Below are positions 1-64,000 of a DNA stretch of 64,000 bases, one piece after another. Made by a program: the position numbers and the translations under genes. The stretch spans positions 2,055,276 through 2,119,275 of the forward strand of contig NZ_JAKELO010000002.1 of NCBI RefSeq assembly GCF_028912405.1. Reading direction: 5' to 3'. Source of the stretch: Methanogenium marinum (lineage in GTDB: Archaea > Halobacteriota > Methanomicrobia > Methanomicrobiales > Methanomicrobiaceae). The notes under the pieces were generated by a model that was not told the DNA's origin, did no database searches, and saw nothing but the letters and a program-made list of their open reading frames with translations. Positions within the stretch are counted from its first letter, which is position 1. Each line of letters starts with the position of its first letter.

Positions 1-1
1 T

Positions 2-655
2 GATATTGATTATGAATCTGCGGACGAAATTCTAAAAAAATATAAGTGGTTTTTATCTTTCAGTCTTCCAATATCATTTTATTTTGATGTTCTTGAAATT
101 GAAAACTCTGGGAACAATAAGTTGGCGAGAATCAATAAGCTATATTTAGACTACTTCTCAGATGAAAATTATGAAGAATTAACCGTATTGGTTGAATCGT
201 GGAATAATAACCCAATATTTCAACCAAGAATGAAAATTTTCAGGAGTTGTGTACAGACAATAAAAAGAGCAAAAACAAGAGATAATCCATCAAATGTAGT
301 AATACCAGTTTTAATTGCTCAAATTGACGGTATACAAAAAGAAATATATGCGAAACATAGCATCAAAAAAAAAGGTCCCAAACATGACCTGATTTTTTTC
401 GATGATTTTGGAAATGAATCTAAAAATATGCTCGATGCCAAACGAAGATTGATCAAATCACTTAATAAGTATTCATCTGCAGGAGATTACTTGTTACTTG
501 ATGTTTTATTTCAGGAAAATAAAAAAATATCAATTCCTACAACATTTCTCCGACATGGAATACTTCATGGTGAATATGTCAATTATGGACGTAAAACTCA
601 CACAATCAGAGCATTTCTAATTCTTGACTTTTTGCACTACCTCAAGGGAAAATAA
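2..655 (+). CDS. Hypothetical protein, 5'-truncated by window edge
   Basis: I do not recognise this protein. The frame is open from base 2 of the window, so the gene starts upstream; a TTG at 122 lies inside the open frame and is probably not the true start. About 217 residues are visible, rich in Lys, Asn and Ile, soluble, with no signal peptide or membrane segment. The C-terminus carries the motif RHGILHGEYVNYG near residue 190, an R-x-H-G-x-x-H-G pattern seen in uncharacterised proteins of accessory regions. The base composition is clearly more AT-rich than the methanogenesis genes further right, as in the next gene, which suggests acquired DNA. No partner gene can be named because the upstream side is outside the window. 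Confidence 0.6.
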   Translation, partial: DIDYESADEILKKYKWFLSFSLPISFYFDVLEIENSGNNKLARINKLYLDYFSDENYEELTVLVESWNNNPIFQPRMKIFRSCVQTIKRAKTRDNPSNVVIPVLIAQIDGIQKEIYAKHSIKKKGPKHDLIFFDDFGNESKNMLDAKRRLIKSLNKYSSAGDYLLLDVLFQENKKISIPTTFLRHGILHGEYVNYGRKTHTIRAFLILDFLHYLKGK

Positions 656-726
656 TTTCTTTTTCCAGCAAATCACCATCCATTGTGAAGAACTCTAATT
701 GAGTATTATTCACTCAAATGAGCATT

Positions 727-894
727 TTAAAATTCACTTTCTGATATCCTACCAGTCGCAACCATGAACAGGATCCTTACCTGGAGTATGAACGCTCCTG
801 CAGCTGCAGCAAACATTGTCCAGTATGCTACTATGGAGAATATTGGTATTGTTATTGCTGATCGGAAAAAAGAACAATGCACAAATAGAGGTTT
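727..894 (-). pseudogene. Degenerate, N-terminally truncated copy of the 70-aa membrane protein
   Basis: Read on the minus strand, this stretch is open from a stop at 895-897 to a stop at 727-729. Its C-terminal part translates to VRILFMVATGRISESE, closely matching VRIMFMFATGRISERE at the end of the intact gene at 1866-2078. The DNA around 745-870 also aligns with 1880-2030, sharing the blocks gatatcct, ccttacctgg and attgctgat. The N-terminal region of the intact protein (KYDWPILLYPAEW) is not found and there is no good start codon apart from a GTG at 880-882. I infer a duplicated and decayed copy; a short functional paralogue of about 50 residues cannot be excluded. Confidence 0.6.
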
Positions 895-911
895 TTACAG
901 AGCAAGATTAG

Positions 912-1778
912 GTGTTAGACATAATATTTGACATATTCACAACACGCGAAATTGCAAGTGGAATATGGATCATATTATTTTTTGTTTACTTCATATTATT
1001 AAAAAACACAAGGAATTCCTTTTTTCAGATAATTAAAATAGCATGTTCAAAAGAGATACTAATTCCAATTTTCATCCTCATAATATACAGCGCATTTTTG
1101 ATTGCATTATTTTTAAACACACCACTCTGGCAAATTGTATATGTAAAAATAATTCTCATATGGACATTATTTATTGGCATACCTATGTGTTTCAAAGCAG
1201 CCATGAGTACTCTTGAAACAGATTACATTAAAAGGATATTTATAGACGGATTTAAGTATACAGTTTTTGTTGGATATATTACCGGACTTTTTACATTCAG
1301 TCTCTTAACTGAATTTATAATGGTACCAGCATTTGCAGGTGTTGTTTTATCTAATACGTTTTCAGAATCTAGCGAAAAATATAGTAAAAATAAAAAAAAG
1401 GCTTCCCGAAATTTAATTATTACAATCCTTATATTTTCTGTAATGGTAACAATAAATGCTATTGAGATTTATTCATCGTTAGATGGTTTAGAAATATTGA
1501 TTGGATTTTTAATACCCATTGCATTATCGATTTTGTATATACCTTTTGTATATCTATTTGCAATATATGGAAAATATGACAAAATATTTTCACAAATGAA
1601 AATTAAAGGCCAAATTAAGAAAAATAATGCCCTAAACCACAAAAAATATGTTCTATTCGCGTGTGGGCTATCATACAACAAATTACTTAGATTTGAAAAA
1701 TATTGCATTAAGGAAATGTATTCTGGAATGAGTGAAAAGGAATTTAATCAGCTTATTGATACATTCAAAGCGTTTTAG
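912..1778 (+). CDS. Hypothetical multi-pass membrane protein
   Basis: Unrecognised 288-aa protein starting with GTG at 912; no strong ribosome-binding site is seen, so the start is uncertain. Hydrophobic segments near residues 13-31, 48-70, 75-97, 112-140, 165-187 and 193-218 suggest about six transmembrane helices, followed by a basic C-terminal cytoplasmic tail of about 65 residues. Codon use is very AT-rich (many Ile, Lys, Asn), unlike the genes after 2.2 kb. It lies between the decayed and intact copies of the 70-aa membrane protein, so it may have been inserted with or between the duplicates. No family or function can be assigned. Confidence 0.6.
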   Translation: MLDIIFDIFTTREIASGIWIILFFVYFILLKNTRNSFFQIIKIACSKEILIPIFILIIYSAFLIALFLNTPLWQIVYVKIILIWTLFIGIPMCFKAAMSTLETDYIKRIFIDGFKYTVFVGYITGLFTFSLLTEFIMVPAFAGVVLSNTFSESSEKYSKNKKKASRNLIITILIFSVMVTINAIEIYSSLDGLEILIGFLIPIALSILYIPFVYLFAIYGKYDKIFSQMKIKGQIKKNNALNHKKYVLFACGLSYNKLLRFEKYCIKEMYSGMSEKEFNQLIDTFKAF

Positions 1779-1865
1779 GTGTGAAATGTCCTATAGCTGA
1801 TTCAGGGATGAGGTATTCTCACCCCTATTTAAAATCACGATCATCTTCCAATCAGACAGCTATTT

Positions 1866-2078
1866 TCATTCACGTTCCGATATCCTGCCAGTTGCAAACA
1901 TGAACATAATCCTTACCTGGAAGAGGAACGCAACGAAGGCTGCAGCCACCATTACATAGTATGAGATATAGGCAAACGTTGTGGATAGTCTCGTGAAAAA
2001 TAAGATAATTGCTGATACGATGAAGAAGCGGACGCACCATTCAGCAGGGTATAGGAGGATTGGCCAGTCGTATTTCAC
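1866..2078 (-). CDS. Small two-helix membrane protein
   Basis: A 70-aa protein of unknown function with a GTG start at 2076-2078. It has two hydrophobic segments (about residues 17-33 and 36-60), a short N-terminus containing WPILLYPAEW and a charged tail ending GRISERE. An AT-rich block (atatatattatt) lies some 10-25 bases upstream of the start on the minus strand and could be a TATA box for a leaderless transcript. A truncated homologous copy is found at 727-894; conservation of the C-terminal half between the copies supports a real protein-coding gene. Confidence 0.6.
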   Translation of the reverse strand: MKYDWPILLYPAEWCVRFFIVSAIILFFTRLSTTFAYISYYVMVAAAFVAFLFQVRIMFMFATGRISERE

Positions 2079-2216
2079 GATGGAAAATTGTTATTAATAA
2101 TATATATGTGGATATTTTCATTCTACTCAGAGAAATCATTCAGCTATTAGTACTTCCGGTAAAAATGAGGATTATAGAAATTCTCTTAAATGAAAACGAC
2201 TGAAAGGAGTATCAAA

Positions 2217-2942
2217 ATGAGAGGAACTTCACTGACAAAAAATGGCTGTATCTCTGTATTAGCTCTCCTCTGCATCTGTCTTCTTAGTTGGTCTGTGATC
2301 CCGGTATCAGCTGTCTCATCTGCAGTGATAGGAGAGACGGTACATCTCTCCGGAAATGGGGGCGGATACGATGATATGTATCTTTTTTTAACCGGTCCCA
2401 ATCTTGCACCCGGTGGTGTCAGGCCTGATAGCATCACAACTCATGTTGTGTCCGGCGATGATGCTTCTTTCATCCATGTGCCCGTCAGGAGTGGTGTGTG
2501 GGAATATGACTGGAACACCGGCAGGACAGGAGGGACACTGGATCCCGGCACCTATCTGGTATGGGCTGTACCCCAACCCCTGGGACGGTATGATCTTGGT
2601 AAAACATCATATGCAACAATAAATATAATCCTGAAAAATGCAGCAATGACCGCAGAAATATCCGGAACTACTGGAAATGCCGGTATTAGTGGCACAGAAA
2701 AAATGGCTGAAGAGACTGCGACAGAGAGATCCGAAGAAACAAATCCGGATCCCAATGAATTCTCTGCTGGAGATGCGGAATCGTTGAACAATGCCAGTGA
2801 CGAAACCAATAAATCATCCACTGTCTCTGAGGATACCATGCCTGCACCCACAACCGCAGGGTCTCTCTCATATTCCTGTTTTTGTGCTGCAGGTATTGCT
2901 ATAGTCTTCCTGATTTGTGTATGCCGGGATGAAAAGAGATGA
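2217..2942 (+). CDS. Surface protein with signal peptide and C-terminal anchor (DUF3821-like)
   Basis: The ATG at 2217 is chosen because AAAGGAGT at 2203-2210 is a good ribosome-binding site 7 bases upstream; an in-frame ATG at 2190 lacks one. The 241-aa product has a signal peptide (basic N-terminus, hydrophobic core LALLCICLLSW, cleavage near VSA), a beta-rich extracellular domain with GETVHLSGNG and DPGTYLVWAVPQP that resembles the domain repeated in methanogen surface proteins (DUF3821 type), a Ser/Thr/Glu-rich stalk and a C-terminal membrane helix followed by CRDEKR. It is therefore anchored to the cytoplasmic membrane and exposed outside. The assignment to DUF3821 is by eye. It is convergent with the AhpD-like gene, 14 bases away. 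Confidence 0.7.
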   Translation: MRGTSLTKNGCISVLALLCICLLSWSVIPVSAVSSAVIGETVHLSGNGGGYDDMYLFLTGPNLAPGGVRPDSITTHVVSGDDASFIHVPVRSGVWEYDWNTGRTGGTLDPGTYLVWAVPQPLGRYDLGKTSYATINIILKNAAMTAEISGTTGNAGISGTEKMAEETATERSEETNPDPNEFSAGDAESLNNASDETNKSSTVSEDTMPAPTTAGSLSYSCFCAAGIAIVFLICVCRDEKR

Positions 2943-2956
2943 TAATTCAGTCCCGT

Positions 2957-3418
2957 TTATTCCCCGTTCTTTTTCAGCTTTACGCCATTGACTTCACAGG
3001 AAGCGCCGCATCCATTCGTTGTCCCTGTATCAATGATGCGGTATGCATCTGCGAGAACCGCTGCCTGTGCAAGTGATCCTGCAATGAGAACAACTTCCAG
3101 GATTTCATCCTTTGTTGCACCTTTTTTGAGGGCCGCACTCATATGATATTCAACACAATGGTTGCAGTTCAGTGCTGCACCTACAGCAATACTTATAAGT
3201 TCAATCATCTTTGGATCGATGGATGATGTCTCAGTAATTGCATCCTTAAACATCAGGTGCGAGAGAAGTACCTCGGGTTTTTTGGACATTTTCTGGTAAA
3301 TCAGGGGGACACTGTCATATTCTTCCTGAATACCTTCCAGCCAGTCTTTTGCTGCTGTTTCTGTTCCACGCTTCAAAATTTCCTGAAGTGTGTCCTCAAA
3401 ATCCACGGTATGCGCCAT
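2957..3418 (-). CDS. Carboxymuconolactone decarboxylase / AhpD-like protein
   Basis: The 153-aa protein carries the AhpD-like core with ALNCNHCVEYHMSAALKKGAT at about residues 85-105, where the C-x-x-C pair plus the following His is the redox and proton-relay motif of the alkylhydroperoxidase/CMD fold. A GGTGAT ribosome-binding site precedes the ATG at 3418. In anaerobic archaea such proteins are thought to act as thiol-dependent peroxidases or disulfide reductants rather than decarboxylases; that is family knowledge, not seen here. It lies 48 bases downstream of mmp7 in the same direction and may be the last gene of the methanogenesis marker operon, which would suit a role in protecting the oxygen-sensitive Mcr activation machinery. 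Confidence 0.85.
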   Translation of the reverse strand: MAHTVDFEDTLQEILKRGTETAAKDWLEGIQEEYDSVPLIYQKMSKKPEVLLSHLMFKDAITETSSIDPKMIELISIAVGAALNCNHCVEYHMSAALKKGATKDEILEVVLIAGSLAQAAVLADAYRIIDTGTTNGCGASCEVNGVKLKKNGE

Positions 3419-3466
3419 TAATGTATCACCAAAATGTTGTCAGAAAAAAGGGATATAATTTTGTAT

Positions 3467-4411
3467 TTAGACCATTATTTTCGTTTCTGAAAATGGTCTG
3501 ATGCGAATCAGGATATAATCCCGCATGCGGGAAGGGAGTATTTGTGTAATGTCGCCAATTTTAACCCCGTTTTCTATTTCAATTGCTGCAATTGGATCGG
3601 CATACGTATCATATGGCAATTTGACACGAAGTGCTCGTATCTGAACGACGACCGGTGTTGGATGGGTTGAACGTTTGGTTATATCCATTGCATCATCAAG
3701 GACTGCCATCAAACGAGCAGGGTTTATGGAAAGAGGATCTTTTGCCACTTCTTCACGTTTCCGGGAAAGGACCGCAGAAACTTCCTCAACCAGTGTGTCA
3801 AGATGGTCAATCTCGCCTTCCTGTTGTCTCATCCGGTGGGCGATTCTTCCGATTCCCCCGACATATCCATCAACAGGTGGGTCAATAATTCGCTGAAGGG
3901 CTTCTGTGGAAGGTCGTCCGGTGAGAATAATCGGGACATTAATTCCTCTGCGCAGAGCGGGCATTTTATACTCAATGCAGGTTTCAAAGTTGCCAAGCAT
4001 AAACACAGCACAGTCGTGTTCATTTATTATATCGCGTTCTTCAATACTGAGGTTCGCAATGCGCTTGCCGAATCCGCGTGCAAGGCCTATCATATTGGTC
4101 TTTGCACCGGCGCTTCTGAGATACTCTGCCACATCACAAGACGTGTGAGGCAGGTGGTGGATTTCAAGACTGGGGCTCACAACAGCAATCTCTGTTCCCA
4201 CAAGAGGTGCCTCAATTACCACACCTGCCAGGGGACGACTGATTTTTCGAATCAGTTCAATATCATCCTTTGGTACCAGGGACTGAAGGACAACTTCCTG
4301 AGCAATCATATGTTTTTGAACAATATATCCCCCAAGATCGTCTATGAGGTCAATGATGATATCGTGGCGGTATACTCCTCCCTTATAGGTAATGGGGACA
4401 AAAACGGTCAT
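3467..4411 (-). CDS. mmp7: Methanogenesis marker protein 7
   Basis: A 314-aa protein recognised as methanogenesis marker 7 from its start (TVFVPITYKGGVYRHD), the Gly-rich VDGYVGGIGRIAHRM region and its position in the marker cluster. The family is almost restricted to methanogens; biochemical studies of the methyl-coenzyme M reductase activation fraction have reported Mmp7 together with Mmp3, Mmp17, McrC and ATPase A2, as far as I recall. Cys residues (one in HTSCDVAEYL, two in HDCAVFMLGNFETC) are candidate cluster or metal ligands. The ATG overlaps the stop of mmp17 in an ATGA arrangement, showing translational coupling. Cytoplasmic; no signal or membrane segments. Confidence 0.9.
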   Translation of the reverse strand: MTVFVPITYKGGVYRHDIIIDLIDDLGGYIVQKHMIAQEVVLQSLVPKDDIELIRKISRPLAGVVIEAPLVGTEIAVVSPSLEIHHLPHTSCDVAEYLRSAGAKTNMIGLARGFGKRIANLSIEERDIINEHDCAVFMLGNFETCIEYKMPALRRGINVPIILTGRPSTEALQRIIDPPVDGYVGGIGRIAHRMRQQEGEIDHLDTLVEEVSAVLSRKREEVAKDPLSINPARLMAVLDDAMDITKRSTHPTPVVVQIRALRVKLPYDTYADPIAAIEIENGVKIGDITQILPSRMRDYILIRIRPFSETKIMV

Positions 4412-4992
4412 ACACTCACTCCCACACAGGCTAATTTTTCTTTGAGAAGTTTGTCGATATCTTCTTCATCGAGGGTGTTCTCACTTGCCACATAGCTGAA
4501 GTGTCCTTTCCCTATTATTTCACGCCTGACTTTGAACCCTTCGGGGGCAATCCACTGCATTGCATAGATGATATCATGAAACATTCCTTCACTTGGGTCG
4601 ACTACAACCATCTCCTCAACTTCCCGTGGGTTTAGACCAGGTACCATAATTTTTACGGTAAACCGATCAGGTTGGGTGATGAGATCCCGGCCATAGGTAT
4701 CCCAGAGAATAGAAAGCATTGGTGAAAGATAGGTTTCGGTTCCAATATCCAGCACCACTCCTTCACCTGTTCCAAGGGCACTTGCAAAATCACGGATATG
4801 CACCAGTCCGGGCATCTGCTTAATGACACCGACTGCAAGAAAGAGGGGGGTTTCCGGATCAATGTAGATATGCAGCCTTCCGATGGATTGGCTCAGGTTA
4901 AGATCCAGGAGAATGTCATCCGCAATTTTTTTGTATATTTCTGCACCCACCGGTTCGATACATTCTACCTCAAAGTATTCGAGCCCTTTCAT
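4408..4992 (-). CDS. mmp17: Methanogenesis marker protein 17
   Basis: Recognised as methanogenesis marker 17 by EYFEVECIEPVGAEIYKKIADD at the N-terminus and the YLSPMLSILWDTYGR block. I place the start at ATG 4992 (194 aa), 11 bases after a GGAG on the minus strand; a GTG at 5001 overlaps the mmp15 stop but is only 2 bases from the GGAG, so is less likely. It overlaps mmp7 by 4 bases. The protein is a small cytoplasmic member of the Mcr activation set; it was reported with Mmp3, Mmp7 and A2 in activation complexes, and its exact chemistry is not evident from sequence. Confidence 0.9.
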   Translation of the reverse strand: MKGLEYFEVECIEPVGAEIYKKIADDILLDLNLSQSIGRLHIYIDPETPLFLAVGVIKQMPGLVHIRDFASALGTGEGVVLDIGTETYLSPMLSILWDTYGRDLITQPDRFTVKIMVPGLNPREVEEMVVVDPSEGMFHDIIYAMQWIAPEGFKVRREIIGKGHFSYVASENTLDEEDIDKLLKEKLACVGVSV

Positions 4993-4997
4993 AGCAG

Positions 4998-6239
4998 TCA
5001 CTTCTCCTCAATAAATCCGGATGCAAGGAGGGCTGACCCTACAGAACCAATATACTGTGAATGGTGAGGTACAAGAATTTTTGTCTGAAGCAGTTCTCCC
5101 ATTTCATGGACCAGTCCCTCAATGAGTGAGGTTCCTCCGACCATGATCACCGGTTCTTTTATGTCGACCTCCTGGAGCTGCTGTTCGAAGACCTGTTCTG
5201 CCACACTCCTGCACGCTGCTGCTGCAACGTCTTCTTTTGAGCTCCCTTTTGCCAGTGCATTGACAAGGCTCTGGGTACCAAAGACAATACAGTAGCTGTT
5301 CATGGGGACGACATTTGAGTTCCCTTTCATCGCAATCGGGCCAAGTTCTGTGATATCTACGCCGATTCTTTGGGCAGTCAGCTCAAGGAACCGTCCTGAC
5401 GCACCGGCACAGATACCTCCCATAGTGAACACGCCGGGGATGCCGTCCTGGACTGAAATTGCCTTATTGTCCATTCCACCAATATCAATAACTGTTGCTT
5501 CACCGTGCTGTCGGTCAGCCAGATATACCGCACCTTTGGAATTTACGGTCAGCTCTTCCTGAATGAGATCTACCCCCAGTTTTTCTCCTACCAGGTATCT
5601 GCCATATCCGGTGGTGCCGATTGCCTCAATATCAGTCATTTCAAGGCCTGCCTCCTTCAGAGCGGCTTCAATGACACCATTGGCACTGTTCATAACTTCA
5701 GTGCTGGGCAACCAGCCTGTGCCGATGATCTCATTGTCCTGCATGACGACGGCTTTTGTTGTTGCAGACCCGGAATCTATACCCATTGTGGTTCCGTTCT
5801 GTTTTTCCCGTGCAAGAAGTGCTCTTCTCCGTGCGATGGTGGTGAGCGCCTCCATCCGGGTGAGGAGTGTCCCTGAGGTGGTGCGTTCGGTAAATGAATA
5901 ACTCACAACCGGAAGGTCAGAATGTTCATGGATATACCGACGCAGTTCATTCCGGACTGTTGCCGCTTCAGCACACCGGAAACAGGTGGCAATAAAGACT
6001 GCATCAGCCTCTACTTTTTGTTCAACAAGTGCCATCGCACGGGCGATGGCAAGTTTCAGATCCCCTGAGCGTGCTTCAAGACCAAATGCATCATACGACC
6101 GGCGGATGTCGGTGAGTGTTACATCCGGGAAGAACATTTCGGCATTAACTGCTTCAGCTGCATCATAAATTTCTTTTTGAACACCACTGTGCTCGGGGCC
6201 GCAGGAGATTTGTGCAATACGAACAGGATGTTCATTCAT
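4998..6239 (-). CDS. mmp15: Methanogenesis marker protein 15 (BadF/HgdC-type ATPase)
   Basis: This 413-aa protein has an N-terminal region of about 150 residues with [12 protein letters not shown], then an ASKHA ATPase domain of the BadF/BadG/BcrA/HgdC family: phosphate-1 loop [13 protein letters not shown] near residue 155, [25 protein letters not shown], and [10 protein letters not shown], where the Cys corresponds to the [4Fe-4S] ligand of 2-hydroxyacyl-CoA dehydratase activators. That family couples ATP hydrolysis to low-potential electron transfer, which suits reductive activation of the Ni centre of Mcr; the specific partner is inferred. AGGTGA lies 5 bases before the ATG. The gene overlaps mmp5 by 8 bases and is coupled to mmp17 downstream. 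Confidence 0.9.
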
Positions 6240-6687
6240 TTATTTCACCTTCGAGCCCTGCAAGAAACTCTTTTATCTGGGTTACAAATGCCACACCTTC
6301 ATCTTCCGTTTCCGGGTATTTTATGTCGAGTAAAGGCAGCCCTTTCTGCTGGCGCACCATGAACATCACCAGTTCATTTGTGCGGGCGCATCCCATACAT
6401 CCGAAGGAGAGATCTGCATCATTGATGATAATTGCGGCATCCGCTTCTTCAATCAACGGCCCATATATAGCCATCCGTCCCCTGACTCCGCACGGTACTT
6501 CAACAGCAGCATATTTCAGGCCCTTCTTTGGATCCTCCGGTGTCATCTGGAGAGGTGGTGAGTCAAGACTTGGGGTCTGGATTCGTTCCCGGATTCCGGT
6601 CGCTGCCCCGAGTGCCTCGTGGCCCCATCTCTCAACCATATCTGAGAGAATGAGACTTGTTGCAGGGAAAATAAACACTTTTGCCAT
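6232..6687 (-). CDS. mmp5: Methanogenesis marker protein 5
   Basis: The start is at ATG 6687 (151 aa), because GAGGAGG sits 9 bases upstream, within the end of mmp6; an ATG-like start further out would lie inside mmp6. The sequence [22 protein letters not shown] and the [18 protein letters not shown] segment identify marker 5. The C-M-G-C pair could bind a metal or cluster. The protein is conserved in methanogens, of unknown biochemical activity, and is found in the same gene string as marker 15 and 6, so a shared role in Mcr maturation or activation is inferred. Confidence 0.88.
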
Positions 6688-6691
6688 TCTG

Positions 6692-7159
6692 TTATGCCTC
6701 CTCGTTATTGATGATCTCAACTAATTTGTTCAGGGGTAACTTTCCTTCGTCCAGTTTCTTCTTCCCCAACCGTGTGACTGTCGGTGCTGTGTTCTTTTCC
6801 AGTTCTTTCAGGCCGTGTGAGATATACCGGAACAGGCCACTCTCGAATTCATGGCCATAGTAGCCCGGTCGTGCGCCACCAAGATTTGCCCGGCACCTCC
6901 GTGTGTCTCCGGGAGGGAAGCCCCGGTCTTTGACAAAAATATGGGTCGGGTCAACCGTGCGCAACTCTTTGATGAGGTTCTTTACCTTTTCCGGTTCACC
7001 CGTTACCTGAAGTCCGAAACACGTCTCTTTTATAAGCAATCCTTCTGAAATTTCATACGCACGTATAACTAGTGTCTGTGGTGTGAAGTCAGGAGAATCA
7101 ATGAATACATACTTGGTTACTGTGCCTACGTATGTAGGTATATACTCAGTTCTGCTCAA
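6692..7159 (-). CDS. mmp6: Methanogenesis marker protein 6
   Basis: A 155-aa protein recognised as marker 6 by TKYVFIDSPDFTPQTLVIRAYE, the Cys/Arg-rich RGFPPGDTRRCRANLGG and RPGYYGHEFESGLFRYIS. It uses TTG at 7157-7159 as start: AGGTGA lies 4-5 bases ahead, no ATG occurs in the first 19 codons, and the TTGA overlaps the mmp3 stop. The function is unknown; its occurrence tracks with methyl-coenzyme M reductase. Position between mmp3 and mmp5, with overlaps or a 4-base gap on either side, shows it is part of the same transcript. Confidence 0.9.
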   Translation of the reverse strand: MSRTEYIPTYVGTVTKYVFIDSPDFTPQTLVIRAYEISEGLLIKETCFGLQVTGEPEKVKNLIKELRTVDPTHIFVKDRGFPPGDTRRCRANLGGARPGYYGHEFESGLFRYISHGLKELEKNTAPTVTRLGKKKLDEGKLPLNKLVEIINNEEA

Positions 7160-8712
7160 TTTTTCACCTCTCGTATGTAGACAATACTGCCTTCTTTCAG
7201 GGCTGAAAGTTTTTCAGGTTCACAGACACGCCCGATGATATTCGTCCCTTCAAAAGGTTCGGATGTGGGACCATATTCATCGTTTTCTGTGGTTCTGCAT
7301 CCGATGAGACCAGCACTCTTCCGTGAGTCATTGGTGATTGCGAGCATATTTGCAGGTACACTTCCTTTCGGGGTATTTTCTATATTGATATTTGTACCTT
7401 TTTTTATTTGCGGCTGGAATAATGAAACATCATCAAAATGGATGAGAAGAGGCATTTCACCAATATCATGCCACCTAAGGCCGGTTATTGAACGGAATGT
7501 GTAACAGCTCAGTGGTGCATCGGAATCAAAGAGTTCAACAGAGATAACATGAGAAATTGGAATGGTTGTGACCGAGACCTTCTTTTCTGCTAAGACTTCC
7601 AGCGTGGTTTCCGGTGTTTGTGAAATTATTACCCTGTCTCCGATTTCATCGTCTGAAACAAGAGTGATACCCCGGTTTTCTGCAGACATTTTCGCATCAG
7701 AGAGTGCCATGCCACGGACATCAAACTGTGCCGGTTCTACGTTAAACAGAAATGTATCGCCGGCGTTTGCGATATGAGCAAGTTCAATGCCATGCTCCAC
7801 ACTGGCAACAACGGTATGGTTCGGGCTTCCGGCAATATCATCTGTATAAATATATGCTGAACCCCTGTTTTTCCCGCTGACACGGACGGTTACTGTACCA
7901 TCAAATCTGGAGTGTGGTTCGCCTTCATAAAACACCTCACTCTCACGCATATGATCATCACGGATGTGAGTACTTGCGTCCAGTGAAACATGGTATCTTC
8001 CGGTTCTGTTGGTAAGGAGGAGGTGTTCGACACTCTGTGCGCGTGTGATGTCAATCGTTTCATCCCGATACCCTGTAGCACGTGCCTGGACGTGGGTGAT
8101 GATACTCATGCCATCTTCAAGTAACACATCCTGTTTCGTGGTAGCAAAGGCATTTGATGCGTCTGCACTCTGGATGATTCGTTCCATGGCAGTAATTGCA
8201 TCTTTTGGTTTCCATTCCTCAGGAACGGACATTCCCGATACAACCCTCCCGACAATACCTCCTCCTTTTGCTGCCCCGTGGTCAGCGATATGGGTCGTTA
8301 TTGAAAAGAGCAGAAATGATTTTTCCCTGTCATATCCACCACAGCCAAGAATCACATCGCCCCTGGCATATCGATGAGGGGATCGTTCCGGTACGATATT
8401 GGTTGGAAACGGGCCAAATGATGCTGCCTGTCGGTCAGCCCATTTTAGTATAAGCAACTCTGGATGTGTACCGTTATCAGGGGCGCCCGCAGATATTTTG
8501 TCCTGTAAAAAAGATGGAATATCACCGGTAAGTTCGATGATTATCTCTCCTGCGGTTGTCGCAACACGAATATTGCGTGTGACTGCAGATATTTTGTCCG
8601 CCGGGCGGATCACTGCAACACTGCATTCGGGAGGGTGCCCGGGAATGATATCCCCGAGTTGAGCTCCTTCAGGTACTTCCAGCCTCTCGCCGTTGAGGCG
8701 GATCTCTGTCAT
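7156..8712 (-). CDS. mmp3: Methanogenesis marker protein 3
   Basis: A 518-aa protein identified as marker 3 by the start MTEIRLNGERLEVPEGAQLGD, the GDVILGCGGYDREKSFLLFSIT segment and a C-terminal part repeating beta-rich units such as GIELAHIANAGDTFLFNVEPAQFD. ATG 8712 is preferred over a GTG at 8727, as GGAG immediately after the atwA stop is 9 bases upstream. The protein has been reported in the Mcr activation fraction; parts of its fold are cyclophilin-like by family annotation, which I cannot verify here. Fifteen bases separate it from atwA and it overlaps mmp6 by 4 bases, so it is cotranscribed with both. Confidence 0.9.
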   Translation of the reverse strand: MTEIRLNGERLEVPEGAQLGDIIPGHPPECSVAVIRPADKISAVTRNIRVATTAGEIIIELTGDIPSFLQDKISAGAPDNGTHPELLILKWADRQAASFGPFPTNIVPERSPHRYARGDVILGCGGYDREKSFLLFSITTHIADHGAAKGGGIVGRVVSGMSVPEEWKPKDAITAMERIIQSADASNAFATTKQDVLLEDGMSIITHVQARATGYRDETIDITRAQSVEHLLLTNRTGRYHVSLDASTHIRDDHMRESEVFYEGEPHSRFDGTVTVRVSGKNRGSAYIYTDDIAGSPNHTVVASVEHGIELAHIANAGDTFLFNVEPAQFDVRGMALSDAKMSAENRGITLVSDDEIGDRVIISQTPETTLEVLAEKKVSVTTIPISHVISVELFDSDAPLSCYTFRSITGLRWHDIGEMPLLIHFDDVSLFQPQIKKGTNINIENTPKGSVPANMLAITNDSRKSAGLIGCRTTENDEYGPTSEPFEGTNIIGRVCEPEKLSALKEGSIVYIREVKN

Positions 8713-8727
8713 TATATATATCTCCAC

Positions 8728-10332
8728 TTAGACGGTTGTCATAATTTGCCGCTCTTTATCTGAGAGTTCCTGGAGTACCTCTGCGGTTGGTCCAATCTTT
8801 ACGATCTTTCCGCCTCTCATGAGAATACACCGGTCACAGATATCGCGTACAAAATCCATGTCGTGGGAGACTACAATAAATGTTTCATCTATTTCTTCAC
8901 GGGCCGTCACGATTGAATGTTTCACATCGATCTTGGTGATAGGATCCATCGTTCCGGTTGGTTCGTCAAGGATAACGATTCTCGGTTCTTTAATGAGAAC
9001 CTGAGCAAGGGCAACCCGGTGTTTTTCTCCTTCAGAAAGTTGATCCGGGCGCCTGTTGAGAATTTCCTTTGCCTTTTGTTCTGTAAAACCGGCCATCTTG
9101 AGAGTGATGACTGCTTTGCGCATTGCAAGTTCCTTTGGGAATTCAAGACCAATGGAGTCAGTCAGATTGTCAAGAATATTCCGGTGGGGATACAGATCGT
9201 ACTCCTGATGGAGAAGGCCAATGTATTTTTTGGCCCGGCCACGCTGTTCAATGCCGGGCTTTGTCATGTCAATGCATTCATCACCAATACGAATGTTCAT
9301 CTCACCTGCTGTTGGTTCGATTATGCCCGCAATCATCTTTGAAAGGGTTGTCTTACCTGCACCGGATGTTCCGATAATGCCAAAGATTTCCCGTTCTGAG
9401 ACAGAAAACGAAACACCGTCAACAGCCTTGATCATACCTCTGTCGAGAGAAAGATATCGTTTGGATACATCCCGTGCCCGGAGAACCTGCTCTCCAAGTT
9501 CTGCTGATTTGTATCCGCTGTCCTCGGGGGCATTTTCCATGAACGTATCAATGACGTGGGCAGGTTCGCCAATAGCCTTTATCCCACCGTCTTCCAGAAG
9601 CAGTGCACGGTTGCAGGTATCTACAATAACATCAGGGAAGTGAGATGAAACAATCATTGCCATATTGTTATTTACTGCAGAATTGTGCAGCATGTCATGG
9701 ACAATGGATGCAATACGGGGGTCGAGTGTTCCTGTCGGTTCATCAGCACAGAGGAGAAATGGATCCTTGGCAAGCTGGCGGGCAAGTACAACACGCTGCT
9801 TTTCTCCGCCGGATAGATCACGTGCAATGTGCATCATCCGGTGAGACAGGCGCACCTCATCCAGAAGGTCGGCAGCACGGTTGACTGCCTTTTCGCCGGG
9901 ATATCCAATATCAGAAAGTGCGTGAAGAACATTTTCGATAACGCGGTCATCACCATACAGGGCAAACGTGCGCTGGAACATAATCGCAGTCCGAACCATA
10001 ACGCCGCGTTTCTTATGCTCATTTCCATCCGCCCATAAATCGACATCATTGGCAACCATCTCTCCGCCACACTTTGCGCATTTGCTTCCCTCTTTGCTTC
10101 TGAGATCAACATATCCGCATTTATCGCAGGTAGAGATATGGTAGATAATTTTGCCCTTTGTCGGCGGGGTATCCACACCACGGATGAGATGCATCAGCAC
10201 CGTCTTCCCTGCACCACTTCGTCCAATGATGCCGAGGATCTCACCCTCTGCTAATTGAAAATTGATATTATTGAGGACAACATTTCCATCGAATTCCATG
10301 GAAAGATCTTCAACTGTTAGTAGAGGCACCAT
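8728..10332 (-). CDS. atwA: Methyl-coenzyme M reductase activation ATPase, component A2
   Basis: A 534-aa double ABC ATPase without membrane segments. Domain 1 has Walker A GRSGAGKT at 37-44, an inserted zinc ribbon with Cys 69, 72, 85 and 88, signature LSGGEKQR and Walker B LLCADEPTG. Domain 2 has GTSGAGKTT, signature LSEGEKHR and IVILDEPTGTMDP. The zinc ribbon insertion and overall order are those of component A2, which supplies ATP-driven activation of methyl-coenzyme M reductase so that its F430 nickel reaches Ni(I). The LSEGE in the second signature replaces the usual second Gly by Glu, so the two sites may not be equivalent. It heads the mmp string; an HAD-family gene lies 74 bases upstream in the same direction. 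Confidence 0.95.
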   Translation of the reverse strand: MVPLLTVEDLSMEFDGNVVLNNINFQLAEGEILGIIGRSGAGKTVLMHLIRGVDTPPTKGKIIYHISTCDKCGYVDLRSKEGSKCAKCGGEMVANDVDLWADGNEHKKRGVMVRTAIMFQRTFALYGDDRVIENVLHALSDIGYPGEKAVNRAADLLDEVRLSHRMMHIARDLSGGEKQRVVLARQLAKDPFLLCADEPTGTLDPRIASIVHDMLHNSAVNNNMAMIVSSHFPDVIVDTCNRALLLEDGGIKAIGEPAHVIDTFMENAPEDSGYKSAELGEQVLRARDVSKRYLSLDRGMIKAVDGVSFSVSEREIFGIIGTSGAGKTTLSKMIAGIIEPTAGEMNIRIGDECIDMTKPGIEQRGRAKKYIGLLHQEYDLYPHRNILDNLTDSIGLEFPKELAMRKAVITLKMAGFTEQKAKEILNRRPDQLSEGEKHRVALAQVLIKEPRIVILDEPTGTMDPITKIDVKHSIVTAREEIDETFIVVSHDMDFVRDICDRCILMRGGKIVKIGPTAEVLQELSDKERQIMTTV

Positions 10333-10406
10333 AATTCCCGTTCACAGTATCATTTTTTGGTGGTTTAAAAGTTATTATTCTATCATAATATTGCGCATAG
10401 GTGTAA

Positions 10407-11216
10407 TTAATGGTGGAGACTGTCAACAATATCCACAACTTCATGCACTGAATCAATGATATAATCCGCAGCTTTCATTAGAGGATCCGGCTTTTTTCTG
10501 TTCTGCTGGAGAGAAAGGATGGCGAAATCAGCCTTTTTCATAGCCCTTAAATCATTAATGCCATCACCTACCATTATAACGGTGTCATACTGGCGTTTCA
10601 AGTCCTCAACTACCTGTTCTTTTATCGCAGGGGTGGCAACACCATGTGTATTGTCCTGTGGTATGCCGAGATAGTCTGCCATGCGCATCAGTTTATTTGT
10701 CCGATCGCCGGAAGCAATGTATGTACTTATGCCCATCGCCTGCAGGTCCTGAATAGTCTCGCGCGCACGTGAAAAGGGGCGACCTCCTGCTGTTATAACA
10801 AATTCAATACCCCCCAGATTCCCATTGAGCATCACGCCTGAGTTCAGTGCTACAATGGACTCTTTTTTGCATGCTCCCCAGACAGTTCTGATACATCCCT
10901 GCAGGTCACCAATTGTTGCATGGGAGTCGTTATAGAGGAGATTACGGATATAATCGGCAGTGACTGCCTTGCAGGTACATGATATGCCAAATTCAATGTT
11001 ATTTTCACTCAGGTAACCAGAGAGAAGGCGTGTGGGGTCTTCGTCGATAATTTCACGGGAATGGAGATAGAGCAAAATGAGTGCACGTTCTTTACAGGAG
11101 GCAGTAAGCGTGATGGTCTCCACGTTTTTCTGGACAGTGTTATTCCTGACATCTTTTAGTACACGATAGGTGCGCAGAAGCGTTCCTGCACTGTCAAAGA
11201 CAACTGCAGTTGTCAT
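10407..11216 (-). CDS. HAD-superfamily protein with P-type-ATPase-like active site
   Basis: The 269-aa product shows HAD motifs: nucleophile Asp 8 in VVFDSAGTLLR, motif II Ser in TYIASGDRTNK, a Lys in PAIKEQVVEDLK and the metal site VMVGDGINDLRAM. The usual acid/base Asp two residues after the nucleophile is Ala (D-S-A-G-T), so it is not a typical phosphatase; P-type ATPases and some soluble archaeal HAD proteins also lack that Asp. A cap of about 110 residues with several Cys (SCTCKAVT, GCIRTVWGACKK) is inserted between motifs I and II. GGTGA lies 6 bases before the ATG. The gene lies directly upstream of atwA and may share its transcript; the substrate is unknown. Confidence 0.8.
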   Translation of the reverse strand: MTTAVVFDSAGTLLRTYRVLKDVRNNTVQKNVETITLTASCKERALILLYLHSREIIDEDPTRLLSGYLSENNIEFGISCTCKAVTADYIRNLLYNDSHATIGDLQGCIRTVWGACKKESIVALNSGVMLNGNLGGIEFVITAGGRPFSRARETIQDLQAMGISTYIASGDRTNKLMRMADYLGIPQDNTHGVATPAIKEQVVEDLKRQYDTVIMVGDGINDLRAMKKADFAILSLQQNRKKPDPLMKAADYIIDSVHEVVDIVDSLHH

Positions 11217-11269
11217 CTGTGTTCACCCGCAAACAGTCGCATTAATACTGATTGGTGTAATTGAAGTAA

Positions 11270-12238
11270 ATGAATACGATGGTTCTCACAAAGACTGCAG
11301 ATGATATCTCCTCTATGCGGATACGGGGAGCTGGGCGCATTGCCCGCACGGCTGCCGGCGCCCTTCAGGAGTATGGAACATCCCTTGACTGTGACACGCT
11401 TGCGGCATTTGTCCGTGAAATGGAAAATGCAGCAGATATTCTCTGTGGTACACGTCCGACTGCTGTTTCTCTTCCGAATGCTGTCCGGTTTGTTATGCAG
11501 GGTGTACAGGGCTCAACCACACTTGAAGAGGCACAGGGCGCATTAAATAAACGTGCTGTAGAATTCATCCGCGATTCTTTGGCTGCGGTGGGGAAAATTG
11601 CTGAAATCGCGGCGCGGCAGATTCCGGATGATGCAGTCATTATGACACACTGTAATTCTGAAGCGGCCATTGCCTGTATCATACGTGCACATGAACTGGG
11701 CAAAGTGCGTGAAGTGTACGCAACAGAGGTGCGGCCACGTAATCAGGGTTATATTACTATTCAAATGCTTTCTGATGCGGGAATTCCGGTGAACTTTATT
11801 GTTGATTCTGCCGCGCGGATGTTTATGCCAAAGGTTGATCTGGTTATAACAGGAACCGATGCAGTCACCGCAAACGGGGCTGTCGTAAATAAAATAGGGA
11901 CGTCACAGATTGCACTCTGTGCACATGAAGCCCGAAAACCGTTTATCGTTGCTGCTGAAACCTACAAATTTGCACCCCGCACAATTCTTGGTGAACGTAT
12001 ACCCATTGAATACCGTCCCATAGAAGAGGTGATAGGAAGTGAGAGGCAACTCCCTGCTGGTGTCGTTGTCAAAAACCCTGCATTTGATGTAACTCCTCCT
12101 GCCTATGTGGATCTCATTGTAACAGAGATAGGTGCATTTGCCCCATCCTATGCACCGTTTGTCATCCGTGACCATCTTGGGTGGGACACAAGTGAATTCC
12201 AAAAGGACTATGCATTTACTCACCATTATGGAGAATGA
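11270..12238 (+). CDS. Ribose-1,5-bisphosphate isomerase
   Basis: A 322-aa member of the eIF2B alpha/beta/delta family, of the archaeal ribose-1,5-bisphosphate isomerase type: the N-terminal SSMRIRGAGRIARTAA segment, MTHCNSEAA (catalytic-type Cys) and ITGTDAVTANGAVVNKIGT. It converts ribose 1,5-bisphosphate to ribulose 1,5-bisphosphate for RuBisCO. The next gene is RuBisCO and the two overlap or nearly so, which fixes the function beyond the general family. No clear ribosome-binding site precedes the ATG at 11270 (or the ATG at 11279); a weak AT-rich box about 25-30 bases upstream would allow a leaderless transcript. Divergent from the HAD gene. Confidence 0.92.
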   Translation: MNTMVLTKTADDISSMRIRGAGRIARTAAGALQEYGTSLDCDTLAAFVREMENAADILCGTRPTAVSLPNAVRFVMQGVQGSTTLEEAQGALNKRAVEFIRDSLAAVGKIAEIAARQIPDDAVIMTHCNSEAAIACIIRAHELGKVREVYATEVRPRNQGYITIQMLSDAGIPVNFIVDSAARMFMPKVDLVITGTDAVTANGAVVNKIGTSQIALCAHEARKPFIVAAETYKFAPRTILGERIPIEYRPIEEVIGSERQLPAGVVVKNPAFDVTPPAYVDLIVTEIGAFAPSYAPFVIRDHLGWDTSEFQKDYAFTHHYGE

Positions 12239-12243
12239 GACAG

Positions 12244-13443
12244 ATGGAAGACGTCATTGCGCATTATTATTTCCGTCCTGACGGAAGGACGACTCCGCAG
12301 GAGGCCGCACAGGCAATTGCGGAGGAAGAGACCACCGGCACCTGGACTGCCCTTACAACCAGGCAGGATTACGTAAGGGGGCTTGACGGCACGGTGGAGA
12401 GTGTGGAAGAATCCGGCCGGGGGTATCTCACTGCTATACGATATCCTTACGAGATATTTGAGCCCGGCAATGTCGCCCAGTATCTCTCTGTTGTGGCAGG
12501 AAATCTTTTCGGGCTTGGAAGGCTTGAGGCGGTGCGTCTGACTGATGTTGATTTTCCAGAATCACTCGCCTGTTTTAATGGTCCAAATTTTGGAATAGAA
12601 GGTGTCAGAAGGCTACTTGGAACCCGAAACCGGCCACATGTCGGGACCATCATTAAGCCTAAGGTGGGCCTTACTCCCACTGATACTGCCCTTGTTGCGT
12701 ATGAGGCAGCATCCGGGGGTGTTGATTTTATCAAGGACGATGAAACACTGACCAACCAGGCATTCTGTCCAATGGCAGACCGTGTGGAGGCAGTTATGGC
12801 ACGCCTTGATGAGGCAAAGGATGAGACCGGGCGGCAGGTACTCTATGCAGTCAATATATCTGACCGTGCAGACAAAATCGTCGAACGGGCAGAGGAGGCA
12901 ATCGAATTGGGGGCAAACACTCTCATGGTTGATGTTATAACCTGTGGGTATTCGGCACTCCAGGCCCTTGCAGAAGAGCCGGGAATCTCTGTTCCCATTC
13001 ATGTGCACAGAACCATGCACGCAGCGATGACACGAAATCCAGAACATGGGATTGCGATGCGCCCGATTGCCCGTCTCGTACGGATGATGGGAGGAGATCA
13101 ACTACACACCGGAACGGTGAGTGGAAAGATGGGGGGTAACGCTGAAGAGCTTATTCTGGATAACCGTGCACTTACTGATCCCTGGTATGGATTCAAGCCG
13201 GTTTTTCCGGTGGCAAGCGGCGGTCTGCACCCCGGAAAAATCCATGCCGAACTGGAAACACTTGGGACGGAAATTGTGTTGCAGGCAGGCGGTGGCATTC
13301 ATGGTCATCCTGATGGTACTGCCGCCGGCGCCCGTGCAATGTGTCAGGCAGTGGACGCCTTCCTTGAAGGAGTTTCAGCCTCGGAATATGCAAAAGATCA
13401 TGTCGAACTTAAACATGCCCTGGATCTCTGGGGCACATCTTAA
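12244..13443 (+). CDS. rbcL: Ribulose-bisphosphate carboxylase, form III large chain
   Basis: RuBisCO large subunit of archaeal type (399 aa) with HVGTIIKPKVGL (catalytic Lys), GGVDFIKDDE (carbamylated Lys about residue 164, then Asp and Glu for Mg), VHRTMHAAMTR, loop-6-like GTVSGKMGG and VASGGLHPG. No small-subunit gene is present, as expected for form III. ATG 12244 is chosen since GGAG at 12230-12233 is 10 bases upstream, while ATG 12235 is only one base away from it. With the preceding isomerase it forms the last two steps of the archaeal AMP pathway, giving two 3-phosphoglycerate from CO2; the first enzyme, AMP phosphorylase, is not in this window. A T8 run follows the stop. Confidence 0.96.
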   Translation: MEDVIAHYYFRPDGRTTPQEAAQAIAEEETTGTWTALTTRQDYVRGLDGTVESVEESGRGYLTAIRYPYEIFEPGNVAQYLSVVAGNLFGLGRLEAVRLTDVDFPESLACFNGPNFGIEGVRRLLGTRNRPHVGTIIKPKVGLTPTDTALVAYEAASGGVDFIKDDETLTNQAFCPMADRVEAVMARLDEAKDETGRQVLYAVNISDRADKIVERAEEAIELGANTLMVDVITCGYSALQALAEEPGISVPIHVHRTMHAAMTRNPEHGIAMRPIARLVRMMGGDQLHTGTVSGKMGGNAEELILDNRALTDPWYGFKPVFPVASGGLHPGKIHAELETLGTEIVLQAGGGIHGHPDGTAAGARAMCQAVDAFLEGVSASEYAKDHVELKHALDLWGTS

Positions 13444-13446
13444 TCC

Positions 13447-13454
13447 TTTTTTTT
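13447..13454 (+). terminator. Oligo-T transcription terminator after rbcL
   Basis: A run of eight T begins four bases after the RuBisCO stop codon. Archaeal transcription often ends at T-runs without a hairpin. It is in the right place to end the isomerase-RuBisCO transcript. Confidence 0.5.
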
Positions 13455-13601
13455 GGAGTTCCTGATCGATGGGAATTTTATCCCCCGATGACATACAAGG
13501 AGATAGGTAATTCTCTCTATTGTCCGTGCTGTTTCTGCCCCCTCTCCCGATAGTGGGTTTTGCAGCACTGTGATGAGGATGGGAATATCAGGAGAGTTGT
13601 T

Positions 13602-14423
13602 ATGGAAATTCCATTTGTCAAATTACAGGGTAATGGTAACGATTTTGTGCTTGTCGATGAAATGGGAGGATTGGTCATCCCTGATGAAATGAAGGGCGAA
13701 TTTTCCCGATTTTACTGTGACAGACGCTTTGGTGTTGGTGCGGATGGTGTTCTTTTTTTGTCTCCCTCTGATTCCTGTGATGTACGGATGCGTCTCTTCC
13801 AGCCGGATGAGAGCGAGGCTGCGATGTGCGGTAATGGCATCCGCTGCCTTGCCAAATATGTTTATGATTCAGATATTACCGGTGAAGAATGCACTGTTGA
13901 GACACAGGCAGGGGTAATGGCAGTTACCATGTCTTACAATGCTGAGGGTGGATTTACGGCAACAATTGACATGGGTCCTGCAAAATTTTCTTCATCTGAA
14001 ATCCCCGCCAAAGGAGAGGGTGACTTCAGTATGGAATATAACGGACTCACTGTTTATGCGGCAAACACGGGTGTTCCACATGCGGTTGTCTTTGTCGATG
14101 ATGTTGCAGCAGTAAATATCACTGAAGTGGCACCCGGTATCCGTTCACACCCGGTATTTCCGGAAGGTGCCAATGTAAATTTCGTCCAGTGTGACGGTAC
14201 AGACAGTATCACCATACGAACATTTGAGCGCGGTGTGGAGGATGAAACCTATTCGTGCGGCACCGGTTCAACAGCATCGGCAGCTGTGGCGCATCATCTT
14301 GGAAAGATGCCTTCTACAGTCCACGTGCAGACGCAGGGTGGACCGTTGACAATAAAAATGAACAAAACGGTGACGATGGAAGGTCCGGCAGTTACTGTAT
14401 TTGGGGGATTTATTCCTCTCTGA
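13602..14423 (+). CDS. dapF: Diaminopimelate epimerase
   Basis: A 273-aa two-domain epimerase that interconverts LL- and meso-diaminopimelate in lysine biosynthesis. It has FVKLQGNGNDFVLVD at the start, the two catalytic Cys in AAMCGNGIRC (Cys 76) and TYSCGTGSTAS (Cys 219), and the ANVNFV segment. The start is ATG 13602, preceded by AGGAGA with 6-7 bases between; a longer reading from 13560 would add residues not seen in the family. No other lysine gene is adjacent. The 3' end overlaps the end of radB on the opposite strand by 14 bases. Confidence 0.95.
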   Translation: MEIPFVKLQGNGNDFVLVDEMGGLVIPDEMKGEFSRFYCDRRFGVGADGVLFLSPSDSCDVRMRLFQPDESEAAMCGNGIRCLAKYVYDSDITGEECTVETQAGVMAVTMSYNAEGGFTATIDMGPAKFSSSEIPAKGEGDFSMEYNGLTVYAANTGVPHAVVFVDDVAAVNITEVAPGIRSHPVFPEGANVNFVQCDGTDSITIRTFERGVEDETYSCGTGSTASAAVAHHLGKMPSTVHVQTQGGPLTIKMNKTVTMEGPAVTVFGGFIPL

Positions 14424-15087
14424 ACCCTTTTTCTTCAATAGTAAATGTTATTTCGGCTCCTTCGGGGCGAGATCGGTGTTTTTCGAGAATTGCACGCCTT
14501 TTTGAATCATTTCTTTCAAACCGTACAATTATCTTTGACATATGGTGCATGCTGGTACCGCCAAGACCACGAAGATTGTCAGTTCGGATGTCGGTAAATA
14601 CCTGATTGGTAATAATCACCGGGATATCATACCGACGTGCATACCCCAGGAGCATAATGAGTTCACGTGCCAGGCGTTTCTGTGGTTCTCCGGATGGGCC
14701 GTTTTCGGTCCTGTACAGTGCGGTTGCAGAATCCAGGACAATCAGGCCAATGTTATTTCTGTCTGCTAAGAGGCGGGCACATTCTGCAATTGCATGATCC
14801 TGCCCGGTGAAGTCTGCGGGTTCATACAGCATGAGGCGCTCTGCAAGTGACTCAGCCTCATCAACTCCTGCAAGCTGGCAGAACCGGTCAATGGAGAACC
14901 CTTCGGTATCAATGTAGATGACATCTTCTCCATTGCGCAGAGTAGCAATTGACGCTGCCATTGCAGCCGTGCTCTTTCCTGAAGCAGGTTCTCCATAAAA
15001 CTGGATGATAATGCGAGTCTCAAGCCCGCCGCCTATCAGACTGTCCAGGCAGGGGATGCCTGTGCTCTTCTGTTTCAGTGTTACCAT
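14410..15087 (-). CDS. radB: DNA repair and recombination protein RadB
   Basis: A 225-aa RecA-superfamily protein consisting of the core ATPase only, lacking the N-terminal domain of RadA: Walker A GEPASGKST at residues 32-40, Walker B LIVLDSATALYR, and IPVIITNQVFTD. RadB is the euryarchaeal RadA paralogue that acts as a recombination mediator. Its ATG is joined to the larC stop in TAATG, so the two are translationally coupled. The C-terminal end converges with dapF with a 14-base overlap. Confidence 0.93.
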   Translation of the reverse strand: MVTLKQKSTGIPCLDSLIGGGLETRIIIQFYGEPASGKSTAAMAASIATLRNGEDVIYIDTEGFSIDRFCQLAGVDEAESLAERLMLYEPADFTGQDHAIAECARLLADRNNIGLIVLDSATALYRTENGPSGEPQKRLARELIMLLGYARRYDIPVIITNQVFTDIRTDNLRGLGGTSMHHMSKIIVRFERNDSKRRAILEKHRSRPEGAEITFTIEEKGFREE

Positions 15088-16277
15088 TATCTTTCTTCAC
15101 CCCGGAGTTCTCTCCAGCGTTTTTCTTCGGCACGGCGTGTAACGTCACGCAACGGCACCTGTGCGGCTTTTGCTGCCTGCCGTGCCACTTCATACTCAGC
15201 CTTGCATGAAACCGGTTCAGTTCCAATCCAGCCGGTTTTAACGGGTATGGAAACAGTTCCGGATCCGAGAGTGATTTCAACCGGTTCCACAGTCCGAGTA
15301 ATGAAACTCCGGTGAACAGAAGGAATACACCGGACGCCGAGTGTACCCATTTCTTCTGTCATAATGCGGGTTAAATCTCCTGCCATTGCATGGGAGCAGA
15401 TGACCCGGATCAGAGTGCCGGGACGCCCTTTCTTCATAATCAAAGGTATTGCAGATGCGTCCCGGGCACCGGCATCCATCAGGCGTTCGATAGTGTAAGC
15501 GATGACCTCTGCTGTCGTATCATCCACGTTTGTTTCGAGGATGTCGATGGTATCTGCTTCTTTCTCTGTCCCTGATTCGCAGACTGATACCCGTAATACA
15601 TTTGGCATATGTGATGGATTGCGTGTGCCGGCACCATACCCAACAGCGGTGACATGCCCGGTGTCGGTATTTATTTCATCTGTCTCTGTTGCCATGAATT
15701 CGGCAAGGAGGGCTGCCCCGGTTGGGGTGCAAAGTTCACGTTCTTCATTCGTATAGCGAATGGGGAGGTGCCCTTTTCTGAGGATTGCAAGGGTTGCCGG
15801 AGCTGGGAGCGGGTAGATGCCATGGGCACTTTTTATCGTTCCTGTTCCAAGAGCAACTGCTGAAGTCCTGACTGCGTCGGGTGAAAGAGAGAGGAATGCT
15901 GTGCACGCACCGATGACATCTGCGATGGCATCGTCAGCTCCCACTTCGTGGAAATGAGTGTGGGCACCGTGTATCTCTTCTTCAGCATCTCTGATGCGGG
16001 TAAATACCCTCACGGCCATCTCTTTTACTTCATGAGGAGCATCAGCACCGGTAACAATGTCACAAACTTCGTGAAAAGTGCGCGATGTGGGACCCGCATG
16101 TGTTTCAATTCGGAGTGCACGGATACTGCATCTTTCAACTGATGTAAATGAAGGGGAGGCGACAACCGATGCCATAGCATGGGTAACTGCATCCCTGTCG
16201 GCGCCGCATTCAAGCAGCGCACCTGTCACCATATCACCGGCTGCGCCGGAAAAAGGGTCAAAACAGAGCACTCTCAT
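15087..16277 (-). CDS. larC: LarC-type nickel insertion protein (DUF111)
   Basis: A 396-aa protein starting at ATG 16277 with MRVLCFDPFSGAAGDMVTGALL, the hallmark N-terminus of the LarC/DUF111 family; an upstream reading would lack homology. Also visible are HFHEVGADDAIADV, the LPAPATLAIL block and ELCTPTGAALLAEF. LarC inserts nickel into the pincer nucleotide cofactor of lactate racemase-like enzymes in bacteria; in methanogens the client is not known and no larA, larB or larE is in this window. The upstream region is shared with the divergent CDC48 gene and contains a perfect inverted repeat. Confidence 0.88.
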   Translation of the reverse strand: MRVLCFDPFSGAAGDMVTGALLECGADRDAVTHAMASVVASPSFTSVERCSIRALRIETHAGPTSRTFHEVCDIVTGADAPHEVKEMAVRVFTRIRDAEEEIHGAHTHFHEVGADDAIADVIGACTAFLSLSPDAVRTSAVALGTGTIKSAHGIYPLPAPATLAILRKGHLPIRYTNEERELCTPTGAALLAEFMATETDEINTDTGHVTAVGYGAGTRNPSHMPNVLRVSVCESGTEKEADTIDILETNVDDTTAEVIAYTIERLMDAGARDASAIPLIMKKGRPGTLIRVICSHAMAGDLTRIMTEEMGTLGVRCIPSVHRSFITRTVEPVEITLGSGTVSIPVKTGWIGTEPVSCKAEYEVARQAAKAAQVPLRDVTRRAEEKRWRELRGEER

Positions 16278-16289
16278 AGATACAGTACT

Positions 16290-16308
16290 TATACCCCAAG
16301 AGGGTATA
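16290..16308. promoter_or_regulatory. Perfect inverted repeat in the larC-CDC48 divergent promoter
   Basis: Seven-base arms TATACCC and GGGTATA flank a 5-base spacer CAAGA. The dyad sits in the 53-base gap between two divergent starts (16277 and 16331), and each arm includes a TATA-like core, so it may serve as a regulator site covering both promoters, or simply reflect back-to-back promoter elements. Confidence 0.5.
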
Positions 16309-16330
16309 TGAAGGTAGGTGACCATTGGCC

Positions 16331-18877
16331 ATGTTACTGAATGTTGAGAGTGCATATCCTGAGGATCGGGGTCTTGGGAGATGCAGACTGGATCCTGCGA
16401 CGATGAACGTCCTGAGACTTGTCCCGGGAGATCTTGTGTGGCTTACCGGGTCACGCATGACGGTTGCAAAAGTCTGGCGGATGCTTGCCGATGACTGGGA
16501 TCAGGGAAAAGTAAAGATAGATAATTTCACCCGTTCAAATGCCGGTGTAAGCAGTGGAGACAAAATTGAGGTGGCGAAAGTGGAGACTGAGACTGATGCA
16601 TCCCGTGTCATTCTTGCGCCACCGGAAGACCTCTCAAATCAGCCTCCCATTAATTTTAATCAGGCAATGCTGCGCCTGCTTGGCTATCCTGTGGCAAAAG
16701 GAGATACAGTGCCAGTACTGGCCGGTCTTCCGTTTATGCAGCAGCAACTCATCCCATTCCGTCTTGTGACAGTTGAACCGGAAGATGCTGTAATAATCAC
16801 AAAGGATACCATCATTGAGTTTTCAGAGAAACCTGCGTCAGGATTTGATGGATTCAGTGAAATCAGTTATGAGGATGTCGGCGGTCTGAAAAATGAGCTG
16901 AAAAATGTTCGGGAGACCATTGAACTTCCCATGCGACATCCGGAACTGTTTCGGAAACTTGGCATCGAACCGCCGAAAGGTGTACTCCTGTATGGTCCTC
17001 CCGGTACTGGAAAAACCCTGATTGCAAAGGCTGTTGCGAATGAAAGCGGGGCACATTTCATCTCAATTGCGGGTCCTGAAGTTCTTTCAAAATATTATGG
17101 TGAAACAGAACAGCGTCTTCGTGAGATTTTTGAAGAGGCAGAGTCCAATGCACCATCCGTTATCTTCATCGATGAACTGGATTCGATTGCTCCGCGCCGT
17201 GAGGATGTGACTGGTGAAGTTGAACGCCGGATGGTTGCTCAGCTCCTCACCATGATGGATGGTCTGGAGGAGCGGGGACAGGTGCTTGTGATTGGAGCAA
17301 CGAACCGTCTGGAGGCCATCGACCCTGCACTCCGGAGACCCGGGAGGTTTGACCGGGAGATTGAGATTGGCGTTCCTGATGAAACGGGACGTCTTGAGAT
17401 CCTGAAAATCCATACACACGGTATGCCGCTTGAAGGAGAGGTGCACAGGATCTATATGGAAGAAGCCCTGGGTGATATTCCAGAAGAATTACGTGAAGAT
17501 GCAGATAAGCGGTATGAATTTGCGGTTGAAGAGATTGAAAGTCAACGGGCACGCCTCCTGGTGGATCTTTCTTCCCGCACCAACGGGTTTGTCGGTGCTG
17601 ATCTGCAGTCGCTCGCAAGAGAGGCAGCAATGCGTGCGCTCCGGAGGTATCTACCTGAAATTGACCTGGAAAAGGATGAAATCTCTCCCGAACTTCTGAA
17701 GAAGATGGAGGTGACGTCACGTGACTTTGCCGATGCACTCCGGGAAGTTAATCCCAGTGCTATGCGTGAGGTGCTTATTGAGATGCCGCATGTGGCCTGG
17801 GACGACATTGGGGGTGCAGAACGTGAGATCGAGGAGGTACGTGAAGCAGTTGAGTATCCACTGACAAAACCTGAACAGTTCCTGAATCTGGGCATTGATC
17901 CTCCGAATGGTGTGCTTCTGTATGGTCCGCCTGGCACAGGAAAGACCCTGATTGCAAAGGCAGTGGCAACGGAAAGCGGAGCGAATTTCATTCCGGTTCG
18001 TGGGCCACAACTGCTGTCAAAGTGGGTCGGCGAGAGTGAACGTGCAGTACGCGAAGTTTTCCGGAGGGCGCGCCAGGTTGCCCCGTCCATCATATTTTTT
18101 GATGAACTGGATGCCATTGCACCTGCACGTTCTGGTCAGGACAATCATGTGATCGAAAGTGTTGTTAATCAGATTCTGACCGAATTTGACGGTCTGGAGG
18201 ATATGACAGGGGTTGTGGTGATGGGGGCAACCAACCGGCCGGATATTATCGATCCGGCTCTGATGCGTGCCGGAAGATTTGACCGTCTTGTTGCAGTGCA
18301 TGAGCCGGATACAAAAGGGCGTTTTCAGATCCTTTCCATTCACTCCCGGGGTATCCCGATTGAAAATTCAGCAGTGGAGATTTTGGTGAACGGAACCGCA
18401 TCCTATGATGAGGGTGGTATTGAGGCACTCTTTGGGACAGCTGTCGAAGCACACCGAAAAGAGGGATTTGATCTGGTGCAGGTGACTGCAGATGAAATAC
18501 TGGCAACTGAAATATCGGATATCAATGTCAGTGACGACATCCTTTCACTCGGAAGAAGGCGGCGTGCAGTGGCCCGTCTGATAGAAGAGCACAAAATAAA
18601 ACTGGAAGATCCGGAACGGGATGCACTTCTCCGGGAAATTGCCGGAAAAGCAGAAAATTATGTGGGTTCTGATCTGAACCTGCTCTGCCGTGAGGCTGCT
18701 ATGTTTGCGATGCGGGATGGTGCCGGAGCAGTGGGGATGCAGCACTTTGAGAAGGCACTTATGAAAGTCCGCCCGATGATGAATGAGCGTGTGCGCGAAC
18801 AGTATGACCGTATTCAGCAGTATTTCAAGGGTGGCCTTCCCCAGCAGATGCAGGTCCATCTACCTGAATACCAATAA
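16331..18877 (+). CDS. CDC48/VAT-family AAA ATPase
   Basis: An 848-aa type II AAA ATPase: CDC48 N-domain (residues 1-180; LDPATMNVLRLVPGDLVWL), then D1 with Walker A GPPGTGKT at 222-229 and Walker B FIDELDSIAP, then D2 with GPPGTGKT at 532-539 and FFDELDAIAP. It unfolds proteins in the cytoplasm, feeding the archaeal proteasome or remodelling complexes. ATG 16331 is preferred over TTG 16325 because AGGTGA ends about 9 bases upstream. D1 carries an extra insertion of about 40 acidic residues (EGEVHRIYMEEALGDIPEELREDADKRYE) compared with the usual linker, and D2 a longer C-terminal part (EISDINVSDDILSLGRRRR); both look like lineage features. Confidence 0.93.
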   Translation: MLLNVESAYPEDRGLGRCRLDPATMNVLRLVPGDLVWLTGSRMTVAKVWRMLADDWDQGKVKIDNFTRSNAGVSSGDKIEVAKVETETDASRVILAPPEDLSNQPPINFNQAMLRLLGYPVAKGDTVPVLAGLPFMQQQLIPFRLVTVEPEDAVIITKDTIIEFSEKPASGFDGFSEISYEDVGGLKNELKNVRETIELPMRHPELFRKLGIEPPKGVLLYGPPGTGKTLIAKAVANESGAHFISIAGPEVLSKYYGETEQRLREIFEEAESNAPSVIFIDELDSIAPRREDVTGEVERRMVAQLLTMMDGLEERGQVLVIGATNRLEAIDPALRRPGRFDREIEIGVPDETGRLEILKIHTHGMPLEGEVHRIYMEEALGDIPEELREDADKRYEFAVEEIESQRARLLVDLSSRTNGFVGADLQSLAREAAMRALRRYLPEIDLEKDEISPELLKKMEVTSRDFADALREVNPSAMREVLIEMPHVAWDDIGGAEREIEEVREAVEYPLTKPEQFLNLGIDPPNGVLLYGPPGTGKTLIAKAVATESGANFIPVRGPQLLSKWVGESERAVREVFRRARQVAPSIIFFDELDAIAPARSGQDNHVIESVVNQILTEFDGLEDMTGVVVMGATNRPDIIDPALMRAGRFDRLVAVHEPDTKGRFQILSIHSRGIPIENSAVEILVNGTASYDEGGIEALFGTAVEAHRKEGFDLVQVTADEILATEISDINVSDDILSLGRRRRAVARLIEEHKIKLEDPERDALLREIAGKAENYVGSDLNLLCREAAMFAMRDGAGAVGMQHFEKALMKVRPMMNERVREQYDRIQQYFKGGLPQQMQVHLPEYQ

Positions 18878-18879
18878 TG

Positions 18880-18924
18880 TATCTCGGAAATATATATCCC
18901 GGAAATATATGTCTCAGAAATGGT
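18880..18924. repeat. Three imperfect 15-bp tandem repeats
   Basis: The units tatctcggaaatata, tatcccggaaatata and tgtctcagaaatggt follow one another directly behind the CDC48 stop. The first two differ by a single base. The function is unknown; they fall in the 163-base gap ahead of the acyl-CoA synthetase. Confidence 0.6.
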
Positions 18925-19040
18925 TGTTCTTTTTCATAGAACAGCGTCTGAAACATATGTTTCACTCCACTTTTTCAAACCAGTATGGTTATCCTTTGAT
19001 GTATACAATAATACACTGTAGATCATCTGAGGTTTCGTGA

Positions 19041-20564
19041 ATGCCTAACTGTACCACATTTCTTGACGTTAATGTCCGTTTGGGAGACAAACCTGCCCTG
19101 ATTCATCCGTCATCAGGGACTGAATATAGCTTTTGTGAACTCCTGAAACGGGTATGCAGATTATCATCGTGCTTAATTGCCCGGGGAATTGTTGCTGGTG
19201 ACCGTGTGGGAATTTACCTGCCCCCTTCCCCTGAATATCTCTTCTGGTACTTTGCAATATGGCGGATGGGTGGTGTAGCAGTCCCACTCAATAATGTGCT
19301 CCGGGCAGAGGAAGTCGCTTATTTGATGGAAGATTCCGGTGCTGTCTGCATTATTACCGATGTGTCCGGAAATGCAGAGATTGAACCTGTTGTTCGTTTG
19401 GGGAGAATCACGGCTGATGTGGTAACAATTGGCATTCCCTCATTCGAGGAGGAATGTAACTCTGTTCCGCTTATTTCCCGTGCCCATAATTGCAGACCGG
19501 ATGATCTCTGTCAGCTCCAGTATACATCCGGCACAACAGGAAAGCAGAAGGGGGCGATGCTCACCCATGGAAACTGGATGGCAGCGATGGACAATGAACG
19601 CGAAGTGCTTGGGTATCGTGAAGATGATGTGTATCTGGGTATATATCCGATGGCCCATGTCGGTGTTTCCTGGGGTATTTCAGCACTGCGTGCCGGTGCT
19701 ACCTGGGTCATTATGGATCGTTTCTCCCTTGATGAGTATATCCGCCTCACAGAGACATATCAGGCCACTGTTATCGCAGGCATGCCACCCGTCATTCACT
19801 CTCTTCTGCGTACCCCCCCGGGAACAGAGGAGAGGATGCAGTCAGCACGGGAGATGATAAGCGGTGGCGGGCCCCTTCATCCCAGTATCTGGAAGGAATT
19901 TTTTTCACGGTTTGCAATACCAATAGTCAATGCATACGGTCTTTCAGAGACAATTGTTGTGGGCACAGGTACTGCCATCCGCCCTGAGGACTATGCGTCT
20001 GCAGATGAGTTCAGAAGTGTTGGTATGCCGATTGGGTTTACTGAAGTGAAGATTGTAAACACTGAAGATGCGTCTGCTGAGTGTGAAACAGGTGTGATTG
20101 GTGAAATTGCACTGAGAGGTCCTGCGGTTGCGTCCGGATACTGGGGGATGGAAGAAGAGACCCGGGCAGTGTTCCTCCCTGATGGGTGGTTTTTAACAGG
20201 AGACATAGGGTATATCTCAGAAGACGGGATGCTTGCAATAACAGACCGGAAAAAAGATATGATTGTAATGTCAGGCTGGAAAATATATCCAACTGAGGTG
20301 GAGAAGGTGCTGATTGAACATCCGTCGGTCGATGATGTGGCAGTCTTTGGGGTGCCGGACATTCATCGGGGTGAAATCCCTTATGCAGCAGTTTTACTTC
20401 TCCCCGGTGCATCTCTCTCCCTGTCAGGCCTGCAGGAATATGCCCGTGAACGCCTGGCAGGGTATAAAGTGCCACGGGAGATGGTTATTGTTAATGAGCT
20501 TCCCCGGGTTGGAGGATGGAAATTGCTGAGGCGGGAACTTCGTGAGATATATGGGCCCGGATGA
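19041..20564 (+). CDS. AMP-forming acyl-CoA synthetase (class I adenylate-forming enzyme)
   Basis: A 507-aa ANL-superfamily ligase. Motifs: AMP-binding P-loop YTSGTTGKQKGAM, NAYGLSET, GWFLTGDIGYI with the ribose-binding Asp, DRKKDMIVMSGWKIYP hinge, and LPRVGGWKLLRREL carrying the C-terminal catalytic Lys. It activates a carboxylic acid to the acyl-adenylate and then the CoA thioester; acid specificity (fatty, aromatic or other) cannot be told by eye. Start ATG 19041 follows GAGGT by 7 bases. The gene stands alone between CDC48 and the KaiC-like gene. Free-standing acyl-CoA ligases occur in Methanomicrobiales, where their role in lipid or amino-acid salvage is unclear. Confidence 0.88.
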   Translation: MPNCTTFLDVNVRLGDKPALIHPSSGTEYSFCELLKRVCRLSSCLIARGIVAGDRVGIYLPPSPEYLFWYFAIWRMGGVAVPLNNVLRAEEVAYLMEDSGAVCIITDVSGNAEIEPVVRLGRITADVVTIGIPSFEEECNSVPLISRAHNCRPDDLCQLQYTSGTTGKQKGAMLTHGNWMAAMDNEREVLGYREDDVYLGIYPMAHVGVSWGISALRAGATWVIMDRFSLDEYIRLTETYQATVIAGMPPVIHSLLRTPPGTEERMQSAREMISGGGPLHPSIWKEFFSRFAIPIVNAYGLSETIVVGTGTAIRPEDYASADEFRSVGMPIGFTEVKIVNTEDASAECETGVIGEIALRGPAVASGYWGMEEETRAVFLPDGWFLTGDIGYISEDGMLAITDRKKDMIVMSGWKIYPTEVEKVLIEHPSVDDVAVFGVPDIHRGEIPYAAVLLLPGASLSLSGLQEYARERLAGYKVPREMVIVNELPRVGGWKLLRRELREIYGPG

Positions 20565-20649
20565 AATTCACCGTTCCGGAATGAAATGAAAAAGTCCGGG
20601 TTGACTTATAGCATAGCTTAAATAATTTTGAATCTCTTATTTTTTGTAA

Positions 20650-21276
20650 ATGCCTGTGGATATTGAAGAGATTGAAATCATTGGTCATAAAAAGATATCA
20701 ACAGGTATCATTGGTCTGGATTATCAATTGGGGGGTGGATTTCCTGAAGGTTCCATTATAATCATTCAGGGATCCGCTGTTTCGGGAATTGAAAAGATTG
20801 CTGAACAGTTCTGGAAAGCAGATGTTGAGACGACCGGTGGCGATGACAGCTGGTATCTTATTTCAGACAGCAGTCCGTCTGTCGGTATGACGCCGGTGGA
20901 CACGGGGGAGATGGGTGATGCTCTCTCAGAGATGCCCGGGAAACGGTATGTGGTTGATTCACTCTCCAGTGTTATACGTAAGGAGGGTGTTGATGCCGCA
21001 ATTTCGCTTATTATAAATAGTGGGGGGATGATCACACAGGACGGAGGGGCTATCCTGTTTTTGCTATATGATGGTGTTCATCGACCAGAAGATGAGATTG
21101 CGGTTATCCGGTATGCGGATGTATATATTCATCTCATTGACGAGCGTCACGGAAATGAGATTGAACGAAAAATGGAGATTGGAAAAATTAAAAATGCGAA
21201 TGTGCCAAGCCGCCTTTTCCCGTATAATATCACAGAAGAAGGAATTGATCTTTCAACAACGGCACGCGTTGTCTGA
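20650..21276 (+). CDS. KaiC/RecA-fold protein with degenerate Walker A
   Basis: A 208-aa protein with KaiC-like start (ISTGIIGLDYQLGGGFPEGSIIIIQG), and YVVDSLSSVI in the Walker B position. The P-loop reads GSAVSGIEK at residues 41-49 in place of G-x-x-G-x-G-K-T/S, so the Gly-Lys-Thr core is missing and ATP hydrolysis is unlikely. Pseudo-ATPase KaiC homologues are known in archaea as signalling or regulatory partners. No ribosome-binding site lies before the ATG; a box cttaaataa about 25-30 bases upstream suggests a leaderless transcript. Convergent with the methionine synthase gene, 12 bases apart. Confidence 0.8.
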   Translation: MPVDIEEIEIIGHKKISTGIIGLDYQLGGGFPEGSIIIIQGSAVSGIEKIAEQFWKADVETTGGDDSWYLISDSSPSVGMTPVDTGEMGDALSEMPGKRYVVDSLSSVIRKEGVDAAISLIINSGGMITQDGGAILFLLYDGVHRPEDEIAVIRYADVYIHLIDERHGNEIERKMEIGKIKNANVPSRLFPYNITEEGIDLSTTARVV

Positions 21277-21288
21277 ATGAAAAATATC

Positions 21289-22182
21289 TCAGAGTTCTTC
21301 CCTGCACTGGTGTGCGGCAAGAACCAGATGTTCCAGTTTTTTATATGCACCTTCGCGGGAATGCATCCGCAGACCGCAGTCAGGATCCAGAAGCATAATT
21401 TCCGGACCGAAGATGTCAATTCCTTTTGTGATGCGATCCACAATTACTGCAGTACTCTCGACTTCCTGATCTGCTGAGTCCACACATCCAAATCCGATCT
21501 TCTTTCCTTTCAGGTCTGAGCGGGAGAGGACATCTACGTTATCCGGGTTGTTTGCAAATTCAAAGTCAAGGATGTCAACCGGAAACCGAAGAATGTCATC
21601 GATACATCCTCTGATATTTCCACAGACATGCATGCAGGATGGAACGGTCAGATTTTTGGTGATGACACTCACTGCTTCGCGTGCAACAGTCAAATCTGCA
21701 GTCCCGGTGGAAAGAATGGGTTCATCCAGCTGGAGGATGGTGACCCCCGCATCTGAAAGATACCGTGCTTCCTGTGCCAGTGCATGCGCCAAGTCAGGGA
21801 TCAGTTCATTTCTGTCCCGGTATACCGGTGTCTTCAGTGCAAGACCATGGGCAAGGGTTGTTGGTCCGGTGAGGATACCTTTTACTGCCGGATGCCGTGA
21901 TAAGGCATATTTCACTCCGGGGAGGGTAATCGGTTTTCCTGCCGGATGAATCTGTCCGGTGACATTCTGTCCCTTCACGCCCGGCAGAAAGTCAGCAACG
22001 AGGGCAATCATATCCCTGCCGACCTGACCGTCTGATATGATATCAATCCCTGCAGATATCTGGTCGGATACTGCAGTGTCACGGGCAGGTTTGAGTGGGT
22101 CAAACAGGGCCCGGAGGCCGCCTGACCCGACTGCAGGATAACTCCCGACAACAGTTGTCGGGAGTATTTGTTCTGGCATCAT
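21289..22182 (-). CDS. Core-type cobalamin-independent methionine synthase homologue
   Basis: A 297-aa protein equal to the C-terminal catalytic barrel of MetE: LPTTVVGSYPAV at the start, DEPILSTG, zinc ligands in MHVCGNIRG (His and Cys) and DPDCGLR (Cys), and IGFGCVDSADQEVES. Archaeal core MetE proteins methylate homocysteine to methionine without the folate-binding domain and take the methyl group from a corrinoid carrier. The ATGATG start overlaps the aspS stop by 4 bases, so the two are coupled. Which methyl donor protein is used is not shown. Confidence 0.88.
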   Translation of the reverse strand: MMPEQILPTTVVGSYPAVGSGGLRALFDPLKPARDTAVSDQISAGIDIISDGQVGRDMIALVADFLPGVKGQNVTGQIHPAGKPITLPGVKYALSRHPAVKGILTGPTTLAHGLALKTPVYRDRNELIPDLAHALAQEARYLSDAGVTILQLDEPILSTGTADLTVAREAVSVITKNLTVPSCMHVCGNIRGCIDDILRFPVDILDFEFANNPDNVDVLSRSDLKGKKIGFGCVDSADQEVESTAVIVDRITKGIDIFGPEIMLLDPDCGLRMHSREGAYKKLEHLVLAAHQCREEL

Positions 22183-23468
22183 GGAGTTACGCGGTGACGG
22201 TCACGTGGGAAGAGAACTGCTTCCCTGATGTTTTGCAGACCCAACATTGTCATGATGAGCCGGTCCATACCAAGACCCCAGCCTGCATGTGGAGGCATTC
22301 CATACCTGAATGGCTGGAGATAGAATGAAAAACCTTCAGGTGATAGACCTTTTGCTGCAATCTGGGTGAGCAGGAGGTCATGTTCATGTATTCTCTGTGC
22401 TCCGCTGGAAAGTTCCATTCTCGGGTGCATCAGGTCAAATGCCTTGCAGACTGTGGGATTATCCTCATAGGGCATAGCATAATATGGTTTGATTTCTGTG
22501 GGCCAGTCGGTGATGAAGTAGTGTACTCCCATCTCTTCTCCGATTGCCCGTTCGGCAGCGGTTGAGAGATCATCTCCGTAGCTTATGTCTTCATCAATGG
22601 AGAGTGCTGCGATGTCAATGGCCTCAGCATAGGTTATGCGGGGGAAGGGAGTTTCCGGGATAGCTAATTCAATTTCGAGAGCCTCTAATGCCGGTCCACA
22701 TGTTTCTGTGACTGCGGTATATGCCCGGACAATTACCCGTTCCAGAAGGTCCATCACATCGTGGTGGTCTGCAAATGAGATTTCCACATCAATGGATGTA
22801 GCCTCGTTAAGATGCCGGGTTGTGTTGTGCTCCTCGGCCCGGAATATCGGGGCGATTTCAAATACTTTTTCAAACCCTGCTGCCATCATCATCTGTTTGT
22901 AGAGCTGAGGACTCTGGTTTAAAAATGCCTCTTTTTCAAAGTATGCAAGCGGGAAGAGTTCTGTCCCTCCTTCTGTTGCCGCTGCAACGATCTTTGATGT
23001 GGTAATGTTTGTGAACCCTTCTTCAAAGAGGAGATTATTTATTGCATGGGTGACGGCGCTTCTGATCTGAAATATTGCAGCAACACGGGGACGCCGTGCA
23101 TCAAGATAGCGGTTATCAAGGCGTGTGTCAATTTCTGCCGGGACTTTTTCGGAGACATCCAGTGGCAGCGGACTCTCCGCGCGTGAAATTATTTCAAAGG
23201 TATCTGGTATCAGTTCACGACCGCCTGGGGCTTTTTCTGTTGCCTTTATGGTGCCGGTTACGCGGACAACTGATTCACGTGATGCCTCTTTTGCAGCAGC
23301 AACCACGGCTTCTGGTGCCTTCTTTTTTACGATTGTGACCTGAAGAAATCCTGTTCTGTCACGAAGAATGTAAAATGCAAGGCCTCCGAGATCACGGACT
23401 TCATTGATCCATCCGATAACAACTGCTCGTTCAGTTTCTGGTGTTACGTCCTTTATTGGTATTCTCAT
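22179..23468 (-). CDS. aspS: Aspartyl-tRNA synthetase (archaeal type)
   Basis: A 429-aa class IIb synthetase: N-terminal OB-fold anticodon-binding domain (residues 1-110; VIGWINEVRDLGG, FLQVTI), then the catalytic domain with motif 2 FRAEEHNTTRHLNE and motif 3 GWGLGMDRLIM. Archaeal enzymes of this length are often non-discriminating and also charge tRNA-Asn; which applies here is not decided by eye. I use ATG 23468; a TTG at 23474 is possible. No ribosome-binding site is apparent, so the transcript may be leaderless. The gene is coupled to the methionine synthase downstream and divergent from the UspA gene. Confidence 0.95.
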   Translation of the reverse strand: MRIPIKDVTPETERAVVIGWINEVRDLGGLAFYILRDRTGFLQVTIVKKKAPEAVVAAAKEASRESVVRVTGTIKATEKAPGGRELIPDTFEIISRAESPLPLDVSEKVPAEIDTRLDNRYLDARRPRVAAIFQIRSAVTHAINNLLFEEGFTNITTSKIVAAATEGGTELFPLAYFEKEAFLNQSPQLYKQMMMAAGFEKVFEIAPIFRAEEHNTTRHLNEATSIDVEISFADHHDVMDLLERVIVRAYTAVTETCGPALEALEIELAIPETPFPRITYAEAIDIAALSIDEDISYGDDLSTAAERAIGEEMGVHYFITDWPTEIKPYYAMPYEDNPTVCKAFDLMHPRMELSSGAQRIHEHDLLLTQIAAKGLSPEGFSFYLQPFRYGMPPHAGWGLGMDRLIMTMLGLQNIREAVLFPRDRHRVTP

Positions 23469-23529
23469 AGTCAAATCTGGTATACTATCTGTCGTTAAAG
23501 AGTAAGGTATTTTTCTCCCGGTGTGAATT

Positions 23530-23565
23530 GAGGGCTTTCAACAATACAAAGGTTAATCAGCCCTC
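23530..23565. promoter_or_regulatory. Inverted repeat between aspS and the UspA gene
   Basis: GAGGGCT (23530-23536) and AGCCCTC (23559-23565) form perfect 7-base arms with a 22-base loop in the 124-base divergent gap. It could be a regulator site for the UspA-HEAT operon. Short arms mean chance is possible. Confidence 0.35.
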
Positions 23566-23592
23566 TATGATAGAAAATCATTGATTAAAGAG

Positions 23593-24054
23593 ATGTTTTC
23601 TATAATTCTTGTTGCAACAGATGGCTCTTCTGAATCTATGGGTGCCGTACGCGCTGCGGCAGAGGAAGCATTGCGACATAATGCGAGTCTGCATACGATA
23701 TGTGTTACAAATCCGGGTGCGGTGCAATCCATGTTCGTGAGTCCACAGACAGATGCTATAAATGTGAATTATGAACTGGTAACCGAATTTCTTGCTGAAG
23801 AGGCAAAGAAAGCACTTGAAGAAGCAGAAAAAGAGGCAGAGAGTCTTGGTCTGTCTGTAACACCACACCCGGTGTGGGGAGATCCGAGAGAAGAGATTCT
23901 CCGCTGTGCAGAAGAAATAGGTGCAGACTGCATTTTTGTGGGATCAACCGGGAAGACAGGTATTGAAGAGCTTTTGCTGGGCAGCGTAAGTTCCTCGGTT
24001 GTGACACATGCCCGGGTAAATACTATGGTTATCCGTGTTGAAGAGAAGGAATAA
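23593..24054 (+). CDS. Universal stress protein (UspA family)
   Basis: A 153-aa single-domain UspA protein with the N-terminal ILVATDGSSESMGAV and the ATP-binding motif G-2x-G-9x-G-S in GSTGKTGIEELLLGS. A central Glu/Ala/Lys-rich helix (residues 80-100) is longer than usual. Start is ATG 23593 or TTG 23581; neither has good spacing to a ribosome-binding site. Five bases separate it from the giant HEAT-repeat gene, so the two are probably cotranscribed. UspA dimers bind ATP and act in stress signalling; no specific partner is established. Confidence 0.88.
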   Translation: MFSIILVATDGSSESMGAVRAAAEEALRHNASLHTICVTNPGAVQSMFVSPQTDAINVNYELVTEFLAEEAKKALEEAEKEAESLGLSVTPHPVWGDPREEILRCAEEIGADCIFVGSTGKTGIEELLLGSVSSSVVTHARVNTMVIRVEEKE

Positions 24055-24059
24055 CTGAG

Positions 24060-26813
24060 ATGGGTTTCTTCAGGCGGTCCGGACAATCACTTGAACAATG
24101 CATAGAGAAGCATGAATACCAGTGTATTGTTCAAATTTCCCTGAAAGGGACGGGTGATAGCGCCGCAGCGGTAAATGCTCTTTTATTTTTTGGTACGAGT
24201 GAAACTCAGTCTCTTGCTGATGTATTTGATAGTCTGAATGAACGTGATATGATGGATGTGGCGCGGGCTATTGTGCAGTCCGGGGGACCATGTCATCCGG
24301 CTGTTCTTGCGCTTGCCAGATCTGCTGGTAATGGATTTGGACGCTCACTTGGTCGTGCTGTCATGCGCTGTGGTGAAGATGCCTTTGATGTTCTGGTGGC
24401 CCACACTGGTGGTGAAGATCAGAATGCACGACTGGGGGCTATCTGTCTGCTTGGGTTTATTGGAAAAACCGGTATCCCGGTTTTAAAAGGGATTTTATAT
24501 CGTGCAGATGGAGAAGATCAGCGCACAGCAGCCAGGTGCCTTCAGCGTCTTGAATGGACACCGGAAAAACCTGAGGAAAAACCGATGTTTTTCTTTTTGT
24601 GTGACGACTGGGAGGAGCTTGTTCGGCTAAAAGAACGGGCACTCCCCCTTTTGTTTTCTCTGGTAAAGAAGGATGATCCAACTCTCAGAAGGAATGCTAT
24701 ACGGGCGATGGGGAAAATTGGCGACGGTCGGGTTGTATCTGTCATTATGCCTTATGTGGATGACTGTGACCCGGAAGTCCGTATTGCAGCCGTCACTGCA
24801 CTCGTCCGGTATGATACTCCTGAGATAGAACGGTGCCTTGTGGGTGCCCTGAACCATACTGATTCACAGATTCGTATTGATGCGGCACATGCACTGAAAC
24901 GAAAAGGCTGGAGTCCCCGGACAGAAGGTGAACAGATCCGGTATACAATTGCCTGTGGGAACTGGGATGCAGTTATCAGGCTTGGAGATCGGCTTATTCC
25001 GGATCTCATACGGATTGTGCGTTCTGGTGATAATGAATGGATGGGTGCAGTATATGCCCTTGCAGGACTGGGTCCTGATGCGGCACAGGAACTGCAGATT
25101 ATTCTGCCGTCACTTCCGGATTCGCAGCAGCAGGAGATTGTCAGTGTCTTTAGGACAGTTGTAGAAAAAAACCGAATAAAACGTGAAAATCTTCAAAAAG
25201 AGCAAAAATTAGAGTTGCAGAAGCAGGAAGATGAGAGAAATAAGAAATTAAAAGAGAAAGAATCCAAGGGCCCCTCAGATAAAGAGATATGGGATGCTCA
25301 GAAACGGGTTATGGAAGGATTTAAGTGGCTGAGACTGCAAAAAGTCGCCACCGAACAGATATATGCGATAATCAGTGAGGGCGTGGAAGTCCATAATATA
25401 TCTTTTGAAATGGCGGTTGCGGCCCTGTCATCGAAGGACGAAGCCATCCGCGCTGCAGCAATAGATGTCCTTTCAATGAAAGGAGAACGCGCCAATCCGT
25501 ATATCATGAAGGCTGCCTATGACGCAAGTTCGATTGTACGGAGCGCAGTTGCAGATTCAATTGGATTCACTGCACAGGCATCAATGATGAAGGTGCTCTC
25601 CCTTCTTTCGAAGGATCTTGTCGTTGATGTGCGTCTTGCCACAGTCAGGGCCCTTCAGATGATGAATAACGAGCGTGCGTTCCCGTACATTGTAAATCTC
25701 TTCTCCGATGAGGATGCAATGGTCCGTGATGCTGCAGCACATGCAGCGGCAACATATGGGCGGTTTGGTCTTCCTGTTCTTCTCAGGTCACTTCAGGTGG
25801 AGGACTCCGAAATCCGTATTGCTGCGGCAGCGGCTCTGGGCGAGATATGCGATATTCGTTCACTGCCATTTCTTTTGCCTCACCTGGGTGAACCTGATCA
25901 AAGGGTGAGGGATGTAATACGGGCAGCGATTGTGCAGCATGATTATCGGGCCATAGAGCCACTGCAGGAGTTTATTGAGGAAGCTGATGGTGATGCAAAG
26001 AATGCTGCTCTTCTGGCCCTATATGAGATTAATCCGGATCTTGCAGGAGAGAAAGGTGTAGGCAGTCAGATTTTTGAAGAAGCGTTAGCAGTTACTGATA
26101 GTAGTGGTACGACCCCTGTTTCTTCTGTCCGTTCATTCCTTTCTGGAAAGAAAAAGGGTGTCTCTGGCAAAGGAGAAGTGAAAACGGCAGATGCAGGGCC
26201 TGCATCCGATGCACCGGGATATGATGAAATATCCGGAGGTACGTTTGACTCACAGAATGTACATCTGGATTCCCGCACCTGTGAGGAACTGGTGCTTCGT
26301 ATTGAGGAAGGGGAAGAGTCTCTCTCCTCTGCTCTTCTGGTTGATCTGTATGACGATAAGAGCAGTCTGAAAACGGATCTTATCTCTGCAATGAAGGGAA
26401 GTGACCGGGAGTTTGCGATGCATGCTGCGACCCTTCTCTCAAAGATTGGCTGGTCACCTGATGGTAGTGGGGAAGAGACACTCTTTTTGCTTGCTACCGG
26501 TAATATTGCTGAACTGAAAAAGGGTGGTGACAGTACCGCCCAAATTCTTTCAGGAATGGTGCAGACGATGCCTCCTTCTGTGCAGAATACCATTGTTGAT
26601 GTACTCTCCGGTATCCGTGGGAAGGATGGTGTTATCGGTCTGGCTCAGATTGTGTCTGGTGATTCCGGTGCAATCTCTGATGCAGCAGCAGAATCGCTTT
26701 TGGAGATGGATGTGGATGTAGTGCCTTTCATTCGTGAATTTGCTGCATCAAAGGATGGTGTAGGGAAACGTCGTCTCCTGAAAATCATCCGGAAAATTGA
26801 AGGAGGACAATAA
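24060..26813 (+). CDS. Giant HEAT-repeat protein (917 aa)
   Basis: A cytoplasmic helical-repeat protein with two HEAT arrays. The first (about residues 60-370) has units such as PTLRRNAIRAMGKIGDGRVV and PEVRIAAVTALVRYD; the second (about 440-680) has MVRDAAAHAAATYG and EIRIAAAAALGEICDIRSLP. A charged coiled coil (about 370-410, rich in Lys, Glu and Gln) joins them. A Ser/Gly-rich linker near 690-740 leads to a C-terminal helical region. HEAT arrays bind other proteins; no enzyme domain is seen. It is 5 bases after the UspA gene and directly abuts the exported protein at 26815, so it probably works with them, perhaps in a stress-linked membrane system. This is inference. Confidence 0.85.
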   Translation: MGFFRRSGQSLEQCIEKHEYQCIVQISLKGTGDSAAAVNALLFFGTSETQSLADVFDSLNERDMMDVARAIVQSGGPCHPAVLALARSAGNGFGRSLGRAVMRCGEDAFDVLVAHTGGEDQNARLGAICLLGFIGKTGIPVLKGILYRADGEDQRTAARCLQRLEWTPEKPEEKPMFFFLCDDWEELVRLKERALPLLFSLVKKDDPTLRRNAIRAMGKIGDGRVVSVIMPYVDDCDPEVRIAAVTALVRYDTPEIERCLVGALNHTDSQIRIDAAHALKRKGWSPRTEGEQIRYTIACGNWDAVIRLGDRLIPDLIRIVRSGDNEWMGAVYALAGLGPDAAQELQIILPSLPDSQQQEIVSVFRTVVEKNRIKRENLQKEQKLELQKQEDERNKKLKEKESKGPSDKEIWDAQKRVMEGFKWLRLQKVATEQIYAIISEGVEVHNISFEMAVAALSSKDEAIRAAAIDVLSMKGERANPYIMKAAYDASSIVRSAVADSIGFTAQASMMKVLSLLSKDLVVDVRLATVRALQMMNNERAFPYIVNLFSDEDAMVRDAAAHAAATYGRFGLPVLLRSLQVEDSEIRIAAAAALGEICDIRSLPFLLPHLGEPDQRVRDVIRAAIVQHDYRAIEPLQEFIEEADGDAKNAALLALYEINPDLAGEKGVGSQIFEEALAVTDSSGTTPVSSVRSFLSGKKKGVSGKGEVKTADAGPASDAPGYDEISGGTFDSQNVHLDSRTCEELVLRIEEGEESLSSALLVDLYDDKSSLKTDLISAMKGSDREFAMHAATLLSKIGWSPDGSGEETLFLLATGNIAELKKGGDSTAQILSGMVQTMPPSVQNTIVDVLSGIRGKDGVIGLAQIVSGDSGAISDAAAESLLEMDVDVVPFIREFAASKDGVGKRRLLKIIRKIEGGQ

Positions 26814-26814
26814 T

Positions 26815-28056
26815 TTGGGGTCAAAAAAAAGATGCATACAAAAATTACGTTCCGGATCTGTGTATGCAGGTCTGCTTTTGATTGTGTGCTGGTTTTGTAT
26901 ACTTCCCGGAGCCGCTTTTACCGTTACTGCCGGTCCTTCCCTTGAGCCGGATGAACAGGCAGTACTGGGGGACACGGTTTCTGCGGATATAGAAATTATC
27001 TATGACGTTTCTTCGATGAGTGAGTATATTACAGCGTATACTGATCTTGGGTCTGCATCGTGGGATGCGGTTATCATTGAAGATGGCCGTGAGATGCCTC
27101 TTGGTTCCCGGAGTGGTCGGTATCTGACGGTAACCGGTTTTGAGTTGTATAATCCGGGTTCGTCAGTAACGAAACTGCAGGTTCACCTTGAAGGGGTTGT
27201 GCCCGATTACCTGGCTGGTTCCGGTGTGGCAGAAGTTCTCTCTCTTGGACACATTGCCGGGGATGGTTCAACCATTCTTGATTCTGTCTCTAAAAATATT
27301 ACCATCATTGATCTGGCGGAAGTGGATGCAATGCGGACAGAAACAGAGAATGATCTCTTCCGTTTTGAAGAAGAGATCAATGCTGCATATCGTGCAGGAA
27401 CTGACACATCGGCAGCAGAAGAGGTAGCAGCTGATGTCCGTGATCTTATTGAAGCCTCCCGTGAGATGGATATACAGAGTGCTTATACTGCTCTTTCAAA
27501 AGCACAGATTCTCCTCACTGCTGAATGGACAACACTTACCGACTCTGTAACACAGGACTATTTCCTGGATGCCCGTGAGATGATAGCAGCGATTGAACCT
27601 GCGATAGCAGAGTACGAAAATGCCGGCGGGGTTGATGAACAGGGAATTCTCATTGTTCTCTCATACCGTGATAACGCTGAGATGCTTCTTGTCCTGGCAG
27701 AAGAGAAAAAGACCTCCGGGGATGATGCCGGTGCACAGCAGTATGCAGAAGATGCCTATAAAAAAGCCGATGAGGCAATGGTATATCTTGCGGATATGTA
27801 TACGGAGGCAGGACTGACACTGAGGGGCTACACACCTGGTGTAACCAGCTCCCGTTCTTCTTTGGATGTAACTTCAGTTCCTGCCACTCAGACATTATCG
27901 CTGCCGGATTTCATGGATTCCGGGGGGGAAGATGGCTTTGGCGGGATTGATGTCGGAGGAACCATTACATTTTTCCAGGTCATTATTGACGGATTCTGGA
28001 GTTTTGCTGATATAATCCAGAATGTATCTGAAGCATTCTCCGGAATTGGGAATTAA
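26815..28056 (+). CDS. Exported helical protein of unknown function
   Basis: A 413-aa protein starting with TTG 26815, which is 8 bases after AGGAGG located at the end of the HEAT gene; the coupling makes this start convincing. The N-terminus is a signal peptide (GSKKRCIQKLRSG, then a hydrophobic stretch, cleavage near AAFT). Residues 30-160 are beta-rich and resemble a surface domain (VTAGPSLEPDEQAVLGD); residues 165-350 are mostly helical and Ala/Glu-rich. No C-terminal membrane anchor is clear, although IDGFWSFADIIQNVSEAF at the end is amphipathic. It is the last gene of the UspA-HEAT operon; the function is unknown. Confidence 0.72.
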   Translation: MGSKKRCIQKLRSGSVYAGLLLIVCWFCILPGAAFTVTAGPSLEPDEQAVLGDTVSADIEIIYDVSSMSEYITAYTDLGSASWDAVIIEDGREMPLGSRSGRYLTVTGFELYNPGSSVTKLQVHLEGVVPDYLAGSGVAEVLSLGHIAGDGSTILDSVSKNITIIDLAEVDAMRTETENDLFRFEEEINAAYRAGTDTSAAEEVAADVRDLIEASREMDIQSAYTALSKAQILLTAEWTTLTDSVTQDYFLDAREMIAAIEPAIAEYENAGGVDEQGILIVLSYRDNAEMLLVLAEEKKTSGDDAGAQQYAEDAYKKADEAMVYLADMYTEAGLTLRGYTPGVTSSRSSLDVTSVPATQTLSLPDFMDSGGEDGFGGIDVGGTITFFQVIIDGFWSFADIIQNVSEAFSGIGN

Positions 28057-28086
28057 TGGCACAAAAAAAATAGGAACCGAATTATT

Positions 28087-28977
28087 TCACTCTTTTTTCA
28101 GACCTTCTGCAAGTGCCATTATGTCCCATGCGACTGACTCTCGCCGGGTGCGTGAACCCATCCTTGTGTCAACATGGAGGGCACCATCAAAGGCGAGAGG
28201 GTCACGGGCATCCATGAGATAAAGGTCGGTGAACTGGTCATAGGCAGGACATTCGGCTACGGCGTCCGGGGTATATGCTCTCATTTCAGGTGTCGTGCTC
28301 CGTTCTCCGGTAAATGGGACAAATGAAATGACGGGGACCTCTTTGAGGGCTTCCACGATTCCTCTGCACATTAATGCAGGCATGATGCCAGTGACCGGCC
28401 TGCCGGGTCCGATGATCACAACATCACTGTTACGGATTGTTTCAATCGATTCTGTGCTTGCATGAGGGATACTGTCTGGCGGGGCATGAATTGCACATGC
28501 ATGAGTGTCATCACTATATGTGGTCCTGTATCGGGTGAGGGGCATTCGTCCGGACGGGGTGGTAACGGACCATCCGCCGATAGTCTCGGAGGCCGGGAGA
28601 ATGTGTGCCATAATTCCATATGTCTGGTTGATGGCAATGGTCACATCAGTAAGGCATTCTTTTTTGAGTCTCTCTGCCCGGGAGATGTGCAGGGCACGTT
28701 CCTGGTCTCCCACTGGTTGTGGCTCTTCTGTTCCGAGGCGTATGAGGGCACGATGTGTTGTACAGGTATCTCCCTGGATGCCATGCCATGTTTTGGTGTT
28801 GAGGATGCCTGCAAAGAGAAATGTCAGCGTGTCAAGATCGCGGGCAAAACAGCCGCATGGTGATTCTTCTGCATCTGCAGCAGTTGTGATGACAGAAATT
28901 GCTGAATCATCCATGAATGAACGGAATCCTTCAATGAGGCGGGCAGATTTTCTCCCGGCTGATATGAAGGTGATCAT
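28087..28977 (-). CDS. Divergent CofD paralogue with degenerate substrate motif
   Basis: A 296-aa protein related to 2-phospho-L-lactate transferase CofD over its whole length: same start MITFISAG, the DLDTLTFLFAGILN block, VVIIGPGRPVTGIMPAL, and a C-terminal LYLMDARDPLAFDGALHVDT. The loop that in CofD reads SGGTGTPKL is SAGRKSARL here, and the NTAEDMW block is TTAADAEES, so the cofactor-binding site has changed. It overlaps the membrane protein gene by 4 bases (ATGA) and lies two genes downstream of true cofD. It may have a different substrate or be a catalytically weak partner of CofD. Confidence 0.78.
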   Translation of the reverse strand: MITFISAGRKSARLIEGFRSFMDDSAISVITTAADAEESPCGCFARDLDTLTFLFAGILNTKTWHGIQGDTCTTHRALIRLGTEEPQPVGDQERALHISRAERLKKECLTDVTIAINQTYGIMAHILPASETIGGWSVTTPSGRMPLTRYRTTYSDDTHACAIHAPPDSIPHASTESIETIRNSDVVIIGPGRPVTGIMPALMCRGIVEALKEVPVISFVPFTGERSTTPEMRAYTPDAVAECPAYDQFTDLYLMDARDPLAFDGALHVDTRMGSRTRRESVAWDIMALAEGLKKE

Positions 28978-29978
28978 GCTACTCCGGATATATTTTCCAT
29001 GTCAGGCGAGGGGAGATCCGGCAAAAGAGTGTATCTTTCATCGAAATCCCCGATGACATAGAGTGAATAGGTGCGCAAAAACGTCACAAACGGGACACTT
29101 GCCATCAGTCCGCAGAAGGTAACGAGTGCAAGATATACTGCGAACAGAAGTCCCATTGCAGCCAGAGATATGTTTTGTGGCCCGCCTGCGGCGATAAGGA
29201 TTCCCATCAGGGGAATGCCTGCTCCAATCCCCACGACTACCATCACAAGGGAGAGGATGATACTGACGCAGATGGCGAGGATGAGTTTCATAATAATATA
29301 GATTGCTGCCTCCGTTTTTTCCGTGCTAAAAAGATGCAGGCACTGTTGCCATCCTGCAATAACACCACACCGGTCGATGTTCATGATGGGTACAACAAAA
29401 TCCGTTGTCAGCATCAGGATGATGAGATAGGGAACGAGGAGGATGAACATCAGTATGGCAAATATCAGAATTGTTCCTGCCAGTGCGGGATCCGAATTTA
29501 TGGTGCCCAGAAGGGGAGCAAACAGGAGATACGCAAGTATCAGACATATGCCAAAGAAGAGCGCTGAGAGAAAAAAAAGAAATGCAAAATACTGGATGCC
29601 GGGCCCGGTACTTTCACGGAAGTATGTTCGTATCCGAATATTCCCTGCACCCAGTGCTTTAACAAATATAAACTGGAATATCCCGTTCAAAAGGAGATAA
29701 ACGAGGCCAATGCAGAGAAGAATGCCTGCAATTAAAAGCAGGGATGAGAGAAGGGCATCATTGTTCTGTGGGATAAAAGAACTGAGATATTGACCGTCTC
29801 CACTATTTTCCGGTGAAAGAGTGCCTGATGAAAACTGTGCGCCACCTGCTGCACCTCCTACAAAGAGGGCAATGAGTGCCAGACGAAGCCAGATTCCAAA
29901 GTCAAACGGAATGAGAATGGATTTTGTCATGGCAACAGCTCGATCAATCTCACGAAATGCGAAGTGTTCCTGTGTCAT
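28974..29978 (-). CDS. Multi-pass membrane protein between two cofD genes
   Basis: An unrecognised 334-aa integral membrane protein with about six helices (segments beginning near IWLRLALIALFVGG, LLSSLLLIAGILLCIGLVYLL, FAFLFFLSALFFGICLIL, LAGTILIFAILMFILL, IYIIMKLILAICVSIIL and LLFAVYLALVTFCGL). The start ATG 29978 has AGGA a few bases upstream and lies 13 bases after the cofD stop. A soluble tail ends with YTLLPDLPSPDMENISGVA. Similar glycerophosphodiester-type or DUF7544-like archaeal membrane proteins exist, but I cannot assign it. It is sandwiched in one operon with cofD and its paralogue. Confidence 0.7.
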   Translation of the reverse strand: MTQEHFAFREIDRAVAMTKSILIPFDFGIWLRLALIALFVGGAAGGAQFSSGTLSPENSGDGQYLSSFIPQNNDALLSSLLLIAGILLCIGLVYLLLNGIFQFIFVKALGAGNIRIRTYFRESTGPGIQYFAFLFFLSALFFGICLILAYLLFAPLLGTINSDPALAGTILIFAILMFILLVPYLIILMLTTDFVVPIMNIDRCGVIAGWQQCLHLFSTEKTEAAIYIIMKLILAICVSIILSLVMVVVGIGAGIPLMGILIAAGGPQNISLAAMGLLFAVYLALVTFCGLMASVPFVTFLRTYSLYVIGDFDERYTLLPDLPSPDMENISGVA

Positions 29979-29991
29979 GAATTCCTGTAGT

Positions 29992-30897
29992 CTATCTTTC
30001 CGTGTCAATGATTTGCTGAATGCTTTCTGCAAGTGCCAGGGTAACTTCTTTGTCTGTCATGAGGGTGTCGAGACGGACAGCCCCTTCTATTGCGACAGGG
30101 TCACGGATGTCCTGAACAAATATATTTGTGAATTCCCGGTAGAGATCAAAGGTTGCCTGCCCGTTAGGTGCCATGCCCCAGGCCATCATCAGTTCTGCAG
30201 CAGGCCCGCTCACTGGCGCATCACCAATAAACGGGCTTATCACTATTACAAACTGTTCTTTGAGCGCGTCTTTTACTCCGTCACATTCAAGAATTGGTGA
30301 GATACTGGTCACAGGATTTGATGGTCCGATGATAACTGCATCAGCATCACGGATTGCCTTTAATACCTGTTCTGTTGCTTTGGGTATTTCGCTGCATCTC
30401 CGGATAACGGCGTCAACAGGGATACCTCCCTTTTGGCCAACCCAGTATTCCTGGAAGTGCATCTCCGTGCCATCGCTCTGGATACACGTTGTCACTTCAG
30501 TGTCACACATGGGGAGAATTGTTGCATCACACTGAAGATGGGAAGATAGATGGCGGGTTGCTTCTGTGAGGGATATTCCCGCGCGGAGCATCTCTGCACG
30601 TGCAATGTTGACTGCGCGGTCCTTATCCCCAAGGGTAACCGGTTCAGGATACCCTATCTTCTCCAGGAAATCACTGGTGACTGTGGTATCATCTTCAATA
30701 CCCCACCACCGATTGGTGTCAAGGAGGTTTGCAAAGAGATACATTACGGTATCAAGGTCTGGTGAGAGGTGACTGCCGGAGAACCACATGTCCTCTGCTG
30801 TGTTTACAACGACTGTCATATCATGGTCTCCTATGAGTGTCCGGAAACCCTGCATAAGTTTCGGGGTACCGGTTCCGCCGGAAAGGAACGTTATCAT
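29992..30897 (-). CDS. cofD: 2-phospho-L-lactate transferase CofD (F420 biosynthesis)
   Basis: A 301-aa protein starting at ATG 30897 with ITFLSGGTGTPKLMQGFR, the substrate loop of CofD; the NTAEDMWFSGSHLSPDLDT block (metal-binding Asp) and VIIGPSNPVTSISPIL are present. CofD joins the phospholactyl guanosine diphosphate precursor to Fo, giving F420-0. The start is fixed by homology; a longer frame up to 31101 would run into the divergent HD gene. The gene is the first of a three-gene minus-strand operon. Other F420 genes are not in this window. Confidence 0.94.
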   Translation of the reverse strand: MITFLSGGTGTPKLMQGFRTLIGDHDMTVVVNTAEDMWFSGSHLSPDLDTVMYLFANLLDTNRWWGIEDDTTVTSDFLEKIGYPEPVTLGDKDRAVNIARAEMLRAGISLTEATRHLSSHLQCDATILPMCDTEVTTCIQSDGTEMHFQEYWVGQKGGIPVDAVIRRCSEIPKATEQVLKAIRDADAVIIGPSNPVTSISPILECDGVKDALKEQFVIVISPFIGDAPVSGPAAELMMAWGMAPNGQATFDLYREFTNIFVQDIRDPVAIEGAVRLDTLMTDKEVTLALAESIQQIIDTER

Positions 30898-30953
30898 GTA
30901 TGACACAATAGTTTTATCACTAAATATATGTTGATTCTTAACCGGAAGCAGAG

Positions 30954-32159
30954 ATGAAGACAATAAAAGACCCTGTACACGGTCATGTCCGTGTATCTGA
31001 TGACCTCCTCCCCCTTCTGGATGCTCCCCATGTTCAACGCCTGCGGTATGTACGGCAGCTTGGGTTTTCCCATCTGGTATATCCTGGTGCAAATCATTCA
31101 CGGTTTGAACATTCTGTCGGGACGATGTATCTGGCAGGCAGCATGGCCCGCGAACTTGGTTTAGATGCTGATGACTGTCTTCTCACAGAAGCGGCTGCGC
31201 TTCTTCATGATATTGGGCATGGACCATTTTCACATGCAACAGAACCGTTGCTTACTGAATTCTGTGGGAGAGGGCATGATGACATAGCACCCCTGCTGAT
31301 TGAGGATCTGGCCCCCATACTTTCCGGAGCAGGATTAGATCCGAATGAGATTGCGGCGATGGTGAACGGCACCCACCGATATGCGGGAATCATACATGGA
31401 GATCTCGATGTTGACCGGATGGATTACCTGATGCGCGATGCACATTACACCGGCGTGCCATACGGGACGGTAGATCCTGATCGGTTGATTCACAGTATTG
31501 CAATAAATGATGAATATGGCTTGTATCTCCGGGAAAGCGGGATCCATTCCGCAGAGTCTCTGCTTCTTGCACGGACACTCATGCGTCCCTCTGTGTATTA
31601 TCATCATGTGTCACGGATTGCAGAGTCAATGATTCTGTTAGCAGGTCTGGAGCATGCCACTGCAGTGGGAGAGGGGGCATACCATGAAATGGTGCGGATG
31701 AATGATTTTTCCTTTATTGCTGCGCTTCTTTCCTCACCTTCAGATGAAGCTGTTACCCTGACACAACGAATTCTTGACCGCCATCTCTACAAACGTGCAA
31801 TCTATGTGGGTCAGGACCAGGTCAATGCAGAGGGATACCGTCAGGGGATCTCAGTTGTTCGGTCACGTGAAATTGCAGGAGAGATCGCTGCAGAGGCAGG
31901 GGTTGATGTGACCACTGTTCTTGTGGACATTCCGGCCTTTCCATCCGAGATGCGGATGGGTGTCAGGGTTGAGGACCATTATGATCTAAAATCCCTTGAA
32001 GAAATCTCTCCCCTGCTGACGGCTTTGAATAAAGCCCGGAGAGGGCAGTGGCGTCTGGGAATCTATACCCTGCCCGGGCAGCAAAATGCTGTTGCGGATG
32101 CAGCAGGCAGGATATTGTCGATCAAAAAGCCAACTAAGCAGGACAGACTAATACTATAG
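30954..32159 (+). CDS. HD-domain phosphohydrolase (SAMHD1/dGTPase-like)
   Basis: A 401-aa HD-superfamily hydrolase. Motifs: HSRFEHSVGTMYLAG (His), AALLHDIGHGPFSHATEP (His-Asp pair) and DVDRMDYLMRDAHYTG (Asp). KTIKDPVHGHVRVSD at the start is typical of the YdhJ/SAMHD1-like branch that acts on dNTPs or other nucleotides. GGAAGC lies just ahead of ATG 30954. The gene is 15 bases upstream of ubiX and divergent from cofD; its cotranscription with the isoprenoid genes may be only positional. Confidence 0.88.
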   Translation: MKTIKDPVHGHVRVSDDLLPLLDAPHVQRLRYVRQLGFSHLVYPGANHSRFEHSVGTMYLAGSMARELGLDADDCLLTEAAALLHDIGHGPFSHATEPLLTEFCGRGHDDIAPLLIEDLAPILSGAGLDPNEIAAMVNGTHRYAGIIHGDLDVDRMDYLMRDAHYTGVPYGTVDPDRLIHSIAINDEYGLYLRESGIHSAESLLLARTLMRPSVYYHHVSRIAESMILLAGLEHATAVGEGAYHEMVRMNDFSFIAALLSSPSDEAVTLTQRILDRHLYKRAIYVGQDQVNAEGYRQGISVVRSREIAGEIAAEAGVDVTTVLVDIPAFPSEMRMGVRVEDHYDLKSLEEISPLLTALNKARRGQWRLGIYTLPGQQNAVADAAGRILSIKKPTKQDRLIL

Positions 32160-32174
32160 GCAGGCCGTTGAAAG

Positions 32175-32726
32175 ATGAATAAAAAATTTGTTGTGGCAGT
32201 TACCGGTGCAAGCGGGATGGTGTATGCACGACGCCTTCTGGACGTTCTCCAGGATAAAGCGGAAGTGCATCTTATTATCTCGGATATTGCACACAAAATT
32301 GCAGAGTTTGAAGGAGTGGATTTTTCCGGGTTTGATGTTGTCTATGCGGACAATGACAATATGTTCGCCGATCTTGCAAGTGGGTCTTTCCGGTATGACG
32401 GGATGGTAATCATCCCATGCAGCATGAAGACACTTGCTGCCATTGCATCCGGATTTTCGGATAATCTGATTACCCGAACCGCGGATGTCTGCCTGAAAGA
32501 GGGGAGAAAATGTATTCTGATGCCGCGTGAGATGCCTCTCTCCCGGATTCACCTGAAGAATATGCTCACCCTTGATGAGGCAGGGGCAACCATCATGGTC
32601 ATCAGCCCGGCATTTTACACACGGCCGCAGTCTATTGAGGATCTTATAGATATGGTGGTGGCCCGCGTTCTTGATCATCTGAATATTGACCATACACTAA
32701 GCAAACGATGGAGTGGTGAATACTAA
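32175..32726 (+). CDS. ubiX: Flavin prenyltransferase UbiX
   Basis: A 183-aa flavoprotein with the GASGMVYARRLLDVL phosphate-binding start and the MVIIPCSMKTLAAIASG and LMPREMPLSRIHLKNM blocks of the UbiX/Pad1 family. It makes prenylated FMN from FMN and dimethylallyl phosphate, the cofactor of UbiD decarboxylases. The last base of its stop overlaps the start of the following ubiD (TAATG), so the enzyme and its client are made together. Confidence 0.94.
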   Translation: MNKKFVVAVTGASGMVYARRLLDVLQDKAEVHLIISDIAHKIAEFEGVDFSGFDVVYADNDNMFADLASGSFRYDGMVIIPCSMKTLAAIASGFSDNLITRTADVCLKEGRKCILMPREMPLSRIHLKNMLTLDEAGATIMVISPAFYTRPQSIEDLIDMVVARVLDHLNIDHTLSKRWSGEY

Positions 32727-33967
32727 TGCGAAATTTTATTGAAAAAATGCGGGAAGAAGGCCGGGTCATTGATATTGAAGATCCCTGTTCAACAGTATTT
32801 GAAGCCCCTAAACGGGCCTGTGAGACTGATGATCTGCTCTTCTTCCATAAACTGGACGGCGACAAAAAGGGTGTGATGAATGTGACTGCATCACGTGCGT
32901 CATTATCCTGTGCACTGGGAATTCCTGAACCTGATATAGTTCCACACCTGGCAGCAACCGGACAGAATGGAGAGGTTACGGAAGGATCCCGCCTGAAGAT
33001 GGGCACACCTGATTTGAGTGTCCTTCCGGTGATGAAACATTTTCCCCTTGACGCAGGGAGATACCTGACGTCAGCGGTTGTTTTTTCGCAATATGGTGGT
33101 GTGGAGAATGCATCTATTCACCGCATGCAGGTCGTAGATAATAATCGGCTTGCGGCCCGGTTGGTGGAAGGGAGGCATACGCACTCTCTTCTTCAGGATG
33201 CGCTTGCAGATGGTGAACGCCTGCCGGTTGCAATAACCATCGGTACGCATCCGGCGGTGACCTTTGCATCATGCACCAGAGTGCCACAGGGAAAGGAGAT
33301 GCAATATGCTGCAGAACTCCTGGGAGGCGAAATTGAACTGAATACCTGTTCACATGGTGTGCGTGTCCCGGATGCTGAGATTGTTCTGGAAGGGTATATT
33401 GGCAGTGAAACCACCGAAGAAGGTCCTTTTGTGGATATCACTGGCACCTATGATCCTGTCAGGCAGGGCCCGGTCATTGAACTGACTGGGATGCATATGA
33501 AGTATGATGCCATCTATCATGGGATTCTTCCTGCAGGGAATGAGCACAAAATCCTGATGGGTATGCCCTATGAACCAAAAATTTTCCAGGCGGTTGCCGG
33601 AGTGACCCGGGTGAGAAATGTGGTTCTCACAACCGGTGGATGTGGGTATCTGCACGGTATTGTCCAGATTAAAAAGAGCACGCAGGGTGATGCCAAAAAT
33701 GCAATCATGGCGGCTTTTGCTGCTCATACATCCCTGAAACATGTTGTCGTGGTTGACGAGGACATCAATCCGTTCTGCATGGAAGATGTGGAGTATGCCA
33801 TTGCAACCCGCGTGCGTGCGGATCGCGATGTGATGATTATAGAAGGAGTCCGTGGTTCCTCTCTTGACCCCTGCCGTATTGGTGACGGGACCAATGTGAA
33901 GATGGGAATTGACGCAACAATGGTCATGGGCGAAGAAGAGAAGTTTATCAGAGCTGAATGGGACTAA
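32726..33967 (+). CDS. UbiD-family decarboxylase, probably anhydromevalonate phosphate decarboxylase
   Basis: A 413-aa UbiD-fold decarboxylase with the IHRMQVVDNNRLAARLVEGRHTH region, GETTE-type SETTEEGPFVDITGTYD, and IDATMVMGEEEKFIRAEW at the end. The enzyme uses prenylated FMN from the adjacent UbiX. The gene after it is the phosphomevalonate dehydratase large subunit, so the substrate is most likely trans-anhydromevalonate 5-phosphate, giving isopentenyl phosphate in the archaeal mevalonate pathway. Without the context, a quinone or aromatic-acid decarboxylase would be possible. Start overlaps the ubiX stop. Confidence 0.88.
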   Translation: MRNFIEKMREEGRVIDIEDPCSTVFEAPKRACETDDLLFFHKLDGDKKGVMNVTASRASLSCALGIPEPDIVPHLAATGQNGEVTEGSRLKMGTPDLSVLPVMKHFPLDAGRYLTSAVVFSQYGGVENASIHRMQVVDNNRLAARLVEGRHTHSLLQDALADGERLPVAITIGTHPAVTFASCTRVPQGKEMQYAAELLGGEIELNTCSHGVRVPDAEIVLEGYIGSETTEEGPFVDITGTYDPVRQGPVIELTGMHMKYDAIYHGILPAGNEHKILMGMPYEPKIFQAVAGVTRVRNVVLTTGGCGYLHGIVQIKKSTQGDAKNAIMAAFAAHTSLKHVVVVDEDINPFCMEDVEYAIATRVRADRDVMIIEGVRGSSLDPCRIGDGTNVKMGIDATMVMGEEEKFIRAEWD

Positions 33968-33973
33968 TATATA

Positions 33974-35146
33974 ATGTACCTTGATTCAGATGATGAAAAG
34001 GTTCTTGCGGGTGAATATGGCGAAACCCGCAGGAAGATGATGGAGATTCTCGTTGCTCTGGGTAAGGTATTTGGGGCAGAGAAGTTTGTGCCAATCACCA
34101 GTGCACAGGTGGCTGGTGCATCATATAAGACAATAGGAAAATGGGGGCTTGAATGGCTGCGAAGTCTTGATGCACGGGTAGCTGTGCCTTCCGTATTAAA
34201 CCCAATCGGGATGCCGCGGGAACGCTGGCAGGAGATGGGTATTCCATCTGATTTTGCGGAAAAACAGCACGCTGTTCTGGATGCGTACCGCCGGCTTGGG
34301 GTAAAACTGGAGTGTACCTGCACACCGTATTACATCAACCGGACTTCTTATGGAGATCATATTGCATGGTCAGAGTCGTCTGCCGTCTGTTATGCGAATT
34401 CTGTCATTGGTGCACGGACAAATCGTGAAGGAGGCCCGTCTGCCCTTGCTGCTGCAATTATTGGGAAAACCCCCTATTATGGCCTGCATCTCTGGGAGAA
34501 CAGGATGCCGCAGGTGGCATTCCGGGTTGAAGCGGATGAGACTCTTCATGCCAGTCATTATGGGGCTATTGGGTATCTTGCCGGAAAGGAGGCGGGAAAT
34601 CGTGTGCCGTTTTTTTATGGATTACGGCCGAACCGAGACCAGCTGAAGGCACTTGGGGCTGCAATGGCTGCCAGTGGTGCGGTGGCACTCTATCATGTTG
34701 AAGATATCACGCCCGATTCCCGTGTGTTGCAGGAACGTGGGATAGATATCTCCGCCCTTGAAACTATTACCATCACCGGGGATGAGATTGAGGCAATATT
34801 TGAGGAACGGACTGTTGATGCCGTGGCAATCGGATGTCCACACTGTTCAGAGGAGGAACTGGAGGAGATTGCAGGACTTCTGAAAGGAAAAACGGTGACA
34901 AAACCGCTCTACATTTTTGCTGCAAGAGGTGTGGCACAGGCTCATCCCAATCTTGTGGGAACAATTGAGATGTCGGGTGCAAAGGTATGGGAGGACACCT
35001 GTATCGTTGTCTCGCCCGGAATGGATCATTTTGGTTCAATTATGGTCAATTCCGGGAAGGCATTTGCATATGTGCCGAATATGTGTGGTGCAGAAGCAGT
35101 TCTTGGTTCCACCGAAGAGTGTATTGCTGCTGCACTGGGTGAATAA
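33974..35146 (+). CDS. Phosphomevalonate dehydratase large subunit (aconitase X catalytic)
   Basis: A 390-aa aconitase X catalytic-domain protein. It contains VPITSAQVAGASYKTIG, LECTCTPYYINR, AVCYANSVIGARTNREGGPSA, and GCPHCSEEE and NMCGAEAVLGS; the Cys residues in these blocks are candidate ligands of the [4Fe-4S] cluster. In archaea this protein with a small partner dehydrates 5-phosphomevalonate to anhydromevalonate phosphate, feeding the UbiD enzyme next door. Six bases separate it from ubiD. The small subunit (about 130 aa) is not found nearby, so must be encoded elsewhere. A T7 run lies about 110 bases after the stop. Confidence 0.9.
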   Translation: MYLDSDDEKVLAGEYGETRRKMMEILVALGKVFGAEKFVPITSAQVAGASYKTIGKWGLEWLRSLDARVAVPSVLNPIGMPRERWQEMGIPSDFAEKQHAVLDAYRRLGVKLECTCTPYYINRTSYGDHIAWSESSAVCYANSVIGARTNREGGPSALAAAIIGKTPYYGLHLWENRMPQVAFRVEADETLHASHYGAIGYLAGKEAGNRVPFFYGLRPNRDQLKALGAAMAASGAVALYHVEDITPDSRVLQERGIDISALETITITGDEIEAIFEERTVDAVAIGCPHCSEEELEEIAGLLKGKTVTKPLYIFAARGVAQAHPNLVGTIEMSGAKVWEDTCIVVSPGMDHFGSIMVNSGKAFAYVPNMCGAEAVLGSTEECIAAALGE

Positions 35147-35253
35147 CCCTTTGCACTCATTTTTCACTTATTTGTGCGAACAATCAAAATAGCATATGAT
35201 TGAAATAAATTTGGATGGGGGCGGAGAATAAAGGAGATGTTCTGTCCTGATCC

Positions 35254-35260
35254 TTTTTTT
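35254..35260 (+). terminator. Oligo-T terminator after the HD-UbiX-UbiD-AcnX genes
   Basis: A run of seven T, on the coding strand of the isoprenoid operon, about 110 bases after its last stop codon. It lies at the 3' end of the convergent sulP gene. It is a typical archaeal terminator-like element, but its distance from the stop leaves doubt. Confidence 0.35.
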
Positions 35261-36695
35261 AGGAGAATCCCTTGTCGAGTGTATTCTGGCTTTCAACATC
35301 AAGGCCGGTGACATAAACCGACTTTTTTTCCTGCTGATATTTGTCGATTACTCTCGCGATTGCCTCAACGGCAGACTGATCCCAGATATGGGAATTTTGA
35401 AAGTCTATCTCAATTTTATCGGGATCATTGGTATAATCAAAAAGGTCAATGAATGCTGCCATTGTTCCGAAGAACAACTGTCCTTTTACCGTATAAATTT
35501 TAACTCCGTCTTCCTTTTCCTTGCCTGAAACGGAAATGACTGACATTTTCCACGCCATTGCAAGGGCAGCAAGGACAACACCGGCTAAAACACCCTTTGC
35601 AAGGTCATTGGTGTAAACAACAATGGCAATTGTCGTGAGCATAACAAATGCATCGCTCTTTGGTATTTTGGCAATATCTTTTACTGACTGCCATTCAAAT
35701 GTCCCGATTGCAACCATTACCATAACCCCGACAAGTGCTGCCATGGGAATCTGTGCCACAAGATCGCCAAGAACAATTATCAGAAATATCAGGAAAAGTC
35801 CTGCTGTCATGGAAGAGAGCCTTCCTCTGCCTCCGGATGTCACATTAATGACAGACTGACCAATCATTGCACATCCGGCCATTCCTCCGAAAAAGCCGGT
35901 GATGAAATTTGCAATACCCTGCCCTTTCACTTCCCGGTTTTTATTACTTTTCGTGCCCGTCATTTCATCAATAATTGATGCGGTAAGAAGTGATTCAAGA
36001 AGGCCTACGATAACAAGTGTTGCAGAATATGGAAGGATAATGAGCAGTGTTTCAATGCTTAACGGCACCATTGGAAGATGAAACAGGGGGAGTGCTTTTG
36101 TGATTGTGCCTAAATCCCCTACTGTCAGGACAGTCAACCCTGTCCCAATGGCAATTGCCGTCATAACAATAATGGCAATAAGGGGTGCTGGCACTGCTCT
36201 TGTAAACCGGGGCAAAAACCAGATAATTCCGATTGTTGCTGCGGTCATTAGATAAACAGGGAGTGAAGCGCCAAAAATAAATGGAATCTGGGCGAGGAAT
36301 ATCAGAATTGCAAGGGAATTTACAAAGCCAAGCACTACTGAATATGGAATAAATGAAATAAATCGTCCCACTTTTAAAAGACCAAGGGCAAATTGTATTA
36401 TTCCTGTCAGAATGGTTGCTGCAAGAAGATATTCAAGCCCGAAATCCCGCACCAGAACTACCATGACAAGTGCCATCGAACCTGTCGCAGCCGAAATCAT
36501 GCCTGGTCTTCCACCTGCAATCGATATTACCACTGCAATACAGAATGAGGCATACAGGCCGACCATTGGGTCAACGCCGGCAATGATTGAAAAGGCAATT
36601 GCTTCAGGAATCAGCGCAAGTGCTACCGTCATTCCGGCAAGGACATCGCCCTTGATATTTGAAAGCCATTCTTCTTTTATTGTTTGCGCGTTCAA
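35259..36695 (-). CDS. SulP-family anion transporter with STAS domain
   Basis: A 478-aa SLC26/SulP transporter: the N-terminal [25 protein letters not shown], about 11-14 membrane helices, the [13 protein letters not shown] loop and a C-terminal cytoplasmic STAS domain ([20 protein letters not shown]). Members exchange or cotransport sulfate, bicarbonate or other anions; the ion is not predictable here. TTG 36693-36695 is the start: GGAG is 9 bases upstream, with no earlier ATG. No metabolic partner gene flanks it, and the 612-base gap upstream is gene-free. Confidence 0.92.
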
Positions 36696-37307
36696 GAATT
36701 ATTTCTCCGTTTCATTTGAATATTGGATATTTGCCTATTTTATCGGATTTTGCGGGACATTTAAATTTAAATTTAAAATCTATTTTTCTTAAAACATGTT
36801 TTAATTTTAACAACAGGCATAAGGATTTTTAAAAATATCCCCTGATCTGTTTTTTCTCGTATGTCAATAATAATCGCCATCTAAATAGTTAATAATTTCG
36901 AGGGGGAAAAAGAATATTTCGAAGCCAAAAAAATCATAATGCCCAAATACCTGGCACATATTTCATAATTAATCCGGGATGATTCTGAATATCGAATCGT
37001 GCTGGAAATAATGCAGATCTACTGAAATGCTTTATAATAAACGTTGGTGAGGCCTCAGTCCTGCACGTTTTGATAACTAATAATGTATTAATTTCCGTAG
37101 TGAATGCGGTGGATCGTTATTTCTTTATGTGAGGTAAATGATATTCTATCGCGAATTCGTGGAGTGGCATGAACCTGGACATTTTGTGGTTTAGACATGT
37201 CAAAATGATCCTCTCTTCGACTGGATATCGGGTATATCAATAAAGCACAGTGTGCCGGATATTGCCTACAGAATTCCTAGAAGGGAATTAACCGGAGCAA
37301 AAATATC
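36696..37307. other. Gene-free divergent gap between sulP and uspA
   Basis: No plausible coding frame in 612 bases. The first 150 bases ahead of sulP are strongly AT-rich, including the short tandem aaatttaaatttaaattt at about 36758-36778, which may act as promoter or bent DNA. An inverted repeat lies at 37272-37289 ahead of the UspA gene. No tRNA or other structured RNA was recognised. Confidence 0.5.
37272..37289. promoter_or_regulatory. Inverted repeat upstream of the second UspA gene
   Basis: AATTCC and GGAATT flank TAGAAG, giving perfect 6-base arms 19 bases before the start codon. The position between the expected TATA box and the ribosome-binding site GGAG (37294-37297) would suit a repressor site or an RNA hairpin in the leader. 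Confidence 0.35.
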
Positions 37308-37730
37308 ATGTATACAAAAATACTACTTGCAACTGACGGCTCTGAAAATGCACGACGTGCGGCCAATGAGGCGGCAGGTCTTGCCAGAGAATTATCATCC
37401 CATGTGATTCTGGTATATATCATACATAATCCTCCGTCACAATCAAGAATGGTGAAGGCAAATTTTGATGTACATTCCCTTCTTGAAGAGGACGCAAAAT
37501 CCGAAATAAAGCATACTATAGATATTTTTGAAAAGGACGGTCTGGCATATACACTAAAGGTTGCAATAGGTGATCCTGCAGCTGAAATAATTGAAATTGC
37601 TGAAAAGGAAACAGCCGATTTGATTGTTATCGGCAGTCGTGGCCTTGGTACTCTTAAAGGGGTATTTATGGGAAGCGTTAGCCAGAAAGTAACGTATCAT
37701 GCAAAATGTCCGGTTTTGATTGTAAAGTGA
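37308..37730 (+). CDS. Universal stress protein (UspA family)
   Basis: A 140-aa UspA protein with KILLATDGSENARRAANEAA at the start and G-2x-G-9x-G-S in GSRGLGTLKGVFMGS, so ATP binding is expected. GGAG lies 10 bases before the ATG. It stands alone with a 612-base gap on the left and a 744-base gap on the right. It differs considerably from the UspA gene at 23593, so the two are not a recent duplication. Confidence 0.92.
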   Translation: MYTKILLATDGSENARRAANEAAGLARELSSHVILVYIIHNPPSQSRMVKANFDVHSLLEEDAKSEIKHTIDIFEKDGLAYTLKVAIGDPAAEIIEIAEKETADLIVIGSRGLGTLKGVFMGSVSQKVTYHAKCPVLIVK

Positions 37731-38474
37731 ACTATCGCGAAGCTATAATGACTTTGTAGTTCCCATCGACCTATTCCCGAAGGAACCAGATGTCACAATT
37801 CATACCTGACGGGAAAGGCAATAAATTGTGGGACCTGCTTTATGAAGATCCTCTCCTCAATGAGCATCCAGCTGAGAAATCCCCTAATCTCTCCTTTTTA
37901 AATCCCTGTGTTGGGGAATTGGGCTGTGAAATGGGCGTATTTTTCGTTCACATTTATTGCCGGAAAAATACGGCAATTTTGCAGGTTATTTCGTTAAATG
38001 ACGATTAATTACGAGCTACCGAGGGGTCAATATTAACAGAAATTTTGGGAGGACGTATTGGTTGTCTCAACTGAGAACTGCCCACTCCGGGCTTCTGTGT
38101 GGGTGCATTTTTCCGGGGCGCAGGGCCGCAGGATGTGCTATTTAAATGATATTTGACTTCAGATTCCAGAGCTTCGCTCAAAATGACGAAAAATGATCGA
38201 TTCGTAGCTATAGGAGGAATATAACAGCACATCTGGTGCCCGTCATCCAGAAGAAGAACATGGATTCCATGGTTGAGATATGGAGGATGGAGACAACCAA
38301 TAAGCTACATGCCGGAAATTGAATCCTGATGAGCTACAGGATCTCTGTTATGAAAGATATTTTCGTAATTTTGAAATGTCTGTTCTAAATAGTAATGGAA
38401 CTGTTTTAGGAGGAACGTAAAGGTACACGAGACTTGTCTCTATTTTTATCAGAGGATTTATCCAAGGTCCTAAT
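37731..38474. other. Gene-poor gap with possible gene remnants
   Basis: No convincing gene in 744 bases. Short open frames occur at 37790-38008 (plus) and 38005-38232 (minus), neither with recognisable features. Between 38260 and 38420 two adjacent frames are open one after another (20 codons from ATG 38260, then 38 codons ending at 38420 with LNPDELQDLCYERYFRNFE), as if a gene had been broken by a frameshift. I could not identify it. Confidence 0.35.
38429..38440. terminator. Small hairpin followed by T-run
   Basis: GAGAC-TT-GTCTC is a perfect 5-base stem, followed at once by TATTTTTAT. This may be a terminator for plus-strand transcription out of the gap, and it lies 35 bases beyond the end of the convergent HEAT gene. 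Confidence 0.3.
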
Positions 38475-39101
38475 TTAATCTTTGCTCTCGATTCGTTTCA
38501 TTGCCATATCAACTTTTTCCCTGATATCTGGGTCGCCACGAGACTCTTTGAGTGCTTTAAGGGTTTCTTCTCCTCCAAAAGTCACAAGTGCATCCACGGC
38601 TTTTGTTTTCACTTTTTTATCTATATCCTTCAGGCATCGGGAAAGGGGCACTGCTGCACGTTCGTCGCCAATTAGCACCAGTGCTTCTATGGCCGCAATT
38701 CTGACTTTTGGTTTTTTATCTTCCAATAGTCTGATGAGAGGAACAACTGCCCGTTTATCCTTAAGCATACCAAGTCCTGTTGCTGCCCCTTTTCTCAGCC
38801 ATTGTTCCTCACTGTCAAGACAGTGTATTAATGGGGGGATTGCCCGTTTGTCACCAATTTTTCCCAGTGATTTGGCAGCGATCCAGCTTACGTCAACATA
38901 TTCGTCCGAAAGGGCTTCGATGAGGGGTTCAAAGGCTTCACTGGCGTGCAGATTTCCCAATATCTCAGCCGCTTTCCATCTGTATGTTAAACTATCGCTT
39001 GTGAGGAATTCGATGAGTTTTTGAATATTTTTTCTTCTGTTTTTTTCATAATCTTCTTTAGAAAGACTATCTTCTTCAGTGGTTTTAACGGAATTTTGCA
39101 T
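38475..39101 (-). CDS. HEAT/PBS-lyase-repeat protein
   Basis: A 208-aa cytoplasmic protein made almost entirely of five to six HEAT-like repeats of 31 residues: ALSDEYVDVSWIAAKSLGKIGD, CLDSEEQWLRKGAATGLGMLKD, LLEDKKPKVRIAAIEALVLIGD and similar. The repeats are of the short PBS-lyase type common in methanogens. Such proteins act as scaffolds; in phycobilisome systems they are lyases, which does not apply here. No neighbour hints at its partner. It is unrelated in length and repeat register to the giant HEAT protein at 24060. Confidence 0.88.
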   Translation of the reverse strand: MQNSVKTTEEDSLSKEDYEKNRRKNIQKLIEFLTSDSLTYRWKAAEILGNLHASEAFEPLIEALSDEYVDVSWIAAKSLGKIGDKRAIPPLIHCLDSEEQWLRKGAATGLGMLKDKRAVVPLIRLLEDKKPKVRIAAIEALVLIGDERAAVPLSRCLKDIDKKVKTKAVDALVTFGGEETLKALKESRGDPDIREKVDMAMKRIESKD

Positions 39102-39436
39102 CTTAGCCCCAACGCAAATGAGATAATCTGATACTTAAAGGTTATTGATGGTGTGAAATGGAGATGTTTCTCCAGGAAAATGTGTTTTTGTTTTGAAAAC
39201 TCATAATTATGCCTGATATGTGTGTATGGAATCAGATTTTACTTTAAATATGCAGTATTTAGGTGCCTTAATGAATGGAAACAAATTAACCAGGAATGAA
39301 AAATAATACCCTGATAAAAGAGAATAATGCAACGGTTTGAATTCAGTTGATTTTGGTATGTACAAATTATGCCCGCTGCTGTAGTCATGTACAGATAGTG
39401 GAAACCATCGTTTTAAAAAATGGAGTTGAGTGAAAT
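39102..39436. other. Gene-free gap
   Basis: A 335-base AT-rich stretch between two minus-strand genes. It must hold the promoter of the HEAT gene near 39110-39200. I see no gene, repeat or RNA in it. Confidence 0.4.
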
Positions 39437-40684
39437 TTATTTATTCAGCCTCTGTACAACGAACAGTGCTCCAAGTGCTGTGAATATTCCTACACACATG
39501 GGAAGCCCTGATGTTGTGGGTGTTGGTGACGAAGGTTCCGGAGATGCAGGTGTTGCTGCAGGTGCATCAGTAGAACTCGGTGTTTGTTGAGAAACAGTTG
39601 CTTCCGGAACGGATTCCGTATTCCCAAAGGTCATAAGTGCATAGGAGCCGGATTCTGATATTTCTGCAACAAGTGCATCCCCTCTCAGTTCTGTGGGGAG
39701 CATGGTCCATGTTTCGTCTTTGTACTCAGCAATAAACCGTGCATTTGTCTTCATGCTGTCATCACCGGTAATTGCAAATTCAGCAGGTTCACTGAATCTG
39801 AGTGATTCAGGTGATATGATATATGCGCCGTAAACCAGTTCCCATTCATCCGGTATGTCCTTAGGATGGGAGTTTTTCATAATAAGGGCATCTTCAATCT
39901 CTGCACCGGAAACAGTTTCTCTCAGTGCATTGAGCGTTGCATATCCATCACTTGAAGATATAGAGAGGTCGGTGTCCGGGGTTGCTGTGGGGTTTGGTGA
40001 ATAATCGTCACTGTCATCGCTGCTTCCTGATGGTGACTGTGTAGGAACAGTTGTTGGGATTACATCCCCGACCTGTATTTTTTGATTTAATGCTTCAGTT
40101 CCGTCAACTGATACAATAATGCTGACTGTTCCCTGTTCCATATCGTTAATAGTGTACGAGATTGTTGAGTCGTCATCTCCTGATTTTATTCCATCCAGTT
40201 CAAATGAAACGGAAACCTGGTTTGTATCCTCAATGGCTTTTCCTGATATCTCAAGCATGGATATCTCAGATCCCTCGTTGATCTGTCCCAAACTTTCCTG
40301 ATCGCTAATTATCCCACCGGGTGCCGGGTGTTCATCACTCCAGAACTGGAGACTTTTGATTGGGTTTTCAGGGTCCTGCTGGTATCTGAATTTCGCCCAT
40401 ACTACTGATTCTGCCTGAAGTGTGACTGTTGTGTCAGAGAGAGCAAAGGGCATATTCAGATTATTGGATGAGAATGCAAATTCCAGATTCTCATCTGGGG
40501 CAATTTCCGCACCAATATGCATGGAATAAGAGCTGCTGTCTTCAAGTCCCTGAATCGTTACGGTTATTTGTCCCCCTTCCTGTATCTGGTCTGGTCCTGC
40601 GGTTATTGAAAGTGCCTGTACTCCACCCGCAATAAATGCAAGAGCCAGAATACACAGAAATGTTCTGTAAATTTTTTGCGTCAT
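39437..40684 (-). CDS. Anchored surface protein
   Basis: A 415-aa exported protein. It has a signal peptide (KIYRTFLCILALAFIAGG, cleavage after VQA), a beta-rich domain (SITAGPDQIQEGGQITVTIQGL) like those in other methanogen surface proteins, a Ser/Asp/Thr/Pro linker at about 215-240, a second domain ending in ETWTMLPTELRGD and ESGSYALMTFG, and a long Pro/Thr/Ser stalk ahead of a C-terminal membrane helix (LPMCVGIFTALGALFVVQRLNK). The second domain resembles the one near the end of the protein at 51182. The function is unknown; attachment to the membrane with the domain outside is clear. It is transcribed away from the cohesin-dockerin operon. Confidence 0.75.
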   Translation of the reverse strand: MTQKIYRTFLCILALAFIAGGVQALSITAGPDQIQEGGQITVTIQGLEDSSSYSMHIGAEIAPDENLEFAFSSNNLNMPFALSDTTVTLQAESVVWAKFRYQQDPENPIKSLQFWSDEHPAPGGIISDQESLGQINEGSEISMLEISGKAIEDTNQVSVSFELDGIKSGDDDSTISYTINDMEQGTVSIIVSVDGTEALNQKIQVGDVIPTTVPTQSPSGSSDDSDDYSPNPTATPDTDLSISSSDGYATLNALRETVSGAEIEDALIMKNSHPKDIPDEWELVYGAYIISPESLRFSEPAEFAITGDDSMKTNARFIAEYKDETWTMLPTELRGDALVAEISESGSYALMTFGNTESVPEATVSQQTPSSTDAPAATPASPEPSSPTPTTSGLPMCVGIFTALGALFVVQRLNK

Positions 40685-41255
40685 GCGATTACCGGGTAAA
40701 TATTTTCAGTAATATGATATGTAACTGCTGTCGTGCGTTTCTTTAATCTCTGATTTCCTGGATACCGACACGATTTTATCGCCCATATTTTTCCACAATT
40801 TGTTGATATATTGTGTTAAAATGGATGTATTTCTACTGATTTATCCTAAAATGGTATGTTTGGGATTTTCTTATGTCGGGTTGAATTATGTATGCACTAC
40901 TGCAATGCAGGAATTAGATCCACACATTTTGGTGTCATTTTTATTCATCGTGAAATTGTCTGATTGAAATTTACAGGATATATGTGCGGATTTTCCGTCA
41001 CTGACTAATTCAGTACGTAATCTGCCGAATTACAAAACTATATATAGTATAGTTTTCTCTAAAAAATCGGGCTAAATCAATCAAAAAATCCATTTTAGTG
41101 GCGAAAATAATGTTAAATGAATGAAATGAATTGTTTTAAACTCCAATTAGATGTGTGAACATTACTGGTATGCAAATCAAAAAAAATATGCTTGGGATGG
41201 CAAATTTATTATATTTACCTAACGTTTTCATTAGTATTTACTGAGAGGTAGATTT
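40685..41255. other. Divergent promoter region of the surface-protein operon
   Basis: A 571-base AT-rich gap without genes. The part near 41200 holds the TATA-like box of the large operon. Another TATA-like string (actatatatagtatag) lies at about 41036-41052 and might be a second promoter. Nothing else is recognised. Confidence 0.45.
41202..41249 (+). promoter_or_regulatory. Promoter and ribosome-binding site of the cohesin-dockerin operon
   Basis: A TATA-like box TTTATTATAT at 41205-41214 is preceded by AAA, fitting a BRE-TATA arrangement. A start of transcription about 25 bases on, near 41238, would leave a short leader containing GAGAGGT (41243-41249), 6 bases before ATG 41256. Confidence 0.45.
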
Positions 41256-44200
41256 ATGGATTCATTTGTGAAAAAATGCATTTTTGTGTCTTTTGCATTA
41301 CTCGTTCTTATTGCGTCCGCGTCAGCAGCGCAATTTGACGGTGATGGAACTGGCGAATATGTGATTGTAGACCCCCCCGAGGAGGGTGGTGGGGAACGTA
41401 TCCCGGTATTTCTGGTCATGAGTGACCAGCCAACCGGGACTATGTCTGTACAGACGATGAAAACTACTGCTGTGTCACAGCAGGAAATGGCAATGAATTC
41501 GCTTGCCGGAATTGATTCCTATGCTGCAGAGACTGCACAGTCATTCTGGATTGTAAATGCCATTCGTGTGGAGGCATATCCGTCAGATCTGGACAGGCTT
41601 GCCTCGCTGCCCGGCGTAGATCATATCGAACGTGATTTCATCGTGACAGTGACTGACCCGGTAGTTGAGACGATGAATGAGGTCTCTCCTGATTACATTG
41701 AGGATTCAACAGAAGAGACTGGTGTGGTCTGGAGTGCAGATTATATTAATGCACCATCTGTTTGGGATACCGGAAATCTTGGTGCCGGAGTCAGTATCTC
41801 TATTGTTGACACTGGTATTGACGGCGACCATCCTGCCTTTGGCGACCGGATTGTTGCCTGGGCTGATTTTGTCAATGGTAACAATGAAACACCATATGAT
41901 GACAATGGTCATGGCTCCCACTGTGCTGGCATATCTGCCGGAGGTGCGGTGGAAACTACCTATTATAATGGAGATCTGATTGATGTGACGCTGGGAGTTG
42001 CACCCGGTGCAAACCTGATGGGTGCGAAGGTTCTCAACTCAGCAGGCAGCGGATATAATTCAGATATTCTGAAAGGTGTAGAGTGGTCGGTTGACAATGG
42101 GGCAGACATCATCTCCATGAGTCTTGGAAGTTTTGTGGGGCCGTGGGAAGATGACTTTTCTGATGAAGAAATTGTTGGGACTCTTGGTGGGAATTCGTCT
42201 GTAGATGTAGTCATCGAAACAGCTTCATCATATAATGTATCCTGGGAACCACAGTTTATTGTTGGTGCTGTGTATGCTGACAGTTCGGCTATCGATGAGA
42301 TTATCAGTGGTGGTAATCTGACCTTTGCAGTAACTGACGCAAACGGCGACACTGCCACAGGCAGTGCAATCGACTGGCTTGGATTTGACACCCCTTCGAA
42401 TATCTACTACTTCAAAGCACCGTATGCAGACAATGCAGGTGCATGGAGGGGCGACTGGAAAGCGACACTGACAAACAATGTCAATGAGAGCGTTGATATT
42501 GAAAAAATCCGCATTGCAGTATGTTATCAGTCTAATGGGCAAGACGCCTTTTCATTAGCGCTGAACAACCTCGTGGAGCAGGGTATAACTGTTGTTGTCT
42601 CCGCCGGAAACGATGGTGAATATGGCCTCGGTACAATCGGAACCCCGGGTACCGCAGAGGATGTCATCACCGTTGGTGCCACCGAGTACATGATGGACTA
42701 TCTGGCGACATTCAGCAGTATGGGCCCGGTGGACTCAGATGATCCCTATGTCAAACCTGATGTTGTTGCTCCGGGCGTAGGCATCATCTCTTCATATATG
42801 GATGGAGGATATGCAATCCTTGACGGAACATCGATGTCGACACCTGCGGTGGCAGGAGCAGCAGCCCTGATGCTTGCAGGAAACAGCAGTCTGTCTCCTG
42901 ATGAAATTAAAGACGCCCTGATGTCTTCTGCAGTTCACATCGATGAGAATGGTGCTGTTCATGACACAATGGTGATGAACAATGCGTATGGTGCCGGACG
43001 AGTGAGCGCCTATGAAGCTGTCAATGTAACAGGTGGTCTTGGGAACACCCCGATTGGTGATGGTGTTGTTTATGAACTCTTTGGCGGTGCAGTATCAGAA
43101 GGTTATGATGTCTATGGTGATGTGCTGCCTGTTACCGCAGTCGCATGGAATGTCACCGGTGGCGTACCGATGGCAGGTGAAGAAATCGAATTTTCTGTCC
43201 GGAGAAACTCGTATGGTCTTCCCTATGACTATGTGAACAAGACGGTAGATACAGATTCATCAGGAAATGCCCTGACAACAATGGATCTTTCAGGGTATGA
43301 GGATGAGACGTCCCTGATGTTACGTATTGCCTGGAATGATCATGTAATTAATGAGTATCATTTCAAGACAGTTCCTTCGGAACATTCAGTCGGTGACTTT
43401 GTCTATCGTAATGGGTGGTACAGGGCAGCACCGAATGACACCGTGCTCATTAAGTATCCGTTACTCAATCCCATTGGGACACCATACACAGATGCCGTGG
43501 TATTGACACTTAACAACTCTGGGTCAGATGTGTATACCGAGACGATTTCCCCGGTTGCCGGAGTAGTGGCGACAGAACTGAATCTCAGCGCAATTCCTGG
43601 TGCTGCAGATGAGTATGGATACAATTCCATTTATCTGGATGATGTGAATGTCGGTTCGTTAAACGTCAATTCCGAGGACTATGACTATTATGAATTAATG
43701 ATTTCTCCGGAAAAATCAATTTGCAGTCCGGGTTCTTCAATTGACATCAGTGCAGTCATTACATCCGGTCATTACGGGAACTCTGCCAGTACTACAGCTA
43801 CTGCCACGGTGGTGACATTCACTGAGACTCTGGTAAATTCCCTCACGACAGAAGAACGCAATCTGCTCCTAGGAGAAGAAATCACATCTCTTGCAGAATT
43901 GGAAGCTGAAATTCAGGGTATGGATGAAAATGAATATTCTGAAAATTTCGCGATGAACAGTGGTATTGGTGTCTATCATCTTACCATGCCGGAGGATGCA
44001 TATCTTGCATTGGTGTATGTTACAACACCGCTTACACCGTATTCTTATGAGAGTGCGGCTCTGGTATATGGTGAACTAACACCGTGGATACAGCACAGCA
44101 CCACTGAGAGTTATTTTGAGATTCCGTACAGTGAATTGACCTACCTCAGTAGAACTTCATCAGAATGGTCTGCAACATGGGATCAGGAAGAATATGAAGT

Positions 44201-46568
44201 TGTTCCTGCAGATGAGGCATCACTTGGCTTCACTGTGTATACCTATGCCCTTGATGAGGCTACGAATTCTTATGTCGGAGAACCTGCTTCAGACCGAACT
44301 GTCTATCTCTACACCAGAGATGGTGCATTAAGCGCCACCACCGGAACGGATGGTACGTGCATCTTTACCCTCACTCCAGGTGAGACGGATGATGCGGGCT
44401 ATGAATACCTTGCAGTGACCGGCGGTGTGGATATTTATGGTAATATATATGATAGGGCATCTCCGTTATATCCTGAATCGGGTTCAAGAATATTAGCAGA
44501 TCTGATTGCCTTTGAACCAGTGGTTCCGTCGTATCATTCCTACCTATACGCGGATACGGTAAGCCGTACTATCTCGGTTGTGGCAGACAATGATACACGC
44601 ACGATAACCATTGCCAGCAATGGTCCTGATGATGAATCCATCCAGGAAAAAGGGATATTTACCTTTGATAAGCTGGGAGCATATTTCTCCTCTTCCGGCA
44701 CATTCGATGCTTCAACAGTGGCGTTTGATGGAACATACAGTAAATCTGTGGAAGTGCCCGAAAAGGGATATTACACGGCTGAATTTAATCTGCTGAACCC
44801 GGTTGAGGGAAATCTACAGTATTCAGGCACAACATTCACAGACACATCATATACCCTGACATATCCAATCATGGATGATCTGCTCCTGGGCCAATCTGTT
44901 CCGGTAACCTTCACGCTCATGGATCATAATGGAAATCCTGTCCAGGGTGCAAAGGTACTCTTTAAACTGGGTGCCGGAGCAGGATATGATTTGTATTCAT
45001 ATGGGGTATATGGAGATCCAAGAGAAGAAAATATCTGGACTTATCTGGGAGAATATCCGGATCCATACAGTCAGGTGTATACCGGGTCCACAGACACCAA
45101 TGGTCAGTTGATTCTGACGTTTGTTGCACCGACATCTGCAGAGCAGGCATACCGGGAAGAACTCGGCAGTTCCAGTTCAGTGGATTATCAGGTTGTCTGC
45201 ATCTATGATGATATGCTTATTTCCTCAGGATATGGGTATTTCATGCCGGTTGCAGGAGAATTGCCTGATTTCGTGCCAAGTGTGGATGCACCAGATGTAG
45301 TCAAGATTAACCGTGATGACAGTATCCGTGTGGATAACCTTGGTCTTCTTGTGAAAAATGTAGGGACTGCTGATTATATTGATAGCGGCATAAATGTTCA
45401 GGTGGTAGCGGAAGTTGCCAGTTATAAAAAAGAAACATCGTTCAGTCACAGCGTTCTGATAGGGGAAACTGCAGAAGTGCTCTACCTCAACGTGGATGAA
45501 GATGCTGAGACGTATGGAATTGATCCTGAAACAACCAGTTTTCCACAGGATAAAACGGTGAAAGTAACTGTAAATCCTGAACCTCGGGCAGTAGAAGAAC
45601 TCCGCTATGACAACAATGTCTATAACCACAATCTGAGGATCACAGCCCCTGATTTGGTAACAGAGGTAATCACACCTGCAGCAACGACTCAGTTTGTTGT
45701 AACACCAATCGGTGTGAAGGTTACAAACGCAGGGGATGTCGCAAGTGTGGCAACAACCCTGAGTTATTATATCACCGGCACTCCGGATGAACCCCCAATT
45801 GCAATCGCTGCTCTTGAAGCCGGTGAATCCACCACTATCTGGAGGAATGGCACCCTTTCAACAGGTACATATGAGATTTCTGCCGCGGTCAACCCTGGTC
45901 ATGTGACCGATTATGAGACGTCATACACAAACAATGAGGATACACGAAATCTCATTTCCTATGCTGAAGCACCGGCATCAATTGTGCTGCCCCAGAATAG
46001 TGTGTTTGTTCCGGGTACAAGCCTGGAAATACCCATTGTTGTGGAGGATGGTGCAGACCTTGCAGCCTATCAGATGACCTTCAGCTACAATGCTTCCGTA
46101 ATCGACGTTTCAAATGTTGTTTCAGGAGATGTTGATCTGACCGGGGTAAATCTGCAGGATGGGTATGTGATCTTTAATGGTGCCCAGACGAGCGGTGTAA
46201 GCGGCAGTGTGACCATTGCCACCCTTGTAATAGATGTTATCGGAAGCACCGATGATGAGACGCTTCTTACGATTTCGAATGCAGCAGAATTATGGGACAT
46301 AAATGGTTTCGCTGTGCCTGTCACTGTCACTGACGGCAGTGCAACACTCCTTCTCTATGGAGATGCGAATGATGACGGCGTTGTAAGTCAGGCAGATACC
46401 CTGAAAGTGCTTAAATGGGTTGTTGGTCTTGACACAGATAAACCAACAATCGGTACACGTCTCTTACAGACAGATGTCACAAAGAACAGCCATGTGGACG
46501 TGGGTGATGCAATGTTTATCGCCCAGTATAATGTGGAATTGAGGGATGAATACTTCAATATCCTCTAA
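41256..46568 (+). CDS. Secreted subtilisin-like protease with CARDB, cohesin-like and dockerin modules
   Basis: A 1770-aa exported protein. Signal peptide to about residue 22 (cleavage ASA); propeptide of inhibitor I9/fervidolysin type at 45-130; S8 peptidase with Asp 185 (IVDTGIDGDHP), His 219 (NGHGSHCAG), oxyanion Asn 452 (SAGND) and Ser 526 (GTSMSTPAVAG), so all catalytic residues are present. An insertion of about 200 residues lies between His and Asn. A long beta-rich region follows, then two CARDB-like domains (about 1336-1570), a cohesin-like domain (about 1575-1697) and a C-terminal dockerin (about 1702-1765) with calcium loop D-A-N-D-D-G-V-V-S-Q-A-D from Asp 1703. No membrane anchor: it is probably held by a cohesin on another protein. 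First gene of a four-gene operon. Confidence 0.9.
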   Translation: MDSFVKKCIFVSFALLVLIASASAAQFDGDGTGEYVIVDPPEEGGGERIPVFLVMSDQPTGTMSVQTMKTTAVSQQEMAMNSLAGIDSYAAETAQSFWIVNAIRVEAYPSDLDRLASLPGVDHIERDFIVTVTDPVVETMNEVSPDYIEDSTEETGVVWSADYINAPSVWDTGNLGAGVSISIVDTGIDGDHPAFGDRIVAWADFVNGNNETPYDDNGHGSHCAGISAGGAVETTYYNGDLIDVTLGVAPGANLMGAKVLNSAGSGYNSDILKGVEWSVDNGADIISMSLGSFVGPWEDDFSDEEIVGTLGGNSSVDVVIETASSYNVSWEPQFIVGAVYADSSAIDEIISGGNLTFAVTDANGDTATGSAIDWLGFDTPSNIYYFKAPYADNAGAWRGDWKATLTNNVNESVDIEKIRIAVCYQSNGQDAFSLALNNLVEQGITVVVSAGNDGEYGLGTIGTPGTAEDVITVGATEYMMDYLATFSSMGPVDSDDPYVKPDVVAPGVGIISSYMDGGYAILDGTSMSTPAVAGAAALMLAGNSSLSPDEIKDALMSSAVHIDENGAVHDTMVMNNAYGAGRVSAYEAVNVTGGLGNTPIGDGVVYELFGGAVSEGYDVYGDVLPVTAVAWNVTGGVPMAGEEIEFSVRRNSYGLPYDYVNKTVDTDSSGNALTTMDLSGYEDETSLMLRIAWNDHVINEYHFKTVPSEHSVGDFVYRNGWYRAAPNDTVLIKYPLLNPIGTPYTDAVVLTLNNSGSDVYTETISPVAGVVATELNLSAIPGAADEYGYNSIYLDDVNVGSLNVNSEDYDYYELMISPEKSICSPGSSIDISAVITSGHYGNSASTTATATVVTFTETLVNSLTTEERNLLLGEEITSLAELEAEIQGMDENEYSENFAMNSGIGVYHLTMPEDAYLALVYVTTPLTPYSYESAALVYGELTPWIQHSTTESYFEIPYSELTYLSRTSSEWSATWDQEEYEVVPADEASLGFTVYTYALDEATNSYVGEPASDRTVYLYTRDGALSATTGTDGTCIFTLTPGETDDAGYEYLAVTGGVDIYGNIYDRASPLYPESGSRILADLIAFEPVVPSYHSYLYADTVSRTISVVADNDTRTITIASNGPDDESIQEKGIFTFDKLGAYFSSSGTFDASTVAFDGTYSKSVEVPEKGYYTAEFNLLNPVEGNLQYSGTTFTDTSYTLTYPIMDDLLLGQSVPVTFTLMDHNGNPVQGAKVLFKLGAGAGYDLYSYGVYGDPREENIWTYLGEYPDPYSQVYTGSTDTNGQLILTFVAPTSAEQAYREELGSSSSVDYQVVCIYDDMLISSGYGYFMPVAGELPDFVPSVDAPDVVKINRDDSIRVDNLGLLVKNVGTADYIDSGINVQVVAEVASYKKETSFSHSVLIGETAEVLYLNVDEDAETYGIDPETTSFPQDKTVKVTVNPEPRAVEELRYDNNVYNHNLRITAPDLVTEVITPAATTQFVVTPIGVKVTNAGDVASVATTLSYYITGTPDEPPIAIAALEAGESTTIWRNGTLSTGTYEISAAVNPGHVTDYETSYTNNEDTRNLISYAEAPASIVLPQNSVFVPGTSLEIPIVVEDGADLAAYQMTFSYNASVIDVSNVVSGDVDLTGVNLQDGYVIFNGAQTSGVSGSVTIATLVIDVIGSTDDETLLTISNAAELWDINGFAVPVTVTDGSATLLLYGDANDDGVVSQADTLKVLKWVVGLDTDKPTIGTRLLQTDVTKNSHVDVGDAMFIAQYNVELRDEYFNIL

Positions 46569-46586
46569 TTTTATGGAGTGGTTTAG

Positions 46587-49500
46587 ATGAAAAATATGAA
46601 ATTATGTATTATTGCCCTCCTCTGCTTTGCAGTATTATGTAGTGCTGTTTCAGCGGCAACTCTCTCTATTGATCCTTCTGAATCAATAATCAATAAAGGA
46701 GAGTCTGCAGAACTTACGCTGCGGGTAGATGATGTTGAGCAACTTGGAAGTTTTGATATTGATGTCACCTGGAACCCTTCTCTGGTATCTTTATCAGATT
46801 CGGATGTAACAGCAGGGCCGTCGATTGACTCGTTAGAGATGAATGTTCAGAGTGGCCGTGTACGTGTTGCAGGCCTGAATTCAACTCTTGAGGGAATATC
46901 CGACAGCGCTGATTTATGCTATCTGTCGTTCACCGGTTTAAGTGACAGTGGTGAAACGACATCTGTTTCGATATCGGTGAATGATTATGGTTTTTTAAAT
47001 TCAACGTCCGGTGAAGACATTGAAGTAACGGATATAACAAACGGCAGTATCACCACGACAGTTTCAAGTGTCGTTGATGCACGTATCGGTATTTCCAACA
47101 GACAGGTTCCGGTAAATCAAGAGACTCTCTTCCGCGCCAGTGTTGCAAACCAACGCAGTTATGATACCTCTGCTCTGAATGTCAATGTAACCATTGCAAA
47201 AGATGGTGCTGTTGTCCAGAGTGAGACCTATCCTGATGTTACCATTTCCGCAGGAGATACTTATTCCGAAGAAATTGCATGGACACCAACAGCAGGGGGA
47301 ACATATCTGGTTAGTATCGCCGTAACCTCAGATGATGCTCTCAGGGGCAGCCCAACTGATGAAAAAATAGTTTCGTCGATTGACTACCAAATAAGCTTCC
47401 CTGATGGACAGGTATATGGTACGGATCGTGCGCAGACTGACAACTGGTTCTACAATTATGTCCGGGTTAGTGCGAATAAGGCAGGTCCGGTAAATTTAAC
47501 CATTGATGCACCGGATTCCTTTGAAATCTCTGGAGGGAAAGAACGGACTACATATCTCTATAACAGCCAGTGGAATTATCTCTATGTCTGGATGAAATCA
47601 AATGAACCAGGCAGTTTCAGTGGAGCTGACTTTTCCTACAATCTATCAGCAAATGGAAAAAGCGCTTCTGTTAATGGTAATGATCTAACAGTTTACGTTC
47701 CTTCAATCGAGGTAACATCAGTCAGTTCAGCTCGAGTATCTGACCTGGGCACGTCGGATACTATCAATTTTAACACCCTCCATACAAACAACACCATCCG
47801 TAATGTCACAACGATTGTGGCACAGTCAGGTGCACAGGGACGAACCCTTTCCGGGCTTGGATATCTTGTTGGGTATCCGTATGGCTGTGTCGAGCAGACC
47901 ACATGCAAGATGCTTGCATCGATGAATGTGAAGGATTACTATCTCGGGCGTGGAGATCGGCCAAGTGACTTTGATACAATCCGTGAACAGGCAAATGAGT
48001 CTGTCAGTGCCGGAATCGATGTACTGGTAAATGGTGGACTTCGCGGTCAGCATGATGATGGCGGATGGAGTCTCTGGGGCTATGGCCTTTCAGAATCATC
48101 GTCCAGTTCGTATGCAAGCTACACTCTTGCAAAGATAAACCAAACAGATGAAGACTTAAACCGCCTGCTTGAAGACAAGATCTCTAATGGTGATACGGTT
48201 ACTACGGGAACTGTGAACTTTGAGAAACTTATCGAGTGGTTCCACGAGAATCCTGATACTGCTGAAGGTACATGGTCCTGGAGTGCTCCTGTCTGCCATT
48301 CATGGACAAAGGAATCCAACACGGCGTTTGTCATGGTCATCCACGACATGATCAACCAGTCAGGGGATGTCCAGCAGCTGTATCGTGGCTACATGGAAGA
48401 GAACATGCAGAATGCGACGAAGTATGTCATTGGTAACCAGGTTAATAGTGGACCTGATGAAGGTTCATTCTCCTCTGGCAGTGACAAGAATATGGCAACT
48501 GCACTTGGTCTGTGGGGTCTGGAATCCTTTGGTCTGCCATCCAGCACAGTAACCGAAGCAGGTATTACTGATGCAAAAGAGAATGCTGCGGCTTATCTTG
48601 TTGGAAGTCAGGAAGTAGATGGTTCATGGTCGGCAGCTTCTAACTATGGATGGAATTCCAAAGGCCGTGTTACCGAGAGCACAGCTTATGCACTTCTTGC
48701 CCTGAATGCAACAGGAGTTGCAAATGATAATGAAACTATCAGTAAGGGTGTTGGCTGGCTTGTTGATACCTATGAGAGCAGTGGAAGCTGGGGATATACC
48801 TGGGCAAGTCAGGCAGCAATTGATGCACTAATTGTATGCCAGGGAAGTGAGATCTCTACCGGAACCGTTGGTGTATATGTTGACGGAGACCTGGTGAACA
48901 CGTTCACCATGGATGCAACCAATCCACGTGAAGAGTACACACTCACCTCTGCCCAGATGACAGCGATGATGGCAGATGGCACTGAAGAAAGAGATATCTT
49001 CGGTGATGGCTTCAGCACGGTGAGATCACACGAAGTGACCGCAGAACTCACCGCAGGAGACGGTCCTGTTGTTCTCTCTGTTGAGAACAGCCAGTGGGCA
49101 CCACTCAATGAAATTGACAGTACAATCAGAAACTCGCGTCTAATCCAGATGGAGGGTGTCGATGAGAGTTTCGAAATTCCTCAGATTAACACAAATATTG
49201 ACATCCTTTCGGAAGTTGAATTAGATGTCGGAGGATTTTCTCTTACGCTGGACTCAGTTCCTTCCCCAATGGTGGTAGATGAAGCAACGGATGTTAGTAT
49301 AGGCGTGATCTCGGATGCAGACCTGTTCTCACCGATGATTGAAGTTCCTATTGCAGACTTCTCCTTTGTCAACACATCTGATATCACCGATAGCAAAGGA
49401 GCTTCGGTAGCCTATGAAGTCCTTAACAGTACTGCAAATGAGAACCAGGATTCAATCTTCATTGAGCCGGAAAGCTGGGTGCAGGGCACTGCATACTCAT

Positions 49501-50411
49501 ATACATTTGAAATTGTTCCGGAAAACTATGGAACACTCAATATGTCATTGCGGATTATTCCGTTGTATGATGACAGCAATGTTGCATACACCAGTCATGA
49601 CTTCGATGTGACGGGAACGGGCAATGTTACCATCCATGTTCAGGATGAGAATTATGCTCCGGTTGTTGCAGACAGTATTACTGTTGACGGTGTCACTGTC
49701 ACCGATCAATCGACCAATGAATTTAGTGACCTTTTCGAGGATACCTATCAGTTCAGTGTCACCAAGTCCGGATATCCGGATGTAAGTGGTACCGTCGAGA
49801 TCAATTATGGTGAGAATGCTGTCTACAATGTAACCCTTCCCACGACAATGACCGAACCTGTTCTGATTCTTTCAGAGGGTGGTTCCGGCAGCATTGCAGG
49901 TGTGGCGCAGATCCCGGCAGAACAACTGAATGCTTTGAATAGCGAGAATGCTATCTACAACATCTCCGTGATGGGAGATGGCGGTGAACTTGGTGTTGCA
50001 CTTCAGTTCCCACAGCGGTATCTTGTCAACAGTCCGGTTGTAACACTGAACGGTGTTGTGCTTGGTGAGGATGATTATGAATTAACTCCGGGAACGTTTG
50101 TATACGGAGATGCCGGAGCATACACGACTACCAATGCAACGCTTGTTGTCTATAACACACCTTCAGGCACCAATTATATTGGTATGGAGTTTGATGGCGA
50201 CGTTCTTGGTGATGCTACGGGTGAAGGACTAGTAACGAGTCGAGATTCATTATTTATCCTGAACTTTGTTGTTGGCAATATTGGTGGATTTGATACCTTT
50301 GATTACCCTGATGTTGTCGACAGGGATGCTCATTCAATTACATCACGTGATTCACTTCTGATACTGAACAGAGTTGTGGGTAATGTCGATGAATATTATC
50401 AATGGAGCTAA
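46587..50411 (+). CDS. Secreted alpha-2-macroglobulin-like thioester protein with cohesin-like and dockerin modules
   Basis: A 1274-aa exported protein: signal peptide to about 23 (cleavage VSA); cohesin-like domain 24-155 (LSIDPSESIINKGESAELTLR); CARDB-like domain about 165-265; then LVGYPYGCVEQTTCKMLASM at about 428-447, the thioester site of the alpha-2-macroglobulin family with Cys 434 and Gln 437. Residues 455-755 form an alpha-toroid (HDDGGWSLWGYG, VDGSW, SSGSWGYTWASQAAIDAL) as in thioester domains. The C-terminus (about 1208-1270) is a dockerin with repeats VTSRDSLFILNFVVG and ITSRDSLLILNRVVG; the first calcium loop is complete (from Asp 1209), the second is one residue short. The N-terminal macroglobulin domains and bait region of classical members are not evident. 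GGAG lies 8 bases before the ATG; 18 bases after the protease gene. Confidence 0.85.
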   Translation: MKNMKLCIIALLCFAVLCSAVSAATLSIDPSESIINKGESAELTLRVDDVEQLGSFDIDVTWNPSLVSLSDSDVTAGPSIDSLEMNVQSGRVRVAGLNSTLEGISDSADLCYLSFTGLSDSGETTSVSISVNDYGFLNSTSGEDIEVTDITNGSITTTVSSVVDARIGISNRQVPVNQETLFRASVANQRSYDTSALNVNVTIAKDGAVVQSETYPDVTISAGDTYSEEIAWTPTAGGTYLVSIAVTSDDALRGSPTDEKIVSSIDYQISFPDGQVYGTDRAQTDNWFYNYVRVSANKAGPVNLTIDAPDSFEISGGKERTTYLYNSQWNYLYVWMKSNEPGSFSGADFSYNLSANGKSASVNGNDLTVYVPSIEVTSVSSARVSDLGTSDTINFNTLHTNNTIRNVTTIVAQSGAQGRTLSGLGYLVGYPYGCVEQTTCKMLASMNVKDYYLGRGDRPSDFDTIREQANESVSAGIDVLVNGGLRGQHDDGGWSLWGYGLSESSSSSYASYTLAKINQTDEDLNRLLEDKISNGDTVTTGTVNFEKLIEWFHENPDTAEGTWSWSAPVCHSWTKESNTAFVMVIHDMINQSGDVQQLYRGYMEENMQNATKYVIGNQVNSGPDEGSFSSGSDKNMATALGLWGLESFGLPSSTVTEAGITDAKENAAAYLVGSQEVDGSWSAASNYGWNSKGRVTESTAYALLALNATGVANDNETISKGVGWLVDTYESSGSWGYTWASQAAIDALIVCQGSEISTGTVGVYVDGDLVNTFTMDATNPREEYTLTSAQMTAMMADGTEERDIFGDGFSTVRSHEVTAELTAGDGPVVLSVENSQWAPLNEIDSTIRNSRLIQMEGVDESFEIPQINTNIDILSEVELDVGGFSLTLDSVPSPMVVDEATDVSIGVISDADLFSPMIEVPIADFSFVNTSDITDSKGASVAYEVLNSTANENQDSIFIEPESWVQGTAYSYTFEIVPENYGTLNMSLRIIPLYDDSNVAYTSHDFDVTGTGNVTIHVQDENYAPVVADSITVDGVTVTDQSTNEFSDLFEDTYQFSVTKSGYPDVSGTVEINYGENAVYNVTLPTTMTEPVLILSEGGSGSIAGVAQIPAEQLNALNSENAIYNISVMGDGGELGVALQFPQRYLVNSPVVTLNGVVLGEDDYELTPGTFVYGDAGAYTTTNATLVVYNTPSGTNYIGMEFDGDVLGDATGEGLVTSRDSLFILNFVVGNIGGFDTFDYPDVVDRDAHSITSRDSLLILNRVVGNVDEYYQWS

Positions 50412-50413
50412 TA

Positions 50414-51130
50414 ATGTGGAATAAAAAATTTATAACCCTTTTATTAATTTTCACCTTTTTTTGTTTAGTCTCTAATGTGGGTGCTGCAGACGTAGCACTT
50501 GAAAACAATACACTGCTGGTAAAAGGAGTCGATGACAGCATCGGTCTTGGGGCTTTTAGTGTGGTCCTGACCTATAGTGGGAATCTAAGCGTACAGTCTG
50601 TGGAGGGTGAATCAGGGTTTATGGTTGCATCAAATATCCAAAATACTAAATATGAGACTTTTATTGCTGGGATATCCGGCGAGGGTCTGACTGGTGATAT
50701 TCCGGTTGCCTCCGTAAGCACAACAGGTTCAGGAGTTATTGAAGTATCAGTAAGGGAACTCGTAAATGTGAAAGGAGACCCGATTTCTTTCACAAATGAA
50801 GAATTTATTGGTGTTGTGCCTACTCCGGCAGCCGGTGATGAAGATGCTATTCCTGACATTTATGTTTCAGATTCCGAAGAAAATCCTTTAGAACAACAGG
50901 TTACAACAACAGCAACAACGCCGGAAGCGACCGTGAGTGAAACCGAAATTCCTGTTGATACTATTGTTCAGACTCCGGCATCTGCGACACAGGTATCATC
51001 TGAAGATAATGATATTCCGGTAGTTCCGGATACAAATGAGAAGACAGTTCCGCCAACACAGTCACCGTTTAATATCGTTATTGTACTAATTGCAATTGGA
51101 AGCGTATTTATATTAAAAAACGAAAAATGA
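50414..51130 (+). CDS. Membrane-anchored cohesin-like protein
   Basis: A 238-aa protein. Start ATG 50414 has GGAG 6 bases upstream inside the end of the previous gene, from which it is separated by 2 bases. It has a signal peptide (KKFITLLLIFTFFCLV, cleavage near GAA), one cohesin-like beta domain (about 25-145; SIGLGAFSVVLTYSGNLSVQSVEG, then SVRELVNVKGDPI), a Thr/Pro/Glu-rich stalk of about 70 residues and a C-terminal helix (FNIVIVLIAIGSVFIL) followed by KNEK. A single cohesin on a stalked anchor is the arrangement expected of a cell-surface receptor for dockerin-bearing proteins, such as the two encoded just upstream. The binding pair is inferred. Confidence 0.8.
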   Translation: MWNKKFITLLLIFTFFCLVSNVGAADVALENNTLLVKGVDDSIGLGAFSVVLTYSGNLSVQSVEGESGFMVASNIQNTKYETFIAGISGEGLTGDIPVASVSTTGSGVIEVSVRELVNVKGDPISFTNEEFIGVVPTPAAGDEDAIPDIYVSDSEENPLEQQVTTTATTPEATVSETEIPVDTIVQTPASATQVSSEDNDIPVVPDTNEKTVPPTQSPFNIVIVLIAIGSVFILKNEK

Positions 51131-51181
51131 TTCATGTTAGATAATTCTGGTAGAATTGGCTTGACAAAGAAGGTATGAGAG

Positions 51182-54100
51182 ATGACGAATCAAACCAAAA
51201 GGATTCTGGCTGTTCTAATTGTCCTGTTATTATGCGTAACGGGAGCAACTGCAGCTGGAGAAGGTACGCTATCCGCATCTGATGTCGCCGACGTGGCATT
51301 GGGTGAGAGTGGCGTAGTGACGTTTACGTTAACAAATGACTTTGACCCCAAAGTAGGTACGTTGACGTACAGAGTGTATTATGATGAGACAATCGCTACG
51401 GCGGCTAGTACAGAAACTATTGTTAATGGAGGTGTTGCGCCGGGAACACTGAATAGTGGGATGACATTTACTCTGTCTACTACTGCTGGTGTTGACAACA
51501 ACGATGCAGACCTTTTTACTGTTTCTTTCACCTCACCCAAAAATGATGGAAGCCGTATGGATGTTGGCATCGTAGCAAGTGAAGCCTATGATACAACCGG
51601 TATGACGGATTATCTGGGTGATATTACCATTGTAAACGGCACCTTCACCACAAAGGATGAAGTGGCTCCGGTCGGGACCATTACAACTCCAACCAATGTC
51701 GGTAAAGACTTCAAGATAACAGGTACTATTACCGATGTTGGTGGTATGGGTTCAGCAAGTGCAATCCTTGACGGAACGAACTACCCGCTCGCTCTCACTA
51801 ATTCGGCCAACGGTGAATACTTGTACACCGCTGATGTATCATGGCCTGAATTTGAGGATGGTATTACGCTGACTGTCAATGCAGTGGATGCAGCAGGAAA
51901 TGTTGCAGAACCTCTGGCTACGAAAACAATTAATGTTAAAAACATTGGTTTCTCCGACCCTTCACCTGCAGATGGAAGTTACATCAATACTGAACCCTCA
52001 CCAGTTAAGGTATTCATGTCACAGATTGACACGACTACCGTGGTTATGACTTTGGGCGGTGCCGTTGGCCCGATGGTTATTGATGATGTTTCATTTGTCT
52101 CCGGATACGCAATTGGTGACATTGGTCTCCATGGTGATGGTCTATTCTGGGTGAATGTAACCGGTACTGACACAGTTGCAGCAGAAGAGCGCTTCCTCAA
52201 CTGGACGTATACCGTTGACACATCTGCTCCAACACTTGACGTGGCAATCACTGATTCTGATGGTGACGGATTTATTGAAGCAAATGAAGTCCTGAACTTT
52301 GACTGGACAGTAAGTTCTCCAGGTCTCAGTGGATTTAAGAATGTCTCAGTTGTTGAGCCATCCACAGGCAGTGTTCTGTTGTCAAACGGCAATGCGGATA
52401 GCAGCGCTACACTAACTATACCCGTTGGAAACCGTGACCTCTCATTCCGTGCATATGACAATGCAGGAAATTATGCAAAATACGATTTCCATCTGTATAA
52501 CAACTATGTTGTATGGGTAGACTCAACAAAGGTTGGCACAATTGGTGGACTTGATACAGAGTTTACCGCAGCAGTTGACCTTGACCTGACAGCAACCAGT
52601 ATGGTAGAACTATACAACGGTCGCAGTGTTTTTGCACCCGACATTGGAACTGTCACACGGCAGGTCAAAGAGGTAGGTCAGGTAACAAGTGACACCTATG
52701 TCACCGTTGACAACCGTGCTGATGCAACATATGCAGGCACAGACACATACCAGGAACTCTGGGTGTATGACCCTACAGACGTCATTGATTTCGAGATAAC
52801 TGCTCCTGCAATCACACATGCAAGTGTTATGATGTTTGAGGCAAACGAATCATACCTCAATGAACTCATTGACAGTAAATCAACAAGCAACATCGACTAT
52901 GAACAACTGATTAAGCAAGCATCCTACATCTTCATTGATGGGGGATGGACACAGATTTCTGTTGAGAAAGATGGTTCATTTATTCAGGAACAGGCATATG
53001 GTGAAGCGCTGACAGTATCCGGTGACATTACAACAACGTTGAAGCTCGCTGAAAATCAGGTGGATCTTTCCTCCGGATTCCGCATGAGTGAAGATTGTGT
53101 TCCATTTGATGCAACAACCACTCCTGATATCGGTGACTATGCAATTGCAGCAATTGCCTTTGATGGCGACCGTATCGGTGGCATTGCAGTAATGCCGGTA
53201 GTTGTCCTTGAGTCAGCAGAAGAAGGTGTGCTCTCCGCTACCAGCATACCTTTAGACGGAACCTTTGATGCAAGTTTCAGTTCCGACTGTAAGTATTTCG
53301 GTGTCGCTCTTTACCGTGACACAGTGTATGATGCAACAGCAACTATTGATTTCGCGAATCTTAATTATGACATGGTTACCTTAGACCTCTCAGCAGGTGG
53401 GGCGGCCACAGAGAAACTCTGGCATAACATTTATATCACCCCTGGTGCAGGAAAATATGCATATGTTAATGCTGACAATTCGCTGACATTCGATGCTAGC
53501 GGTCTTGAAGCAGGCAATTACAAGGCGGTTCTTGCTGGTCTCAGTAACAGTGGCACAGCACAGGCATTCGGTGTTCACGACATTGCGATCGGTTCCAGTC
53601 TGAATATCAGTAATATCATCGCCCAGACGGGTACAACTGGTGCATCAGTCACCTGGACGACCAACAATGCAGCAAACAGTACTGTTGAATACGGCCTAAC
53701 CAGTGCATATGGATATTCTGTATCTGATGCTCAGTTTGTCACTAGACACACCTTGGGTATCAACGGTCTTACGTCCAACACGGTCTATCATTATCGTATA
53801 ATCTCGGTTGACCCATCCGGAAACAAAGTTATTTCCAGTGATTCTTCCTTCATAACCAAGTCCTCCGGCAGTAGCGGCGGTGGCGGCGGCGGCGGTAGCT
53901 ACACAAGTCCAGTGGAAGTTACAACGCCATCTGTGAAATTTACCACACTCGGATATCTACAGACAGATTCGAATGGTATAGTCCAGAACCCCGTATTGGT
54001 CTCTGCAGCTGATGGCCTCTCATCAATCTATATCGGAGCTGGTGTGAAGGCACTTGATGCCGACGGACAGCCTCTGGATAGTGTGATTATTCAGGGAACT

Positions 54101-54547
54101 GACGATGTTCCATCAACAGGTTCATTTTCATTTGCTGGTCACGCAGTGGAATTAGGACCATCAGGGGCAACCTTTAGTCCGGGGATTGAGTTAACATTCC
54201 AGTTTACAGAAGAAGAGTGGAATAATCTTGGAGCAGGAGAAACATTCGCAATTAAGTGGTTCAATGAAGGAACAGGTGAATGGGAAGCTATTCCAACCAC
54301 CGTTGATCCTATCAACCATACGGTTGTCGGTGTGATTACCCACTTCAGTACATTTGCTGTCTTCAAAGAAATTGGAGAAATGCCAACTAGTGTTGCAACA
54401 CAAGCTCCAACAGAAACCCCGGTGCCTACCGAAACTGGTAATGGTGCTCAAACCGGCGGATTCCCATGGGTATGGTTTGTTGTAGTAATTGTGATGGTTG
54501 CCATAATTGGCGCTGGATATTACTACATGCAGCAGCAGAAGAAATAA
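51182..54547 (+). CDS. Large anchored surface protein with cohesin-like and fibronectin-type domains
   Basis: A 1121-aa exported protein: signal peptide to about 24 (cleavage ATA); cohesin-like domain about 25-160 (LSASDVADVALGESGVVTFTLT); Ig-like modules to about 430; a middle region resembling S-layer-associated domains; a fibronectin III/purple-acid-phosphatase-N-like domain at about 815-890 (GASVTWTTNNAANSTVEYGL); a Ser/Gly linker with seven Gly in a row; a domain ending HFSTFAVFKE; a Thr/Pro stalk; and a C-terminal helix (FPWVWFVVVIVMVAIIGAGYYY) with basic tail. It lacks a dockerin, so fits a large anchored scaffold. Last gene of the operon, 51 bases behind the smaller cohesin protein. 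A T7 run follows the stop. Confidence 0.82.
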   Translation: MTNQTKRILAVLIVLLLCVTGATAAGEGTLSASDVADVALGESGVVTFTLTNDFDPKVGTLTYRVYYDETIATAASTETIVNGGVAPGTLNSGMTFTLSTTAGVDNNDADLFTVSFTSPKNDGSRMDVGIVASEAYDTTGMTDYLGDITIVNGTFTTKDEVAPVGTITTPTNVGKDFKITGTITDVGGMGSASAILDGTNYPLALTNSANGEYLYTADVSWPEFEDGITLTVNAVDAAGNVAEPLATKTINVKNIGFSDPSPADGSYINTEPSPVKVFMSQIDTTTVVMTLGGAVGPMVIDDVSFVSGYAIGDIGLHGDGLFWVNVTGTDTVAAEERFLNWTYTVDTSAPTLDVAITDSDGDGFIEANEVLNFDWTVSSPGLSGFKNVSVVEPSTGSVLLSNGNADSSATLTIPVGNRDLSFRAYDNAGNYAKYDFHLYNNYVVWVDSTKVGTIGGLDTEFTAAVDLDLTATSMVELYNGRSVFAPDIGTVTRQVKEVGQVTSDTYVTVDNRADATYAGTDTYQELWVYDPTDVIDFEITAPAITHASVMMFEANESYLNELIDSKSTSNIDYEQLIKQASYIFIDGGWTQISVEKDGSFIQEQAYGEALTVSGDITTTLKLAENQVDLSSGFRMSEDCVPFDATTTPDIGDYAIAAIAFDGDRIGGIAVMPVVVLESAEEGVLSATSIPLDGTFDASFSSDCKYFGVALYRDTVYDATATIDFANLNYDMVTLDLSAGGAATEKLWHNIYITPGAGKYAYVNADNSLTFDASGLEAGNYKAVLAGLSNSGTAQAFGVHDIAIGSSLNISNIIAQTGTTGASVTWTTNNAANSTVEYGLTSAYGYSVSDAQFVTRHTLGINGLTSNTVYHYRIISVDPSGNKVISSDSSFITKSSGSSGGGGGGGSYTSPVEVTTPSVKFTTLGYLQTDSNGIVQNPVLVSAADGLSSIYIGAGVKALDADGQPLDSVIIQGTDDVPSTGSFSFAGHAVELGPSGATFSPGIELTFQFTEEEWNNLGAGETFAIKWFNEGTGEWEAIPTTVDPINHTVVGVITHFSTFAVFKEIGEMPTSVATQAPTETPVPTETGNGAQTGGFPWVWFVVVIVMVAIIGAGYYYMQQQKK

Positions 54548-54563
54548 TAAATTTAAATTTCTC

Positions 54564-54570
54564 TTTTTTT
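54564..54570 (+). terminator. Oligo-T terminator after the surface-protein operon
   Basis: A run of seven T about 17 bases after the stop of the last cohesin gene, preceded by AT-rich sequence. It fits an archaeal intrinsic terminator. Confidence 0.45.
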
Positions 54571-54789
54571 CCGTTCAATTTTCATATTATATCGTGGGAA
54601 TGGTCCAGCACGGACAATGTCTTCGTTCACAGAAAAAATAGATAATAAAAATCACAATTCATTTCTCTCTTTCTTTTCTTGATATCGTGCAAAAAAAAGT
54701 TCAGATTGTTTCACCTCTTTTACCGGTATGACCATCTATGACGACCAGACGGACAAGTTATCGACATTTTGAAAATATTGTGAATTTTT

Positions 54790-54812
54790 TACCGGATCAG
54801 ATAAATCCGGTA
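54790..54812. promoter_or_regulatory. Perfect 8-bp inverted repeat
   Basis: TACCGGAT and ATCCGGTA flank CAGATAA. A related string, TTTTACCGGTATGACC, lies 80 bases before it (about 54717-54732). Dyads of this size within a gene-free region may be regulator sites or hairpins of a small RNA; no target is evident. Confidence 0.45.
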
Positions 54813-55500
54813 TGTGATGGATTCATCAATACAGTAGGAAAATAGTATTAGGACAGATTCACGTCTGAATTTGTGTTCTAATTTTAGAATGAGAAATAGT
54901 GATATTTCTCCTGATTCAGTTACAGCGTCAGAGATTATTACTAAAGGATGAGGGGGAATGACAATTTCTTCTTTCCCTGAACCTACTCCATTATCTGTGA
55001 TAGATTGCAGGAGGGGTGGGGAAACATATGTTCTGTTTCTGTCTCTCTTGTGTTTAATACGATAACAATCGGAAAAATCAGAGTTCTGAAAATGGTCCTG
55101 AGCCTTTCATCTTAACGAAATATTTCAATCAGTTTTGAAAATGTAAACTATATATTTTTATATTTTTATGAACAGATGTCTTAATAGTTCTAAAAAATGT
55201 TAGATCATATGTAAATAATGATATTCCGTCAATGATATCGCACGAATGCCACTAAAGACAGAGATATCCGTTAAGTATGTAATATCTTATATCAATAAAG
55301 ATGTGAACAATTTCTCCGGCTGAAGTGATTACTGGCATGCTTATGTCTTTATCACAGAATCCCGTGTTGAATGGCCATACCGAATCTTTTCAAACCTGTA
55401 TAAACAGACTCTGCTGCTCCCTTTGTGTGTCTATTGGCAGGTAGAGAAATAACAGCAGCATGTATGCTGTCCATCTGAATATTTTCCCCCCCAGGTATTT

Positions 55501-56487
55501 ATGACAAAATCTCCAACAACAGAAGATCTCTACACAGCATTTGGAACAGGAATCTGGTTTCGCGATCTCGTGGGAATACTGGTCTGGTTAGGCATCGCTG
55601 TTCTGACAATATATGTACCCTATCTGAATGAAAGTCCGCTAAGAATTGTGTTTGCACTTCCGGTTGTGCTCTTTATTCCGGGATATGCGCTCATTGCGGC
55701 ACTGTTTCCCGGAAATGAAGAAATTGATACTCTTGAACGAATTGCACTCTCATTTGGATTATCAATAGCGGTGGTGCCGCTGATTGGGCTTGCACTGAAT
55801 TATACTCCCTGGGGAATACGGCTGGACCCGATCGTCATTTCACTGGTTATCTTCACCGTCCTTATGGTGCTCGCGGCCCACTGCCGGCGTGCACTGCTGG
55901 CACCGGAAGAACGGTTTGCCATGCCTGTACAGTCCTGGTGTACGGAAGCAAAGACAGAACTCTTCTCCGAAGACCAGAGTACCCTTGACCGTGCCCTTTC
56001 CTACATCCTCATTATTGCAATTGTGGCGGCAGTTGTCACTACCATATACGTAATTGTTGTGCCCAAGGAGGGTGAACATTTCACCGAATTTTATATTCTC
56101 GGAGAAGGAGGGATGGCAGCGGATTATCCTGACCGGTTAACCGTGGGGACTCCACAACCGGTGATCATTGGTGTTGGGAATCATGAATTCAGACCAGTAG
56201 ATTATACCATTGAGGTCTGGGAAATGAATCAGGAATGGATTGCCGAAGAAAACCGTTCTGAAATATATTCTATGGGACTTTTAGACCGGATTCCGGTCTC
56301 GGTGCCTCACAATGAGACAACTGAGATTCCCTACAGCTTTACCGTAACCGATGGTGGAACAAATAGAATTCAGTTCCTTCTCTTCACGGATACGGTGCCT
56401 GATGATTCAGTCTCAGGGACGGAACGGATCAATGCCTCGTATCGGGACCTTCATCTCTGGGTGGATGTTCGTCCTTCATACGGGTAA
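55501..56487 (+). CDS. DUF1616 membrane protein
   Basis: A 328-aa protein with four N-terminal membrane helices (about residues 24-42, 48-68, 82-100, 110-130), the ALPVVLFIPGYALIAALFP block typical of DUF1616, a further helix at 165-190 and an extracellular C-terminal domain of about 140 residues (EFYILGEGGMAADYP, TPQPVIIGVGNHE). DUF1616 proteins are common in archaea next to surface-glycan or surface-protein genes; their role is unknown. AGGT lies shortly before the ATG. The 3' end overlaps the tail of the minus-strand gene 56429-57232 by 59 bases. Confidence 0.88.
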   Translation: MTKSPTTEDLYTAFGTGIWFRDLVGILVWLGIAVLTIYVPYLNESPLRIVFALPVVLFIPGYALIAALFPGNEEIDTLERIALSFGLSIAVVPLIGLALNYTPWGIRLDPIVISLVIFTVLMVLAAHCRRALLAPEERFAMPVQSWCTEAKTELFSEDQSTLDRALSYILIIAIVAAVVTTIYVIVVPKEGEHFTEFYILGEGGMAADYPDRLTVGTPQPVIIGVGNHEFRPVDYTIEVWEMNQEWIAEENRSEIYSMGLLDRIPVSVPHNETTEIPYSFTVTDGGTNRIQFLLFTDTVPDDSVSGTERINASYRDLHLWVDVRPSYG

Positions 56488-57232
56488 AGGTAATTAACAT
56501 CTCATTTTTTTCCGGTGAGGGAGCGATTCCCTCAATGTTCCACACAGCTCCTGTTCCCGCAGCAAGAATGCACCCGGCAAGACTGCAGGGAGGGCATGGA
56601 GCAATTTGACAAATTTTCATGGATTCAGACCGTATTTCTTCGCATGCAGGCATAAACCTGAATTCTCTGAATCTGACGACAACACTCTCTCCTTCTTCTG
56701 TCACCTCTACCTCGTCTGCAACATGTATCAAATCACGTTCTGCTTCTGAAATGGCAGTGTAAATATCCGGCATATCATGAGGTATCCTGAGTTTTCCGGA
56801 ACGTTGGAGATGTGCCATTACCGGCATCCCGGAAGGTACGGAAAAAATACCTCCGCTTTCCGGTTCCGGCACTATTGCTGTAAGATTGGGTTTTGGTATT
56901 CTCCGAAAATTTCGCGCAGGATTGAACTGCCGTACCTTGTTTCCATCCGGAATGAAATGTGCGGGCCCTGAAGCTCCCAGTTCTGCTGCAACCCGTGCGT
57001 AGCTCTCCATAAGACCTATTGAAAAGAATGAAGCCACATCTGCAGGAATGCCTTCCTCGGGGCGGGTTACCATCAGAAATACTGCACCAAAAAAACAGGC
57101 ACATGATGCAACAACAAGGGTTGCTGCCGGCAGATCTGTCCTTCCGGTGATATATACCGGAACAATAAGAAATACTGCAATTACAATCAGGAGTATTGGT
57201 GCCTGATATTCTTTGGAAATAATGTTATTCAT
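56429..57232 (-). CDS. Hypothetical membrane-tethered protein, last gene of MoxR operon
   Basis: A 267-aa protein with two N-terminal helices (about 10-30 and 35-58) and a soluble domain containing PACEEIRSESMKICQIAPCPPCSLAGCILAAG. The five Cys spaced in the last third (C-x-x-C-x-x-x-x-C among them) suggest a metal or cluster site or disulfides. I do not recognise it. GAGGG lies 7 bases before the ATG. It overlaps the preceding gene by 8 bases and is the last of seven cotranscribed genes. The reading frame covers 59 bases of the convergent DUF1616 gene. Confidence 0.72.
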   Translation of the reverse strand: MNNIISKEYQAPILLIVIAVFLIVPVYITGRTDLPAATLVVASCACFFGAVFLMVTRPEEGIPADVASFFSIGLMESYARVAAELGASGPAHFIPDGNKVRQFNPARNFRRIPKPNLTAIVPEPESGGIFSVPSGMPVMAHLQRSGKLRIPHDMPDIYTAISEAERDLIHVADEVEVTEEGESVVVRFREFRFMPACEEIRSESMKICQIAPCPPCSLAGCILAAGTGAVWNIEGIAPSPEKNEMLITFTRMKDEHPPRDEGPDTRH

Positions 57233-57671
57233 CTGAATTATCCCTCATAGACCGTGATAGTGCTTCTTTCCTGGTATATCCTGAAACAATAAGTATGGTG
57301 CAGAGAATTACCAGCCCTGCAATCCACCATCCGGTATGATATACAAACTGAGTAACAATACCAAGGATGGTGAGAGTAATGAATGCTACAATGAGCAATT
57401 TTGTGTGTGTTCTCCCTACAATTGCTGCAAAGAGACTGACCTCACATATGACAGCTGCGAAATATGACCCATAGGAAGCTCCATAAACCAACAACTGGCC
57501 TACGGCAAGAATATACAGGTCAATATCCCTGTTTTTCCACCAAATCATTATTGAAGCCAACACCGCACTGCCGGGGGTGATAACCTCCCATAAGCCTCCC
57601 AATGCAAGAGAACCAATGGCAATAATGATTGCAACACAGATACACCCTGTTCTCCATCGACTGGATATCAT
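57225..57671 (-). CDS. Small integral membrane protein in MoxR operon
   Basis: A 148-aa protein with about four to five membrane helices (CICVAIIIAIGSLALGG, LYILAVGQLLVYGASYGSYF, LLIVAFITLTILGIVTQF, WIAGLVILCTILIVSG). No family recognised. It overlaps both neighbours by 4-8 bases, so it belongs with the DUF58 and MoxR proteins. Confidence 0.72.
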   Translation of the reverse strand: MISSRWRTGCICVAIIIAIGSLALGGLWEVITPGSAVLASIMIWWKNRDIDLYILAVGQLLVYGASYGSYFAAVICEVSLFAAIVGRTHTKLLIVAFITLTILGIVTQFVYHTGWWIAGLVILCTILIVSGYTRKEALSRSMRDNSDE

Positions 57672-58948
57672 TGTATCACCTCAAATGAACGTACGTTAAA
57701 GAATTCTGCTTCTTTTCTGATCTCTTCTCTGAATGATTCTTCGGGAAGAAATAGTATTACAGGGCGGTGCAGTGCGTACGCAGATGTTGCCATAGACCAT
57801 ATCTGGCTCAGATCGCCTTTTCCAGTTGTATAACAATGGATTTCTGTGTCCTGGGATGTTGAAAGTATCCGATACATTGTTTCCTCGAATATGATATGGT
57901 ATGCTGACGTTGCAAATGTCCCGGTGGCCCTCTGTGCTATGGGTGAAAGTGGCATATTCTCTCCTGCATTCCGTATCCCTGCTGCAAGCATTATTGGAGA
58001 ATATGCCCGATAAAGTGGAATCAGACGTCTTTTTGGATTCAGTATGTCAGACAGTTGATTGAGTATGTCTGCACCCGGAACAATATCCATGACTGCCACA
58101 ATTTCAGATCCTGACAATACAATCATCAGAGATGAATCCCGACGGTCCAAAATATCTGCTACTCTTTGGATGATCGCTTTTCGTACGCTGGAAAACATAT
58201 CTTCTGTAACGGCATCTGTATCAATAGGGAGATCAACAATGAGTGTTGCTGTTCCTCCCTCACTTCCGGTGTACTCCCGCACATATGTTTTGCCGTATCT
58301 GGCTGTCATTTTCCAGTCAATGGTTTTCATATTGTCCCCATCCTGGTATTCGCGAAATGAGCGTATGCCAGTGCTTTTTATGGGTGTCCTGCGCATTGTC
58401 TCCCGGTCGCCGTATCCTCCTGAACATTCATATGGCTGTCCTTTTTCCGGAAATACAAAGAGAGCAGGATTCTGTAGGGAAGATATCCGGACGGGTATGG
58501 TAATTGAAAATAAAGCGTCTGAACAGCGGAGTGTGATACCGCCGGGATGGATTGTGCCATGAGCGAGAAGCCGGAAGGAGTATCGCAGGGTGCATGTCCC
58601 ATTAGCGTCTGAAATGAGATCTGTTGTTTTCCCGGTGATGTCTGTTGCGGAATCCGGGAGAATATCCTCTACTTCCAGTACATAACCGGGTTGAACCTGG
58701 CTGGTGAGAGTGTTTGTCATATGGATACGCGTACCGGAGCGTGAAAACCGTTCTTTTGTATGCCTCTCTCCAGTCAGGCTGAGTGCAGCCTTTCGGGCAG
58801 CAGAAATGCTGGTATGCAGAGAAAGAAGGAGAAAAAGCCATAGGGCACCTCCTGCAAAGAAAAATGACGGGTCATCGAAGATCCATGCAGATATAATGCA
58901 TGCTCCACCAAGGAGCACTGTTGCCCTGCAGAGACGGGTTGGCTGCAC
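57668..58948 (-). CDS. DUF58 domain protein
   Basis: A 426-aa protein with GTG start at 58946-58948; GAGGTG lies 9 bases upstream within the end of moxR. Two N-terminal hydrophobic segments (about 8-45) are followed by a beta domain and the DUF58 core, marked by REYQDGDNMKTIDWKMTARYGKTYV near residue 200. This is a von Willebrand-A-like fold that often acts as the partner of MoxR ATPases. The C-terminal region (from about 310) is a further VWA-like section. The protein is membrane-tethered with the core in the cytoplasm, where it probably receives the MoxR chaperone action. Confidence 0.9.
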   Translation of the reverse strand: MQPTRLCRATVLLGGACIISAWIFDDPSFFFAGGALWLFLLLSLHTSISAARKAALSLTGERHTKERFSRSGTRIHMTNTLTSQVQPGYVLEVEDILPDSATDITGKTTDLISDANGTCTLRYSFRLLAHGTIHPGGITLRCSDALFSITIPVRISSLQNPALFVFPEKGQPYECSGGYGDRETMRRTPIKSTGIRSFREYQDGDNMKTIDWKMTARYGKTYVREYTGSEGGTATLIVDLPIDTDAVTEDMFSSVRKAIIQRVADILDRRDSSLMIVLSGSEIVAVMDIVPGADILNQLSDILNPKRRLIPLYRAYSPIMLAAGIRNAGENMPLSPIAQRATGTFATSAYHIIFEETMYRILSTSQDTEIHCYTTGKGDLSQIWSMATSAYALHRPVILFLPEESFREEIRKEAEFFNVRSFEVIQ

Positions 58949-58951
58949 GTC

Positions 58952-59926
58952 TCAGGGCACCTCGACAGAATCAAGAATTTGCCGGATAACAGCATTGCTG
59001 TTTGTTCCGCTGATCTCTGCCTCGCGTTTGAGAATGATCCTGTGTTGGAGCGCTTTCATGGCTATCATCTTCACATCATCAGGAATCACATAATTTCGAC
59101 TCTCCAGTACTGCCTTTGCACGGCTTCCCCGGAGAAGAGCAATTGTTCCACGGGTGCTTGAACCCAGTGCAATATCACCATGTTCACGTGTTGCCATGAT
59201 AATATCACGAATATAAGACAGAATATCCTCTCCGACATGGATATTTTTTACATATTGAATATCATTCAGTATGCCTTCCGGGGAAAAAAGAGGTAACAGA
59301 GTTGCTGCAAACTTTTTCCAGTTGAGTGCACCATCCTGTTCACGCCGGACAATCTCAAGTTCTTCCTCCCCGGAGAGGTGTGTTGCATTGACTGAGAACA
59401 TAAACCGGTCTTTCTGTGCTTCTATAAGAGGAAATGTTCCTTCAAATTCCATGGGGTTTTGTGTTGCAATGGCACAAAACGGACTGGGGAGTCCATATTC
59501 GATTCCATCGATTGTTGCCTGTTTTTCAGAGAGTGCCTCGATGAACGCACTCTGCGTTTTCGGAGACATACGGTTTATTTCATCGATTAAAAAGATATTT
59601 GTGAAAACCGGGCCTTTTTTCAGTTCAAATTTTTTTTCCTCAGCGTTCCAGAACTGGATACCGATAACATCAGCGGGCTGACTGTCAACAGAGCACTGGA
59701 ACCGGTTAAATTCACACCCGGAAAGAATTGAGCAGGCCTTTGCAAGTGTTGTCTTGGCCGTGCCCGGCACGCCTTCTATCAGGATATGACCTTCTGAGAG
59801 AATAGCAATGATTATCATTTCCATGAGCTCATCATTCCCGACAACCATCCGTTTAATTTCTTTCTGCATCCGGGAATAGTTCTCTGAAATTTGTGTAATT
59901 GACTGAGTATTTTTGAATTCTGTCAT
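58952..59926 (-). CDS. MoxR-family AAA ATPase
   Basis: A 324-aa AAA+ ATPase of the MoxR family: Walker A EGVPGTAKTTLAK, Walker B IFLIDEINRMSPKTQSAF, and a sensor-like FCAIATQNPMEFEGTFPLIEAQKDRF. MoxR proteins act as chaperones to mature or insert metal cofactors into client complexes, usually through a VWA/DUF58 protein; the client here is unknown. GGTGA lies 5 bases before the ATG. It is 3 bases from the DUF58 gene and 24 bases from the DUF4350 gene upstream. Confidence 0.94.
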   Translation of the reverse strand: MTEFKNTQSITQISENYSRMQKEIKRMVVGNDELMEMIIIAILSEGHILIEGVPGTAKTTLAKACSILSGCEFNRFQCSVDSQPADVIGIQFWNAEEKKFELKKGPVFTNIFLIDEINRMSPKTQSAFIEALSEKQATIDGIEYGLPSPFCAIATQNPMEFEGTFPLIEAQKDRFMFSVNATHLSGEEELEIVRREQDGALNWKKFAATLLPLFSPEGILNDIQYVKNIHVGEDILSYIRDIIMATREHGDIALGSSTRGTIALLRGSRAKAVLESRNYVIPDDVKMIAMKALQHRIILKREAEISGTNSNAVIRQILDSVEVP

Positions 59927-59950
59927 TCGTCACCCTGTTATACTATTTTT

Positions 59951-60829
59951 TTAGAGTATTTTCCGTGCATATGCGGCGCAGATTATGCCTGTGATTAGCA
60001 GTATGGCTAATATTTTAATAACTGTTGTGCTTTTTGCTCCGGTAACTGCCTGAAGAATACCTTCTGCCATGAATGGCTGTGACGTCACTGTGTCATAGGA
60101 TGGTGTTGAAGAGGTGACAATATTTGTCCTTAATTGTGTATTATCCCGTTCTGAGACCGTGAAATCCATACTGTTGATCAGTATCCCACTGTCTGCAAGA
60201 ACAATGATTTCACCCTTATCAATAATCTCATGCGCCATTACCGTTTCTTTTCCTAATTTTTCAGCACCATCTGCTATCCCGTTGTTATTGATGTCAATCC
60301 AAGAGATGGATGAGGTTTCAAGAAGTGCTTCTCCGCCGGTCAGGGTTGATGGCTGATTGAGGGCAATGCTCTCAACATCTTCAAGCAGATTGTGCTCTTG
60401 TGCCTTGTAGGCGATTACCATGCCGGGGTCATCATATTCCATATCCATGCTTGAAAGGGCAGAATCCTGAATTCTGATAGTACTTCCCGCTGTCTCCAGA
60501 ATGGAATTGGCTAATTCATTTTTAGCAATTACAATGAGCGTTCCGCCGTTTCTAACAAATTGCCGGATACTGTCTTTGTCCTCATCACTATGCAAATCGT
60601 GTGGTTCAACCAGGATGAGCGTATCAGGAGGTGCCCTACGGAGATCTGGATAGGAGGTTATGGCTGTACTGCCGGACCTTTCAAGTTGATCATAGAACGA
60701 TGTGGTCCCGTTCCATCCATTATTATAACGGGAGAGTTCAGCATCTGTTGAGGAGAGATAACTGAGTATCACAATGCCTGCAAGCACCAGAGCTGCGACT
60801 ACCAGTATGTTTCCTGTGGTCTGTCTCAT
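59951..60829 (-). CDS. DUF4350-type membrane protein
   Basis: A 292-aa protein with one N-terminal helix (ILVVAALVLAGIVILSYL) and one at the C-terminus (IKILAILLITGIICAAYA). The extracellular domain is a Rossmann-like/GATase-like fold with DTLILVEPHDL, FVRNGGTLIVIAKNE and GEIIVLADSGILINS, as in DUF4350 proteins of MoxR clusters. It overlaps the upstream gene by 4 bases (ATGA). The function is unknown. Confidence 0.82.
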   Translation of the reverse strand: MRQTTGNILVVAALVLAGIVILSYLSSTDAELSRYNNGWNGTTSFYDQLERSGSTAITSYPDLRRAPPDTLILVEPHDLHSDEDKDSIRQFVRNGGTLIVIAKNELANSILETAGSTIRIQDSALSSMDMEYDDPGMVIAYKAQEHNLLEDVESIALNQPSTLTGGEALLETSSISWIDINNNGIADGAEKLGKETVMAHEIIDKGEIIVLADSGILINSMDFTVSERDNTQLRTNIVTSSTPSYDTVTSQPFMAEGILQAVTGAKSTTVIKILAILLITGIICAAYARKIL

Positions 60830-62586
60830 TCACCACCTATGCATGTGATAACCTCATCCCACGCTGAAAGAAGTTCATCTCCATCCTGTTGGTCTGTACC
60901 GTACACTATTGCTTCATACAGGGTTACAAATACAACTGCCTTTTTCCTGCACATATCATCCAGCTTTGCAGTATACTCACGCATCGTTTCAGATGGACTG
61001 CATTCTTGTCCGGAATATTTTTGAATGGCTGCGGTAAATCCTTCTCCCAGTATATGTGCCGCCTCTGCAGATGAAAGAACTGCTCTCTGTGATATATACC
61101 TGCTGCGGTATTCCCGAATTGCAACGACTTCTGCCGGTGTGATTTCATTTTTTGTTTCTGATATCTCGGGCAGAGGTTCTGATGGGAGGAACTCTTCTGT
61201 TTTGTCAAATATGCTTGTTTCCTTGGGAGATATTACTGTGTTTTTTGGTTTTTCTGATTTATTCCGGCGGCGAAGGATCAGGTATCCTGCACCTGCTGCC
61301 GTAACCACGAACAGTATGATATAGAGATACAGGTTGCTCTTGGTAATCGGAACCACTAATTTATTGCTCCTGCACTCACTCACCGGGAACACAGGATCAG
61401 AGAATACAGATTGTATCGTATATTCTCCTGGTTCTACTTCGGTTTCATACAAATATTCACCAAAATTGTCGGTATATACAGTTGCATTGTCTTCCGTATC
61501 CGGGCCTTTGATATAGAGAGTTACTGGTGCACCTGAGACACACCTGCCTTCAGTTGTCAGCCTTCCGGAAGATGATATTGTGGTGCCGGACACCGAATAA
61601 TTGAGTGTCAGTATGCCATCCGTCCCCGTGACTGAGACTGGAATAACCGGAGAAAAAACATCTTCTATCCGTGTATAGGCAAGATGTGTGCCTGCATACA
61701 TTTTTGTGATGGAAATAGGTATGGAATATTCTCCTGTAACATTGCAGGATGAAACGGCGTATTTTATGCTGTCGATATAGAGGGTGACAGGCTCTCCCGT
61801 AGGAATGTTTCCTGTCTGTGAATAAAGACCTGTTGCGTTTATTGTATCGCCATATATTCCACCAGGTGGGTCAATTTCAAGGGTCAGTTCTTCCTGTAAT
61901 TCTATGTTTATATCTGATATGCTGAGAAGCCGTTTTTCCTGAATCTGATCAACTTCATCCATATACTCAGCAAATTCTTCAACCGAAAAATCGGACTGTT
62001 CAGAGTATATATTAACTGCCTCACCAGACTTTGCCAATGCAACAGAAGTATTCTGGTAATCTGCAAATTCCTGTTCTAATTTTTGGCGAAGTGCTTCGCC
62101 TTCATATGCAATAGAGTACATTTTTTCAGGATTATTTTCATCCTGATACTGGATTTCAAGGTGGTTTAATTCTTCAAATGCGGCTGAATCATTGACCAGT
62201 TCTTCAAGATTTCTGAGGTTTTCTGCGTTGTTTTTCCTGAATTCATCAATTTCAGATTCACTCATGTCAAGGTTGATGACGAGATTGTCAAATTGTTTTG
62301 ATGCCCTGCGGTATTCGGCCAGATTTTCCTCTACATCTTCAACATTGTTTAACCGCACATTCAGAACAATGGACCCGGAAGATCCTATGAACTCCTGCAT
62401 GAGAGGCATAAGGTCAGCGGTTTTCTCCTGGGAAATCTGTTTCAGGGCGATTGGATTTTTAAACTGACCTGCGCCTTCGACATCTTCTATCGAATAGATT
62501 TCAGGTTCTGCTGTGAATGGCATCAGGAGGACTACAAAGATGATTGAAAGTGCGATGAAGATTATTGGACCAGTATATTTTTTCAT
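60826..62586 (-). CDS. DUF4129-type membrane protein with extracellular Ig-like domains
   Basis: A 586-aa protein: an N-terminal helix (GPIIFIALSIIFVVLLM), an extracellular helical section (about 50-225), Ig-like beta domains (about 230-430; EEPLTLEIDPPGG-like EIDPPGGIYGDTI and GRLTTEGRCVSGAPVTLYI), a second helix (LYLYIILFVVTAAGAGYLIL) and a cytoplasmic domain ending with a helical DUF4129-like part (FTAAIQKYSGQECSPSETMREYTAKL). Such genes accompany MoxR and DUF58 in methanogens. It overlaps both neighbours by 4 bases. Confidence 0.8.
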   Translation of the reverse strand: MKKYTGPIIFIALSIIFVVLLMPFTAEPEIYSIEDVEGAGQFKNPIALKQISQEKTADLMPLMQEFIGSSGSIVLNVRLNNVEDVEENLAEYRRASKQFDNLVINLDMSESEIDEFRKNNAENLRNLEELVNDSAAFEELNHLEIQYQDENNPEKMYSIAYEGEALRQKLEQEFADYQNTSVALAKSGEAVNIYSEQSDFSVEEFAEYMDEVDQIQEKRLLSISDINIELQEELTLEIDPPGGIYGDTINATGLYSQTGNIPTGEPVTLYIDSIKYAVSSCNVTGEYSIPISITKMYAGTHLAYTRIEDVFSPVIPVSVTGTDGILTLNYSVSGTTISSSGRLTTEGRCVSGAPVTLYIKGPDTEDNATVYTDNFGEYLYETEVEPGEYTIQSVFSDPVFPVSECRSNKLVVPITKSNLYLYIILFVVTAAGAGYLILRRRNKSEKPKNTVISPKETSIFDKTEEFLPSEPLPEISETKNEITPAEVVAIREYRSRYISQRAVLSSAEAAHILGEGFTAAIQKYSGQECSPSETMREYTAKLDDMCRKKAVVFVTLYEAIVYGTDQQDGDELLSAWDEVITCIGGE

Positions 62587-62849
62587 GAACTAATTATCTC
62601 CATTATTTTCTGGAGAACAATAATGCCAAAGAGGATTACGCCTCCTGCTGCAAGATATTTTGAATGTCTGATCATTCTGGGTTCAATAAAAGGTGGGTCG
62701 GTCAGTTCAATAATCACGAGCACACCTATTAACCACAGTACAAAGAATATTTCAAGGTTTACCACTTGGGCGAGTGCCATAAATCCAAGGATGATAAGCA
62801 TCCAGAGGAAGATGGCCAGAAGAGAATACGCCCGTGTTGTGACAACCAT
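62583..62849 (-). CDS. Small membrane protein heading the MoxR operon
   Basis: An 88-aa protein with three hydrophobic segments (LLAIFLWMLIILGFMALA, IFFVLWLIGVLVIIEL, YLAAGGVILFGIIVL). It is the first gene of the seven-gene operon and overlaps the DUF4129 gene by 4 bases, so it is likely real. No known family. Confidence 0.72.
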   Translation of the reverse strand: MVVTTRAYSLLAIFLWMLIILGFMALAQVVNLEIFFVLWLIGVLVIIELTDPPFIEPRMIRHSKYLAAGGVILFGIIVLQKIMEIISS

Positions 62850-62955
62850 TTAATATAATTCTTATCCCGTGGGTGATAAGAATATCGACTAAGATCGGCA
62901 GGGTGCAACAAAGCGATATATACTCCGCATGCATATATGGAAATTAGGTGATTAT

Positions 62956-63459
62956 ATGGAATTTAAAATGAGAATTCTTGCGGTATTCTGTCTCATTTGT
63001 CTTGTGGCAGTTCCGGCATCGGCTTTCACTGCTGAATCCCTTTCTGTTGATGTGCTGGAGAATGGAGATGCGACAGTCGCATTTTCCTACCATCTTGGCT
63101 GGCTGGAAAAGATGGGTGTATTTTTGAATATTGCAGATCCTGCGAAAGAATTAAAGAATGCTCTGGAGAGTAATTTTGGCAAAGAGGTTACTGTACAGGA
63201 AGTGACATCGAATTCTGCATCATTCCTCGTAGCAGATTATGCACACATGGATAGCGGAGAAAATGGTGTGACATACACAACTCCAATGCTATCATTTGCC
63301 AATGCTGAAAAAATTCTTTCCGGCTACTGGTTTGCCCCTCTCCTCTCTGTGGATTTGTCTCCTGCAGTGACGACAATAACGTTCCCTGACGGGTATGTTG
63401 AAAATTTCAATGACAATATTGAGATTCCAAGGATCAGTCACACGATATCCATAACCTAA
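62956..63459 (+). CDS. Small exported protein
   Basis: A 167-aa protein. Start ATG 62956 is preceded by AGGTGA with 4 bases between; a further ATG at 62929 has no such site. It has a signal peptide (KMRILAVFCLICLVAVP, cleavage ASA) and a beta-rich mature part (ESLSVDVLENGDATVAFSYHL). No C-terminal anchor. Such short proteins with ENGDA-V motif occur next to surface genes of methanogens; the function is unknown. A T8 run follows the stop. Confidence 0.75.
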   Translation: MEFKMRILAVFCLICLVAVPASAFTAESLSVDVLENGDATVAFSYHLGWLEKMGVFLNIADPAKELKNALESNFGKEVTVQEVTSNSASFLVADYAHMDSGENGVTYTTPMLSFANAEKILSGYWFAPLLSVDLSPAVTTITFPDGYVENFNDNIEIPRISHTISIT

Positions 63460-63462
63460 TCC

Positions 63463-63470
63463 TTTTTTTT
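63463..63470 (+). terminator. Oligo-T terminator after the exported protein
   Basis: Eight T in a row start 4 bases after the stop codon at 63457-63459, in the same arrangement (taatcc then T8) seen behind the RuBisCO gene. Confidence 0.5.
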
Positions 63471-63533
63471 CTCGTTACATGTTCACGTAATAAGACTCAT
63501 ATCACCAGAGGTAGACTCCTATAATGAGTCGAG

Positions 63534-64000
63534 ATGAGTAAAGGACCTACACCTGCAATGGAGCAGTTTTACGAGATGAAATCCCGGTATCCCGGATGTG
63601 TTCTCTTCTTTCAGATGGGGGACTTCTACGAGACGTTTGGTGAGGATGCCGAACTTATCTCACGGGAACTTGATATTACCCTGACATCGCGCGGGAAGGA
63701 CAAGAATGGAGAGCGTATGCCTCTTGCCGGCGTTCCAATTCATGCAGGTGAGGCATATATTGCCCGCATGGTGAAGAAGGGATATCGTGTGGCTGTCTGT
63801 GATCAGGTCGAAGACCCAAAAAAAGCAAAGGGTGTTGTGAAGCGCGATGTCGTCCGGGTCATCACCCCGGGAACGGTTATTGATTCTTCCATGGTTCCTT
63901 CTGAAGGGCAGGCATATCTTATGGCAGTCGTTCCCGATGCAAAATACAGCATATTTGGCCTTGCGTTTCTGGACATCACCACCGGTGAGTTTTTTGTTAC
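63534..64000 (+). CDS. mutS: DNA mismatch repair protein MutS, 5' part
   Basis: Coding from ATG 63534 to the window end (155 codons), so 3' truncated. The start SKGPTPAMEQFYEMKSRYPG and the mismatch-recognition motif FFQMGDFYETFGEDA (Phe-x-Glu) identify the N-terminal domain of MutS. It recognises mispairs and, with MutL, starts mismatch repair. An alternative ATG at 63524 meets a stop after five codons. MutS of this type in archaea is thought to derive from bacteria; Methanomicrobia commonly carry it. Whether mutL follows is outside the window. Confidence 0.94.
   Translation, partial: MSKGPTPAMEQFYEMKSRYPGCVLFFQMGDFYETFGEDAELISRELDITLTSRGKDKNGERMPLAGVPIHAGEAYIARMVKKGYRVAVCDQVEDPKKAKGVVKRDVVRVITPGTVIDSSMVPSEGQAYLMAVVPDAKYSIFGLAFLDITTGEFFV

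Follow-up and report, generated by a model that had tools for sequence, protein, structure and literature searches.

The hierarchical cellulosome of C. thermocellum combines an anchored cohesin, a dockerin class of the scaffoldin's own, a second dockerin class on its clients and symmetric dockerin repeats, and each of these features recurs in the four-gene operon of Methanogenium marinum described here (g1–g4, in gene order). Relative to that cellulosome, the operon differs in that its scaffoldin carries a thioester domain (TED) and, in the nearer of two operon lineages, a single cohesin, its anchors are archaeal, and no cellulase or other glycoside hydrolase and no CBM turned up when g1–g4 and 17 dispersed clients were scanned. 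The cohesins closest to those of g3 and g4 come from the non-cellulosomal pairs of A. fulgidus (2xdh) and C. perfringens (NagJ, 2jh2), respectively, which differ from the operon in having other enzymes and no thioester protein. In ANME archaea, the passages of PMC9012536 on these modules describe multi-cohesin scaffoldins that also bear dockerins, as in the operon, but with ABC-transporter binding proteins as the common clients and, in that description, no thioester or protease hub. Archaeal TEDs with a CxEQ motif, encoded close to endoproteases and surface proteins, have been described in Methanomicrobia and Halobacteria, and a complement-like role was proposed for such neighbourhoods in the text of PMC8416519; that text makes no mention of cohesins or dockerins, while its Figure 3B and supplementary tables may list some of the loci. 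Finally, g2 shares with C3, insect TEP1 and CD109 the MG/CUB-TED-CUB-MG8 half, the CxEQ motif and, in the near lineage, a histidine aligned with the complement-type one, but it differs from them in lacking the MG1–MG6 ring and the anaphylatoxin and in being fused to a cohesin and a dockerin. The papers searched contained no description of the operon or of a cohesin-dockerin system combined with a thioester protein, and we therefore class the operon among the non-cellulosomal cohesin-dockerin assemblies, as a variant for which no earlier description was found. The four-gene set probably builds a snap-together cell-surface scaffold that holds proteases and a complement-like protein, the latter predicted to form chemical bonds with anything it contacts.

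The window (the whole stretch of DNA analysed, 64,000 nucleotides) belongs to an assembly of 2.24 Mb that is 81% complete, and it contains the following genes:

39437..40684, minus strand: possible accessory gene for an anchored surface protein of 415 aa, the divergent neighbour of the operon
41256..46568, plus strand: g1, a secreted subtilase of 1770 aa (from the ORF), with signal peptide, I9-like propeptide region, S8 domain, Ig-like repeats, CARDB, cohesin and D1 dockerin, and without an anchor
46587..50411, plus strand: g2, a secreted thioester scaffoldin of 1274 aa (Pfam, HMM, AlphaFold/Foldseek), with cohesin, Ig, MG/CUB, TED, CUB, MG8-like, PEGA and D2 dockerin parts, and without an anchor
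50414..51130, plus strand: g3, a small anchored cohesin protein whose ORF can be extended to 50402, with a cohesin at about 50477–50827, a Thr/Pro-rich stalk and a transmembrane segment (TM) at about 51059–51115
51182..54547, plus strand: g4, a large anchored protein of 1121 aa, with an N-terminal cohesin at 51257–51661, Ig/FN3-like repeats, a conserved C-terminal domain and a TM at about 54458–54514

The gaps of 18, 2 and 51 nt originally given between the four plus-strand ORFs are correct if g3 starts at the ATG at 50414; its longest ORF, starting at 50402, overlaps g2 by 10 nt. The proposed distribution of anchors was upheld across homologues, with a hydrophobic C-terminus in 24/25 homologues of g3 and 24/24 of g4, which also have a signal-like N-terminus, and in none of the 23 homologues of g1 or the 25 of g2, the two dockerin-bearing proteins. 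The divergent 415-aa protein, which has a TM, is a neighbour kept in most operons, and two further genomes (L035 and L100) encode a fusion of its N-terminal domain with a D1-type dockerin.

Cohesins were identified in all four proteins, including two that the original prediction did not place:

45969..46355, plus strand: cohesin of g1, residues 1572–1700, matched by PF00963 over residues 1577–1695 at 24.4 bits, above the gathering cut-off
46650..47066, plus strand: cohesin of g2, residues 22–160, matched by PF00963 at 34.4 bits when excised

The PF00963 cut-off is 24.1 bits, which the g2 cohesin passes when scanned alone; PF00963 matched this domain in 20/25 homologues, and PDB cohesins were matched down to E 1e-9. 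The cohesin-like N-termini claimed for g3 and g4 proved to be real. An HMM of the g4 N-terminus matched the C. perfringens NagJ cohesin (E 1.6e-5) as well as cellulosomal cohesins. For g3, Pfam and PDB sequence searches alone gave no cohesin match; a cohesin-fold test had been set beforehand, and the top PDB match of the g3 AlphaFold model (pLDDT 88, pTM 0.79) was 2xdh, the archaeal, non-cellulosomal cohesin of A. fulgidus, with cohesins making up most of the top PDB fold matches. Profile-profile comparison grouped all four domains as a single family (E 2e-16 to 4e-5), with matches to the g2 cohesin at E 2e-16 for g1, 1e-13 for g4 and 8e-7 for g3, while the Ig, CARDB and FN3 domains that these proteins also contain, used as controls, matched the cohesins no better than E 0.03. 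The Pfam, PDB HMM, profile-profile and fold evidence thus confirmed the cohesins of g1–g4 as bona fide. The clean split into receptors and ligands that had been envisaged did not survive, because g1 (before its dockerin) and g2 (at its N-terminus) each own a cohesin in addition to a dockerin.

The two dockerins of the operon are located as follows:

46356..46565, plus strand: D1 dockerin of g1, residues 1701–1770, matched by PF00404 at 17.4 bits, below the cut-off
50193..50402, plus strand: D2 dockerin of g2, residues 1203–1272, internally symmetric, with a PDB dockerin match at E 1.7e-6

These domains matched each other in profile-profile comparison (E 1e-16), and the g2 profile matched solved dockerins in a PDB HMM search; in M. 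marinum the second calcium loop of D2 is lengthened and atypical, and Pfam alone does not match this copy. The HMM matches, the alignment and the symmetry of D2 establish both as genuine dockerins, each with a duplicated calcium-loop/helix repeat. They represent two classes, of which D2 was restricted to g2 and D1 was found on g1 and on other secreted proteins. For the client set, a first cohesin HMM matched nothing and an iterated cohesin HMM was used instead. All 28 client dockerins tested were of the D1 type, with 53–72% identity to D1 of their own genome and 27–37% to D2, and genes for such clients lie beside the operon as well as at other places in the genome. Dockerins beyond the two operon genes were present in 22/26 operon genomes and in 7/206 others (Fisher p 6e-21, a test that ignores phylogeny). 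Clients in the M. marinum genome included a second subtilase (L135) and an NHL propeller protein (L134), and those in relatives included papain-like proteases with lectin-like domains and NosD-type helix, PEGA and GLUG proteins. Two further proteins of the same genome, L136 and L137, carry paired cohesins and could themselves be the D1 receptors in place of g2.

The client list bears on whether the operon is a "cellulosome for protein", degrading extracellular protein to feed the community or to scavenge amino acids. The subtilases among the clients would fit such a role, as would the papain-like proteases that carry lectin-like domains. Against it, the majority of clients are non-enzymes, the invariant thioester of the scaffoldin would go unexplained except as a substrate-binding device, and we know of no methanogen of the Methanomicrobiales that lives on protein. 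We regard this role as unlikely.

Pairing between modules was examined by covariation in 15 near-lineage operons after removal of TED divergence (partial r, Mantel). Distances between D2 dockerins followed those between the cohesins of g3 (partial r 0.75) and g4 (0.70; both Mantel p 2e-4), and no covariation of D2 was observed with the g1 or g2 cohesins (-0.03). Along the operon, D2 covariation peaked over the g3 and g4 cohesin domains and was intermediate (0.46–0.53) over the g3 stalk; since D2, g3 and the g4 cohesin lie side by side, part of this signal could come from recombination tracts that span them. D1 covaried best with the g2 cohesin (0.49), a value only slightly above that of a g2 control domain (0.41). 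Variable recognition-loop residues were shared between the two D2 repeats at 2.32 of 3 positions, compared to 0.47 after shuffling (0/5000 shuffles), and like recognition residues in both repeats are expected of dual-binding dockerins, which can hold their cohesin in either of two orientations (PMC4728124). The repeats could also have been kept alike by gene conversion or internal duplication. We predict from these patterns that D2 pairs with the g3 and g4 cohesins and D1 with the g2 cohesin.

These data also address the reading in which the cohesin-like and dockerin-like modules would be surface beta-sandwiches and EF-hand repeats of a generic kind, with no pairing between them, in genes that are simply co-inherited. 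Several single-sequence scores do fall under Pfam cut-offs and few archaeal cohesin or dockerin functions have been tested, but the covariation centred on D2 with the g3 and g4 cohesins, the internal symmetry of the dockerin, the dockerin class shared across clients and the co-occurrence of dockerins with the operon all argue against it, as does the binding of a cohesin-dockerin pair in another archaeon (a study cited in PMC9012536). Generic, unpaired modules are a very improbable explanation, and the sequence evidence makes a cohesin-dockerin assembly likely.

The protease and thioester parts of the operon were also supported. The call of g1 as a subtilisin-like protease was borne out by a Pfam match to Peptidase_S8 (E 9e-51; S8 domain at about residues 160–590), with intact Asp-His-Ser triad motifs (D185/H219/S526) and an additional match to CARDB. 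In g2, we located the following thioester features:

47829..48866, plus strand: TED of g2, residues about 415–760, PF07678 above the cut-off and aligned with CD109
47886..47897, plus strand: thioester motif C434-V-E436-Q437, GCxEQ in 25/25 operon homologues
48297..48299, plus strand: H571 of g2, aligned by HMMER with the CD109 histidine, a complement-type catalytic histidine

A histidine at the position equivalent to H571 is typical of complement factors and influences acceptor choice (PMC7016707), and it was kept in 17/17 near-lineage g2 proteins and absent from 8/8 of the distant lineage. The AlphaFold model of g2 (residues 160–1196; pLDDT 76 and pTM 0.50, that is, moderate confidence) showed the TED as a helical toroid, and Foldseek matched the model to CD109, C3b, TEP1 and bacterial A2M (best E 6e-27); a g2 profile HMM matched CD109, C3, cohesins and dockerins. 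The resulting layout, MG/CUB-TED-CUB-MG8, corresponds to the alpha-chain-like half of complement, TEP and CD109 proteins. Covalent bonding of g2 through its thioester is highly likely on this sequence evidence.

The original prediction had described g2 as an alpha-2-macroglobulin-like thioester trap. The thioester part of that description stands, with the CxEQ motif in all 25 homologues, but a snap-trap was rejected because the MG1–MG6 ring and bait region are missing from the domain layout of the model; the interval between cohesin and TED contains only Ig/MG/CUB strands. The same layout bears on protease control, in which g2 would protect the cell as an inhibitor of the alpha-2-macroglobulin type, trapping g1 and other proteases. 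The TED family, the constant pairing with a subtilase and the presence of bacterial A2M among the Foldseek matches are consistent with such an inhibitor, but the roughly 250 residues that separate cohesin and TED are too few for an MG1–MG6 ring and bait, and in the haloarchaeal genome L173 the protease and TED lie on one polypeptide of 2668 aa, after which a dockerin protein and an anchored cohesin protein are encoded. We consider protease control quite improbable. Because the two are fused in L173, this protein is direct evidence, at the level of sequence, that the protease and thioester domain would act together.

Gene order was surveyed in related Methanomicrobiales, as had been suggested for this locus. 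Homologues of g2 and g3 were found in the same 25 of 232 genomes, always adjacent, in addition to one g2 fragment, and g2-g3-g4 were collinear in all 25 carriers, with g4 cut by a contig end in one of them. Conservation of this order in 25 genomes makes the operon far more than a chance arrangement. A subtilase-dockerin gene lies upstream of g2 in 21/25 carriers, in one of which (L101) it codes for a different subtilase; in another genome (L028) the place of g1 is held by a four-cohesin protein with a D1 dockerin and without a protease. The operons form two lineages, with one g2 cohesin in the near lineage and two or four in the distant lineage, in which g2 is thus a true multi-cohesin scaffoldin. 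Both lineages occur inside the same genera (G011/G016 and G121/G122), which suggests that the operon may have spread by horizontal transfer. A scan of contigs with g2 returned only three named records, a Methanogenium MAG, a Methanomicrobiaceae MAG and Methanoculleus sp. FWC-SCC1. Outside the order, a complete four-gene set occurs in L171, a genome that belongs to a different family of the phylum, and a second haloarchaeal genome (L172) has a split version of the operon with the TED motif WCVEQ; the TEDs of L171 and L173 carry CxEQ with GC. That the characterised A. fulgidus pair represents the same operon was not borne out, as a full g2 relative was present in only 1/40 genomes searched from the L171 family.

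This distribution can be set against a self-directed envelope device, in which the thioester would attach the scaffold by cross-links to S-layer glycoproteins of the same cell, maturation of surface proteins would fall to the protease, and no foreign target would be involved. Such a device would be consistent with every part being secreted or anchored, with the many surface-type clients that have PKD, PEGA or propeller domains, and with the putative complement-type histidine. In complement factors, this residue is generally known to favour hydroxyl (glycan) acceptors. A patchy spread over 25 of 232 genomes would, however, be odd for basic envelope maturation, and the presence of both lineages within the same genera suggests transfer rather than a core function. 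On balance, we hold a self-directed role to be possible but not probable.

The arrangement that we favour, with some reserve, is a hierarchical surface assembly in which g2 serves as a covalent adaptor scaffoldin. In this model, g3 and g4 would be the membrane-anchored cohesin receptors onto which the D2 dockerin of g2 docks, and the g2 cohesin or cohesins would take up D1 proteins, namely the g1 subtilase and unlinked secreted clients (proteases, propellers and adhesin-like proteins). The thioester of g2 would then bond covalently to a nearby nucleophile; its trigger is probably conformational or proteolytic, and a co-docked subtilase would be the natural candidate for it. The bond would fix the complex to a target, or capture the target, while docked proteases process it, and we infer that this target may be a different cell, a virus-like particle, a glycoprotein outside the cell or the envelope of the cell itself. 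As for the tethering of a protease and a trap at the surface, as originally predicted, the modules, the operon and the anchors are in its favour, while their standing as equal ligands gives way to the more likely hierarchy.

How the assembly is used is a more tentative matter. One possibility, to which we give rather less than even weight, is a complement-like capture or defence device, in which a protease-activated, docked thioester scaffoldin would tag foreign cells, viruses or partners; this reading includes re-arming of the scaffoldin with different dockerin-bearing clients. Searches of the operon with NCBIfam and PADLOC returned only generic subtilase matches and no known defence system.

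Archaeal cohesin-dockerin modules have earlier been described as enigmatic, and no partners are known for archaeal complement-like proteins. The operon unites the two: its predicted layout is that of the hierarchical cellulosome, but the part that would do the work is a covalent device resembling complement, together with proteases. For every archaeal module there is now a specific partner to predict (g3/g4 for D2 and g2 for D1), so that function becomes testable. The operon also provides a setting in which complement-related, protease-linked covalent capture would work in a single-celled organism.

Beside most operons a divergent neighbour gene was kept, for whose C-terminally anchored product no Pfam match was found. 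A D1-type dockerin replaces the anchor behind the N-terminal domain of this protein in two other genomes (L100 and L035); docking and anchoring look as if they could stand in for each other. A DUF1616 gene also recurred near the operon across several families, and L102, with its remaining flanks different, is among the carriers.

Window 39437-40684, minus strand: divergent neighbour gene
L100 1569-2405; L035 16829-17665: neighbour's N-terminal domain with D1-type dockerin
Window 55501-56487, plus strand: DUF1616 protein gene

Two giant surface proteins from the same genome as the window, both rich in PEGA (and GLUG) repeats, carry paired cohesins that are possible alternative receptors for D1 clients. 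In a relative, L028 (20 dockerin matches genome-wide at a looser threshold), a cohesin protein stands in the protease gene's place. D2 dockerins diverge strongly between species while each retains its internal symmetry, which suggests fast co-diversification with their cohesins.

L136 3141-13316, minus strand: 3391 aa, two tandem cohesins near C-terminus
L137 2818-10695, minus strand: 2625 aa, likewise
L028 11892-14654, minus strand: four cohesins plus D1 dockerin
Window 50193-50402, plus strand: D2 dockerin of gene 2

A haloarchaeal locus, L173, encodes subtilase (triad motifs intact) and thioester domain (TED; motif GCVEQ) as a single protein, followed by separate genes for a dockerin protein and a PGF-CTERM cohesin protein.

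L173 10401-18407, minus strand: subtilase-TED fusion

PMC8416519 describes haloarchaeal TED genes followed by an uncharacterised gene, for which this arrangement possibly accounts.

What the first reader, a model, noticed from the sequence alone, without database searches (positions are those of the whole stretch)
47870..48840. Alpha-2-macroglobulin-type thioester motif (GCVEQ) in an archaeal surface protein
YGCVEQTTCKM at Cys 434 and Gln 437, followed by an alpha-toroid-like stretch with repeated Trp/Gly motifs and a SQAAIDAL segment, matches the thioester domain of the macroglobulin/complement family. Classical members need a bait region and many macroglobulin domains, but here a cohesin-like and CARDB-like N-terminus replaces them, and a dockerin ends it. 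A protease encoded immediately upstream could supply the cleavage, or be its client.
Basis: partly seen in the sequence, partly recalled or inferred. Interest (0 to 1): 0.75.

Follow-up and report, generated by a model that had tools for sequence, protein, structure and literature searches.

The report
Archaeal complement-like thioester protein with protease
This methanogen gene encodes a secreted protein with the same reactive-bond domain that animal complement proteins use to tag targets covalently, and it is inherited alongside its own protease gene, which suggests that some archaea have a two-part, protease-triggered covalent tagging device.

Summary
Confirmed. Window ORF 46587-50411 (1274 aa) carries Y-P-Y-G-C434-V-E-Q437. 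Pfam TED_complement scores it above cut-off, and all 25 members of the TED alignment match that model. AlphaFold models superpose on native complement C3 across MG7-CUB-TED-CUB (Z 27.8) and on C4d (Z 28.5). Cys-x-Glu-Gln is kept in 31 of 31 relatives. H571, aligned with the catalytic-position His of canonical archaeal homologues, is invariant in the 17 type A proteins. So it is an alpha-macroglobulin/TEP family member without MG1-6 and bait region, flanked by cohesin and dockerin modules. Archaeal CxEQ proteins of this family were already reported (PMC8416519).

Not seen in print: (1) a cognate subtilase lies directly upstream in 21 of 31 loci, two genes upstream in two, and fused in one haloarchaeon; in nine genomes it is the only subtilase. 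(2) Linked subtilases group in a tree. (3) Four haloarchaeal copies are split into two secreted proteins at a linker modelled as disordered. (4) A small membrane-anchored cohesin-like protein follows.

Most likely: a surface-assembled covalent tagging protein activated or matured by its partner protease. Thioester formation, cleavage and target are inferred, not shown.

The parts
41256..46568 (+). Cognate subtilase (1770 aa): S8 domain with Asp, His (HGSHCAG) and Ser (GTSMSTP) present; Big_1/CARDB/cohesin/dockerin-like C-terminus
   Evidence: Pfam PF00082 E 8.9e-51; catalytic motifs; linked-protease tree
46587..50411 (+). Thioester protein (TEP), 1274 aa, secreted
46656..47066 (+). N-terminal cohesin-like domain (aa 24-160)
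   Evidence: profile hit to solved cohesin 2xdh E 0.0049; relatives over Pfam cohesin cut-off
47388..47708 (+). MG7-like beta domain (aa 268-374)
   Evidence: model residues from 106 on superpose on C3 from 827 on
47703..47828 (+). CUB domain, first half (aa 373-414)
   Evidence: strands in model; superposition on C3/C4/C5 from model 211
47829..48881 (+). Thioester domain TED (aa 415-765)
   Evidence: PF07678; C4d Z 26.9, 3.0 A over 285 residues; Z 28.5, 2.8 A
47886..47897 (+). C434-V-E-Q437 thioester motif
   Evidence: invariant in 17 of 17 type A proteins
48297..48299 (+). H571, aligned with the His of canonical TEDs
   Evidence: profile-profile alignment; invariant in 17 of 17 type A
48861..49103 (+). 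CUB domain, second half (aa 759-839)
   Evidence: model strands 597-677
49119..49238 (+). Predicted disordered linker (aa 845-884); four haloarchaeal homologues are split into two genes here
   Evidence: pLDDT<50; split genes
49239..49619 (+). Beta domain in the place of MG8 (about aa 885-1011); identity as MG8 inconclusive
50202..50387 (+). C-terminal dockerin-like module (aa 1206-1267)
   Evidence: weak match to a scaffoldin chain; over Pfam cut-off in relatives
50402..51130 (+). Small cohesin-like protein (242 aa) with a hydrophobic C-terminus, candidate membrane anchor
   Evidence: profile-profile with the TEP cohesin-like domain, prob 93%, E 3.6e-7; conserved position
51182..54547 (+). 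Large surface protein (1121 aa) with C-terminal membrane segment, conserved fourth gene of the cluster

Best explanation
The gene encodes a short thioester-containing protein of the alpha-macroglobulin/complement superfamily (cohesin-like, CARDB-like, MG7-like, CUB-TED-CUB, Ig-like, PEGA-like, dockerin), secreted and held at the methanogen surface through cohesin-dockerin contacts with a small membrane-anchored cohesin-like partner. Cys434 and Gln437 most likely form an internal thioester. The co-encoded subtilase most likely activates or matures it, plausibly by cutting the disordered linker at aa 845-884. The TED then transfers its acyl group to a hydroxyl or amine on a nearby surface or protein, with H571 as catalyst. 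Shown by computation: family membership, motif and His conservation, the operon and co-inheritance of the protease, the natural gene split at the linker. Inferred: thioester formation, cleavage and its site, the acyl target, surface assembly, and the role (covalent capture of intruding or neighbouring cells or molecules, or regulated adhesion).
For: TED/CUB/MG7 fold; PF07678 in 25 of 25; profile match to canonical TEDs over 309 columns, E 8.6e-22, with GCVEQ on GCGEQ and H571 on the canonical His; CxEQ in 31 of 31 TEP genes; cognate subtilase directly upstream on the same strand in 21 of 31, two genes upstream in 2, fused in 1; it is the only S8 protease found in 9 genomes; linked proteases group, with G634's long-branch protease just outside; S8 catalytic motifs in 23 of 23 linked proteases examined (the window's own His motif read); split into two secreted genes at the linker in 4 haloarchaeal loci; anchored cohesin-like partner.
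Against: No thioester chemistry or cleavage is demonstrated. 4 of 31 TEP genes have no S8 protease in the flanks examined, and 3 more have only a non-cognate or unsure one. Two genomes carry a close relative of the linked protease with no TEP. No bait region exists, so the classical trigger is missing. Residues just before Cys434 are modelled at pLDDT<50. Type B and most haloarchaeal copies lack the His, so the chemistry would differ among members.
Confidence: 0.55

Rival explanations
1. Constitutive surface adhesin or cross-linker: the thioester reacts without proteolytic trigger to anchor the protein, S-layer or cell to neighbours, and the subtilase is a general maturation protease of the operon's surface proteins.
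For: The genes of the cluster look secreted and carry cohesin/dockerin/Ig modules; TEP persists without a cognate protease in 7 of 31 loci; no bait region.
Against: The protease tracks the TEP gene across divergent lineages and is fused to it once, and the split at the linker points to a processing site.
Confidence: 0.25
2. A2M-like protease trap: the subtilase or foreign proteases are the clients that get captured.
For: Family membership; a protease is encoded next door.
Against: No MG1-6 and no bait region found upstream of the MG7-like domain; a catalytically intact, co-inherited protease in the same operon is an odd victim; a fused copy exists.
Confidence: 0.08
3. Thioester-less scaffold: Cys434/Gln437 are structural leftovers, much as complement C5 lacks the bond (recalled).
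For: Low sequence similarity to known TEDs; low model confidence before Cys434.
Against: Cys, Glu and Gln are kept in 31 of 31 genes although the residue between varies and the region diverges to about 22-34% identity; H571 invariant in 17 of 17 type A.
Confidence: 0.1

Closest known systems
Archaeal alpha2-macroglobulin homologues of Makarova et al. 2021 (PMC8416519; section 14 read whole, other passages)
   Same: TED with CxEQ in secreted archaeal proteins, primarily of Halobacteria and Methanomicrobia, varied domain organisations, neighbourhoods with 'endoproteases'
   Different: The text read does not describe the consistent subtilase pairing, the fusion, the cohesin-dockerin architecture or the two-gene split; figures and supplements were not seen
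Complement C3/C4 and insect TEP1
   Same: MG7-CUB-TED-CUB arrangement, CxEQ, His at the catalytic position (type A)
   Different: No MG1-6, no anaphylatoxin or C345C match; cohesin/dockerin modules instead; dedicated subtilase
Canonical archaeal GCGEQ proteins of about 1400 aa (e.g. L119, L120, L125)
   Same: TED homologous
   Different: Those score up to 288 bits to PF07678 and look like full-length A2M; Makarova et al. derive such a Methanolobus protein from bacteria by horizontal transfer
Bacterial A2M (E. coli ECAM)
   Same: TED/CUB fold and a CxEQ motif (ECAM's CLEQ, PMC3328433 passages)
   Different: Bacterial A2M has the full MG array and a bait region and is described as a protease inhibitor (PMC3328433 and PMC12939704, passages)

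Membership tests
Alpha-macroglobulin/TEP superfamily | TED alpha/alpha-toroid | tested here: met
Alpha-macroglobulin/TEP superfamily | CxEQ thioester motif at the start of the TED | tested here: met
Alpha-macroglobulin/TEP superfamily | CUB domain split by the TED, preceded by MG7 | tested here: met
   superposition on C3 827..1412, 493 residues, 5.9 A, Z 27.8; model pTM 0.64
Alpha-macroglobulin/TEP superfamily | MG8/receptor-binding domain after CUB | tested here: inconclusive
   collinear but insignificant profile match, prob 1.3-1.4%, E 0.04; beta domain predicted there
Alpha-macroglobulin/TEP superfamily | Internal Cys-Gln thioester bond | not testable with these tools
   needs mass spectrometry; no coordinates returned
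Alpha-2-macroglobulin protease inhibitors (narrow sense) | MG1-6 with bait region | tested here: not met
   only about 265 aa (cohesin-like, CARDB-like) precede the MG7-like domain; no MG or bait match by Pfam or in the model
Complement C3/C4 | Catalytic His in TED | tested here: met
   H571 aligns with the invariant His of canonical TEDs; that this is C3 His1126 is recalled
Complement C3/C4 | Anaphylatoxin and C345C domains | tested here: not met
   no such Pfam match at E<=1
Gram-positive thioester adhesins (recalled) | Their own, unrelated thioester-domain fold | not tested
   fold matches go to complement TEDs

The most novel reading that the evidence does not exclude
Archaea possess a minimal complement-like device: a C3-like covalent tagger with a genetically paired, co-inherited convertase (the subtilase), assembled on the cell surface by cohesin-dockerin contacts, in which cleavage at the linker between CUB and C-terminal half (which haloarchaea have turned into two separately secreted proteins) releases the thioester onto targets.
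Probability: 0.3. Interest if true: 0.87.

Novelty: new variant of a known kind. Interest (0 to 1): 0.66.

Why it matters
Thioester tagging is the chemical heart of animal complement. A prokaryotic version with a dedicated partner protease, including one natural fusion and a natural two-chain split, would make protease-gated covalent tagging testable outside animals, and would bear on whether the complement principle arose once or repeatedly. It would also give archaeal surface biology, where covalent attachment is poorly known, a defined candidate.

Tried and rejected
Chance motif: rejected as sole explanation, though G-C-x-E-Q alone is expected about once per proteome. Squalene-cyclase/prenyltransferase toroid: sequence matches exist, but they cover only the shared toroid repeats; the complement family wins on motif, CUB and fold. 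L026-L028 and many weak rows are toroid-repeat proteins (L026-L028, by eye, in front of what looks like a substrate-binding domain) without CxEQ; they, and the canonical GCGEQ proteins, were left out of the count of 31. Interpreting every nearby S8 as the partner: rejected, the proteases near G104 (L058) and G080 (L056) fall among unrelated S8s. MG8 identity: inconclusive. Cohesin in the 242-aa protein by Pfam or PDB sequence search: nothing; found only by profile-profile comparison. The S8 tree's shuffle control is weak for related sequences (11 of 500 shuffles as low); the fork that holds the linked group without L165 is 90/87 and drawn open; L165 and L178 have long branches; of the 23 linked proteases (7 type A, 4 type B, L127, L128, L166, L126) plus L165 were put in the tree, and of the 20 S8 stretches fetched, 14 gave a usable row. 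L042's protease is cut by the contig end and was not in the catalytic-motif table.

A converse fact against obligatory pairing: G012 and G060 carry a B1-type subtilase without TEP. Of 199 genomes of the order, 99 have some S8, so presence alone says little; adjacency does.

Literature: searches turned up only PMC8416519 on archaeal members; its figures and supplements were not seen, so the subtilase adjacency may be drawn there (its text mentions endoproteases). PMC12939704 and PMC3328433 (passages) do not mention archaea; all other papers were seen as search listings only.

Full report
THE OBSERVATION. The ORF at 46587-50411 (+) encodes 1274 aa. C434 lies at 47886 and Q437 three residues later. 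Pfam TED_complement matches above its cut-off (29 against 22 bits), and 25 of 25 members of the TED-region alignment match it at E<=0.01. The bare pattern G-C-x-E-Q would occur about once per proteome by chance, the longer Y-P-x-G-C-x-E-Q-T about 0.0001 times. A whole-genome family scan missed the locus at E 0.001, so conservation and fold were needed.

RELATIVES. A search of 199 genomes of the same order found 17 close full-length proteins including the window's own (57-100% identical; type A, GCVEQ) and 8 more distant ones of 1700-2000 aa (type B, GCPEQ). The source is therefore a Methanomicrobiales methanogen, by inference. Wider searches added one gene in another family of the phylum (G359; 1 strong hit in 57 genomes of its order) and five genes in four genomes of another order that I take for haloarchaea (4 of 243 genomes). 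In the phylum sample, 17 of 392 genomes hold a strong match (E<1e-100). In total 31 genes in 30 genomes; Cys-x-Glu-Gln is present in 31 of 31. The same phylum also holds canonical GCGEQ proteins of about 1400 aa.

FOLD AND CHEMISTRY. Profile-profile comparison of the 25 archaeal TEDs with canonical TEDs aligns 309 columns (E 8.6e-22), putting GCVEQ on GCGEQ and H571 on the invariant canonical His. Human A2M has Asn at that position; that the position is C3 His1126 is recalled. H571 is invariant in 17 of 17 type A; type B has Tyr there, most haloarchaeal copies Tyr or Phe, and L127 and L126 have a His close by whose register is unsure (read by eye). Two AlphaFold models (pLDDT 80.5 and 78.1, pTM 0.64 and 0.56) superpose on C3 (Z 27.8, 493 residues, 5.9 A, covering MG7-CUB-TED-CUB) and on C4d (Z 28.5, 285 residues, 2.8 A). 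The residues aa 429-432, before Cys434, are below pLDDT 50 in both, and no coordinates are returned, so the Cys-Gln distance was not measured. The domain in the place of MG8 could not be shown to be MG8. No MG1-6 or bait region was found.

THE PROTEASE. The gene directly upstream is a subtilase with its catalytic motifs present. Its homologue is directly upstream on the same strand in 16 of 17 type A loci (in G031 the protease domain is gone, leaving a 920-aa remnant), in 4 of 8 type B loci (one clade, B1) and in G359. In G424 and one G700 locus it lies two genes upstream; in G436 protease and thioester domain are one 2668-aa chain. That is 24 of 31 with a cognate protease. G634 has a divergently transcribed S8 next door of unsure kinship, G104 and G080 have unrelated S8s nearby, and G031, G040, G001 and the second G700 gene have none in the flanks examined. 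In nine genomes (G079, G037, G127, G072, G068, G132, G036, G004, G359) the linked protease is the only S8 found. In the S8 tree the linked proteases and two TEP-less relatives group apart from 16 of the 17 ungrouped S8s; the seventeenth (L178) pairs with G634's protease beside the group. Two genomes carry a close B1-type protease without TEP.

THE SPLIT. In G424, both G700 loci and G436 the protein ends at the equivalent of about aa 842, and a separate gene of 399-422 aa, whose N-terminus looks like a signal peptide, starts matching the window's protein at aa 883-910; in the two examined by Pfam it ends in a dockerin above cut-off. The gap coincides with the stretch modelled as disordered (aa 845-884). 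I read this as a natural marker of a processing site.

THE ANCHOR. The next gene (242 aa) is cohesin-like by profile-profile comparison of its family (21 members) with the TEP's own N-terminal domain (prob 93%, E 3.6e-7). A haloarchaeal counterpart ends in a PGF-CTERM anchor motif. This suggests dockerin-mediated display at the membrane, which is inferred.

KNOWN OR NEW. Makarova et al. 2021 (PMC8416519; section 14 read whole) reported TEDs with CxEQ in 27 proteins of 24 archaeal genomes, with varied architectures and neighbourhoods that include endoproteases. Membership is therefore known in kind. The dedicated subtilase pairing, the fusion, the split at the linker, the cohesin-dockerin build and the two subfamilies differing at the catalytic His were not seen in the text I could read or in the searches listed under Tried and rejected.

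CONFIDENCE. Family membership about 0.95. A functional thioester about 0.8. Activation or maturation by the subtilase about 0.55.

Noticed in passing
window 46587-50411, aa 570 and 751: Cys570 (next to H571) and Cys751 are invariant in 17 of 17 type A proteins and were not seen at these places in the other TEPs aligned; they may form a disulfide near the thioester, leaving Cys434 free.
   Followed up: partly
window 55501-56487 (+): DUF1616 membrane protein (365 bits); homologues sit near the TEP cluster in many Methanomicrobiales loci and between subtilase and TEP in haloarchaeal L128 and L166.
   Followed up: partly
L159 8075-12877 and L160 7996-12786: B1-type subtilases without any TEP next to them; probably TEP loss, or the protease has another role.
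   Followed up: partly
L044 11892-14654: Cluster in which the subtilase domain is lost but its CARDB/cohesin/dockerin end is kept; its TEP has a longer branch (0.51 against 0.12-0.13) in the TED tree, though motif and His are kept.
   Followed up: partly
L054, L056, L057, L058: Type B2 TEPs (about 1960-1990 aa) carry extra N-terminal sequence with a cohesin (by Pfam in L054 and L058) and have lost the cognate subtilase, all within one clade.
   Followed up: partly
window 39437-40684 (-): Divergently transcribed 415-aa secreted protein of unknown family, conserved beside the cluster in many loci.
   Followed up: no
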